Source: a virus. From it: DNA of 39,575 nt. The DNA is taken from the IMG/VR virus record IMGVR_UViG_3300046656_000146, positions 1 to 39,575 of that record; one strand, given 5' to 3'. Shown piece after piece: positions 1 through 39,575 of the stretch. The notes below the pieces were generated by a model. The model made no database searches and was not told where the DNA came from. It saw only the letters and a program-made list of their open reading frames with translations. The position numbers were made by a program, and so were the translations under genes. The number at the start of each line of letters is the position of its first letter. Position 1 is the stretch's first letter.

Positions 1-127
1 TTGCGGGATTATTGTCTATGAAGATAATAGGCAGTATCATCTTGCCAGCGAAAGAGTAATGGGTAGATTTGGTGACTATTTAATAATCTGGGATGTCACT
101 AACCAAAAATGTCACATGATGATTGGT
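1..127. repeat. Terminal direct repeat, left copy (circular overlap)
   Basis: These 127 bases are identical to 39449-39575. An exact repeat of odd length 127 at both ends is what a de Bruijn assembler leaves when a circular or circularly permuted molecule closes on itself. A gene reads through the join in frame, which supports a closed map. A true 127-bp physical terminal repeat is possible but less likely. Confidence 0.95.
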
Positions 128-241
128 GACGTATCTGAGATCATAAAATGGAATCAAGATGAGCGCCCTATTCAACTTCCATGGATCGATTTTGATAAAA
201 TTAGCACTGAGAAACTTAAAATCTATGTGTTGTTCTCATGA
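1..241 (+). CDS. Zinc-ribbon early protein, C-terminal part of the gene crossing the join
   Basis: This is the continuation of the gene that begins with GTG at 39186. On the circular map the full protein is 167 residues (39186-39448 plus 1-241). The zinc ribbon has cysteines C62, C65, C85 and C89, and the C-terminal half encoded here is rich in aromatic residues and isoleucine. The stop TGA (239-241) overlaps the ATG of the next gene at 238, as in most of this operon. A start at ATG 59 would cut off the cysteine ribbon and has no good ribosome site, so it is not preferred. Function unknown. Confidence 0.75.
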   Translation, partial: CGIIVYEDNRQYHLASERVMGRFGDYLIIWDVTNQKCHMMIGDVSEIIKWNQDERPIQLPWIDFDKISTEKLKIYVLFS

Positions 242-423
242 TAATTATACTTCCACAACTACCTAATGGAACCGTTATCGTTATCAAAGATACGGGTGCC
301 GAAGAAACAGTTACAATTATACCTCTGGGAGGCACTGTGGATGGAGAACAACAAATAGAATTGAAATCTCTGTATGGAGATTGGAAGCTGACCTGTGACG
401 GGAAAGATTGGTATTTGATATGA
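238..423 (+). CDS. Stand-alone tail-fibre C-terminal-like domain (61 aa)
   Basis: A 61-residue beta-rich protein. Its pattern (PNGTVIVIKD, then a TIIPLGG-type strand, then a DGKDWYLI ending) matches the last 80 or so residues of the large tail fibre (4246-7443: TNGRIIVVKD and SDGVDWFQIG) and of the fibre at 8350-9006 (QNGRVFKFVD and a WWIL ending). It lies in the early operon, translationally coupled to both neighbours by ATGA overlaps, far from the fibre genes. The likeness is seen by eye in three proteins of this genome. What a free domain does here is unknown: a small fibre accessory, a receptor blocker and a captured fragment are all possible. Confidence 0.7.
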   Translation: MIIILPQLPNGTVIVIKDTGAEETVTIIPLGGTVDGEQQIELKSLYGDWKLTCDGKDWYLI

Positions 424-704
424 CCAAAAATAAAATCATCTCCGCACTTCGTCTCTGTTGGCTCCGCAGTCCAACTCGCTATTTGGCTATCAAGTCAGCC
501 CGAGTTAAACGAGGGCGCTATCGATGCAATCATTGCAATAAGCTATTTGCCCTCAAACAAGTGCAAGTGGATCATATTGTTGAAATTGGGAGTTTCGCTG
601 ACTGGAATTCATACATCGAAAAACTATTCTGCTCTATTGATAATTTACAGGTTCTTTGCAAACCTTGTCACAAAAAGAAAACACTACTGAAATCTTCGAT
701 ATAG
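420..704 (+). CDS. HNH endonuclease, small
   Basis: A 94-residue protein with the HNH plan: C36-x2-C39, then VDH (D51, H52), then N75, then C80-x2-C83-H84. The two CxxC pairs form the structural zinc site and H52 is the expected catalytic histidine. The N-terminal third is basic. ATG 420 is chosen because it overlaps the upstream stop (ATGA); a TTG 12 bases earlier is in frame but less likely. It is the last gene of the rightward operon, before a structured intergenic stretch and terminator. Small phage HNH proteins can be homing-type nickases or aid terminase-linked DNA cleavage. Being distant from terminase here, the role is open. Confidence 0.85.
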   Translation: MTKNKIISALRLCWLRSPTRYLAIKSARVKRGRYRCNHCNKLFALKQVQVDHIVEIGSFADWNSYIEKLFCSIDNLQVLCKPCHKKKTLLKSSI

Positions 705-840
705 AAGATGCACCGAAGCTCCACTTCGGGATTCGCTCTAAATGATGGCGTCATTACCTTCTTGAGATAGTCTGCTTTGTTCATAGCTGTCATTTAGAGT
801 CTCCGAAACTATGGAAGGTTTTGGGGACACATAAAAGATT
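705..840 (+). other. Structured non-coding stretch before the early-operon terminator
   Basis: No gene is seen. Hairpin 1 is CCGAAG (713-718) with CTTCGG (724-729). A perfect 10-base inverted repeat follows, CTCTAAATGA (736-745) with TCATTTAGAG (790-799). Part of its left arm (AATGA, 741-745) can instead pair with TCATT at 751-755, and TTCGG (725-729) can pair with CCGAA (803-807). This may be a 3' UTR or small RNA with alternative folds ending at the terminator. Confidence 0.5.
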
Positions 841-876
841 AACCCCGTATAGCTTTTTAGACTATACGGGGTTTTT
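841..876 (+). terminator. Strong intrinsic terminator of the rightward operon
   Basis: A perfect 12-bp stem (841-852 with 862-873), a 9-base loop, and a T tract beginning within the stem end (872-876). On the minus strand the same stem is followed only by AATCTTTT, so it may weakly stop the opposing late transcript as well. Confidence 0.92.
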
Positions 877-958
877 CGTTTCCAAGGTCAAGCCTTACTT
901 GGACTGGCTAGGCTTTGTTTTTCTGATTCACTAGAACAACATGACACCTTGCGGTATC

Positions 959-1044
959 TGGTCGTGAAAGCCTGAGTCGAACAGGTAGCTCATTGGCGGT
1001 TGTTTTACAGACAACTGACGCATCCAGCGCGTCCATCATTCACG
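959..1044 (-). tRNA. tRNA-Tyr (anticodon GTA), class II
   Basis: Read on the minus strand, 86 nt with encoded CCA. The acceptor stem is CGTGAAT / TTTCACG, with the seventh pair a T-T mismatch; discriminator A and CCA end at 959. The D arm is GACGC / GCGTC around a loop with the conserved GG. The anticodon arm is GTTGT-CTGTAAA-ACAAC, giving GTA. A 12-nt variable region fits bacterial tRNA-Tyr. The T arm is CCTG-TTCGACT-CAGG with a canonical T loop. Two extra bases precede the D stem. It lies at the distal end of the late transcript. Confidence 0.75.
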
Positions 1045-1049
1045 ATAAT

Positions 1050-1073
1050 CTGTTGTTTGATCAAGTGCAACAG
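1050..1073. other. Hairpin between the two tRNA elements
   Basis: CTGTTG (1050-1055) pairs with CAACAG (1068-1073) around a 12-base loop. It sits between the two tRNA-like elements and could be a processing signal in the shared precursor. Only the pairing is seen. Confidence 0.4.
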
Positions 1074-1106
1074 CACACCCAAAAGGTTCTAAAGATGATC
1101 AGTCTC

Positions 1107-1193
1107 TGGTGGAGCATCCGCTGTTTGAGAGCGGGCTGCCTCGAAACTGATTTTCACCAATCCCGAGGCGTGACTTCTGTATCAGAATGCCCC
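1107..1193 (-). tRNA. tRNA-like element, class II size, anticodon not resolved
   Basis: Read on the minus strand, 87 nt. The acceptor GGGGCAT pairs with ATGCTCC (one G-T wobble), followed by discriminator A and encoded CCA. The T arm is CCGCT-CTCAAAC-AGCGG, whose loop differs from consensus only at the first base. The middle does not fold into a normal D arm and 7-base anticodon loop: it contains a 6-bp GCCTCG / CGAGGC stem around about 20 bases with an inner GATT / AATC. It could be a degenerate tRNA, an unusual serine- or leucine-type tRNA, or a tRNA mimic. Confidence 0.5.
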
Positions 1194-1254
1194 AAAGGGT
1201 GAGGCCCCAATGGAACCTCTAAGCAGTCAATTAAATACCACCTAACTATATGCC

Positions 1255-1821
1255 TCACAATGGAGAGAATAGGCCGCTGTTCTTCTGCTGGCAAGTATTC
1301 TCCAGCAAATTATCTGGCACCGACTGTTTGCGTAAATCTTGATACATGAACTGAGTAAATCTTCGTTCGCTCATGTGCTGGGAGAATTTAAGAATTTGTT
1401 TGGCATGGTCATTGACTGGATACACACTAAACTCCCAACGATTGCTATTCTCTTGAGCTGGGAAGTATTTGACCACAAAGAAAGGTAGTCCTGCCAGATT
1501 GGCCACTTCGCCATTGGGAGTAGAGGTATCTAAAATAGTAGAAATAACCATATCAGGCGTTCTGAAATGTTTCATTTCTAAGATGGCGTAGGGAATACAC
1601 TTTCCAGCAATCTTCATATACTCAATGTTTCTCATAGCATTAAAACTCTCTAAATGGCCGTTGCTAATGACTGCATCTATATCGGTCATTGGCAAGCCTA
1701 AGTTCATGCGCCAATTTTGATAATGGCTGTATTGAATTTGAAAATATGCTTCGGATTCATTGAGATAGCCACGATAGAATAACTCACCAGGCAATTGTTC
1801 GGGCGAATACTTCATGGCCAT
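1255..1821 (-). CDS. Putative PD-(D/E)XK nuclease-like protein
   Basis: A 188-residue protein (186 if the second ATG, at 1815, is used). D47-I-D49 in a hydrophobic stretch and E82-M-K84 in the strand YAILEMKH form the pattern of a PD-(D/E)XK active site, D...ExK. An aromatic, charged N-terminal segment precedes it. This is motif reading, not a family match. It is the last protein gene of the late operon, directly after the holin-like genes, where an endolysin is often found; nothing in it looks like a lysozyme, amidase or peptidase. It could degrade DNA or resolve junctions, or be an unrelated protein. Confidence 0.5.
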   Translation of the reverse strand: MAMKYSPEQLPGELFYRGYLNESEAYFQIQYSHYQNWRMNLGLPMTDIDAVISNGHLESFNAMRNIEYMKIAGKCIPYAILEMKHFRTPDMVISTILDTSTPNGEVANLAGLPFFVVKYFPAQENSNRWEFSVYPVNDHAKQILKFSQHMSERRFTQFMYQDLRKQSVPDNLLENTCQQKNSGLFSPL

Positions 1822-1822
1822 G

Positions 1823-1981
1823 TTAGCCGACTTTACTGGTAGCTCTCTTACGCTCCGCTATTTTGTCAAGTGTGGCATTCATTTTATCGAGAAGTTCTTT
1901 CATCTTCTCTTCATTCGTTTTCTCTTGTTTAACTTCCGCTAATTGTAAATCAGTATCCAATAGTTCTTCGTCTGTTTTCAT
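1823..1981 (-). CDS. Small coiled-coil protein in the lysis-like cassette
   Basis: A 52-residue charged, lysine- and glutamate-rich helical protein with no membrane segment, whose start MKTDEELL overlaps the upstream stop as ATGA. It is predicted to be a coiled coil. It sits between the two-helix membrane protein and the nuclease-like gene, so it is probably expressed with them. Function unknown. Confidence 0.7.
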   Translation of the reverse strand: MKTDEELLDTDLQLAEVKQEKTNEEKMKELLDKMNATLDKIAERKRATSKVG

Positions 1982-2187
1982 AACTGTCCCCTTGAAGGTA
2001 AGCTCGCCTCTATCTTATCAATGGCGTGTTGGCAAAAGTTGTAGATAGTGGCCACAGTTGCAATAACTGCTGCGTAAGATGTGCCATCTAATTTACCCAT
2101 GAACAGGGCAGTAGTGGCAGCAGCTAGAATCAATAGGCTCATTGTTGCCTTTTTTGATTTGAATAGTTCAATTAATCCAATGGTCAT
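1978..2187 (-). CDS. Holin-like small membrane protein
   Basis: A 69-residue protein with two hydrophobic segments, roughly residues 16-31 and 37-52, joined by a short turn containing GKLDG, and a charged C-terminus. Size, membrane pattern and position next to another membrane protein at the end of the tail genes fit a holin, which would make holes in the inner membrane at the end of infection. The two proteins' coding regions overlap by four bases. Without a recognised endolysin nearby the assignment is by context only. Confidence 0.6.
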   Translation of the reverse strand: MTIGLIELFKSKKATMSLLILAAATTALFMGKLDGTSYAAVIATVATIYNFCQHAIDKIEASLPSRGQL

Positions 2188-2432
2188 ATCTTATCTCTAA
2201 TCTGGTCCAGTTTATCATCCAATTTGTCAAGCATTTTGATTTCATTGTTGATTCGCTCTTCGAGCACACTGACTTTAGTTTGGAGCGCTTGGAAGTCTTG
2301 CTTGCAGACCTCATCATTTACAGCTTCTTTTTTAACCTTATCATCTCGGAGTTTGAGATAAGCCAACACCACGGCCATCAGTGAAGTAATCACTGTAACG
2401 GACATATGGATGTAGGTGGTCATATCAGACAT
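2184..2432 (-). CDS. Membrane-anchored coiled-coil protein (holin or spanin accessory candidate)
   Basis: An 82-residue protein with one membrane segment near residues 9-26 and then a long charged coiled coil to the C-terminus. Proteins of this form often lie in phage lysis cassettes as holin partners or inner-membrane spanins; the order (membrane helix first, coil after) is reversed from the XhlA type. It overlaps both the zinc-finger gene upstream and the holin-like gene downstream. Confidence 0.55.
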   Translation of the reverse strand: MSDMTTYIHMSVTVITSLMAVVLAYLKLRDDKVKKEAVNDEVCKQDFQALQTKVSVLEERINNEIKMLDKLDDKLDQIRDKI

Positions 2433-2769
2433 AATTTCTCACAAACAATTCTCGTGTATGGTAATCAGTTATTCTTTGATTAACAGGCGTGCTGTTTAAT
2501 ATGTATTCAATATATTCTAAATCAGTTCCCTCGGGGCTAAAATATAGATTGGACATCAAAATATCATACATATACACTTCACAGTCTGGGATTAGAGTTT
2601 TGGGTGTTGGCCATCTCCAAATAACAAGTATCTCTGGTGATAATTGTTTTTTAACCTCTCTAACGCCCTGCCCAAGTTTAAAAAGTTGGTAGCAGTTTTG
2701 GCAATGCTTCTCATGATTGCGCCACTCTACTTCATAGATAGTCTTGTTACATCTACTACAAAATTGCAT
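2425..2769 (-). CDS. Zinc-finger protein of unknown function
   Basis: A 114-residue protein from ATG 2769, chosen because a GGAG lies upstream and the longer start falls in the end of the preceding gene. The N-terminus has CSRC, then HEKHCQNC, a likely zinc-binding knuckle within the first 30 residues. The rest is a mixed fold with several tyrosines and a hydrophobic YDILMSNLYF segment. It sits between the glycine-rich fibre genes and the membrane cassette. I do not recognise the family; it could be a fibre accessory or a lysis regulator. Confidence 0.65.
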   Translation of the reverse strand: MQFCSRCNKTIYEVEWRNHEKHCQNCYQLFKLGQGVREVKKQLSPEILVIWRWPTPKTLIPDCEVYMYDILMSNLYFSPEGTDLEYIEYILNSTPVNQRITDYHTRELFVRNYV

Positions 2770-2771
2770 GT

Positions 2772-3503
2772 TTAGTCGCTCCAAACAATGATACAGTAGC
2801 CGGAACCTCCGACACCACCAATACCAGCCGTGCCCGAAGCAGAACCAGAACCTCCACCAGCCCCCGCACCAGTATTAGCTGAAGCAGTTCCGCCGGGATT
2901 GCTTGTGGTAGTAGTTCCACCATTTCCCCCGGCCGCACCTGAACCTTGAGGTCCAGCTCCCCCGCCGCCTCCACCTCCACCGTGTGAGGCTCCAGCAGAA
3001 CCTCCGCCACCACCCGTATATGAACCGTTTCCATAATAATTCATATCACCAGCAATACCGGCCACAGTGTTAGCACTTCCATTCCCACCGTTGGCAACTG
3101 CTCTTGCAGTTGTGGCAGTTGCATTACTGATATTAACTCTGGTGCCAGATGCTGTTTGGAATGAAGCCCCTCCCAATGAAGATGCTCCGCCAGAACCTGC
3201 CGAAGCACCCTTGAAAGTAGCTAATGAACCAAAAGTTGTATCTGATCCATTTCCACCGGCTGTATTAACAGCACCAGATGTGCCACCAGCCCCCACTGTG
3301 ACTGTATAGGTAGTTCCCGGAACAACTGTAACATATTGTTCGCCTTGAATAGCTCCACCACCTCCAGCACCGCCAGAAGTTGTTTGTCCGCCTCCACCGC
3401 CTCCACCACCTCCGCAACCGATGACTAGAATCTGTGTTACTCCGCCTGGTGCTGTCCAGTTGGTAGATGCTGCTGTGAAATATACTTTGTTTAATTTTGA
3501 CAT
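2772..3503 (-). CDS. Glycine-rich tail adhesin paralogue C
   Basis: 243 residues. The N-terminus MSKLNKVYFTA leads into a WTAPGGVTQILVIGCGGGG segment, then a long region of Gly runs broken by Ser/Ala/Asn, and ends in GSGYCIIVWSD. It is a close paralogue of the next gene (3505-4242) and a relative of 7465-8334. The Gly-rich phage tail domain, known in fibre tips and in T-even gp38-type adhesins where it forms polyglycine II helices, is the best comparison. It probably forms the distal receptor-binding part of the tail fibre. Gene spacing is one base from its paralogue. Confidence 0.75.
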   Translation of the reverse strand: MSKLNKVYFTAASTNWTAPGGVTQILVIGCGGGGGGGGGQTTSGGAGGGGAIQGEQYVTVVPGTTYTVTVGAGGTSGAVNTAGGNGSDTTFGSLATFKGASAGSGGASSLGGASFQTASGTRVNISNATATTARAVANGGNGSANTVAGIAGDMNYYGNGSYTGGGGGSAGASHGGGGGGGGAGPQGSGAAGGNGGTTTTSNPGGTASANTGAGAGGGSGSASGTAGIGGVGGSGYCIIVWSD

Positions 3504-3504
3504 A

Positions 3505-4242
3505 TTAGTCTTTCCAAATTATGTAGCAATAACCAGAACCGCCTGTTCCACCTGTTCCACCAGTTCCAGTAGTTGATGCACCGCCGCCCCCGGCCCCAGC
3601 ACCAGTATTTGCCGATGGATTGTTTCCATTCGAAGCCGTTCCACTTCCCCCAGCCGCACCAGCGCCGCCATCAGCGCCAGCACCTTGGGGTCCAGCTCCA
3701 CCACCTCCGCCTCCACCTCTAGCAACTCCGCCTATTGATCCGCCATTGCCGCCAGCAAATCCGCCAACCTGATTCATATCACCAGCTAAACCATTAGCAG
3801 CACTACTCCCGTTTCCACCATTACCAGGTAATCTGGCAGCGGTGGTGGCATTACTCAATTGGACATTGGTTCCTGAAGCAGTTTGAAATGAGGCGCCCCC
3901 ATTAGCAACGCTGGCGGCTCCGCCCCCGGAACCACCTTTAAAAGTAGCCAAAGTCCCGAAAGTAGTGTCGGCGCCTTTAGTTCCAGTTGAATTTGGCCCC
4001 CCGCCTCCGCCCCCGGCCCCAATAGTTACAGTATATACTGTATTTGGAACAACAGTAATATAGGTAGTCGATTGAATTGCCCCACCCCCACCACCTCCAC
4101 CAATACCACCGCTACCAGCAGAGCCGCCACCTCCGCCTCCGCCACCACCTGCGCCACAACCAATCAATAGAACTTCGGTAATACCAGCCGGTGCTGTCCA
4201 AGTAGTAGTCCCAGTGATGTATGTTTTGTTAAGTTTAGACAT
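3505..4242 (-). CDS. Glycine-rich tail adhesin paralogue B
   Basis: 245 residues with the same plan as its neighbour at 2772-3503: MSKLNKTYIT start, WTAPAGITEVLLIGCG segment, many poly-Gly runs, GSGYCYIIWKD ending. The two differ mostly in the spacing of Gly runs and in the Ala/Ser/Thr content between them, as expected of adhesins that duplicated and then diverged in their receptor-binding loops. It lies three bases after the large fibre gene, so it is probably co-translated and assembled onto its tip. Confidence 0.75.
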   Translation of the reverse strand: MSKLNKTYITGTTTWTAPAGITEVLLIGCGAGGGGGGGGGSAGSGGIGGGGGGGAIQSTTYITVVPNTVYTVTIGAGGGGGGPNSTGTKGADTTFGTLATFKGGSGGGAASVANGGASFQTASGTNVQLSNATTAARLPGNGGNGSSAANGLAGDMNQVGGFAGGNGGSIGGVARGGGGGGGAGPQGAGADGGAGAAGGSGTASNGNNPSANTGAGAGGGGASTTGTGGTGGTGGSGYCYIIWKD

Positions 4243-4245
4243 TGA

Positions 4246-7200
4246 TCATCCAATTTGAAACCAATCCACACCGTCCGAAGTAAATGTCCAATATCCCCAA
4301 TTGGTATTTAGAACTCTGGAAGCAGCCAAACCATCAATTTTCTCAGAACCATTTCTAACCATAGTGATATTGTTAGTTTCACAAGTTCCAGTCTTGTCTT
4401 TGACCACAATGATTCTCCCATTAGTTGGAGCTGGGAAAGTGATGTTTCTAGTTGCTGAGGTATCGACCAATAGAATGAAATCGGTAGTGGTAGTGTCGAT
4501 AGTTAGAGCGCCCGAAACAGCACGGGTAGTAACTGTTAGAGAACCGGCTAATGTATTGGCGGCTGTGGTCGTTCCAAGAACAGATTGTCCAGCCGTCAGA
4601 GCCTGAGAGCCAAAGTTTGGAGTAATTTTACTACCAGCAATGGCCGCTGAAGCATTAACATCGGCATCAACAATTCCGCCAGTTAGATTAAGCTTACTAT
4701 AAACAATTGCTGCGGCGGCATCGACATCAGCATTGAGTATGAGACTACTGGTTAGAGCGCCACCAGAACCAGAATGCACAATTCCGGTTGATAAGGCAGA
4801 TAAGGTAGTAGCCCCAGATAGAGTTTTATCTCCAGCAAATGTTTGAGTTCCAGTAGAAACCATGCCTGGATGTGTAGCATCTGCTGACTGAGCATAAATG
4901 CTAGTAGAAACAATAGCTAGACCATTTGCATTGGGCGGCTGGAAATCAAAGGTTCCAACAGTAGTTACACCTCCGCCCCCACCGCCTCCACTTCCGGTTT
5001 GTGGAAGAATTTCAAATCTGTTATTAGATTCAACCCAAGTTGGCACATAACCATCTTGAGACGCTCCGGGCGTTTCTGTTTTATAAGCATTGCCTTGAAC
5101 TGCAATAACGGTTTGGCAAGTTGAAGTTCCAGATAAATCACACCCAGCCATGAAAGCAACGGTTGGTGGCAATCCCTTCCAATAACCATCGAGATCATCC
5201 CAGGTTAATACATATCCATCTTCGTCCGGACCCAGTGATTGTGGAGTAACTGGATTAGTCTGAAGTCCAGTGACAGTCACCGAGCCAGTGGCCGAAATAA
5301 TGGCATCTCCACCCATCGTGGTCCAAGCATTTACTGGCGTGGCATTAGTTAATAGAAGTTGTCCAGCAGTTCCGTGTGCAATTTTAGTAACATCAATATC
5401 TGCAGTTGGATCAATATCAGCATCGACAATCAAACTAGTTGATAGATTACCAGAAGCATCATTATGAACAACTCCAGCAGTAGAAAAAGCTGGAATAGTG
5501 ATATTCGTTGGAGAGACAAGTAATCTATCAGTGCTATCTGTTCTTAGTCTAACGGTTCCAACTGTGGCTGAACCAGAAGCACCAGAAGCAAGATACAAAT
5601 CACCACCATTATGTGTAGCACCAGTAGCGCTCTGTGCCTGGATAGTAAGTATTTGGCCAGAAGCAGATGATGTAGAAGCCTGATTTAGTGCTGGGTTAGA
5701 TTGCCCAGTGGCAAATTGTAGGGTAGTAATGTTCAATGGAACAGTGCCACCAGCCCCACCAGGGCCACTGATAGCCGCTACCCACTGATCTAGATTTGTA
5801 GAACCAGCTAAATCATCATTCCAAGAAACTCCAGTGTTTCCATAATAATTAGTTCCATTGCTCCAAATCCACGCGGTATTTCCATTAGGTATTACTACGC
5901 CGAGACCAGTTGCGCCACCTACTTGAATTGATTGACCACCAGTAGTATTATTGGTGATGACATACATTTCTCCACCGCCTCCGAGCGGGAAAGTTAGATT
6001 GCGAGTCATTGTCAATGTAGCAGAGCTAACTACCACTATCTCAATGTGATTGTATTCAAAACTCTGTAAAACATGATCTGCATCAGCAGATAAATTCAAA
6101 GTTAAATAAGGGAAAAATGGTGGAGTGCCGTCTGCCCAACCAATGAAAGATGAATCTAAAGTTAAATTGGTAGCGTCTAGAGTAACAACATCATTAAATA
6201 GTGCGGTGTTATTGAATGTGGATGGAGAATCAACAATAAAACTCGATCCACTTAATACATTTACTCCCTTACCAGCAACTCCCGTTCCACCTTGGAATTG
6301 AACATAGTTACTCGATAATGTAACGACCCCTGAGGTGGTGCTATTTATTGGAGTGCTGATTGTGATATTGCCATTTAAACTATCATTGCCGCCATATGCC
6401 TGAATTGTAACATTGCCAGACTGTCCATTGACACCACCTGGCGGAGCGAAAATATCGATGCTTCCACCATTGGCATTGATGCCTCCAGGGTCCCCACCTC
6501 GGAGAGTAATACTTCCACCAGCACCACCTGGTGATACAGCGCCAGTGCCACCATATAGATTAATACTACCACCAGCCCCATTTCCAGGCTGGCCCGCGAA
6601 AATACTAAGGCTATTGCCTGCCTGATTGGCCCCCGCAGTTTCTGAAAGACGAATTACCCCAGGTGCCCAATCAACAATAGAGTTAAAACCTAGAACTTGG
6701 TCAGTTAGAGTTAAAACTAATTTATATGCGTCAATATTAAATTTGCCATACTGAAATGCTACCGGTCCAGATACTGCCTTTTGTGTCGCAATAGTTAGAT
6801 CAATCCCATCACTCCCAGATGGTGCGGTCGTAACTCCATCAAGAGCACCCAAAAAACTATGGGTATTGACAATAACTGGAGAACCATATGGACATCCGCT
6901 AATACTTGCAATGTATCCATCTGGCGTCAATCCACACAAATCACCACCCATAATAAATGGAAGGGCGGTTAGCATTGCATTTAGATCAGCGGCATTGCCT
7001 ACAGTAGCATTGCTTTCATTGCTTTCACTACCAAAGAATAATCTGTTCCCAAAAGTATTAAGAACGAATACTCCAAAGGTAATAATATGTTCATTGGGCT
7101 CACCACCATTAACAGTAGAGGTGAATTGCAAAGCATTACCACGAGTCAAGCTTGGACCATGCGGTAATGCTGGCACAGCCTCAACCATTGGTGGCACCAC

Positions 7201-7443
7201 GAAAGTGGCTATAAATCCAGTTTGTATTTTGCTGTTATTGACAGCAACTAGATTTCCATTGATTTGAGTTAAATCATCGGCCTGTGATGCCTCAATGAAC
7301 CAACTATTGACACCAGCACTAGACAATAAAGCAATCGTAATAGTGCTACCAGGTGGCACATTTAGGCCAGAGGTATTGACATCAGAGATGACATTACCAT
7401 TGACTGTGCAGATAGCTGATGGAGAAGGGATTGGTGGGGGCAT
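4246..7443 (-). CDS. Large tail fibre protein
   Basis: 1065 residues, the longest gene here. It begins with a proline-rich MPPPIPSP and continues with beta-rich, Gly/Ser/Thr/Asn-rich sequence. A Gly-repeat region lies near residues 280-360 (SITLRGG, SIDIFAPPGG, NVTIQAYGG). Later there are two copies of a shaft repeat of the form GxVHxxxxGxLxxSLIxxAD followed by an Asp/Ala segment and KI/KL. The last 85 or so residues form the terminal domain shared with 8350-9006 and 238-423. This fits a trimeric fibre with a repeated shaft and C-terminal knob that binds the host surface. The adjacent Gly-rich proteins may be its adhesins. Confidence 0.85.
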   Translation of the reverse strand: MPPPIPSPSAICTVNGNVISDVNTSGLNVPPGSTITIALLSSAGVNSWFIEASQADDLTQINGNLVAVNNSKIQTGFIATFVVPPMVEAVPALPHGPSLTRGNALQFTSTVNGGEPNEHIITFGVFVLNTFGNRLFFGSESNESNATVGNAADLNAMLTALPFIMGGDLCGLTPDGYIASISGCPYGSPVIVNTHSFLGALDGVTTAPSGSDGIDLTIATQKAVSGPVAFQYGKFNIDAYKLVLTLTDQVLGFNSIVDWAPGVIRLSETAGANQAGNSLSIFAGQPGNGAGGSINLYGGTGAVSPGGAGGSITLRGGDPGGINANGGSIDIFAPPGGVNGQSGNVTIQAYGGNDSLNGNITISTPINSTTSGVVTLSSNYVQFQGGTGVAGKGVNVLSGSSFIVDSPSTFNNTALFNDVVTLDATNLTLDSSFIGWADGTPPFFPYLTLNLSADADHVLQSFEYNHIEIVVVSSATLTMTRNLTFPLGGGGEMYVITNNTTGGQSIQVGGATGLGVVIPNGNTAWIWSNGTNYYGNTGVSWNDDLAGSTNLDQWVAAISGPGGAGGTVPLNITTLQFATGQSNPALNQASTSSASGQILTIQAQSATGATHNGGDLYLASGASGSATVGTVRLRTDSTDRLLVSPTNITIPAFSTAGVVHNDASGNLSTSLIVDADIDPTADIDVTKIAHGTAGQLLLTNATPVNAWTTMGGDAIISATGSVTVTGLQTNPVTPQSLGPDEDGYVLTWDDLDGYWKGLPPTVAFMAGCDLSGTSTCQTVIAVQGNAYKTETPGASQDGYVPTWVESNNRFEILPQTGSGGGGGGGVTTVGTFDFQPPNANGLAIVSTSIYAQSADATHPGMVSTGTQTFAGDKTLSGATTLSALSTGIVHSGSGGALTSSLILNADVDAAAAIVYSKLNLTGGIVDADVNASAAIAGSKITPNFGSQALTAGQSVLGTTTAANTLAGSLTVTTRAVSGALTIDTTTTDFILLVDTSATRNITFPAPTNGRIIVVKDKTGTCETNNITMVRNGSEKIDGLAASRVLNTNWGYWTFTSDGVDWFQIG

Positions 7444-7464
7444 TTATTTATTCCATTTCATATA

Positions 7465-8334
7465 TTACGAATACCATCTAATGGTGAATTGACCACTAGA
7501 ACCAGGCAACCCATTACTTCCAGTTCCACCACTGGAACCGCCAGAACCACCGCCTCCACCACCGCCACCGCCACTGCCCATATTATCAGCAATGCCGCCA
7601 GCTCCACTACAATTATCTCCATCTGTTATTTGGCCATCAGCTCCGTTGAAACCAGTGCCACCAGTGCCGTAAGGGCCACCAGCTCCACCGCCTCCACCGC
7701 CGCCACCTGGATAGAATGGCGAGCCTGAAGTAGCGCCATAAGTTCCACCAGAGCCCCCAGCAAAACCTTGAATAGAAGCTGCACCTTTACGAGTGACCTG
7801 CAAACCACCACCTTGAGCAGCAGTCCCTTCGCCACCGAAACCTGGACCGAAGACCAAGCTGACAATGTTACCTGATGCCCAAGAACCTGCCGTAGTTGGA
7901 GGTAATCTTTGGTCAGTTGGACTTCCACCTGGAGCTAATTTGTAAGCAGTTGAGCTGGTAGCTAAATCTCCACCCATACCACCTTGTGCGCCTTTGTATT
8001 GGCAAACAGTAGTAAGTCCTGGGAAAGTTCGCATAAGAGTGTTTCCACCGTTGGTTCCCTGATCACCAGAGCCTGTTCCACCTGCTCCACCTGTTCCACC
8101 AGCTCCAAGATTAATCCAATAGACTTGTCCTGGAATAGTAGTTACAAAGCTTCTTTGCAATAAAGCTCCGCCGCCACCGCCGCCCCCAGATGAATATTGG
8201 GTAGTTGCCGTGCCACCTTGCGCACCTCCACCACCACCTCCACCGCCACCGCAGCCTTCAGTTTCAACTCGATAGACTCCAGCCGGGCAGGTAAAATAAC
8301 CATCAGCTAAAAAGATTTTTTCATGAATACTCAT
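7465..8334 (-). CDS. Glycine-rich tail adhesin paralogue A
   Basis: 289 residues. It starts MSIHEKIFLADGYFTCPAG, runs into VETEGCGGGG and many Gly clusters, and ends with SSGQFTIRWYS. The plan is that of the two paralogues after the large fibre, but with a different head and tail, so it is an older copy or a different adhesin. It lies between the small octapeptide-repeat fibre and the large fibre. Likely a distal tail component that contacts the host. Confidence 0.72.
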   Translation of the reverse strand: MSIHEKIFLADGYFTCPAGVYRVETEGCGGGGGGGGGAQGGTATTQYSSGGGGGGGALLQRSFVTTIPGQVYWINLGAGGTGGAGGTGSGDQGTNGGNTLMRTFPGLTTVCQYKGAQGGMGGDLATSSTAYKLAPGGSPTDQRLPPTTAGSWASGNIVSLVFGPGFGGEGTAAQGGGLQVTRKGAASIQGFAGGSGGTYGATSGSPFYPGGGGGGGGAGGPYGTGGTGFNGADGQITDGDNCSGAGGIADNMGSGGGGGGGGGSGGSSGGTGSNGLPGSSGQFTIRWYS

Positions 8335-8349
8335 TCTATTTCCCTATTC

Positions 8350-9006
8350 TTATGAAGTCGATAAAATCCACCAGTTAGAACTTGCATCAGCAAAGAGTTC
8401 TAATCCCTGACCATTGGCATCCATAACATAATCATTAGTTAGACCACCAATTGTTTCTGTGGAAGGGGTTGCAATGGTGATGTTATTAGTGGCTGCATTG
8501 CCGCCAATATCTACAAACTTGAATACTCTTCCATTTTGTGTAGCTGGGAGTGTGAAAGTAATTGCGTTGCTGGTAGTATCTACCAGAATAACAACTCCAG
8601 TGGTGGCGCTTAATGTATTAGGGCCAGTGCTAAAAGCATCAAGCTGTAATTTAACACAATCATATTTGGCACCAGTTAGAAGAGAAGTTGATCCTGAAGC
8701 AAGGGTGAAACTTCCACCAGAGGCAACTGTAAAACTAGAGCCAGATGAAATGGTTAGATTGGTTGAAACACCAGAGTTAATGGTGAAGGTTCCACCTGAA
8801 GAAACATCAAGTGTTCCACCTGATGCAATCTTAATCTCTCCACCACTCAACACATCAATTCTACCAGAGATACCGCCACCATTAGTAGCATTATCACCAG
8901 TCTTATCCAAGATACTTGGAAAGTTGTCATTGATGTAATTCATTGACTGTGATGGAATGGTTCCCTGATAAGCAAAAATTCCGGTGTATGGTTTATGGAA
9001 AGTCAT
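8350..9006 (-). CDS. Short tail fibre with octapeptide repeats
   Basis: 218 residues. Residues 53-110 hold about seven tandem 8-residue repeats of the type SGGxhxhx (SGGEIKIA, SGGTLDVS, SGGTFTIN and relatives), which would form a regular beta structure such as a beta-helix or triple-stranded shaft. Residues 137-218 are the fibre C-terminal domain shared with the large fibre: VILVDTTSN, QNGRVFKFVD, NNITIATPS and an NWWILSTS end. It directly follows the baseplate genes, so it may connect fibre to baseplate. Confidence 0.75.
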   Translation of the reverse strand: MTFHKPYTGIFAYQGTIPSQSMNYINDNFPSILDKTGDNATNGGGISGRIDVLSGGEIKIASGGTLDVSSGGTFTINSGVSTNLTISSGSSFTVASGGSFTLASGSTSLLTGAKYDCVKLQLDAFSTGPNTLSATTGVVILVDTTSNAITFTLPATQNGRVFKFVDIGGNAATNNITIATPSTETIGGLTNDYVMDANGQGLELFADASSNWWILSTS

Positions 9007-9014
9007 TTTTACCT

Positions 9015-9962
9015 TTATACATTAAAACAAGCATTATCAAGCACAAATGGTGAGTCCATTTGGATACCCAATAATCTATATCTACGATTAGTTATATTAT
9101 TTATGATTACTTCATAAACAGTTATCGAGGTGTCGCTATTGACATTAACGACATGATAAGTGTTAAGCTCCCCAGCATCATCCACCACTTCAATTGGCAT
9201 GAAGAATCCAAGTGACACATCTGACAAATCATCATTGAAAGTTGTTAGAACTCCAGTGATAGTATTGGTGCCGGCTGTGGCATTGATAACATTCCAGCCA
9301 GAGGCATAAGTGCCGTAACCATCATTGCCGGGATAAAGAAGCTGATAGTTTCGAGAAGCAATATCTGCTGGCAACCAAGGTTGAACGAAGTTTTTCCAAA
9401 GACTGACAGTATTTGAGAAAGCTGCAGTTAGCATTAGTGAATTATCTTGATTGTCTCTAGGCTGCCATACCCTTACTAATAGAGTAGATAATGGGCTAAA
9501 CCAGAAATATCCATCTGGCACCGGTGCCATTGTGGCTAGAGATTGAAGTTGTGGATCAATGTATTCTAAATCAATAAATACTTCACCTAAGATGACACTA
9601 ATATATCTATCTACCGCCGCAAAATTAGGGATAGTTCCAAAGACAGCTTCTTTTAATCCAACATAGGTTTGAATCTGTGGTAGGTTGTCTGGGACCAATC
9701 CATTACCCTGAGTAGCAATACTATAAATGGCACCAAATCTATCACCAAAGATGCTAATGCTATTTGGACTTAATTGATTACCCATTAGTTTAACAAAGTT
9801 GAAGGCTGCATTGAATGCCTTCGCTATTGCGAACGCCTCAATCCAAGCTAAGCTCCCCTGTTCGGCGGAAATAGCTGAGCCCATTCCCAACAGTTGATCT
9901 GTTAGAAATAGTTCCAAATTGCTATTGTGCTCAGCCGAGCCGCTCAGATAAAGGGTGCTCAT
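9015..9962 (-). CDS. Distal baseplate / tail protein after gpJ-like
   Basis: 315 residues from ATG 9962, which overlaps the stop of the upstream gene (TAATG). The middle is helical with SLAWIEAFAIAKAF and LEYIDPQLQ; the C-terminal third is a beta domain with a TNTITGVLTTF strand pattern. By position, after the gp46-like and gpJ-like wedge genes and before the fibres, it is where Mu-like phages place gp48-type proteins that link baseplate and fibres. I do not see enough similarity to name it. Confidence 0.6.
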   Translation of the reverse strand: MSTLYLSGSAEHNSNLELFLTDQLLGMGSAISAEQGSLAWIEAFAIAKAFNAAFNFVKLMGNQLSPNSISIFGDRFGAIYSIATQGNGLVPDNLPQIQTYVGLKEAVFGTIPNFAAVDRYISVILGEVFIDLEYIDPQLQSLATMAPVPDGYFWFSPLSTLLVRVWQPRDNQDNSLMLTAAFSNTVSLWKNFVQPWLPADIASRNYQLLYPGNDGYGTYASGWNVINATAGTNTITGVLTTFNDDLSDVSLGFFMPIEVVDDAGELNTYHVVNVNSDTSITVYEVIINNITNRRYRLLGIQMDSPFVLDNACFNV

Positions 9963-10471
9963 TAATAGGCTCCCCAAACATCCACTGTTACGCCAGTGAA
10001 ATCACTCAAACCAGAAGCATTATATAGTGTTAGTGTTAAAACATTGGCGCTGGCCGTAACATGACCCGAAGCTATTGCGCCAGGGTTCTGAAGATTAACC
10101 CAACCTCTTGTAAAATTGACAGAGTGTGTATTAAAATTGCCGAACGAAGCATTATACTCATCGCTAACCACCGACGGCCAAGTAAAGGTATAAATTCCCG
10201 TGCTGACATGATGACAAACTGGGGCGGTGGTTGTAATGTTCCCCCATACAGAGGCATAGCTAACCAAAACTATGTATCCATCTGAGGGATCAAGAGTGGC
10301 TGTCAAAACGGCTCTCGGAACAGTTTGAGTTATTCCGGCAACATTACAAAAAGCTGGAGCAATAAGTGGATTAGACCAATCGGTAGTAGGGTCAGCGGGA
10401 GGCAAATTCTGATAGTCTATTTTTGAAAGGGCGCCGTATGTGGAACCCGAGTCCTTGTCTGGTAAAGTCAT
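9962..10471 (-). CDS. Beta-rich baseplate-associated protein
   Basis: 169 residues, mostly beta with many Thr, Ser, Asn and aromatic residues, ending TVDVWGAY. It follows the gpJ-like wedge protein and overlaps the next gene by one base. It could be a fibre-attachment or baseplate-rim protein. There is no membrane segment or catalytic motif. Family not recognised. Confidence 0.6.
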   Translation of the reverse strand: MTLPDKDSGSTYGALSKIDYQNLPPADPTTDWSNPLIAPAFCNVAGITQTVPRAVLTATLDPSDGYIVLVSYASVWGNITTTAPVCHHVSTGIYTFTWPSVVSDEYNASFGNFNTHSVNFTRGWVNLQNPGAIASGHVTASANVLTLTLYNASGLSDFTGVTVDVWGAY

Positions 10472-10482
10472 TTATTTCTCCG

Positions 10483-12117
10483 TTATGGCTGGCTATTGTA
10501 AAAGGCCAGATGGCGCGGTATCCAAATTTGTGGTGGCGCTGCAACTGGTGGTGCAGATTGTCCAGTGCTATTATATAGAAACTGAGCACTAAAAACTTCT
10601 GAGTTAATAGCGGTTAGATTCTGCAAGAATTGCGAACTAACATATGGTGGATAGTTAGAAGAAGCTGCGGGCTGTCTATTAGCACCAATCTGTAGCAAAC
10701 CCAATACACTAGTGACCTGTCCTGGCCCCAGAGCAGCGAATGATCCCATTACTGTGTCCAAATAGTTTTGAGCATTAATGGAAGCTGGAAAGATATAATC
10801 TCCAACTGCTACTTGAGTATTTCCATAATAATCAGATGAGCCACAGGTTAGTGGAGTGTCCAATGTAATGGTCCAAGTGTTATTAGCATTATCAGTAGCA
10901 GCTAATACTTTAGCTTGAACTACCTGCCATCCATTACCGGCGATACCGCTTCTGTTAATCCACTGAATTAAAGTCAATCCTGGGACTGGAACAGTGGTAG
11001 CATTGCTAGTGCTGGCGGCTTGCACCGTAATGACTGTGCTTGATGTTACCGCTGTGACTTGGCAATTGTTTGAAACAAAAGTTCCATCTGGGTTAGGCCA
11101 AGTGGTTCCCTGGAAATTCAACCATCCACCACCAGTTCCATTGACTGGGGAGCCGATTGGAAATGGAAGGGTTAATAAGAATGCCGCATCAGCGGGAGTG
11201 TTATTGATGGTAGTAACGAAAGTAGCATATGGATTAGAAACTCCGGCAGCTACCTGTCCATAAATTACAGAAGTATCATTGGAAAGATTATTTCCATAAT
11301 TCTGACTGAGAGAATTGTATGGGGAACTTCCACCATTTAGAGAAGTATTATCACTAGTCAAATGTGGAACATCTCTTCCAATATAATATCCATCGCTCTG
11401 ATATCCGGCCAATGCAATTAGCTGAGTTCCAGCGCCATTGAAATTGGAATATACAAATCCAGCTTCTACGATTGGATCAACGCTGGATGCCATATTGATG
11501 AGCTGCTGGAAGTTACCAGAACCAGGTGGGTTTTGGATAGTAGCATAAAGTCTGGCGCGGGCTTGAGCATCTGTCTCCAAATCAGAACCACCAGTTAGTG
11601 CTACGGAAACTGGAACAGTGTTCTGTGAAAGCGGTGGTGGTGAAACCCAAGTTAGGGTAGCTCCAATACCTAAATCTGTATTCTGCCCCTGATCAACTGC
11701 AATGACCGGAACATTTTGCCCATTTGCATAGACACCAGAAACAGAAACCATATAGGTGAGACTGTTCTGTCCAGTTAAGGTCATCCCAGAGTTCAAAGTC
11801 TGTGGAGCCGCAGTAATGAATTGGAAGAAGCCTTCTGCTGAGGTAGCCGCTTTTCTAACCAAACCATACTGGTTAAGAACACGATCAAGATCGTCTCCGG
11901 TAGCAGTATCTACCATACGAGCATCCATCTGCTGTTGCATGATGTTATACATTACGGCTAATTGCTGAGAAACAGCCGAGAACCTAATATAGACTTCAGA
12001 GTTGGGGTCAGCAGAGATATTTGGATAACCATTAGCTGCTGCCAAAGCCTTATAATGACTTAGCAATCCCTGAAGAATGGTTTCTGCGCTTGGTATGACG
12101 AATGATGAGACTGCCAT
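10483..12117 (-). CDS. Baseplate J-like protein (Mu gp47-like wedge)
   Basis: 544 residues from ATG 12117, just after the stop of the upstream gene; an in-frame start 69 bases earlier would lie inside that gene. The N-terminus has a helical SEVYIRFSAVSQQLAVMY stretch, then ATGDDLDRVLNQYGLVRKAA and TDAQARARLYATIQNPPGSG, the hallmark of the baseplate J family. These proteins form the wedges that control sheath contraction. The protein is longer than the usual 350-400 residues; the extra mass is a beta-rich central insert (about residues 210-420), perhaps a surface domain. Confidence 0.88.
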   Translation of the reverse strand: MAVSSFVIPSAETILQGLLSHYKALAAANGYPNISADPNSEVYIRFSAVSQQLAVMYNIMQQQMDARMVDTATGDDLDRVLNQYGLVRKAATSAEGFFQFITAAPQTLNSGMTLTGQNSLTYMVSVSGVYANGQNVPVIAVDQGQNTDLGIGATLTWVSPPPLSQNTVPVSVALTGGSDLETDAQARARLYATIQNPPGSGNFQQLINMASSVDPIVEAGFVYSNFNGAGTQLIALAGYQSDGYYIGRDVPHLTSDNTSLNGGSSPYNSLSQNYGNNLSNDTSVIYGQVAAGVSNPYATFVTTINNTPADAAFLLTLPFPIGSPVNGTGGGWLNFQGTTWPNPDGTFVSNNCQVTAVTSSTVITVQAASTSNATTVPVPGLTLIQWINRSGIAGNGWQVVQAKVLAATDNANNTWTITLDTPLTCGSSDYYGNTQVAVGDYIFPASINAQNYLDTVMGSFAALGPGQVTSVLGLLQIGANRQPAASSNYPPYVSSQFLQNLTAINSEVFSAQFLYNSTGQSAPPVAAPPQIWIPRHLAFYNSQP

Positions 12118-12119
12118 TG

Positions 12120-12587
12120 TTAAGTGCCTTGTGGTTGAACTGGAAGGGTGGTGGTTTGCTGAGTCTGTGTAGTATTTTCTGTCCAAAAGACTTGGATAAT
12201 AACCTGTCCTGGACCATTGAGAACTACATTAACTCCATTTAGAGAAATGCTTTTGTTGTTAATCAAATTAGCCAGTGCCAGTTTGACTGCGGCATTACAT
12301 TGATTGATGATGTTTGGCGTCACCAATTTGATGGTGAAGAACTGATTGCCTAAACCTTTTTGGGCGCTACTATCAAAATAGGTAAGTAGAGATAGATAGA
12401 CCTGCTGTTTGACAACATCCTGCCCTACGAAATGTCCATTATCAGCCAACACGAAATCACGAGTAACTGCATCAATCAATCGAGATGATTGAATTTGGTT
12501 ATTTGGATCGACATATTCACGACGATCTGGTGGCTGTGGAAATGGTGGGACTACTAGAGAAAGTCCATAAGGTAGTGGTAAAGTCAT
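12120..12587 (-). CDS. Baseplate protein, Mu gp46-like
   Basis: 155 residues from ATG 12587, which overlaps the upstream TGA as ATGA. The segment SRLIDAVTRDFVLADNGHF followed by VVKQQVYLSLLTYFDSSA has the pattern of the gp46 family of contractile-tail baseplates, and the next gene is the J-like wedge, the family's usual partner. A C-terminal Thr/Gln-rich tail follows. It probably sits at the inner wedge with the sheath initiator. Confidence 0.78.
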   Translation of the reverse strand: MTLPLPYGLSLVVPPFPQPPDRREYVDPNNQIQSSRLIDAVTRDFVLADNGHFVGQDVVKQQVYLSLLTYFDSSAQKGLGNQFFTIKLVTPNIINQCNAAVKLALANLINNKSISLNGVNVVLNGPGQVIIQVFWTENTTQTQQTTTLPVQPQGT

Positions 12588-12883
12588 GTAATGTTTCCAG
12601 TTCCAGTGCCCGATCCAGTTCCAGTGCAAGGGCCTCCGCCAGATGGTGCGATGATAGTTGCGACTCCAGCTAATGGCAAAGTGTCGGTAGTATTGACAAC
12701 CGCATTGGCAGTTATGTATTGTAAGATTTGAGCAGATATGATTGTCCAATTATCAATTTGAGCTTGCTTAGAGGCTAAATAAGACGCTAACTGGGCTGGG
12801 CTTGGATTGGTTGGAGGGTCAGGCAAACCAAGGGCTGCCGCAATCAATGCTCCAAGTGCTGCTCCCGATGTATCTAATGCCAT
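12584..12883 (-). CDS. Small virion protein between spike and gp46 genes
   Basis: 99 residues. The N-terminus is Ala/Gly-rich (TSGAALGALIAAALGLPDPP), followed by a helical part SPAQLASYLASKQAQIDNW, and it ends in a Gly/Thr-rich tail with SGGGPCTGTG. It is coupled to its neighbours by TAATG upstream and ATGA downstream. Probably a minor baseplate component; family not recognised. Confidence 0.6.
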   Translation of the reverse strand: MALDTSGAALGALIAAALGLPDPPTNPSPAQLASYLASKQAQIDNWTIISAQILQYITANAVVNTTDTLPLAGVATIIAPSGGGPCTGTGSGTGTGNIT

Positions 12884-13188
12884 TATTTATCTCCGCATTT
12901 GTGTAAGTGTTTGTGGAAAGTCTCATGATCTAAACAGCCACTCATATGATATTTTCCATCCATCCACCATTCAGCTACCTTCTGTTGTCCATCAGGTGCG
13001 CAGTGGAACATTCTAGCTGGCCCATCTTCACGATGTAGTTTGCCATTCTGATACCACTCTTGATGAGTTGGAGAAATGACGGCCGGACCATCTTCACGAT
13101 GAAGCACGCCTTTGAGGGTATGGATTTGGATTCCATTTCCATCATCATAAACTTGTGGTTTTTCTAGTTGAGTTAAATCAAGATACAT
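12883..13188 (-). CDS. LHREDGPA-repeat protein (MORN-like) in the baseplate region
   Basis: 101 residues with two clear copies of a 12-residue repeat, GVLHREDGPAVI (27-38) and GKLHREDGPARM (49-60), and a decayed third start at GKYH (78-81). Between them are EWYQNG and EWWMDG, the usual turn of this repeat. The repeat is known from scattered phage and giant-virus proteins and resembles MORN and YwqK-type repeats; its function is not established. The gene lies between the hydrophobic small gene and the 99-residue protein, in the middle of baseplate genes, with TAATG overlaps on both sides. Confidence 0.7.
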   Translation of the reverse strand: MYLDLTQLEKPQVYDDGNGIQIHTLKGVLHREDGPAVISPTHQEWYQNGKLHREDGPARMFHCAPDGQQKVAEWWMDGKYHMSGCLDHETFHKHLHKCGDK

Positions 13189-13463
13189 TAAAGTTGTGTT
13201 CCATTCATTGGGCAGTTAGGGATGTCTATCTCATCTAATACCGGCATAGCGGCAAGTATCAGGGCATTCAAAGCGGTAATTGCGGGGATTAGTAAAGCTG
13301 GCGGGATAGGTATAGCGATGGGTATTTGAAATGCTGGAAGCTTAATAGCACAACAAGTAATTCCAACTTGTCCAAAACTTAATTGCAAAGTGAATGCCAA
13401 GCTTGGTAGCAAAATGGGCGGTATTTGTGGTGGTGTTGGTAAGGCAAGATTAAGACAAGACAT
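13188..13463 (-). CDS. Small hydrophobic proline-rich protein next to the spike
   Basis: 91 residues, strongly hydrophobic and proline-rich (PTPPQIPPILLPSLAF, IPIAIPIPPALLIPAI), with cysteines at about 3, 37, 38 and 84. It immediately follows the spike gene. Position suggests a spike-tip or spike-chaperone protein, and the composition would also suit membrane interaction at DNA entry. Family not recognised. Confidence 0.6.
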   Translation of the reverse strand: MSCLNLALPTPPQIPPILLPSLAFTLQLSFGQVGITCCAIKLPAFQIPIAIPIPPALLIPAITALNALILAAMPVLDEIDIPNCPMNGTQL

Positions 13464-13464
13464 T

Positions 13465-14247
13465 TTACACCGCTATAAAGACATGGGTTGAAGCTGCTGC
13501 GGCCACTACGACTGCACCGACTCCGGCTCCCAAAATTGGAATGCCTGGAGCTACAACTGGGACTACGCCATAGATTGCTGGTAGATTGACCCCGGCAGTT
13601 GGGCCTAGCATAATAGAACCGCTATTGACTGTGACTGAGCCAGCAGTGATGGTAACAGAACTACCTACTACGGCGGCTAATGGTCCAGGTGCTGCGGTAG
13701 CATTTAGGTCAATTCTACCTCCAGTAGCATTGGAAACATGGAATCCAGTAGCATCGAAAGTAATCTTACCAAATGGAGCTTTGAAATACCAACCCGTAGG
13801 GGAAAGTGTCATTTCCATATTGTTGCCATCGGCATCACTGGTGACCAAGGTGACTGAACTATCATTCTTGAGCAATACCCTACCTTGTCCGGTTTGAGCA
13901 TATAAACATGTTTCACCTGGATTGATGTTGCCAGCTTGAGCTTGCGATCTTGTATCGCGGAAAGCAAAAGCGATATTCTGGTCATTGCGATTGAAATACA
14001 GACATTGGGCAGCATCAGTATTATTTGCTGTTTTTTGAGGTAACGCCGGAACGGAAATGATACCTGGTGTGCCCCACACTTCTGCTTGGGAGCTTTGAAC
14101 CTCTCCACTTTCAGCAAAACCTAAATTGACAGTGACACTACCATTGAGTTGGCTTGGAGAATTACTATTAGCTGCCGTTTCAGCAAAGACAACATCTGCA
14201 ACTCCAATAATTTCTCCGATAGCATTTAGTATTTGGTTATTAGGCAT
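13465..14247 (-). CDS. Baseplate spike protein, Mu gp45-like
   Basis: 260 residues. The core has FAFRDTRSQ and GETCLYAQTGQGRVLLKND, matching the OB-fold and beta-helix entry of the Mu gp45 family. Repetitive beta strands follow (VTITAGSVTVNSGSIML), then a hydrophobic, Ala/Val/Pro-rich C-terminus. It forms the membrane-piercing needle under the hub. It is placed between the hub gene and the small hydrophobic gene. Confidence 0.82.
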   Translation of the reverse strand: MPNNQILNAIGEIIGVADVVFAETAANSNSPSQLNGSVTVNLGFAESGEVQSSQAEVWGTPGIISVPALPQKTANNTDAAQCLYFNRNDQNIAFAFRDTRSQAQAGNINPGETCLYAQTGQGRVLLKNDSSVTLVTSDADGNNMEMTLSPTGWYFKAPFGKITFDATGFHVSNATGGRIDLNATAAPGPLAAVVGSSVTITAGSVTVNSGSIMLGPTAGVNLPAIYGVVPVVAPGIPILGAGVGAVVVAAAASTHVFIAV

Positions 14248-14250
14248 GAT

Positions 14251-15735
14251 TTATTTAGTTGGTTTATTATTGGGGAGTTTAAAAGCTTCATTATTAGATT
14301 TTGGTGCGGGCACGATAGGTAAAATATCATAGACATGAATATATGGTAGATTCAATGTTAATTTGGTTCTACAGCCGCCGTGCCTATCTCTCATCATCTC
14401 CACTTTACGAATCCAAAACTTACCATTAATACTTTTCTCTGGGTGAAAAGACTCATCCTGAACTTGAACCATTAGATTAGGTGCCCAGTAAGCGCCTTGC
14501 TGACTATGACCCTGTAATTCATATTCCAAAACGAAATATTGGTCTTGATAATGGGCCATCAATTCAGATGTATAGAACTTAAGTTCATCAGTAGTCTGAG
14601 CATTGTAATCAACCACATATTTTGGTCTTGACACATTAGTTTGCATATCTGCAATCGTTTGTGGAATGACATTGTATAAATCTTGATTTACTTCTAATAG
14701 AATGTATCCAGTAGTTCCACTCGTTAGATTTTCAACTGCTGCTTTGACATTGGGGATGGCATTAGCTAAAGATAGTTTGATACCTGGTTTTCTTTGATAA
14801 CCAGTGAATTCATTGATAACCATTACCTTCTGAGTAGATTTCTTGAAAGTTGGTCCGCCATGGCTACCCTCAGCGATAATGATACTTGGTTGGTCTTTGT
14901 AGTTAATAGTCATTCTTGAATCAAGAACATTACTATCCAAATTGCTAATAGCAAATCTTTTGATAGAAAATGGTGGATTATCATCTCTGTCATAAGTTGG
15001 AGGGCCAATGAAGATGGTTGTATAGCTACCTGGCAACATTTTGATTTGGCAGCCTGCGCGGGTGCAGATTCTCTTAGCATAGCCAAGATAGGTTTCACCT
15101 TTTTCTGGCTTTAACAAATGATCAAGGTTGTTCTTGAAATTTCTTGCTTGACCACGACCGGTCTTGCCCTTCTGCCTAATTCCAACACCAAATCCTGTGG
15201 CAGCAGTCAAACCTTTTCTATCATCATTGATGATGTAATCAGTAATACCAGGCGCTGATTGGAAAATAGTTTTGACTACTTTCTCAAGCGTATCAGTTGG
15301 TTTGAATTGATATGTCTGAATAACAGAATCATCACCAAGATTGGGATAGATGCTTGAATCTTCTAACAATCCAAGAATGTCTCTACCAGTGACGGTCATT
15401 CTCTTCCCACCAGAACGCTTAGGCATGATGTTGATTGTATCAACGAACCCTAATAGAATCTGTTGGCCAGATTGTTGCGCCTCAAATGATACCTTCATGC
15501 CTACCGCAATAGTGTCAAGCAATTGATCTGCCCTGTCATCTTCAAAATCTATTGAAAATGTATCTGGGCCACCGAAGAAATCTTTGGTAATACGATAAGA
15601 GGTGGCAACTAAATCATCTCCCCAATAAGCAGATGAACCATGGCCCTGAGAAAGGCTGGTGTCAAACTTAGCAATAATGACATCTTGTGAGCCATTATTG
15701 ACTGATTCTTGGAGAGTGAGCGTGTTACTGGTCAT
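14251..15735 (-). CDS. Baseplate hub protein, Mu gpP / phage late control D-like
   Basis: 494 residues. The N-terminal half has TFSIDFEDDRADQLLDTIAVG, MKVSFEAQ and ILLGFVDTI, then GKRMTVTGRDILGLLEDSS, the typical order of the hub family related to T4 gp27. A middle segment carries a KGETYLGYAKRICTRAGC domain. The product would form the trimeric ring joining tail tube and spike. It overlaps the upstream DNA-circulation gene by ATGA. Confidence 0.85.
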   Translation of the reverse strand: MTSNTLTLQESVNNGSQDVIIAKFDTSLSQGHGSSAYWGDDLVATSYRITKDFFGGPDTFSIDFEDDRADQLLDTIAVGMKVSFEAQQSGQQILLGFVDTINIMPKRSGGKRMTVTGRDILGLLEDSSIYPNLGDDSVIQTYQFKPTDTLEKVVKTIFQSAPGITDYIINDDRKGLTAATGFGVGIRQKGKTGRGQARNFKNNLDHLLKPEKGETYLGYAKRICTRAGCQIKMLPGSYTTIFIGPPTYDRDDNPPFSIKRFAISNLDSNVLDSRMTINYKDQPSIIIAEGSHGGPTFKKSTQKVMVINEFTGYQRKPGIKLSLANAIPNVKAAVENLTSGTTGYILLEVNQDLYNVIPQTIADMQTNVSRPKYVVDYNAQTTDELKFYTSELMAHYQDQYFVLEYELQGHSQQGAYWAPNLMVQVQDESFHPEKSINGKFWIRKVEMMRDRHGGCRTKLTLNLPYIHVYDILPIVPAPKSNNEAFKLPNNKPTK

Positions 15736-17069
15736 TGCGATGCCTGATAATATCTAATGACGGTGCCATCTGGGATAATATATAGCTTGTTCAACTTGGA
15801 ATTTAGCTGTAATAGTTGCTGAATCGAGTTATTGAGCACCCTGGATAGAGCGAACAAAGTAGATGGAACCCTAACTACATATGTGTTGATTTTGTAGCTT
15901 CTGTTGTTATTGAACAAAGAAATAAGGGCCTGTTGTAACTGTCCAAGAAATTGGAAAAGATAGAAAACAAGAGTTGCTGTCTCTACTCTTCCCAATGCTT
16001 GATAATAAACAATCATAGCCTCAGTAAAAGCAATGGCATTTTCAATAGCCTGTGCTGCATTGTTATTAGCGTTGCTATTTAAAGTTCCAACACGAGCATA
16101 TACATTGTTCAATGCATCTTGGTCTATATTGAATACTTGTTTTACTTCACCAAATACTGCTTTGTCGTAGTAGTAAGCGTTAGAAACTGGACCATGCAAA
16201 ATCAATCCCTTATTCTGATTGACAATAGCTCTACCAGATTGGAATAATTGAAATGGTGAAGTTGCTAGGGCCGCGCCCGCCCCTTGTAGAGAAGAGCTGA
16301 CTTGAACTACTTGAGCATTCAAAGCCCCAATGGTTTGCTGTGGAAACGATACTACATTTCTAACGAATCCATTGATTTTGCTAAAGAACTCTCCCAAAGT
16401 AAGGTTTGGTGGATTCATCTTAGAAAGCTTGGTGCTTGATATTTCATTATCAATGGAAGCTGCCGTGCTTTGCATATCTGCTAAGGTGCTGGGGGCAGAA
16501 ATGGTAGTTTTGATGTCTCCATCTCCGATGGTCTCAGTTAGAGTAACATCTAAATAGACACCATCTCTTGGCCCAGTTCCAACGAAACTGTAACTCCAAG
16601 TAACTGGAACAACATTTCTAATCCCAAGAAATGGGTGTTGGAAAGTGTGGAAATCAGTTGAGTCATATAGTTCATTGAGAAGTAGCTCAAATACTCTTGG
16701 GAACAAATCTCCCTGTTTCCAATGCTCTTTAGTGCTTGGATAAATGTTATTGGTTAAACAAGCTCTAAATGAATAGGTAGATGGATTACGACCAGTCAAT
16801 TCAACTCTAGCACTATCGACATTTGGATATTTATGAACCGCAACATCCTGACTGCTGTTTTCAGTGAAATTGGTAGCTGGGAATGGAATGCCAGCAAACT
16901 TCAACTCCAACAAATGGCTTAACTGATCTGGATCAGTAGTGTTAGTTTGTGGATTATCTGGGAAATTAGCCGGGGCGTTACTAACTGGTGGAATATTTAC
17001 AACGTTGTTGCCACCGCCAGTTGCGCTCTGAATGCCCGGTAAATTAGAAGTTGGTTGGTTAATTGTCAT
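15732..17069 (-). CDS. DNA circulation-like tail protein (Mu gpN-like)
   Basis: 445 residues. After a proline-rich head of about 45 residues comes LELKFAGIPFPATNF, VHKYPNVDSARVELTGRN and a later FQHPFLG and GPRDGVYLDVTLTE, the pattern of the DNA circulation N-terminal domain. In contractile phages this protein sits between tape measure and hub genes and is a baseplate component. The name comes from an older Mu-related report; a direct role in DNA circulation here is unproven. Confidence 0.78.
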   Translation of the reverse strand: MTINQPTSNLPGIQSATGGGNNVVNIPPVSNAPANFPDNPQTNTTDPDQLSHLLELKFAGIPFPATNFTENSSQDVAVHKYPNVDSARVELTGRNPSTYSFRACLTNNIYPSTKEHWKQGDLFPRVFELLLNELYDSTDFHTFQHPFLGIRNVVPVTWSYSFVGTGPRDGVYLDVTLTETIGDGDIKTTISAPSTLADMQSTAASIDNEISSTKLSKMNPPNLTLGEFFSKINGFVRNVVSFPQQTIGALNAQVVQVSSSLQGAGAALATSPFQLFQSGRAIVNQNKGLILHGPVSNAYYYDKAVFGEVKQVFNIDQDALNNVYARVGTLNSNANNNAAQAIENAIAFTEAMIVYYQALGRVETATLVFYLFQFLGQLQQALISLFNNNRSYKINTYVVRVPSTLFALSRVLNNSIQQLLQLNSKLNKLYIIPDGTVIRYYQASQ

Positions 17070-19207
17070 AGTGGTTGCTTATTGATTTTGATGTCATGGT
17101 GCATGTTTTCGATAGCCCTAACAACCTCTTTGTTATGAGCGTCTCCGACAATCTTAACTTCTGGGATAGTGATAACATTGCTGGCTTCTGGGACTTTGAT
17201 TTCTGCCACTTTCTTCTTGAGTTTATCGAAAGCATCTCCCAGATTATCAAGCGTAACAGCTAGGGCTGCCTGTGATTTGGATATTTGATCTCCGGCATCA
17301 ATGATTGGTTGTATTGAATCATGTAATACGCCACCAGTCATAGTATCTACCCACATTGCTAGGGCTTGCATAACCATACCAAATACGATACCCAAACGAG
17401 CTATTGCGCCACCTACCATAATGGTAATTGGAACCAACTCAATCATGGCACTAATCATTAGTTTGATAGCCTCAGTGATTAGTTCTTTGTTCTCAATTAG
17501 GGTCTTACCAAATGTTTCAACATACGGAACAAGCTCTTTCAAGACTGGAAGTAAAGCAGTTCCCATTTGATCTGTAATTTTATTGAACTCTGCTTTTAAC
17601 CTATCCTGAGTGCTAATGGTTTCAGTTGATTCATCACTCAACTGCTTCATGCTCATCGTTAAACCATCATTAGCTTCAAGCAATTTCATTACTTTATCAT
17701 ATTGCTGTTGTGTGGTATCTTTTTCAGTAACACCGGCAGCGGCTGACAAATGCATAAGCGCCTTATTGGCTTTGATTTCATCTTCTGTTTTGGGGGCGCC
17801 CAAATCATTATGGTGAGCTACGCTAAAAGCTAATCCCTGACGAAGATTGGTTACACGACCAGCCTTATCATATTTGAATCCGAAGTCATTGCCTTGTCTA
17901 TGTGATTTGTAAGCCTGACCAAGAATAGCCTGAGTTTCAATACCGGCTCCCAACATACCACCTTCAGCATATGGTTTAAGAATAGCACCAATACCTAATA
18001 GTTGCTGGATATTCTCTCCACGATCACCAGATAATCTAACAGACTGAGTCATTAGTGTTTTGGCTTGTGGGATATCTGTAATATCGAAAGAAGTTTTTCT
18101 ACCAAGAGCAGTTCCCCTTAATAGAGTTTGCTGAACATCACCGTGACTAAAAGTTGGATTCTGTTGTTTGATTTCACCATATAGATTCGCCATCTGGTCA
18201 AGAGGCATATTTCTTAAATGAGCCATATTGCCAATGAATTCTAATGTAGAGGGGTCTTTTAAGAAGCTCTTCTGCTCACCGGTTCCAACTCCCAAAATGT
18301 CAATGGCTTTTTTCCATTCATTGGAATCAAAAGCTCCGAGTTTTGGATTGGCTGCCAACTTAGCAGTCATATCGCCGAGTTCTTTCTCAGAGGCCCTTTC
18401 TTCTGGGAGAACTGCCATACGCAAAGTCTTAGTAACTTTTTCTGATTCAGCAGCATGCACCAAAGTCTCTTGGAGATTCTTAGCCCCACCGATTTGTGCA
18501 ATAGCTCCAATAAAAGAAGTTGCTAATAGTTTAGCTTGGGCACTAACTGACTCAAAACCAATCTCAACTAATTTGGCGGTAACTATTAATGGGGCCAAAG
18601 CAATTAAAACTCCCGCTATAAAAATTCCAGCCTCTCCCATTGCGGCTAATCCCGCAGCGCCTGAGGCGGCTCCTGAGGCAGCTCCACCAACTCCGGCGGC
18701 AGCTCCCTCTACCCCTTCTACGCCTGCAGCAACAGCAGAGCCCCCTCCGCCACTACTGACTTTGCTACCAATCCCAAGTTGATTAGCAATTCTAAGTATC
18801 TGTCCGGTTTTGCTGAAGCCGCTGCTAGATGCAATATGGCCAATTTGACCAAGATTGAGTTTCTGTCCGGCCTGAGCTTGAGAATCTTGAATGTATTTCT
18901 CATTCATGTGCTTGATTCTCAGATTCTCCCTCTCTTTGATAGAGGTGATTTGGCGAGAAGCATTCTCTTCAATCTGAACAATACGACGAGCCTTAGCCTC
19001 TTCATCAGCAACCTGACTATCGTTAATTCTTTTGATGGCAGACAATTTATTGCGTTCTAATTCAACGAGACGCTGGGCAGTGCGCTCGCCCATTTGCTGA
19101 ATCGATAAATTCATAGAGCGAGCGGAATCAGTCACGCCTTTTAGAGCGCTCTTGAGTTGTGGAATTCCACCTACGACTACATTGAATTGAACTTTTTTAT
19201 CTACCAT
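17066..19207 (-). CDS. Tape measure protein
   Basis: 713 residues. It has an N-terminal coiled coil with many Arg, Glu and Lys (about residues 45-110), an Ala/Gly-rich stretch, and a hydrophobic region near residues 190-240 (IFIAGVLIALAPLIVTAK). A second lies near 590-630 (MIELVPITIMVGGAIARL). This length would set a rather short contractile tail. No lysozyme or peptidase domain is seen. It comes directly after the frameshifting chaperone gene, the normal order. Confidence 0.9.
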   Translation of the reverse strand: MVDKKVQFNVVVGGIPQLKSALKGVTDSARSMNLSIQQMGERTAQRLVELERNKLSAIKRINDSQVADEEAKARRIVQIEENASRQITSIKERENLRIKHMNEKYIQDSQAQAGQKLNLGQIGHIASSSGFSKTGQILRIANQLGIGSKVSSGGGGSAVAAGVEGVEGAAAGVGGAASGAASGAAGLAAMGEAGIFIAGVLIALAPLIVTAKLVEIGFESVSAQAKLLATSFIGAIAQIGGAKNLQETLVHAAESEKVTKTLRMAVLPEERASEKELGDMTAKLAANPKLGAFDSNEWKKAIDILGVGTGEQKSFLKDPSTLEFIGNMAHLRNMPLDQMANLYGEIKQQNPTFSHGDVQQTLLRGTALGRKTSFDITDIPQAKTLMTQSVRLSGDRGENIQQLLGIGAILKPYAEGGMLGAGIETQAILGQAYKSHRQGNDFGFKYDKAGRVTNLRQGLAFSVAHHNDLGAPKTEDEIKANKALMHLSAAAGVTEKDTTQQQYDKVMKLLEANDGLTMSMKQLSDESTETISTQDRLKAEFNKITDQMGTALLPVLKELVPYVETFGKTLIENKELITEAIKLMISAMIELVPITIMVGGAIARLGIVFGMVMQALAMWVDTMTGGVLHDSIQPIIDAGDQISKSQAALAVTLDNLGDAFDKLKKKVAEIKVPEASNVITIPEVKIVGDAHNKEVVRAIENMHHDIKINKQPL

Positions 19208-19228
19208 TTTAGATTACCGTTGGCTCTT

Positions 19229-19938
19229 TCAGAGCACAATATTTTGGAAGTGTAGAACAGAATCAATAGTCCAATTGACCTTGTTAGATTTCTGCTCTTT
19301 GAGGGAAGCTCTGCGTTTATACTTATCGGGATTCATTTGCTCGTCATGCCATCTTCTGGCTGCGTTGTAAGCGATCCATTGTCCGTCTGTAATTTCGCCA
19401 ATTTTGCAGCCATAGAATTGATCAATATGTTCTGTGCGTGCGAGGTAAGAGAATTCAAAAAAAAATGTGGGTCTTTGCCATCCTGGATGAGTCTCTGAAT
19501 TAGAGCTTCAACCTTATCTGGATCATCGTTAGATAGGTTGGTTAGCCAAGGCTGGTTCAATTGAACAGTCATGTAATGATTAGATAGAATACCCGCTTGG
19601 TCTGGCGTCAAAGCCTCCATAACAGCATCTTTGGTTGGAAACAGTCTCTTATTTTGGTCTTGAGGTTGTCTAACCGAGAAGTAGATAGTCCAATAAGCCA
19701 GATGGTCAGAGTATTTAGTATCCCACTCAGACGCTTCGTCTTTCTTGGGAATGTCTTTACCATAAGAAGCTCTGGTGTCAGATTCTGCCTTCTGCTTGGC
19801 TTCAAATAGCTCCCTACCCGATAGAACCACCATTGGTAATACAATGGCTTGTCCCTCTTTGGTTTTGAATGGCATTTCTACCATCATGTGCCACTTCTGG
19901 GTTAATTGTGCGTAAAGATTATCATTATTGTCTGTCAT
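19229..19938 (-). CDS. Tail assembly chaperone, -1 frameshift fusion product
   Basis: Shifting -1 in the run of nine T (19465-19457) keeps an open frame for 76 more codons, to TGA at 19231-19229, just before the tape measure ATG at 19207. The fused protein would be about 236 residues: 160 from frame zero and 76 from the -1 frame. The added part begins FEFSYLARTEHIDQFYG and ends FQNIVL. This is the G/GT arrangement of long-tailed phages. The open -1 frame and its coordinates are read from the sequence; that ribosomes shift here is inferred from the family. Confidence 0.8.
19333..19938 (-). CDS. Tail assembly chaperone, zero-frame product
   Basis: 201 residues from ATG 19938, which has AGGA at the right distance; a GTG 87 bases upstream lies inside a strong hairpin and is rejected. 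It is acidic and mostly helical, without a known catalytic motif. It is placed between tail tube and tape measure, as are gpG of lambda and the Mu counterpart. Codons CAT TTT TTT TTG (19467-19456) form the shift site. The chaperone would coat the tape measure during tail growth and leave the particle. Confidence 0.85.
   Translation of the reverse strand: MTDNNDNLYAQLTQKWHMMVEMPFKTKEGQAIVLPMVVLSGRELFEAKQKAESDTRASYGKDIPKKDEASEWDTKYSDHLAYWTIYFSVRQPQDQNKRLFPTKDAVMEALTPDQAGILSNHYMTVQLNQPWLTNLSNDDPDKVEALIQRLIQDGKDPHFFLNSLTSHAQNILINSMAAKLAKLQTDNGSLTTQPEDGMTSK
19457..19465 (-). other. Slippery site for -1 frameshift (T9)
   Basis: Nine T in a row on the minus strand, read as CAT TTT TTT TTG in frame zero. 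The heptamer T TTT TTT allows both tRNAs to re-pair after a one-base backward slip. It lies in the last third of the chaperone gene, where such sites are expected. Confidence 0.82.
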
Positions 19939-19963
19939 GTGTTTATCCTGATGCTGAAAAAGT

Positions 19964-20029
19964 AAAATGGCCGGGAAATCTACATTTGAACCATCAGGTA
20001 GTTCGTGTGTAAAATTCCCGGCCACTTTT
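19964..20029 (-). promoter_or_regulatory. Strong hairpin between tail tube and chaperone genes
   Basis: TTCCCGGCCA (20015-20024) and TGGCCGGGAA (19968-19977) form a perfect 10-bp G+C-rich stem. With a one-base bulge it extends by four A-T pairs, and CTTTTT follows on the minus strand. The 37-base loop is long for a simple terminator. It could be a partial terminator or an RNA-stability element that lowers chaperone and tape measure expression below that of the tube. A weaker hairpin, ACATTA / TAATGT, lies upstream in the same gap. Confidence 0.65.
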
Positions 20030-20137
20030 GGCCCCTGTCAGTATATTCTGAAAGGTCGCCTCGTTATTTTGCTCAACATTACGCCTGATTCATAATGTCG
20101 GGAGGCTATTTGATATTATCGCTTTGTGTTTATTGGA

Positions 20138-20608
20138 TTATTGAAAGAGAGAAAGTTGACCAGTGCATTTGTAGGTAACATCTACCTGCTTGCCAATGGC
20201 ATAATCAACAGTGACATCTTTAACGAAGCCCTTGAATACATATTGCTGAACTGCTGGAGAGCCGATAGCAATGATGAACTTAATAGGCTGGTTAAGATTT
20301 TGGTTAAGTGAAGTGATCATAGTTGCAGCTAGCTGAGTTCCAGCGGCTGCGTCACCACCAGTGTTGAAACCTACGCCACCAGTATCGGTGTCAATATAGG
20401 GAACAACTGCTTTGAGGGTGCATTCCGTGCGAGCAGCGCCTTTAACAACGCCCGCCCATTCTCTCATGATTGTTTCTACATCCGCAGAACCGCTCATTTG
20501 GTCGAGAGTAACAGATTGAACCTGATCTTGTGGAGTATCATTAATTGATACATAAAGTGGAGCATACTCTTGCGGAGTAAATGGAGATGTAGTTGGTAAG
20601 CTTGGCAT
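20138..20608 (-). CDS. Tail tube protein (Mu gpM-like)
   Basis: 156 residues, beta-rich, directly after the sheath gene and 16 bases from it. Segments such as YVSINDTPQDQVQSVTLDQM, ECTLKAVVPYID and VDVTYKCTGQL match a rolled beta-barrel tube subunit of the contractile-tail type. Many copies form the inner tail channel. The following 199 bases hold structured RNA and no gene. Confidence 0.85.
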   Translation of the reverse strand: MPSLPTTSPFTPQEYAPLYVSINDTPQDQVQSVTLDQMSGSADVETIMREWAGVVKGAARTECTLKAVVPYIDTDTGGVGFNTGGDAAAGTQLAATMITSLNQNLNQPIKFIIAIGSPAVQQYVFKGFVKDVTVDYAIGKQVDVTYKCTGQLSLFQ

Positions 20609-20624
20609 TTGTTATTTGTCCTTA

Positions 20625-22166
20625 TTAAGAAACCTGATCGACAGAGACGCCGAAAGTGTGTAGTGGATCAGCAGTGAATAGAGGCACTCGAATTCCAATT
20701 CTTGAGGTTGGAGAAGTTTCTCTCTGAACTACCAAAGAGTTAATGACAGACGGGCCATCAACTAAACCAGCAGCCGAATAGGTATTAATCAATTCAACTA
20801 CGGTGTTTCTAACCTGGCTTGGAGTAACTACATTTGCTCCTGGAGGTGGCTGACCCTGAACTGGATCGTTGCCAATCAATTTGCGCGGATAACGAAGAAC
20901 CAAGAGGCTAATCAAGTCATCACCAAAGAAGTCACAGATAGTGACTTTACCAGAATCCGTGATACGGTAGTCATTGACGGAACCGTTGAGATAGTGGGTA
21001 GTGATTCTCTTAACAATGCTGGTTCTACCACCTTGCTGAACCTTCAAAGCAGTGATGCCTGAAAGAACTGCGCTTCTGATAGAAGCCGTGGATGGCGCTG
21101 AACCATCGAGTGGGGCTGCGACTGCATTCCAAAATGGTGCAGAGTTAGGGTCATTTCCGAAGCCGTCAAAATTGACGCCACCAGCACTTAGTGGTGGAAC
21201 TTCGAAGAGTGAATAAGCGGCTGCTGCATTAGCGGCAAGTTCAGATGGAACTGTATCAGAGTTCTGTAACCATATACATTCCGCTCTTGCATCATTGACT
21301 GTAGCAGTCGTTGATTCGGTGTGAGCCAAAGTATCAGAAGAGCCTCCGAATAGACGCTGACGCAAACCAATAGTTGGTTGGGCTAAAACATCAATATGAG
21401 TTTGAACAGCTTCAAATTGAGTTGCATCGACAGCATCACATCCCGCTTCAGTGATGTAGTAGTAGTATCTAATACCGTTGGTAGCTAAGAAGTTAAGAAC
21501 ATTGGTATAAGAATCACCACCGCTTCCACCAGAGAAGAATCTTTGGCTTGGAACGCTGGAAGTAATACCTACGCCTGTAAGAACACGCGCACAGCCCCTA
21601 ATCCAATTACTACGAGCGCCAATTACCTTAGCTGTAATAGTAACAGTTCCGCTGGATGCTTGAGCAGTGACAGGGAGATTGACCTGACTATTGATGGCAG
21701 CAGCAACAGCAGCTCCAACAGCGGTTGCATTGTCGCCAGTTAAGAACCCAATATCAACTGGGGTGTCACCTACGATTGTGCAACGAATAGTTCCTGAGAG
21801 TGTAGCAGTTCCGCTGAATACAATAGACAGAGTAGAAGCTGCGCCAGAAGCGGTAGCAACTGGGGCCACATAGAGTGGAGTATTTGGATTGACCTTCATA
21901 AAGGCAGCCACCATACGAGCTGCTGGCGAACCAGCGCCAAATAGGTCAATAGCATCTTGAGAGCTGGACATACCTACTTGAGTGTCAGGGCCATAAACAT
22001 AGCCATCGGTGCTTGCCGTTGCGCCAGATGCCAGGTTTGCCAAAATGATTGCCGCGTATTTGGTATTACCAAGGCTCGGCTGCCCTTGCGCAAATTGAAC
22101 CTGAAGATAAACGCCAGGCGGGTCATTTGGCCCGAGTCCGATGATGTTAATTGGTTGTAAGCTCAT
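20625..22166 (-). CDS. Tail sheath protein (Mu gpL-like)
   Basis: 513 residues. The N-terminus has PPGVYLQVQFAQGQ and the C-terminal part DYRITDSGKVTICDFFGDD and VLRYPRKLIGND, with NTVVELINTYSAAGLVDG, all typical of the contractile sheath fold. A central Ala/Thr-rich beta domain is inserted. It is paired with the tube gene downstream. This gene establishes myovirus morphology. Confidence 0.92.
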   Translation of the reverse strand: MSLQPINIIGLGPNDPPGVYLQVQFAQGQPSLGNTKYAAIILANLASGATASTDGYVYGPDTQVGMSSSQDAIDLFGAGSPAARMVAAFMKVNPNTPLYVAPVATASGAASTLSIVFSGTATLSGTIRCTIVGDTPVDIGFLTGDNATAVGAAVAAAINSQVNLPVTAQASSGTVTITAKVIGARSNWIRGCARVLTGVGITSSVPSQRFFSGGSGGDSYTNVLNFLATNGIRYYYYITEAGCDAVDATQFEAVQTHIDVLAQPTIGLRQRLFGGSSDTLAHTESTTATVNDARAECIWLQNSDTVPSELAANAAAAYSLFEVPPLSAGGVNFDGFGNDPNSAPFWNAVAAPLDGSAPSTASIRSAVLSGITALKVQQGGRTSIVKRITTHYLNGSVNDYRITDSGKVTICDFFGDDLISLLVLRYPRKLIGNDPVQGQPPPGANVVTPSQVRNTVVELINTYSAAGLVDGPSVINSLVVQRETSPTSRIGIRVPLFTADPLHTFGVSVDQVS

Positions 22167-22171
22167 TTAAT

Positions 22172-22459
22172 TTATCCCTTGTCCGAAGATTTCCAAACTA
22201 CTCCAGCAGCTTGGGCTGTTTCGAGATTAGCTGGTAAAAGTGATTTTTCTTTCAGGTGCCTAATGTATTCTGGGTGATATGGAACTTGAACTCCCTTTAG
22301 AGCAATTTCCCACTCATCCGTAGTAACATTATAGGTTTTCCCAACTACCCTACGCACTTGTCCGTGCCCAGTTATGAAGTTACCGTCTGAAGATATTTCA
22401 TGCACGCTGGCGTCTGGGACTGCGATTACGAGTAGTTTATTTTTGTTTCTCTTAGTCAT
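22172..22459 (-). CDS. Small protein preceding the sheath gene
   Basis: 95 residues from ATG 22459, which follows AGGAG closely; a longer in-frame start overlaps the upstream gene and is rejected. The body has a VVGKTYNVTTDEWEIALKG beta region and then EYIRHLKEKSLLPANLETA. In Mu-like phages a small DUF2635-type protein precedes the sheath, and this one is in the same place and of similar size. Homology is not certain. Confidence 0.6.
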   Translation of the reverse strand: MTKRNKNKLLVIAVPDASVHEISSDGNFITGHGQVRRVVGKTYNVTTDEWEIALKGVQVPYHPEYIRHLKEKSLLPANLETAQAAGVVWKSSDKG

Positions 22460-22487
22460 ATTGCTCCTGATGGGACGGTTGAACCGC

Positions 22488-23498
22488 TTAACTATATGTG
22501 AAATTCTGAGTAGATGTTGCAACATTACCATATTTATCTGTAATTACAACAGGGCCTGAAGTCCCCGAAGGTGCATATCCCGTAATGACAATCATTACTG
22601 TGTCAGATTTAACCAAGAACCTCAATACTGCATTTCCAGCAAGGGTAATTTGAGATTGCTGTGAAAGTCCAGCTTCTTCAAATCCAGTGCCGTATATAAC
22701 TACCATTGTATTGCCGGATAATGGCCCAGAATTTGGTGTAAAAGAAGTAACTCTTAGCCCTGGATTAGTGTGAAACTCAATGAAATCCACAATTGGGTCA
22801 TTGATATTGTATCCATCCAAATGATCAATATAGCCATCAAACCCGGTAAGCGATTCGAAGTTATCCCTAACGAATTGATCTCGTTCAAATACCTTGAACT
22901 TAATTTGCACACTTGGAAACTCTGTCTTGCCATCTTGCCCCAAGAAAGAGCCGTATTCGGCGCCTTCCATTAAAGCAAAGGCAAATCCAGCCTCTCTCCA
23001 AACCAACTCACCATTGTTGTATTTAGGGTCGCTACCACGGAAAGTATAGAAGAGCAAAGTCTTGGATACTTCTTGCAAAAATGGATACAGCATATTACGC
23101 TGATTGACATTGGCAAGTGGTGGCAATACCCAGTTGATAACGAAATCGCTCTCAATTACAATGTGAGTAGTGCTAAGCTGACGATATTGTTCTTTTTCTC
23201 GATAGACAGAAAGAACGGGGAAGTGATAGTCAGTTTGTTGTAGGGTAGATGGTAGTGGGAAGCAAAGTGCATCACCAACCGTGTATCCATCTTTCATATT
23301 CTGCAATTTGCTATTGACTAGCCCGCAGGACAAGCACGCTTCATTCCAGCGAGACGACATATTAGCTTGTAGAACACCTCGGAAAAATTCGAGAATCTTC
23401 TGACTAACAATATCAGTATCTTTGAGGGTCGTATTTCCAGTGCCAGTTTGTGGCGGATATACATTGGAGTCAAATGAGAAATATCCATCTTGAACCAT
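22488..23498 (-). CDS. Virion protein with C-terminal IPT/TIG domain
   Basis: 336 residues. Residues from about 245 on (VTSFTPNSGPLSGNTMVVIY followed by GTGFEEAG, and a later SGPVVITDKYGN) make one immunoglobulin-like IPT/TIG domain. The first 240 residues have no motif I recognise, and their position after the gp10-like gene is that of a tail terminator or neck protein. Ig-like domains on virion proteins often decorate the surface and bind carbohydrates weakly. GGGAGG lies six bases before ATG 23498. Confidence 0.72.
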   Translation of the reverse strand: MVQDGYFSFDSNVYPPQTGTGNTTLKDTDIVSQKILEFFRGVLQANMSSRWNEACLSCGLVNSKLQNMKDGYTVGDALCFPLPSTLQQTDYHFPVLSVYREKEQYRQLSTTHIVIESDFVINWVLPPLANVNQRNMLYPFLQEVSKTLLFYTFRGSDPKYNNGELVWREAGFAFALMEGAEYGSFLGQDGKTEFPSVQIKFKVFERDQFVRDNFESLTGFDGYIDHLDGYNINDPIVDFIEFHTNPGLRVTSFTPNSGPLSGNTMVVIYGTGFEEAGLSQQSQITLAGNAVLRFLVKSDTVMIVITGYAPSGTSGPVVITDKYGNVATSTQNFTYS

Positions 23499-23501
23499 TG
23501 A

Positions 23502-23921
23502 TTACCTCCCTACAAACTTGTCGAAATTGCGATTAAAGATATTCTCTATTTCTCCCTCTACTTTGTCTTGAGCCTGTTGCATGAATGGCAATGGCCCATG
23601 GGCAGTCGATGATTTGACGAAGATATCTTTTCCGTCAATTTTGAAGTGAAGAACTCCGCCAGGTTGTTTTGGAGTAATCTTAAAACCCTTATATGGATTT
23701 CCGTCTTCCAAGTATCCAGCATATGGTTTATCGGCTAATACAAAACCAGATAATCTACCAGTTGCATGAAAATTGGTCGCTGCTTTGAGGGCGCGATTCT
23801 TAAACAGCTTGGTGTTGCGAGCTGCCTCTTCACCCAATTTACCAGCATCGAGAAGCGTCTGATGAGCAGTCGCCTCTATCTGGGCTGGTAGTTCTGCTAA
23901 GTATTTCTCTAATTCTTTCAC
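23502..23921 (-). CDS. HK97 gp10-like head-tail connector / tail completion protein
   Basis: 139 residues, starting at GTG 23921 that overlaps the upstream stop. The pattern is a charged helix with LGEEAARNTKLF, then YAGYLEDGN and a C-terminal helix PFMQQAQDKVEGEIENIF, as in HK97 gp10-type proteins. These act at the neck, joining head and tail. Lysine content is high. Confidence 0.75.
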   Translation of the reverse strand: MKELEKYLAELPAQIEATAHQTLLDAGKLGEEAARNTKLFKNRALKAATNFHATGRLSGFVLADKPYAGYLEDGNPYKGFKITPKQPGGVLHFKIDGKDIFVKSSTAHGPLPFMQQAQDKVEGEIENIFNRNFDKFVGR

Positions 23922-24436
23922 GGGATGACATCCTGAATAGCGGTCAGCCTGACATAATAGAAAACATTGTCCATTCCATTGAGAACCACTTCTTTAACCT
24001 TGAAGTAATTGCCATTGGCTTGATTAAGTCCGCCACCTTTAACCAGAACATAGATTTGTGTATTCTGTGCTGCGGTTGGGCCAGGCTGGAAACTGGATGG
24101 ATCGTATCCGCCAGTCTGATAGCCAGTATCGTATGGAAAAGCTAATGGGCCAAGCATTAATTCCATGTCCGTCAATGCCGCTCCAGCTAAAACTGAAACT
24201 TGATTAGTATCCATTTTAGTTAGATACTGGACATGTGGATTAAGATTGGCTGCGATAGCAGCGCCTACTGTGATGCGGGTATCTGTTCTTACCCTACCAG
24301 AGGGGGAGTCATCGAAATTGACCGCATCATTGACCACTTTGACAAGATAAACTTGGAAGTTGGATAGTTCTTTGTAAGCAACTATCCCGAATCCATTATC
24401 CTGAGCGGCCCTGATTGTATCAATGAATGTTGCCAT
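23918..24436 (-). CDS. Head-tail connector protein, unknown family
   Basis: 172 residues with a mixed alpha/beta pattern and no catalytic motif. It lies between the 147-residue connector and the gp10-like protein, so a neck role (stopper or adaptor) is likely. It has a central QTGGYDPSSFQPGPT loop, and the C-terminal strand VFYYVRLTAIQDVIP ends at the overlapping GTGA. Confidence 0.6.
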   Translation of the reverse strand: MATFIDTIRAAQDNGFGIVAYKELSNFQVYLVKVVNDAVNFDDSPSGRVRTDTRITVGAAIAANLNPHVQYLTKMDTNQVSVLAGAALTDMELMLGPLAFPYDTGYQTGGYDPSSFQPGPTAAQNTQIYVLVKGGGLNQANGNYFKVKEVVLNGMDNVFYYVRLTAIQDVIP

Positions 24437-24445
24437 TTAGTTGCC

Positions 24446-24889
24446 TTATGGTCTCCCGAAGAACTTTGGATTAGCATATTGACTGCCAGAACCAAGTCCA
24501 TCGGAGTAAAAATAAGGTCGAAGTGGCTGAACACCTAATCTAATAGCTACCTTCATGATTTGATTGGTTCCCTCTCTACGCAATGTAGATAAGGCCATTC
24601 GATAATCTTGTTTGAGAGTAGCGCCATTAGATAATGATACTGGAACTTCATAAACAGCTAAGTTAATAGTCTGCTGACCAAGTGCCGTAATGTATCCATC
24701 AATGGCAGCAATGGCTTGTAAAGCTGCACGAACAGCATCTTCAATGCTGGAATCGGGAGCCGAACCGCCTTCACTAATAGGTTGAATAGTAGTGATGGCT
24801 GATTCTAAGAATGGGTTAGCCGAGATGTATAACCTAGGGAACCCTAAGTATGAACGAATCTCGTCTCTTTCAAATTCTGAAAAAGTCAT
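24446..24889 (-). CDS. Head completion / connector protein
   Basis: 147 residues, mostly helical (FERDEIRSYLGFPRLY, then SSIEDAVRAALQAIAAIDGY, then DYRMALSTLRREG). It is the first gene after the major capsid protein, and helical adaptors that dock onto the portal are usually there. The ribosome site AAAAGGCG overlaps the 3' side of a hairpin. Confidence 0.65.
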   Translation of the reverse strand: MTFSEFERDEIRSYLGFPRLYISANPFLESAITTIQPISEGGSAPDSSIEDAVRAALQAIAAIDGYITALGQQTINLAVYEVPVSLSNGATLKQDYRMALSTLRREGTNQIMKVAIRLGVQPLRPYFYSDGLGSGSQYANPKFFGRP

Positions 24890-24905
24890 CAGTATTCGCC
24901 TTTTG

Positions 24906-24920
24906 CCGAGCTATGCTCGG
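24906..24920 (-). promoter_or_regulatory. Hairpin after the major capsid gene
   Basis: CCGAGC (24906-24911) pairs with GCTCGG (24915-24920) around three bases, in the 36-base gap between capsid stop and next start. There is no T tract on the minus strand, so it is more like an RNA-stability or processing element for the abundant capsid message than a terminator. Confidence 0.5.
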
Positions 24921-24925
24921 GGTTA

Positions 24926-26035
24926 TTAGATGGAAACGCCGACTCTACGACCAAGTGCTAATGGACGCTTGACCTTCAATTGAAGCTCAACATTCACTGC
25001 AAACGAGGCTGCCAAACCGAGACGTGCCAAAGACACGATGCTAACGATTGGAGGGCCGACCATACTATCTGGCTCACCAGAGTCAGACTGCGCACCACCA
25101 GAAGACAAGAAAGACTCATTAGTCCATTCCGAACCATCAAATGGGTTTCTGTGTGGCATTACATCTGCAACCAAGTGACGCTTGGAGACATAGTAGATGT
25201 TACCTTTGCCAGCTCCTGGAGTGCCGGAGATATAACCGTCCTTGTCGTAAAGAACTGGGACGCCCATGAAGGTCATACCAGAATCTGCACCATTGAATGC
25301 CAAAGCTGGACCCGTGTTGTAACGGCTCAATGGAGAATCTAGATTGACCAATCTACGGTTGGTTTCAAACAAAGTCTGAAGAGCAGTTCCAACATATGGA
25401 TGCATAACAATGAATTCTGGTTTTTCATCAGAACGAAGTTTGATAGCAGTCAAATCTTGTTGTAGCTGTAGAAGAGTTAGTGCAGTTCCAGTTGCAGAAG
25501 CATCAGAACCGGAGACATTGGAAGCTAAGCCGCCTACGCTGGTTTGACCTGCATAGGTTCCTGCGGAGTTAAGGGCTGTATCCAATCCAACGATGTTCTG
25601 GGCGCCAGTGACGGAGTCAGTTCCAGTGCCAGAGAATAGGTCCTGGTTAATCTTGTCGGTAATACGAGTAGTAGATTCGAACACACGCTCTGCAACCATG
25701 TCAATCAACTTGGTTGGGGAGAGAGGTGATCTCATCGCTACTGCAATTTCAGTATCCGATAGTGAAAATGGATCAATGTATTGCGCTCTGGTTAGAGAGA
25801 GATTGACCATTGTATCGAGGTTGAAGTCAGAAGACTGAACCTGATAGCCTTCGGCAACCGCCTTAGCAGTGCCTCCAGCAGTGGAAGCTGCCCAGAAGAC
25901 TTGTTTGAAGTCGCCTTCTTCGACCTGCACGCAGTTAGCCAATAGATTAGCTCTACGGTTCCACAAACGAACTAGGTCTGGGCCAAAAGCAGTGGTAAGA
26001 ACCGCTGAGATGTCTGATGTTAAGCTGATTGCCAT
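24926..26035 (-). CDS. Major capsid protein
   Basis: 369 residues. The N-terminal half (SDISAVLTTAFGPDLVRLWN, FKQVFWAASTAGGTAKAVAE, QYIDPFSLSDTEIA) and the middle helix TLLQLQQDLTAIKLRSDEKP followed by FIVMHPYVG resemble capsid proteins of the HK97-fold type. It directly follows the scaffold gene. No maturation protease gene is seen, so processing of the shell may be absent. Confidence 0.85.
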   Translation of the reverse strand: MAISLTSDISAVLTTAFGPDLVRLWNRRANLLANCVQVEEGDFKQVFWAASTAGGTAKAVAEGYQVQSSDFNLDTMVNLSLTRAQYIDPFSLSDTEIAVAMRSPLSPTKLIDMVAERVFESTTRITDKINQDLFSGTGTDSVTGAQNIVGLDTALNSAGTYAGQTSVGGLASNVSGSDASATGTALTLLQLQQDLTAIKLRSDEKPEFIVMHPYVGTALQTLFETNRRLVNLDSPLSRYNTGPALAFNGADSGMTFMGVPVLYDKDGYISGTPGAGKGNIYYVSKRHLVADVMPHRNPFDGSEWTNESFLSSGGAQSDSGEPDSMVGPPIVSIVSLARLGLAASFAVNVELQLKVKRPLALGRRVGVSI

Positions 26036-26090
26036 GTGAGATTCCTTTTATTGAAAAGAAGTTCGGAATAAAGATATTCCAAAATATTAC

Positions 26091-26795
26091 TTAAATTTTT
26101 GAGAGTTTTTGAGCCAGAAGCTGACTTAGAGCGACTTTTGAAGAGCGTTCCAAAGTAAGCTTGGGGTCTTGTGCATTGAAAGACTTGTCAGAATCTTCTC
26201 TATGCTTCAAACTCAGTTGGCCAGACTTTTGCATCTGATCAAGAGTGGAAGCACCACGACGATTACCATCTCCGCTACCTGCGGCACCGGTTGGCTTCTT
26301 GTATAGTTTAGCGTCACGGGATTGTGCCCAAACTGCCATGCCCTCGTCAATACTATCGTAAGGCATACCATTTAATACCATGATTACATTACCGTCTTCG
26401 TCATACTTGATAGCCTGTTTGGCATCAACTAAATAGGCGAGAGCATGTTCCGTAAATTCGGCATCAATACCGTGAGAACGAAGTGATTGCTCTGCTACCT
26501 TACGAAGATTACTGGCTTTTTCACGAGTGTCGCGTTCCTGAAGTTGCTTAGAAAGGTCTTTGACAGTTCTTTCAAGTTCTGAGGTTCTCGATAATGCTGG
26601 CTCTTCTTTTGGGGGAGGGGCCAATCGTTCTAAAAGCTTAGTGAAGTCTTCTTGCTGCTTAGCCAATCTTTTCTCGAAAGCCTTTTCACGAGCCGAGAGT
26701 GCTTGGTTAAATTGTTTAGAAGACATTGGTTTGTCTTCTGAATCAACAGTCTCATTGGAAGAATTCTGATTGTCGTTATCTTGGTTGTCTGGCAT
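26091..26795 (-). CDS. Scaffolding protein
   Basis: 234 residues from ATG 26795, preceded by AAAGGG; an in-frame ATG at 26834 lacks a ribosome site. The protein is highly charged, with an Asn/Asp/Glu-rich head, a coiled coil (LSAREKAFEKRLAKQQEDF), a second coil LERTVKDLSKQLQERDTREK, and a basic end LSQLLAQKLSKI. This is the usual form of a phage scaffold that guides capsid assembly. It is placed between portal and capsid genes. Confidence 0.82.
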   Translation of the reverse strand: MPDNQDNDNQNSSNETVDSEDKPMSSKQFNQALSAREKAFEKRLAKQQEDFTKLLERLAPPPKEEPALSRTSELERTVKDLSKQLQERDTREKASNLRKVAEQSLRSHGIDAEFTEHALAYLVDAKQAIKYDEDGNVIMVLNGMPYDSIDEGMAVWAQSRDAKLYKKPTGAAGSGDGNRRGASTLDQMQKSGQLSLKHREDSDKSFNAQDPKLTLERSSKVALSQLLAQKLSKI

Positions 26796-26904
26796 GTTGT
26801 TTCCCTTTAATGTCGTTTTGGTTTGGCGAGACATGTGCCAATGGTGGGTGTTAGGGATTGCTCCCTATATAGATTGTTTTATTATTGTGAGATTTGGAGC
26901 AGAT

Positions 26905-27036
26905 TCATTTGCGATGTTTGAAATATTGAATCTGTCGTTCGTGATTCAAAGCAGCGGCTTTTGAGCTGAAAGTGCCCAAGTTCTTACCCGTCTTACGAGA
27001 GTAAATACGATATTTATTACCAACTTTGCGGATCAT
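26905..27036 (-). CDS. Small conserved phage protein (43 aa)
   Basis: 43 residues, very basic: MIRKVGNKYRIYSRK at the start, TGKNLGTFSSKAAALNHER in the middle, and YFKHRK at the end. Small proteins with this KVGNKYRIYS and GTFSSKAAA plan are common in phages near head genes and have no settled function. A GAAGAG ribosome site lies upstream. It is flanked by two short leader regions that each contain an A+T-rich TATAGG box on the minus strand. Confidence 0.8.
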   Translation of the reverse strand: MIRKVGNKYRIYSRKTGKNLGTFSSKAAALNHERQIQYFKHRK

Positions 27037-27126
27037 ATTTCACTCTTCTGCGATTTTTGAAAGTTGGCAGCCTATATAATAGACTTTTACCTGGTATTAG
27101 ATAGTAAGATAGAAAGTTATGAAGTA

Positions 27127-29283
27127 TCATTTAGTCTTTCCACCCTTAGCCTTTTCAGATTGCGATACCTGAGTAGATATATCTTTCTGAAGTGATGTCT
27201 GGTTAGCTTGCTGGGAACTGACTAATAAACCAGAACCAACCTTCTTGCCAACTTGTTTAGAGTGTAATTTGCTCCAAGGGCCTTGCAAACGACCAACTTG
27301 TCCAACATAAGCTGGAACTGGTTGTCCATTCTGTAATGCCGCCAGCGCCCTATGATGTCCATCGACAATCATCATCTTACCATCATGAGCCGGAGCATTG
27401 ACTAAGACAATTGGTTTAGTCATATTATCATTAGCCATTTTATCAGCAAACATCTCTACATGATCTGGCTCTTGAGTAGCCTGCCAATTATCCATATTGG
27501 AGAAATCAATAGAAGATAGTGGAACTTCTACTGGTCCAATCCAAGCAATATGCAATACCCACTCAATATCTTTCTCATTGTAGTCATCTGCTAAATGATC
27601 AAATACTTGTTGTGGATCAATGTGTTCGCCAGTTTGTAGATGGGCGCCTTCTGGTAATAGAGGCTGTCCTGATGGGCCAAGAGCCATTGAATCATCAGAT
27701 TCTGGTGGGTTGGTTGGAGCAGCGGAACTAGCGGCTGGCAACGCCGGTGCATTTTGCATAGGTTGTGCCGTTGGCATCTTATCAATAGCGTCCAAAATTT
27801 CACGCCTAATCTGCTTTGCTTCTTCATGTGAAGCGCCATCTAACATTCCCAAATAGAACTTCTCAGTATAAAGACGACTAAATGTCTGGCTCTTGCTATC
27901 TTGAATGACTTGTGGGAAATTCTTAGCTTCTTCGGTCAATTGAGAACGATCCATAATAGTGAAGTTCTCAAATCCATCAACTGTCCATACAATTGATTCA
28001 TTACGAGCAGTAGAGATACAGTTCATAATGCTTTTGATGAAATCCCTAACGATGTTACCATAAGCAGTTAATAGAATTTCAGTGGCATGACGAGACTCTT
28101 GTTGAGCAGCCGCAGAACGGCCTTGGCTCTTTCCACCTTTAGAAGCGGCAGCAGTATTGGACATCTGATGAACGGTTTCTTTTACCTTCTCAATCTGACG
28201 GTCAATCTGCTCATCGACAATCTTGAATGCATGTCCCTGAGATTCAATAATATCCATTTTGTCATTGGCGCCTAATACACCAAATCCCTTGGATTCCCAG
28301 TCAGTTTGTAAAGTTAAATGACGGAATGGGTTCTCTTGAACCATAGCTGGGGTTGCACCACCTGGCTTATTAGACTCATCACCAAGAAAAACTACTCTCA
28401 TTGCATTAAGTGATTTGTTTTCACCATTGAATAGAATGGAGGTTCTTTGGAAGATGTTCTCACACATTGGAGCAATCTTTGGCCCTAATGACAATCCAGT
28501 TGGCAGGCACAGTTTGAGAACTGGTATCTCTTTGAATGAAGTAATTCCCTCTTCCACCAATGAGACATCGTCATTGGGAGCTGGCATCTTGCCCATCTTC
28601 AATAGTTCAGTTTGATACAATTGCCATTTAGCCGTTCCATTCTCCATCTTCCAAATCTTGAATTCTATTTGGTGCATTGGAGGTTGTAATGGATCAGGCT
28701 GAACTACATTGTCTGATTTAATAACTACCCAATTGAATTTATCGGACTCATTGCACGACCAATTGATAACACAATCTGGATCAATATCACAGAGATATGG
28801 TCGGGCAGCTTGTAATACTTCTTCTTCTAATAGGTTAGTTGGAACCTCATCAGAACGAGGGAAATCAACTCCCACAAATGCATATCCATAAGTTAGAGCA
28901 TCAGTAGTGGTATGGCGCATTACTTCTTCTAATGAATTGCCTCTGAGATTAGCACGAGCCAAGAATAGTTTATAGACAGACTCATCATCTGCTTCATCGC
29001 CCAAAGTGCCTTCATCATCAGCATCAGCGGCTTCGGTAACTGACATTTCGCCAGAGAAGAGCATAGCTGCGTAATAGTCAATGGTATCAGACATCAATGG
29101 TAGATAGGCTGCACACTGCTTACGATCTTCGAATGAAGCTGGTGTTTCGGAAGCTAATTGATGTAGAAATAGATCAGCATTGTTCCAAACATCATAACCT
29201 CCCTTATACAACACACAAAGGCGTTGTAGTAAGCTGGGATTGAAGGCCGAGTTTTTGGAGTCAAGTGTTTTAAAAGTAACCAT
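27127..29283 (-). CDS. Portal protein fused to a ParB-like C-terminal domain
   Basis: 718 residues, longer than a usual portal of about 450-550. The first 480 or so residues have portal features (YLPLMSDTIDYYAAMLFSG, TDALTYGYAFVGVDFPRS, then ESRHATEILLTAYGNIVRDF) and follow the terminase gene. After a Pro/Ala-rich linker comes KPIVLVNAP, then VDGHHRALAALQNG at about residues 640-653, the core of the ParB/Srx-like fold, then PAYVGQVGRL. A basic Gln/Ser/Lys tail closes the protein. The ParB-like part might bind DNA or nucleotide (CTP) during packaging. It is a single open frame. Confidence 0.85.
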   Translation of the reverse strand: MVTFKTLDSKNSAFNPSLLQRLCVLYKGGYDVWNNADLFLHQLASETPASFEDRKQCAAYLPLMSDTIDYYAAMLFSGEMSVTEAADADDEGTLGDEADDESVYKLFLARANLRGNSLEEVMRHTTTDALTYGYAFVGVDFPRSDEVPTNLLEEEVLQAARPYLCDIDPDCVINWSCNESDKFNWVVIKSDNVVQPDPLQPPMHQIEFKIWKMENGTAKWQLYQTELLKMGKMPAPNDDVSLVEEGITSFKEIPVLKLCLPTGLSLGPKIAPMCENIFQRTSILFNGENKSLNAMRVVFLGDESNKPGGATPAMVQENPFRHLTLQTDWESKGFGVLGANDKMDIIESQGHAFKIVDEQIDRQIEKVKETVHQMSNTAAASKGGKSQGRSAAAQQESRHATEILLTAYGNIVRDFIKSIMNCISTARNESIVWTVDGFENFTIMDRSQLTEEAKNFPQVIQDSKSQTFSRLYTEKFYLGMLDGASHEEAKQIRREILDAIDKMPTAQPMQNAPALPAASSAAPTNPPESDDSMALGPSGQPLLPEGAHLQTGEHIDPQQVFDHLADDYNEKDIEWVLHIAWIGPVEVPLSSIDFSNMDNWQATQEPDHVEMFADKMANDNMTKPIVLVNAPAHDGKMMIVDGHHRALAALQNGQPVPAYVGQVGRLQGPWSKLHSKQVGKKVGSGLLVSSQQANQTSLQKDISTQVSQSEKAKGGKTK

Positions 29284-29299
29284 TGTGTTTTACCTTATA

Positions 29300-30709
29300 T
29301 TACCAAGAACCGAAATTCTTAGTGGAGCGTTGAACTGGAGCTGATTGGCCGAGCAATAAGTAATATACGCAATAAGCCGCAGCATCTGCTCTGTCTGGTG
29401 ATGATTGATTGCCCAAATATGGATTATATGACAACATCTGGCTTTCAAGGCCAAGTAGGTTTCCCACATGATAAACTTCCCCTCGTTCATATGCCATTAC
29501 CACTGGTTCAAATCTGGTTTGCTTACCCACTGATGCGTGAATGAGCTGGGTTCTTACATATCTATCCACCGTCTTAATGGCTTGCTCTAATAGGTTTCCA
29601 CCTTGATTAGATTCCATGATGATGTGGGCGGCATTGTATTTCTTGTATAGCTCGACCGCCTTGGTGGCCCACTGCTCGGGAGTCAATTTCCCAGAAGCGT
29701 CTTCCAATATATAGACTTTGTTGTCACTACACAGGCAGGCAGCTATCAGCCCCGTCTCGTCAGAGAATTTATTGGTTGTCACAGCGGGATCGGCGGCAAC
29801 TACCGCTTTGACCACTTTCAATACACCATCTCTCAATAGCTTATCGAATACTTGCTGAGTAATATGACACTTCTCCAGCATATCGCTTTTCCATAGCGCA
29901 TCTGGGTTATCCACCAATAGATCGCCGAACAGCTCCTGACGCCCGAATCTGGTATTACCGTATTCAGCGTAGTAGGCTCGTTTGGTTGCCTCAGACAGAT
30001 AGATGTTCTCTTTGGTCTCAGCAATGACCATGGAGTAGTCTGGGTTGCCGGCTAAGAACTCTTTCTCGAATTCAACGAAGATTGGGAATGGTTTTGGTGT
30101 AGAAGCAATGAAGATTTGTGGATTAGGTTGGGCTCGACGACTTCTAACGCCCAAATTGAATAGGCGGAATCTATCTTTGATTTTATCGGGAATACCATCG
30201 CACCATTTGCATATTTCTTCTGCAATTCCAAACTCAGCATTCAATCCACGAATCTCTGTCTCAGACGAATAGACTTTAACAATACACCCATTATGACATT
30301 TATACATATTGTCTTTGCCATTGAACTTGGGTGTTTGATCAGGTGGGAAATGAGATTCAAATATTGGAAGTATCTCTTTGATTAGAGTAGAGTAATCAGG
30401 GCCAACGATAGCGACTTCTCGGGCACCATTGATGATCTTCTCATATAGCCAAGAAGTGGAGGCGAAAGTTTTGCCAATGCCTCTTCCGCCACGATACCAA
30501 TGATATCTCCAATTGGTTGAAGGGGGTATTTGCTTATCGAAGAGAAAGATTTGGGGATTATTGAAGAGAAAGCGAAGCTCCCCTGGAGACATCTTTTTCA
30601 GGTATTTTGGCCTATCAGAAAGTGGGATTTGTTGGAATTTTCGTCTAAATTCGGTGAAATTAGAGGTGAATCCATCGTTTTCTGGTAGAATTGAGGCAGT
30701 TTCGTTCAT
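29300..30709 (-). CDS. terL: Terminase large subunit
   Basis: 469 residues. The ATPase half has Walker A GGRGIGKT (74-81), the AEFGIAEEICKW segment (159-170) as Walker B region with the catalytic glutamates, and motif III IASTPKP (201-207). The nuclease half has AADPA (D307), IIMESNQGG (E366) and SSPDRADAAAY (D439, D442), the acidic triad of an RNase H-type headful or cos nuclease. The Walker B aspartate position is Ala, as in some relatives. It starts at ATG overlapping the small subunit stop. Confidence 0.95.
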   Translation of the reverse strand: MNETASILPENDGFTSNFTEFRRKFQQIPLSDRPKYLKKMSPGELRFLFNNPQIFLFDKQIPPSTNWRYHWYRGGRGIGKTFASTSWLYEKIINGAREVAIVGPDYSTLIKEILPIFESHFPPDQTPKFNGKDNMYKCHNGCIVKVYSSETEIRGLNAEFGIAEEICKWCDGIPDKIKDRFRLFNLGVRSRRAQPNPQIFIASTPKPFPIFVEFEKEFLAGNPDYSMVIAETKENIYLSEATKRAYYAEYGNTRFGRQELFGDLLVDNPDALWKSDMLEKCHITQQVFDKLLRDGVLKVVKAVVAADPAVTTNKFSDETGLIAACLCSDNKVYILEDASGKLTPEQWATKAVELYKKYNAAHIIMESNQGGNLLEQAIKTVDRYVRTQLIHASVGKQTRFEPVVMAYERGEVYHVGNLLGLESQMLSYNPYLGNQSSPDRADAAAYCVYYLLLGQSAPVQRSTKNFGSW

Positions 30710-31149
30710 TCGCCTAGCTTCTTCAACAGGCTATTCAACAACTCTTCATCCGAGTCGGTGATCTCATCTTTATCCATACCCGTAAGGTTCATCTTCTTAT
30801 CGATGTATTTCAGAGCAGTTTCCGCTATTTGGCGTCCTGCAAGTTTGGACTCGGTGTCATTAGATTTGAGCAGTTTGATAGCTTCTTGATTGAGCAACAT
30901 GATTCCCTGATCGATGATTCCAACGCAGTCAAGAGCGGAGCGAGCGGCAGCCTCCTGAATAGCTAATTTCTTGGATTCTTGTTCCAATCTACGAAGTTCT
31001 TGGGTGCGCTTGGCGACCGTGCGTGGGGTCGCATCAATGTCATGTTCTAACTTGAGCCATTCAGATATCTTCGTGGCGTTGGAGCCATCGTGAAGCATCT
31101 TCATGATAGTTGGAACTAATGTTTCTGGGATAGTATTGGTTCGTGCCAT
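30706..31149 (-). CDS. Terminase small subunit (putative)
   Basis: 147 residues. The N-terminal half is a helix-turn-helix-like part (MLHDGSNATKISEWLKLEH, then PRTVAKRTQEL), followed by a coiled coil and an acidic C-terminus EITDSDEELLNSLLKKLGE. Its position directly before the large subunit with ATGA coupling, and its size, fit a DNA-recognition terminase subunit. Confidence 0.78.
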   Translation of the reverse strand: MARTNTIPETLVPTIMKMLHDGSNATKISEWLKLEHDIDATPRTVAKRTQELRRLEQESKKLAIQEAAARSALDCVGIIDQGIMLLNQEAIKLLKSNDTESKLAGRQIAETALKYIDKKMNLTGMDKDEITDSDEELLNSLLKKLGE

Positions 31150-31184
31150 GGTATTCTCTCTATAAGTAGCTCATAAATGTTTTA

Positions 31185-31562
31185 TTATGGCGCAGAATGC
31201 TTCTCCAATTGAAGTAAAACTGATGCTAACAGAACGGTTTTGTTACCACAAACTCTGGTTGGTATCTGATAACGCTTAATCCATCTATACATGCCTGAAT
31301 GAGTCTTATAGAACATTGGGCACAAATCTTTGATGGTGAAAAATGGCTTCTTGACTTTGCCTGCCACCGCTAGTTCCATTGAGTGGAATAGTTCTGGGTT
31401 GTTGTCTTTGATTATTAAAGTCGCAACATGTGACTTAAAACGTTCTTTGGTTTGCAGGGGTATGTTGAAGTGCCTTAAATGTCGTATAGTTGCCTTATGT
31501 GACAACTGGAATAGGGCGGCTAACTCTTTGACAGTGTATTGTTCTTTAAGGTTGGAGGTCAT
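31185..31562 (-). CDS. DNA-binding protein with two helix-turn-helix-like segments
   Basis: 125 residues. The N-terminal YTVKELAALFQLSHKATIRH and the later FTIKDLCPMFYKTHSGMYRW are two MerR/excisionase-like winged helices, suggesting an internal duplication. It precedes the terminase genes in the late operon. It could be a regulator, or a packaging-initiation protein that recognises the pac or cos site. It overlaps the preceding gene by 17 bases. Confidence 0.65.
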   Translation of the reverse strand: MTSNLKEQYTVKELAALFQLSHKATIRHLRHFNIPLQTKERFKSHVATLIIKDNNPELFHSMELAVAGKVKKPFFTIKDLCPMFYKTHSGMYRWIKRYQIPTRVCGNKTVLLASVLLQLEKHSAP

Positions 31563-32061
31563 GTTTGGCCCTTTCCCTTAGATAGATTTGGTGGGCTTGG
31601 ACAAATATCCGCTCTTTCTGATCTTCTATCTGCTGCAATAGATTGATGTCTTCTGGGGTCAGCTTATTTTTGGACAATTTTTTATTGCAAAGTTGAATTA
31701 ATTTTGGCAATTCAGTAATCTTGTTATTGAATAGGGCCGCACCTGTCTTTTGTCCAAATACAGATGTTAGTTGGGGTGGGAAAATGTAATTGCCATATAG
31801 GGCATCAAGAATTCTACGTTGTTGTCTGGGGATAGTGGCAAGAGCCTTTTCTATCTTTCTCAGCTTCTTGACTGGCGATCCCTTGGGCTGAGAGATGAGT
31901 CCAACCATTTTATTCTCTACATGATTGACTGAATTAGAGGGAGAAAACCCAAAAGCGGACGCAATAATAGAACCAAAACTGGAACTAATGCCCAAATCGG
32001 CGTAAGAGCTACAGTAATACCAAATGAGTTCTTTGTATGCCTTGCGTTCGCTGATTGCCAT
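31546..32061 (-). CDS. Late-leader protein with a sigma region 4-like segment
   Basis: 171 residues. The central LRKIEKALATIPRQQRRILD segment followed by ALYGNY resembles the start of a sigma-70 region 4 or RinA-like helix-turn-helix; a C-terminal helical coil has Gln, Lys and Glu. The start overlaps the upstream stop by one base (TAATG). A transcription role is possible but not shown. Confidence 0.5.
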   Translation of the reverse strand: MAISERKAYKELIWYYCSSYADLGISSSFGSIIASAFGFSPSNSVNHVENKMVGLISQPKGSPVKKLRKIEKALATIPRQQRRILDALYGNYIFPPQLTSVFGQKTGAALFNNKITELPKLIQLCNKKLSKNKLTPEDINLLQQIEDQKERIFVQAHQIYLRERAKHDLQP

Positions 32062-32318
32062 TATTTGAGATCGTCCAGTTCCAATAGCAACTGGCCGATT
32101 GTGGTGTCCAAAGCCAATAGCCTTAGTTTGTCGTCGTTATCTTTAAACGCCTTTCCCTGCAACTTGAGGCGACGGGCGCGGGTGCTACTCAGAAGTTCGT
32201 TTAAAATTGACCTCTGCGTCTCTGTGGGCACCATTAGAGCTGCGTGTGTAGTTGGCACAGTTTCACTCGGCTGGGGTGGGTTCGGCTGTTCCACTTGAAT
32301 CTTCTTGGGTCGGGACAT
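32061..32318 (-). CDS. Small helical protein, unknown
   Basis: 85 residues. A Pro/Gln/Thr-rich head is followed by LSSTRARRLKLQGKAF and an acidic Leu-rich C-terminal helix ending LLLELDDLK. It overlaps the preceding gene by 56 bases in another frame, the largest overlap in the genome. A later in-frame ATG would remove part of the overlap. Unknown function. Confidence 0.55.
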   Translation of the reverse strand: MSRPKKIQVEQPNPPQPSETVPTTHAALMVPTETQRSILNELLSSTRARRLKLQGKAFKDNDDKLRLLALDTTIGQLLLELDDLK

Positions 32319-32541
32319 CGGTAAATTCTTTCTTCACCCAATTAGGTGATTCATTGGCTTCTGCAAAGGCTTCTTTGACCTTTTCGGCCACTTCTGGTTC
32401 TCCATGGAAATGCGCTACCTTAGCTAATAGGGCGATGTTTTGTCGAATCATCTCCATTTCTTTGGTCATTTGGGCGATTACTTCACCTAGTGTATTGACT
32501 TGGGAAGTTAGCTTTTTGACCTTGGCGTAATCTGTCTTCAT
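32263..32541 (-). CDS. First gene of the late operon, coiled-coil protein
   Basis: 92 residues from ATG 32541, which has AGGAG five bases upstream; an in-frame ATG at 32598 has no ribosome site. The N-terminal half is a coiled coil (VKKLTSQVNTLGEVIAQM, then TKEMEMIRQNIALLAKV) followed by an acidic Pro/Thr-rich tail. It faces the divergent gene at 32641. The 99 bases between them must hold the divergent late and early promoters; I see no clear sigma-70 pair for either. Confidence 0.65.
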   Translation of the reverse strand: MKTDYAKVKKLTSQVNTLGEVIAQMTKEMEMIRQNIALLAKVAHFHGEPEVAEKVKEAFAEANESPNWVKKEFTDVPTQEDSSGTAEPTPAE

Positions 32542-32640
32542 GAATTCTCCTGGGTTAGTGGAAATGTTTGCCTGATCTATATCTGCTCCATCTCTCATCT
32601 AAAACTCATAATGATACCTGGTAAGCCATATGGAGGGAAT

Positions 32641-33120
32641 ATGAATTACAAAAAGAATAAAGATGTTGAGCGTAAAGCCGTGCGCTCAGACAAATACCAA
32701 TGGGTAATTTTAGAAGTAACAGTCAGCGATGACCACCTCAACTCATTCTCTAATCAGAATGGATTGTTCCACGCCCTAAATCCATTCGAGTATAATGAAG
32801 AGATACAAATATTGGAAGATGAGTTGTTGGTAGAGGTAATGAAGGTAGTTAATAATAACCTCACTGAGAACCAGAAGAATATTATGTTAATGAGATTAGA
32901 TGGTTATACTCAATGTGAAATAGCTAAGGTGTTAGGTATTCATCAGAGTTCTGTTCATAAATCTATAATGGGTAATTTGGATGTTAAGAAAGGTTTAACC
33001 TATGTCCATAAAAAGAGATATGGCGGGACTATTCACAAATTAAAAAAGTTAATAGCTCAAAACAAGAGAGTTCAACAGATATTACTAGAAATATCAGAAT
33101 TGAGAGAAGAGAGGTTGTGA
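32641..33120 (+). CDS. Sigma region 4 / LuxR-type helix-turn-helix regulator
   Basis: 159 residues from ATG 32641, with GGAGGG just upstream. Residues 74-111 are a clear helix-turn-helix of sigma-70 region 4 type: LTENQKNIMLMRLDGYTQ, then EIAKVLGIHQSSVHKSI. The C-terminus is basic (VHKKRYGGTIHKLKKLIAQ). There is no region 2, so it is a region 4-like regulator, not a full sigma factor. It is divergent from the late operon and ends before the control region at 33121-33504; a role in switching to late transcription is an inference from place and fold. Confidence 0.78.
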   Translation: MNYKKNKDVERKAVRSDKYQWVILEVTVSDDHLNSFSNQNGLFHALNPFEYNEEIQILEDELLVEVMKVVNNNLTENQKNIMLMRLDGYTQCEIAKVLGIHQSSVHKSIMGNLDVKKGLTYVHKKRYGGTIHKLKKLIAQNKRVQQILLEISELREERL

Positions 33121-33244
33121 GGGTCGTTAATTTCTTGTATTAGGGGAAGAGAGTTATGGTATGGCAGATTATATGTCGTAAAACCGCAAAACCTAATCCA
33201 TATTCCCCGAGCGTTAGCTCGGAAGATGGGATGATCGAAAGTTC

Positions 33245-33290
33245 TAGTATGCTGATTTTGTCTCTAAGGCACATACCGGACAGCACATAA
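33245..33290 (+). repeat. Duplicated motif, copy 1 (upstream of terminator)
   Basis: Left half TAGTATGCTGAT (33245-33256) and right half CAGCACATAA (33281-33290), 24 bases apart. TGCTG and CAGCA can pair, and outside them AAGTT (33239-33243) pairs with AACTT (33289-33293). The right half is preceded by a second GCACATA at 33269-33275. The same halves recur at 33438-33490. Confidence 0.65.
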
Positions 33291-33398
33291 CTTCCGTCTA
33301 ATTTTTCAGATTAAACCACCTACTACCAGGGTATATAGAATACGACTGCTTTTCATTCAGTCATCTCCATTTTGTTTTGCAATGAGTTCTAAACAGCG

Positions 33399-33424
33399 AG
33401 CCGGCAAGTAATTGTCGGCTTTTT
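33399..33424 (+). terminator. Intrinsic terminator before the early promoter
   Basis: AGCCGGCAA (33399-33407) pairs with TTGTCGGCT (33412-33420) with one G-T pair and a 4-base loop, followed by TTTTG and more T. It would end transcripts from the regulator gene upstream, or those of a small RNA carrying motif copy 1. Confidence 0.88.
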
Positions 33425-33426
33425 GT

Positions 33427-33456
33427 TTGTCAAATTATAGTATGCTGATATATGAT
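33427..33456 (+). promoter_or_regulatory. Sigma-70-like promoter for the rightward operon
   Basis: TTGTCA (33427-33432), an 18-base spacer, and TATGAT (33451-33456). Both boxes are one mismatch from consensus. It would give a start near 33463 and a leader of about 40 bases to the ATPase ATG (33505), which has GGGAG at 33494. The spacer contains motif copy 2's left half, so a protein bound there could control it. Confidence 0.65.
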
Positions 33457-33490
33457 ATGTGACGCGGCATAGAACTCGCGCAGCACATAA
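33438..33490 (+). repeat. Duplicated motif, copy 2 (overlaps early promoter)
   Basis: Left half TAGTATGCTGAT (33438-33449) and right half CAGCACATAA (33481-33490), 31 bases apart. The left half lies in the promoter spacer and the right half in the leader. TATGTG (33456-33461) can also pair with CACATA (33484-33489), with CGCG/CGCG inside, giving a leader hairpin next to the ribosome site. Confidence 0.65.
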
Positions 33491-33504
33491 TATGGGAGAT
33501 TTGA

Positions 33505-34590
33505 ATGGAAAAAACATTAACAATGGCGGAAATTAATTGGGCCGCCAAAAACGGTAAATTAGAAGAATTAGTGCCACGACAGTTGAAACCAACATTGGCA
33601 ATAGAGAGAAAGGCCATGATGGAAATTATTGGATTTGATGACTTACCAGTCAAACAGTATGTGATTGAGCGATTGGAGATTTCACCTGGGAACCTAGTGC
33701 TACTTTGCGCCACCGGGTGTTCAGGTAAAACCATGCTAGCTCAGTATATTGCCACCTGCATCAGTGGTGGTAAGCCGCTATTCGGTATGTTCCCAGTTAA
33801 AAATGGCGGAGTCATTCATATCGATATGGAGCAATCTGAGATTCAGACTCTACGCAGATACATTCGCCTGGCTAATGGGATAGAGGTTAAGAAGATTGAT
33901 GTAGCCAGAGTTACCCTCAAGAATAGACTGGATGCACCCAATTTACCATTGGAAGAGGTAGAGAAAGAGTTGATTGAACTCTGCACCGGGAAAGTATTGT
34001 GTGTAGTGGATTCTTTGAAAGCCGTCTCTTGCGCTGATGAAAACTCAGATAAGATTGAGGTTGTTCTCAAGATGTTCAAGCGAGTAGCTGAGAAGACTCA
34101 GTGTGCTGTTCTGTGCGTTCATCACAAGGGTAAAGGTAAAGATGCCAAGCAAAGTGGTCGTGGTCACAGCTCTATTTATGATAGTGCTGATGTGCAATTT
34201 GATTTAGATGCGAGCAATGAAGTATATGAAATCTCCTGTGCTAAAAATAGAGAAGGTAAGTATTTTGATGGCATCAAATATCAATTGTTAGATGAGGGTT
34301 CATTCCATATGGGCCAGAACTGCACCGAGAAATTGGTATTCTTCCCATTACAATTGGATATTAAATCCAGCAAGCAGACACAGCGAGAGAAGATTGTGGA
34401 GTCACTTCGTGGAACTGACCAACTTAAGTTCAATGATCTAGTTGGTCAAGTCAGAGGTGATAGAAATAAGTTTAATGAAGTGTTGGACGCGATGATTGAT
34501 GCCAATGAGGTAGCCATGATCCCAGGCCCAAGAAACTCCAAACTCTATTCTCTAACCGAAGATTTCAAATCTGCCGAAGGCTGGGAATGA
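33505..34590 (+). CDS. RepA/RecA-like hexameric ATPase (replicative helicase candidate)
   Basis: 361 residues. Walker A ATGCSGKT (69-76), IHIDMEQ (105-110) as the catalytic-glutamate strand, Walker B VLCVVDS (164-170), VHHKGKG (205-211) and SGRGHSSIYDSADV (217-230) place it in the RepA/AAA_25 group of RecA-fold ATPases. The C-terminal 90 residues look like a winged helix (QREKIVESLRGTDQLKFN, NKFNEVLDAMIDANEV). It is the only replication-like gene in the genome, so host polymerase is presumably recruited to an origin near it. The stop overlaps the next ATG. Confidence 0.9.
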   Translation: MEKTLTMAEINWAAKNGKLEELVPRQLKPTLAIERKAMMEIIGFDDLPVKQYVIERLEISPGNLVLLCATGCSGKTMLAQYIATCISGGKPLFGMFPVKNGGVIHIDMEQSEIQTLRRYIRLANGIEVKKIDVARVTLKNRLDAPNLPLEEVEKELIELCTGKVLCVVDSLKAVSCADENSDKIEVVLKMFKRVAEKTQCAVLCVHHKGKGKDAKQSGRGHSSIYDSADVQFDLDASNEVYEISCAKNREGKYFDGIKYQLLDEGSFHMGQNCTEKLVFFPLQLDIKSSKQTQREKIVESLRGTDQLKFNDLVGQVRGDRNKFNEVLDAMIDANEVAMIPGPRNSKLYSLTEDFKSAEGWE

Positions 34591-34760
34591 ACGGGAAATC
34601 GTGCGATTGCTTGGATTGTAATGCGGAGAAATCTCATACTGATTCAGCATATACTTGTAGCAAGTGTGGATGTCAATTAGAAGAAAGACATACCTATCAT
34701 GTCGAAGAGCTGCCTTATTGTCAAGACTGCTTGGAAGATATGTCGTTTGATTTAGAATAA
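34587..34760 (+). CDS. Cys-rich zinc-binding small protein
   Basis: 57 residues with CDCLDC, then CSKCGC and CQDCLED: eight cysteines in three clusters, a two-zinc or treble-clef-like pattern. It starts at ATG overlapping the ATPase stop, so it is expressed with it. It is acidic at the C-terminus. Small zinc proteins of phages often act as host-takeover or DNA-binding factors; nothing more specific can be said. Confidence 0.75.
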   Translation: MNGKSCDCLDCNAEKSHTDSAYTCSKCGCQLEERHTYHVEELPYCQDCLEDMSFDLE

Positions 34761-34768
34761 GGTAAATT

Positions 34769-35098
34769 ATGAGTAAAACAATTACTGTTCCACCAAATAT
34801 TATGTTGAAGAACATCAAAGTTGGTGAAGAGACGAAAGATGTAGAGTTCGCCTTTGCAACCTACCTCATCAATAATCCATTAGCCTCCAATGCGTTTGGT
34901 GGAAACTTGGAAGAGCTGGAATCATGCCAGCAATTGATTGATGTCCTACAGACGGCCAAGCCGGGTGATGAGTTGGAATTGGATGATGAAGTATGGGTTA
35001 AAATTAATCAACTCTGCAATCACCCAGCACAACCATATGTTCCCCAGATTGGACTGCAGTTACTACCATTCTTGCGAGCCATTAGGGATGCCAAATGA
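34769..35098 (+). CDS. Early protein, unknown
   Basis: 109 residues, mixed alpha/beta and acidic; motifs such as DELELDDEVWVKINQLCNHP are not diagnostic. The stop overlaps the next start (ATGA). It has no Cys pairs or membrane segment. It starts eight bases after the zinc protein, with GGTAAATT as a weak ribosome site. Confidence 0.65.
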   Translation: MSKTITVPPNIMLKNIKVGEETKDVEFAFATYLINNPLASNAFGGNLEELESCQQLIDVLQTAKPGDELELDDEVWVKINQLCNHPAQPYVPQIGLQLLPFLRAIRDAK

Positions 35099-35523
35099 AA
35101 AGACTATCAGATACAGAGGTAGCTGCCCTATTACCCACACTCACTGTCCAATTAGCTGCTAGGTTAGCACAAGAGACGGCACTATATAATAGAACTGGTA
35201 ATTTCGCAGACATTAGCGATCAGTTGTGGCAAGACATTCTAAATGGGATGACTCCGATGCATAGAAAAATTACTGAGTTATCAGACCAAGCGAATCAATT
35301 ATTTAGTGCGGCGGCAACACTACAGAAACTATCTAAATTTGGGATAACAGATCAAGTTGCAGCCTCCAAACACTTCTATGCAATGTTGGAAGATCAGAAA
35401 AATTACCGAAACAGAATGGAAGAGCAGTTTGTGGAAGAAAAACGAGAGTTTTTCAGGGCCATTCAACTCGTTTTCCCTGATTTGACAGAAGACCGACTTA
35501 TAAAGATGTTGGCATTCACATAA
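35095..35523 (+). CDS. Early helical protein, unknown
   Basis: 142 residues, almost entirely helical with a long central coiled coil (ITELSDQANQLFSAAATLQK, then DQKNYRNRMEEQFVEEKREF). It could be a structural or adaptor protein that binds a partner. No motif identifies a function. It is coupled to the gene before it by ATGA. Confidence 0.65.
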   Translation: MKRLSDTEVAALLPTLTVQLAARLAQETALYNRTGNFADISDQLWQDILNGMTPMHRKITELSDQANQLFSAAATLQKLSKFGITDQVAASKHFYAMLEDQKNYRNRMEEQFVEEKREFFRAIQLVFPDLTEDRLIKMLAFT

Positions 35524-35549
35524 GTGGATAACCTGTTATATAAGATAAC

Positions 35550-35777
35550 ATGAAACCAAGTTACACAGCACAAATCAACATCAAAGTTGATCCATCTCTA
35601 AAGGCGGCCTTGGATAACCTGCTAACTTTAAGCCCCCGAAACGAGTTCCCAACTATGGGAGATTTGCTTCGAGACATCTTAGACAAAGCGGTCGCAACTC
35701 GTTTGAAAAAGCTAATGCCCAAAGAAGAGCCTGAATGTGCCTGCATTGAAGTTCATACATGCGGGAGGGCACAATGA
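35550..35777 (+). CDS. Ribbon-helix-helix-like DNA-binding protein
   Basis: 75 residues. AQINIKVDPSLKAALDNLL is a beta strand and helix A of ribbon-helix-helix type, followed by FPTMGDLLRDILDKAVATRL as helix B, then a Cys-rich tail ECACIEVHTCGR. Such dimers often regulate their own operon. The AT-rich stretch just before it (TTATATAAGATAAC) has no clear promoter pair. Confidence 0.72.
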   Translation: MKPSYTAQINIKVDPSLKAALDNLLTLSPRNEFPTMGDLLRDILDKAVATRLKKLMPKEEPECACIEVHTCGRAQ

Positions 35778-36085
35778 ACAAAGAGATAACCGCTGCCATG
35801 ATGTTCTTACGAGACATGTTGAAAGACAAAGCGGCCGAAGTCATGAAGCCCGTGGAAGAAGAACTCAAGAATGCCAAAGCCAAGCATCACGATGCCAAGA
35901 TTCTATCCAATCAATTGCTCAAACACGCTCAGAAAATCCAATCACTAATCACTGTAGAAATGCAGGCCGAGTATAACCAAGCTGTCGAGGCAGAAGATGC
36001 TTGGGAAGTTAAGGGAAATTCAGAAATGAAAGACCAAACTGATTGTGGTGGCAACCTGATGGATTTGATCAAGAAGGTTAATTGA
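35774..36085 (+). CDS. Coiled-coil protein coupled to the ribbon-helix-helix gene
   Basis: 103 residues from ATG 35774, which overlaps the preceding stop and has GGGAGG upstream; a longer start is in frame but lies inside the previous gene. Highly charged helix (KDKAAEVMKPVEEELKNAKA, then KILSNQLLKHAQKIQ). The pairing of a ribbon-helix-helix gene with an adjacent coupled gene resembles an antitoxin-toxin layout, but this product has no toxin motif. Confidence 0.62.
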   Translation: MNKEITAAMMFLRDMLKDKAAEVMKPVEEELKNAKAKHHDAKILSNQLLKHAQKIQSLITVEMQAEYNQAVEAEDAWEVKGNSEMKDQTDCGGNLMDLIKKVN

Positions 36086-36086
36086 G

Positions 36087-36596
36087 ATGGGTCGTAATTA
36101 TAAAGACATTGCTGGCCTGAAGTTTAATAAGCTAACTGCTGTTCGTTTTCTAAGAATGAAGTCTCGCAATGATGGTCGCAGCAATGCTATGTGGCTATTC
36201 CAATGTGATTGTGGGAAGAAGCTGGAAGCCCTGGGTCGCTATGTGGAAAGAGGCTTCAAGAAGTCCTGCGGATGTCATGTCCGTAGGGGCATCAAGGTGC
36301 CTGCCTGGAACACTTTCAACAAGTGCTATGCAGACGGCACCCTGACCTTTGAAGAATATTGTAAATTGAGCCAGCGGGCTTGCCACTATTGTGGAGAGCC
36401 GCCCTCCAACAAGAGAAACTACCACGGGCATGTTTATATTTACAATGGGCTTAATCGTATCAGCCACGATCTACCTCACGACAGTGATAATGTTCGCCCT
36501 TGCTGTTGGAAGTGTAATGAGCGTATTTGTAGATGGAGCGAACAAGAATTTCTGAAATGGATTCAAACAATTCACAATAAACTATTTGGAGAATAA
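36087..36596 (+). CDS. HNH homing-type endonuclease
   Basis: 169 residues. The N-terminal domain (GLKFNKLTAVRFL, then FQCDCGKK and FKKSCGC) is the zinc-binding head often found in phage HNH homing enzymes. The C-terminal HNH has CHYCGE (99-104), YNGLNRI (119-125), DNVRPCCWKCNERI (134-147) and a final SEQEFLKW helix. The aspartate after LNRI, frequent in relatives, is Ser here. Homing enzymes of this sort insert between genes and help their own spread. Confidence 0.85.
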   Translation: MGRNYKDIAGLKFNKLTAVRFLRMKSRNDGRSNAMWLFQCDCGKKLEALGRYVERGFKKSCGCHVRRGIKVPAWNTFNKCYADGTLTFEEYCKLSQRACHYCGEPPSNKRNYHGHVYIYNGLNRISHDLPHDSDNVRPCCWKCNERICRWSEQEFLKWIQTIHNKLFGE

Positions 36597-36597
36597 T

Positions 36598-36831
36598 ATG
36601 GGACGCAAGAAGACTAATCACACGCATCAAATAAACGCTAAATTCAGTGAGGCAGAATACGATAAGGTTCAATCTGTCAATACGAAATTTTTTCATGGAA
36701 CACTCAACAATTCTGACCTGGCTAGATTTCTAATTGGATATGCACTAGATAAGCTGGAGTCAGCGAAAGTAGAACTTCGCACGGTAGTGTTGGTGGATGG
36801 AGTGCCGGTGGCACCTGGGCCGGAGGCTTAA
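36598..36831 (+). CDS. Ribbon-helix-helix-like small protein
   Basis: 77 residues from ATG 36598, with GGAG in TTGGAGAATA upstream. HQINAKFSEAEYDKVQSVNT resembles the ribbon and helix A, then LNNSDLARFLIGYALDKLES as helix B; a short beta tail with VVLVDGVPVAP ends the protein. Possible regulator of the early operon. Confidence 0.65.
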   Translation: MGRKKTNHTHQINAKFSEAEYDKVQSVNTKFFHGTLNNSDLARFLIGYALDKLESAKVELRTVVLVDGVPVAPGPEA

Positions 36832-37073
36832 TGAATTTTCTAAAGAAGATGTTTGCGGATATGAGCATAGATAGTAGCGGAGATAATAATAGTAACATTG
36901 TTATCGGTGGCTCTGGCAAGAACAGTGTTAATATCAAAAATGGCGAAACCCATATTGAATCAAATGGAATATCCATCAAGATCAACTCTGAGTTTTTGAT
37001 AATCAAGAACGGCAACAAAACTCTAACACTTAACAAAGATGGACTCACTATTGTTGATACGGAGAGCAAATGA
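36831..37073 (+). CDS. Beta-rich small early protein
   Basis: 80 residues. After an N-terminal amphipathic MNFLKKMFADM comes a repetitive strand pattern (NIVIGGSGKNSVNIKNGE, then GISIKINSEFLIIKNGNK) of alternating hydrophobic and polar residues, as in a small beta-solenoid or beta-sandwich. Coupled by TAATG. Unknown role. Confidence 0.62.
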   Translation: MNFLKKMFADMSIDSSGDNNSNIVIGGSGKNSVNIKNGETHIESNGISIKINSEFLIIKNGNKTLTLNKDGLTIVDTESK

Positions 37074-37492
37074 CCGATAACAAAAAAACCGCATTGGAAC
37101 AATTGAAATGCATACCAGAGAAAACTGAAGAGAATGGCAAGACATATGTTAGAGGTATGCTTGTGGATTCAATTCTTGAATTGGATTCTAGATTGCGCCT
37201 AATTGAGCAGTCATTCAAACTGCAAGGTGAAGTAAATAAAGAACTGACTAAAATAGAACAAGCTAAATCGGTGATGGCGACGAATGAAACCTCGCCAACC
37301 GAAGTAAGAGTCGGTGAGAATACTTATATGTATCGAAAGACAACGCCAACCGAGATTGAATTGCCAGATGATACATTTGATAGATTGATACTGGAAGCTG
37401 ATGAGAAAACTGAAATAGAGCACGAAGGTGGCTATTGTGAGCAAGTTAGTTTTAGAGTTGGTTCCACCATTTTTCGAAGAAAAACAAAGTGA
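37070..37492 (+). CDS. Early protein with helical head and beta tail, unknown
   Basis: 140 residues. The first half is a helix with LEQLKCIPEKTEENGKTYVR then LDSRLRLIEQSFKLQGEVN; the second half has repeated beta segments with Thr/Glu (VGENTYMYRKTTPTEIEL). Coupled to neighbours by ATGA upstream and by GTGA to the GIY-YIG gene downstream. Confidence 0.62.
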   Translation: MTDNKKTALEQLKCIPEKTEENGKTYVRGMLVDSILELDSRLRLIEQSFKLQGEVNKELTKIEQAKSVMATNETSPTEVRVGENTYMYRKTTPTEIELPDDTFDRLILEADEKTEIEHEGGYCEQVSFRVGSTIFRRKTK

Positions 37493-38034
37493 AGCATATC
37501 ATATATGGATTAATTGATCCACGCAATAACGAAATAAGATATGTTGGATACACATCCAATGCACATCGAAGATATTTACAACACCTTTATCCATCAGAGA
37601 TTAAACGAAAAACTCATAAAAACCACTGGCTAAAACAATTAATAGCTCTTCATCTGAAGCCTGAGATGATAGAAATATGTGAGTATGAGACAGAAGAAGA
37701 GTTGCCGTATTATGAGAAAATGTGGATTGATAACTATCGTATTATTGGCTGCCGATTGACAAATTTAGCAGAAGGTGGAAGAGGTGGTCGTGCTCATATT
37801 GGTCATCCACATTCGCTACAAACTAAAATGAAAATAAAACACAGCAAACAACACCTATGTGTTATTACAGATCAACAGGTATTAGAGGCTATTGATCTTT
37901 ATCAATCTGGTTTATCAACAGTATTTATAGCAAATAAATTCAACTGTTCAACCAGTTTAATTTCAAAGCGATTAAGAAAACAAGGTGTAGTTATGAGAGA
38001 TACTCATAGTCGCACCAAGAATGGTTCCAAATGA
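37489..38034 (+). CDS. GIY-YIG endonuclease with NUMOD-like linker
   Basis: 181 residues starting at GTG 37489, coupled to the previous stop. IIYGLID (4-10) and RYVGYT (17-22) are the GIY and YIG elements, R28 and E76 (YYEKMWI) the expected catalytic partners, and N92 lies in RLTNLAEGG. Then follow a GGRGGRAHIGHPHSLQTK linker like NUMOD3 and a C-terminal helix-turn-helix (VFIANKFNCSTSLISKRL). This is the domain order of a homing GIY-YIG enzyme with DNA-binding tail. Confidence 0.88.
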   Translation: MKHIIYGLIDPRNNEIRYVGYTSNAHRRYLQHLYPSEIKRKTHKNHWLKQLIALHLKPEMIEICEYETEEELPYYEKMWIDNYRIIGCRLTNLAEGGRGGRAHIGHPHSLQTKMKIKHSKQHLCVITDQQVLEAIDLYQSGLSTVFIANKFNCSTSLISKRLRKQGVVMRDTHSRTKNGSK

Positions 38035-38219
38035 AATGTGATTTGTGTGGCGAAGAGATGATACATACATCTTCTATGAGTTGGAATCGCTGTTTTACTG
38101 ATAGTTGTTATGAGGCTGGCATATTATATGACGTTGATGATAATATGTATAGATACAAAAATCGGTATTACACACCAGAAGAGTGGCAACGAGTATTGAA
38201 ACTAAAGGCATTCTTATGA
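38031..38219 (+). CDS. Small zinc-binding-like early protein
   Basis: 62 residues. MKCDLCGEEM, then WNRCFTDSCYE: four cysteines in two CxxC-type pairs, likely one zinc. The C-terminal half is aromatic and acidic, with YTPEEWQRVLKLKAF. ATGA overlap with both neighbours. Confidence 0.65.
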   Translation: MKCDLCGEEMIHTSSMSWNRCFTDSCYEAGILYDVDDNMYRYKNRYYTPEEWQRVLKLKAFL

Positions 38220-38401
38220 AAAATATTGATTACTGCCCCTGTGGTATCTGTATATTCGATTGCGATTATCATCGAGAAGCGGCTATATTGGAATTCAGTA
38301 GATTAGCTGTTGAAACCATACAGAATATGCAAAAACAACTTGACGCTATCTACGAGAATATTAGATTGACACAATATGGGGATGATGGAGAGAACAAATG
38401 A
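38216..38401 (+). CDS. Small Cys-containing early protein
   Basis: 61 residues from ATG 38216, chosen because it overlaps the preceding stop. MKNIDYCPCGICIFDCDYHR has four cysteines and a histidine near the start, a possible metal site; the rest is a helix ENIRLTQYGDDGEN. Unknown function. Confidence 0.62.
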   Translation: MKNIDYCPCGICIFDCDYHREAAILEFSRLAVETIQNMQKQLDAIYENIRLTQYGDDGENK

Positions 38402-38577
38402 CACAATATAATGTAGGTTTCACCAGAACTGATGACGGCACCGTAATGATGGTAATAGATTTGGTGGCGCTGGCCGTTGTAACAGGCTCTGAAGATGTAG
38501 TTCAAATGACAAATGAACAAAGAGCAGAATTGTTTGCTATGATTAGAGATTTTGTCAAACAAAACCCGGAGTCATAA
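38398..38577 (+). CDS. Tiny early protein (59 aa)
   Basis: 59 residues: a beta part (MTQYNVGFTRTDDG, MMVIDLVALAVV) and a helical end ELFAMIRDFVKQNPES. It is coupled at both ends by ATGA or TAATG overlaps, so it is almost surely translated. Unknown function. Confidence 0.6.
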   Translation: MTQYNVGFTRTDDGTVMMVIDLVALAVVTGSEDVVQMTNEQRAELFAMIRDFVKQNPES

Positions 38578-38858
38578 TGACTAAACGAGATAACATTCAA
38601 GTTCAAATTGATAGGCTGGACAAACAGATGGCCACCCTACAACAGATTAGGGACAGTTTAGTATCACAATTGTCTCGACCCAATGGAATGCCAACTGAGG
38701 TCACCTCTGTTCCCAATAACTGTTTCGTGGAAGAGTGGCGTATGTGCGATGTCTGCTATGTGGATTTCAATTGGGGTGATGAAGAGACTCATTACTACTT
38801 CGATGATGACAGCAAAGATGTTTGTCCGTCCTGCGTGGAGTCTAACAAGAAGAATTGA
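38577..38858 (+). CDS. Coiled-coil and zinc-ribbon early protein
   Basis: 93 residues. An N-terminal coiled coil (VQIDRLDKQMATLQQIRDSL) is followed by CDVCYVDFNWGDEETH and CPSC, a CxxC...CxxC zinc site. Starts at ATG overlapping the upstream stop (TAATG). Could be a small DNA- or protein-binding factor. Confidence 0.65.
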   Translation: MTKRDNIQVQIDRLDKQMATLQQIRDSLVSQLSRPNGMPTEVTSVPNNCFVEEWRMCDVCYVDFNWGDEETHYYFDDDSKDVCPSCVESNKKN

Positions 38859-39028
38859 TGAAAAGAGAAATGGTGCTCTCACAAATTGGATGTCTTAACA
38901 GTCGTCAATTTAGAATGCTACAAGATAAGCTGACTGATATGGAAATTGCCGACAGATATGCTTTGCTTTTTCGACAGCTTCAACTGGAAACAGAAATTGG
39001 TTTTGAATATGAACTGGATGATGAATGA
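38858..39028 (+). CDS. Tiny helical early protein (56 aa)
   Basis: 56 residues. A charged helix with RMLQDKLTDMEIADRYALLF and an acidic end. Coupled at both ends (TGATG upstream, ATGA downstream). Unknown function. Confidence 0.58.
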   Translation: MKREMVLSQIGCLNSRQFRMLQDKLTDMEIADRYALLFRQLQLETEIGFEYELDDE

Positions 39029-39189
39029 AAATTGAAGAATACCGAATTTGCAAATACCAATACAAAACCTATTGGCGAACGCCAAACCTAATTATGGCCT
39101 ATGGATATCAAGAGAGGGCTCCAAACCCGAATACTGAGAAGGCGTTCTTGTGCAATGTGAAACGCAGAGATCACATGGAGAAGAAGTGA
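39025..39189 (+). CDS. Tiny basic aromatic early protein (54 aa)
   Basis: 54 residues, basic and aromatic: MKIEEYRICKYQYKTYWR at the start, KRRDHMEKK at the end. Overlaps the next gene by GTGA. Unknown function. Confidence 0.58.
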   Translation: MKIEEYRICKYQYKTYWRTPNLIMAYGYQERAPNPNTEKAFLCNVKRRDHMEKK

Positions 39190-39575
39190 GCAAGAAGCAC
39201 AAGAAGAAAACTCGCAAAATGAAAGAGGCAAATTGGGTGAATCAAGAATGGGAACCAAAATACCCAGACATCACTATCACAAATATTAAGACTGGCGATG
39301 ATATGGTTTTAACTTGGAAAACCACTCCGAAGCCGGAAATTAAACTATTACCGCCAAGATACCCAAGCTGCCCGCGTTGTCATTCAGTTTGGAAACAAGT
39401 AGAGAGTGAAAAACACGAAGCCATCGGAGAGTATAGATGCACTGGCGGTTGCGGGATTATTGTCTATGAAGATAATAGGCAGTATCATCTTGCCAGCGAA
39501 AGAGTAATGGGTAGATTTGGTGACTATTTAATAATCTGGGATGTCACTAACCAAAAATGTCACATGATGATTGGT
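39186..39575 (+). CDS. Zinc-ribbon early protein, N-terminal part (crosses the join)
   Basis: The gene starts at GTG 39186 and continues unbroken into the duplicated end and then into 1-241; the whole is 167 residues. The head is very basic (SKKHKKKTRK), followed by a zinc ribbon SCPRCHSVWK and YRCTGGCG (C62, C65, C85, C89). GTG is chosen as it overlaps the upstream stop; ATG 39219 is an alternative. DNA- or RNA-binding is plausible from the basic head. Confidence 0.75.
   Translation, partial: MSKKHKKKTRKMKEANWVNQEWEPKYPDITITNIKTGDDMVLTWKTTPKPEIKLLPPRYPSCPRCHSVWKQVESEKHEAIGEYRCTGGCGIIVYEDNRQYHLASERVMGRFGDYLIIWDVTNQKCHMMIG
39449..39575. repeat. Terminal direct repeat, right copy (circular overlap)
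   Basis: Identical to bases 1-127. The unique genome is therefore 1-39448, and features here duplicate those at the left edge. The physical ends (cos, pac or terminal repeat) cannot be inferred from this overlap. Confidence 0.95.

Follow-up and report, generated by a model that had tools for sequence, protein, structure and literature searches.

An RNA locus in the IMG/VR virus record IMGVR_UViG_3300046656_000146 raises the question of what a phage might do with an RNA that has the ends of a tRNA and no anticodon loop. The record (39,575 bases) was analysed over its full length, which we call the window; it carries a 127-base direct terminal repeat and is therefore probably complete. At the end of the late operon, next to a gene for tRNA-Tyr, stands a second element, hereafter the tRNA-like RNA (TLS), for which the original prediction, made from the letters alone, had left two possibilities, namely a decayed class II tRNA or a tRNA mimic kept for another purpose. 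We compared the locus with related contigs, known tRNA-like RNAs and the identity rules of aminoacylation in order to choose between these and other readings.

Setting of the locus and its relatives

The window is the genome of a contractile-tailed phage, with sheath, baseplate, portal and terminase genes on the minus strand. The plus strand carries genes of replication type as well as genes for an HNH protein and for a protein with sigma-70 region 4. The RNA locus sits where the two gene sets converge, its elements lying 3' of the last minus-strand gene and 5' of a terminator-like hairpin (Table 1). Using the 188-aa protein encoded by that last gene, we found two related IMG/VR contigs, L001 (96% identity) and L002 (56% identity). 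In both of them the TLS again follows the 188-aa gene directly, in synteny with the window, and the predicted position closing the late operon is conserved across the three contigs. The tRNA-Tyr is present in L001 and is missing from L002, where the TLS stands alone. Relatives sought via the terminase, the portal and an 82-aa neighbour protein were only the same few contigs, among which G003 and G004 are fragments ending before the TLS region.

Table 1. Positions of the RNA elements and of the adjoining late gene in the window
Feature	Positions	Strand	Basis or remark
Terminator-like hairpin, 13 bp, after the RNA elements	841-873	-	called strong
Atypical tRNA-Tyr (GTA)	959-1044	-	ARAGORN; sole tRNA gene called in the window
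Spacer hairpin CTGTTG...CAACAG between TLS and tRNA-Tyr	1050-1073	-	alignment; conserved in L001
TLS, whole element, 87 nt including encoded ACCA	1107-1193	-	fold and comparison
TLS 3' acceptor strand ATGCTCC, discriminator A73 (1110), encoded CCA (1107-1109)	1107-1117	-	
TLS T arm CCGCU CUCAAAC AGCGG	1118-1134	-	loop keeps U55, C56, R57 and Y60
TLS 14-bp hairpin with GAAA tetraloop, replacing the anticodon arm	1138-1169	-	
TLS D arm, stem UGAU/GUCA, loop ACAGAA; U8 and C9 before it at 1185-1186	1171-1184	-	invariant in the three contigs
TLS acceptor 5' half GGGGCAT, pairing with 1111-1117 (ATGCTCC), contains G3.U70	1187-1193	-	
Hairpin GAGGTTCC-ATT-GGGGCCTC just upstream of the TLS	1201-1219	-	read from the sequence and alignment
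Last protein gene of the late operon, 188 aa, upstream of the TLS	1255-1821	-	conserved in L001 (96%) and L002 (56%)

The 188-aa protein itself gave no informative family, PDB or fold match, and its structure model is weak (mean pLDDT 59.5, no significant fold match). Its sequence includes ILEMK, which could supply the ExK of a PD-(D/E)XK-like fold, a suggestion that no database or fold match backs. A functional link between this protein and the TLS was considered and dropped, given the lack of a usable family match, the weak model and the lack of a fold match.

Several other features of these phages deserve mention. A second conserved non-coding element lies at 799-830 (+/-), together with 746-800, flanked by the plus-strand HNH gene and the terminator. 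Its outer parts, GAGUCUC...GGGACACAU on the plus strand, are invariant in the window, L001 and L002, and the inner pairs, as read from the alignment, change together (GUCUCC/GGGGAC, GUCUCAG/CUGGGAC and GUCUCUGU/ACAGGGAC). The element has the look of a structured RNA or of a regulatory site in these phages. In the 718-aa portal protein (27127-29283, minus strand) the C-terminal part includes a ParB-like stretch, matched in PHROG at 587-652 and well conserved in L002, making it a portal with a fused ParB-like domain. In addition, three neighbouring tail-region genes (2772-4242 and 7465-8334, minus strand) each match the glycine-rich domain PF21722, which suggests duplicated tail-fibre-like proteins.

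Structure and conservation of the tRNA-like RNA

The original prediction of an 87-base element with a full acceptor stem, a T arm and CCA is borne out: the acceptor has 7 bp (GGGGCAU/AUGCUCC), the T arm has 5 bp and a 7-nt loop, and the encoded end is ACCA, so that acceptor, T arm and NCCA end all have the dimensions of a tRNA. The statement that normal D and anticodon arms were missing is right for the anticodon arm only. In place of a 5-bp anticodon stem with a 7-nt loop the TLS has a hairpin of 14 bp closed by a GAAA tetraloop, of which just 6 pairs had been seen as an internal 6-bp stem, whereas a D arm with a 4-bp stem is present and is the same in L002. The D loop has 6 nt and the variable region 3 nt (AGC). 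The predicted fold has an energy of -39.5 kcal/mol against a mean of -23.0 for shuffled sequences (z -4.8), and none of 200 shuffles folds as well. The minimum-energy fold in the window puts a hairpin, UCUG-AUA-CAGA, where the D arm would stand, the form with the D arm being weaker by just 0.5 kcal/mol (-39.0 vs -39.5). The D-arm form (U8 and C9, then UGAU, a loop with A14, G19 and A21, then GUCA) is identical in L002, and there it is the predicted minimum-energy fold. Since the tertiary residues U8, A14, G19, A21, U55 and C56 are kept, an L-shaped elbow is likely.

Neither the Rfam tRNA model (RF00005) nor the tmRNA model matched the TLS, the tRNA model having been run with E values up to 1 on the whole window and up to 10 both on a 421-base stretch and in a family search of the own record. 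A sequence-independent descriptor (7-bp acceptor, T arm of 5 bp and 7 nt, NCCA) recovers the TLS in the window and in the L001 and L002 contigs, with two chance matches elsewhere. The combination of acceptor, T arm and CCA arose in 13 of 20,000 dinucleotide shuffles of the window's intergenic stretch and in 9 of 20,000 shuffles of a second stretch.

Comparison of the window with L001 separates the body of the TLS from its arm. The body is identical at 54/54 nt (23 + 31 nt); identity is 74% in the leader, 76% in the spacer and 71% in the downstream sequence, and the upstream 188-aa gene shows differences at 14 of 56 fourfold sites. The arm is 72% identical, with 7 substitutions and a 2-nt gap (a deletion in L001), and in L001 it still forms a hairpin with a GAAA loop, now of 12 pairs and one mismatch. 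In L002 the arm has an 11-bp stem with a long apical part, and the length of the whole RNA in the three contigs is 85, 87 (the window) and 126 nt. The simplest reading of these sequence data is that selection acts on the sequence of the body and on the existence of the arm, and not on the sequence of the arm.

Against the more distant L002, all 16 acceptor, D and T pairs are kept and 7 have changes on both sides, which lie in acceptor and T-stem pairs (three in the T arm), although these counts amount to essentially one independent comparison, as they come from three related sequences of which the two closest are identical outside the arm. In a shuffle test of this comparison 0/500 reach the observed paired cells or covariation, and sliding the structure along the alignment gave zero two-sided changes in any position. 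Lack of covariance support in relatives had been named beforehand as grounds for refuting the second element, and the seven two-sided pair changes provide that support. Judged from this comparison of sequences, the TLS is a real element under selection and not a decayed one. The suggestion of a mimic kept for another purpose is supported by the conserved body in a diverging neighbourhood, the seven two-sided changes, the shared location behind the late genes in three contigs and the absence of an anticodon loop.

No sequence relatives of the TLS were found outside the three contigs in searches of phages, of IMG/VR and genomes by pattern, and by covariance model. In 50,697 phages blastn returned no match to the TLS and short chance matches only to the tRNA-Tyr. 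One exact match to the TLS pattern in IMG/VR (L006) was rejected as chance, since it lies within the gene for a large structural protein in a different virus. The relaxed pattern GGGSNNNTCTGATANNNNAGTCA gave ten further matches, all chance and none with an acceptor and T arm, and the TLS pattern in 84,980 bacterial and archaeal genomes gave a single match (Neptuniibacter), which is not tRNA-like. The covariance model (R1), run with stricter filters and without a positive control, had no match in 398 Pseudomonadota genomes.

The alanine-type acceptor and the neighbouring tRNA-Tyr

Pairs 4-7 of the TLS acceptor have all changed between the window and L002, and G1-C72, G2-C71, G3.U70 and A73 are unchanged. 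These are the only parts of the acceptor region that stay, they are found in 3/3 sequences, and they are exactly the alanine identity set, the rule by which AlaRS recognises its substrate (PMC9976931). As a control we took 51 tRNAs called in stretches of phages XacN1 and T5, where the full set occurs in both tRNA-Ala (2/2) and in none of the 49 others. Pair 4 is C-G in T5 tRNA-Ala, as it is in L002, and the change of pair 4 in L002 is therefore compatible with alanine. The missing anticodon is no argument against charging either, because AlaRS makes no use of the anticodon. Other positions depart from the standard: neither G20, a minor alanine element, nor a full G18G19 is found in the window or L001, and T-loop positions 54 and 58 of L002 deviate from the consensus. 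As the acceptor keeps the alanine identity set, we read the TLS as an alanine-accepting, non-decoding RNA, one that AlaRS could probably charge with alanine but that has no means of reading codons.

The neighbouring tRNA-Tyr (GTA), predicted on the minus strand with an encoded CCA, was called by ARAGORN; it is nonetheless atypical and is unmatched by the Rfam tRNA model (E up to 1 in the window, up to 10 in the 421-base stretch and in the own-record search). Features expected of a bacterial tRNA-Tyr are present, namely the anticodon G34 U35 A36, A73 and a long variable arm, along with a D loop that contains G-G and a T loop of canonical form. The D arm reads GACGC-GCUGGAU-GCGUC, the anticodon loop CUGUAAA, and the variable region has 12 nt. 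The oddities are C1-G72, a U.U mismatch at 7-66, a 4-nt linker and a D stem enlarged to 5 bp. The bacterial identity pair G1-C72 is absent and replaced by C1-G72, the tyrosine identity pair of archaea and eukaryotes (PMC9976931). Its folding does not stand out from that of shuffles (z -0.7, against -4.8 for the TLS). Between the window and L001 the gene differs only in the D stem, where two pairs are changed on both sides, and in three variable-region bases, which makes the variable loop the main unpaired part that differs. Retron-Eco7 and Septu cut the variable loop of tRNA-Tyr, and a phage tRNA-Tyr counters both (PMC13096335). The neighbour of the TLS resembles that case in being a tRNA-Tyr whose variable loop varies between the window and L001, and differs from it in its C1-G72 pair and enlarged D stem. 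A role of this gene against tRNA-targeting systems is plausible (PMC13096335; PMC11555353 is cited in the same context), possibly as a cleavage-resistant or decoy tRNA-Tyr.

Alternative explanations and possible function of the TLS

Phage tRNA-like RNAs as a kind are already known and poorly understood, the nearest precedents being RNA1 and RNA2 of phage T5 (AY543070), annotated as 'tRNA-like stable RNA with unknown functions'. As folded here, these share with the TLS tRNA-like ends, a T arm, a D-arm-like hairpin and an enlarged arm that replaces the anticodon arm, and all are phage-encoded. The T5 RNAs differ in length (144 and 125 nt), in their imperfect arms and in lying inside a large tRNA cluster, and RNA1 has an extra variable-arm-like hairpin. 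They have no sequence relation to the TLS, and the covariance model R1 found no match in the T5 stretch. The phage M3 RNA (phi80-induced RNA) is generally tRNA-like. Like the TLS it is small and phage-encoded, and it is processed by RNase P (PMC11143913). Bacterial and phage tRNA-Ala (e.g., those of T5 and XacN1) have in common with the TLS G1-C72, G2-C71, G3.U70, A73, CCA and D and T arms, and differ from it in that the TLS has no anticodon loop, a 3-nt variable region and a 6-nt D loop. What is new here is the evidence, drawn from the three contigs, that a phage RNA without an anticodon, its helix cleanly capped by a GNRA loop, is under selection for an alanine-type acceptor.

The main rival to a function in trans is a purely cis-acting role in ending the late mRNA, in which the fold only marks an RNase P site and shields the mRNA 3' end, and the freed RNA has no task. 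The TLS does lie directly after the last late gene and ahead of the terminator, and the hairpin at 1201-1219 in the window, like a different one at that site in L001 (GAAGCTA/TAGCTTC), would be left at the 3' end of the late mRNA once RNase P had cut. No such hairpin was seen at the site in L002, however, and the adjacent tRNA-Tyr would already give an RNase P site in the window and L001. The cis role accounts for the position but not for the conserved alanine set, which an RNase P site does not need, and we consider it unlikely, if still worth reckoning with. The TLS also resembles tmRNA (ssrA). The tRNA-like domain of tmRNA likewise has an alanine-type acceptor with G3.U70 and A73, a T arm, no anticodon and, in E. 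coli ssrA, with which we compared it, a helix in place of the anticodon stem; the E. coli molecule shares the GGGGC...GCTCC ACCA ends, and tmRNA is charged with alanine and binds EF-Tu (PMC3022190). A minimal or truncated tmRNA, reduced to this domain without a message, is still very improbable, because tmRNA has no paired D stem and, at about 360 nt, includes a tag message and pseudoknots, whereas the TLS has a paired D stem, no tag-coding region within its 87 nt and no Rfam tmRNA match, nor does the long arm of L002 hold a frame for an alanine-rich tag.

Decay of a class II tRNA, the other half of the original prediction, would explain the lack of a usable anticodon and the nearness of the tRNA-Tyr. 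It is hardly credible for a body that is 100% conserved amid a diverging neighbourhood, with seven two-sided pair changes, 16/16 acceptor, D and T pairs unbroken and the alanine identity set intact; moreover, since the variable region has 3 nt, the hairpin is not an extra variable arm and instead replaces the anticodon arm. We give just as little credence to a working tRNA-Ala with a spliced insertion in its anticodon loop. It would fit the alanine acceptor, the normal D and T arms and the varying length among relatives (85, 87 and 126 nt), but in the window the 14-bp helix of the arm runs without a break to its GAAA loop, with no exon-like 7-nt loop, there is no bulge-helix-bulge and no space for a self-splicing intron, and no loop holds an NGC anticodon.

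The best explanation, which we hold to be somewhat more probable than all others together, is that the TLS is an AlaRS-chargeable, non-decoding phage tRNA-like RNA, most likely a tRNA mimic acting in trans. It may have derived from tRNA-Ala or converged on it. It would be made as part of the 3' end of the late transcript, from which RNase P would release it by cutting at its 5' end, as with other phage tRNA-like RNAs; this enzyme processes the phage M3 RNA, the phage-derived C4 RNA and pre-tmRNA (PMC11143913). Host AlaRS, which needs G3.U70 and A73 but no anticodon, could then charge it, and EF-Tu could hold the charged RNA via its acceptor/T half. Because it has no anticodon the TLS could not decode, and its job would lie outside codon reading. 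Most likely it would occupy or feed a host factor that recognises the acceptor/T half, the candidates being AlaRS, EF-Tu, the tmRNA-SmpB rescue path or a tRNA-targeting defence, which a decoy lacking the anticodon would evade. The tRNA-like domain of tmRNA serves as the working analogy for such a mechanism. A bolder and distinctly less probable proposal, which we put forward tentatively, is that the TLS represents a new family of AlaRS-charged, non-decoding phage RNAs whose action in trans, as mimics, would either counter or serve a host system that binds tRNA, be it trans-translation, EF-Tu/AlaRS, immunity directed at tRNAs or the donation of alanine outside the ribosome; the tRNA-Tyr next to it, no less reshaped, would work alongside.

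tRNAs are coming to be seen as a major front in the conflict between phages and bacterial immunity. The TLS is the first lead we could find to what one of the phage tRNA-like stable RNAs, a kind that includes RNA1 and RNA2 of T5, may carry. If the proposed explanation is true, viruses would put a charged tRNA body that does not decode to use as a tool, in the way that tmRNA serves rescue.
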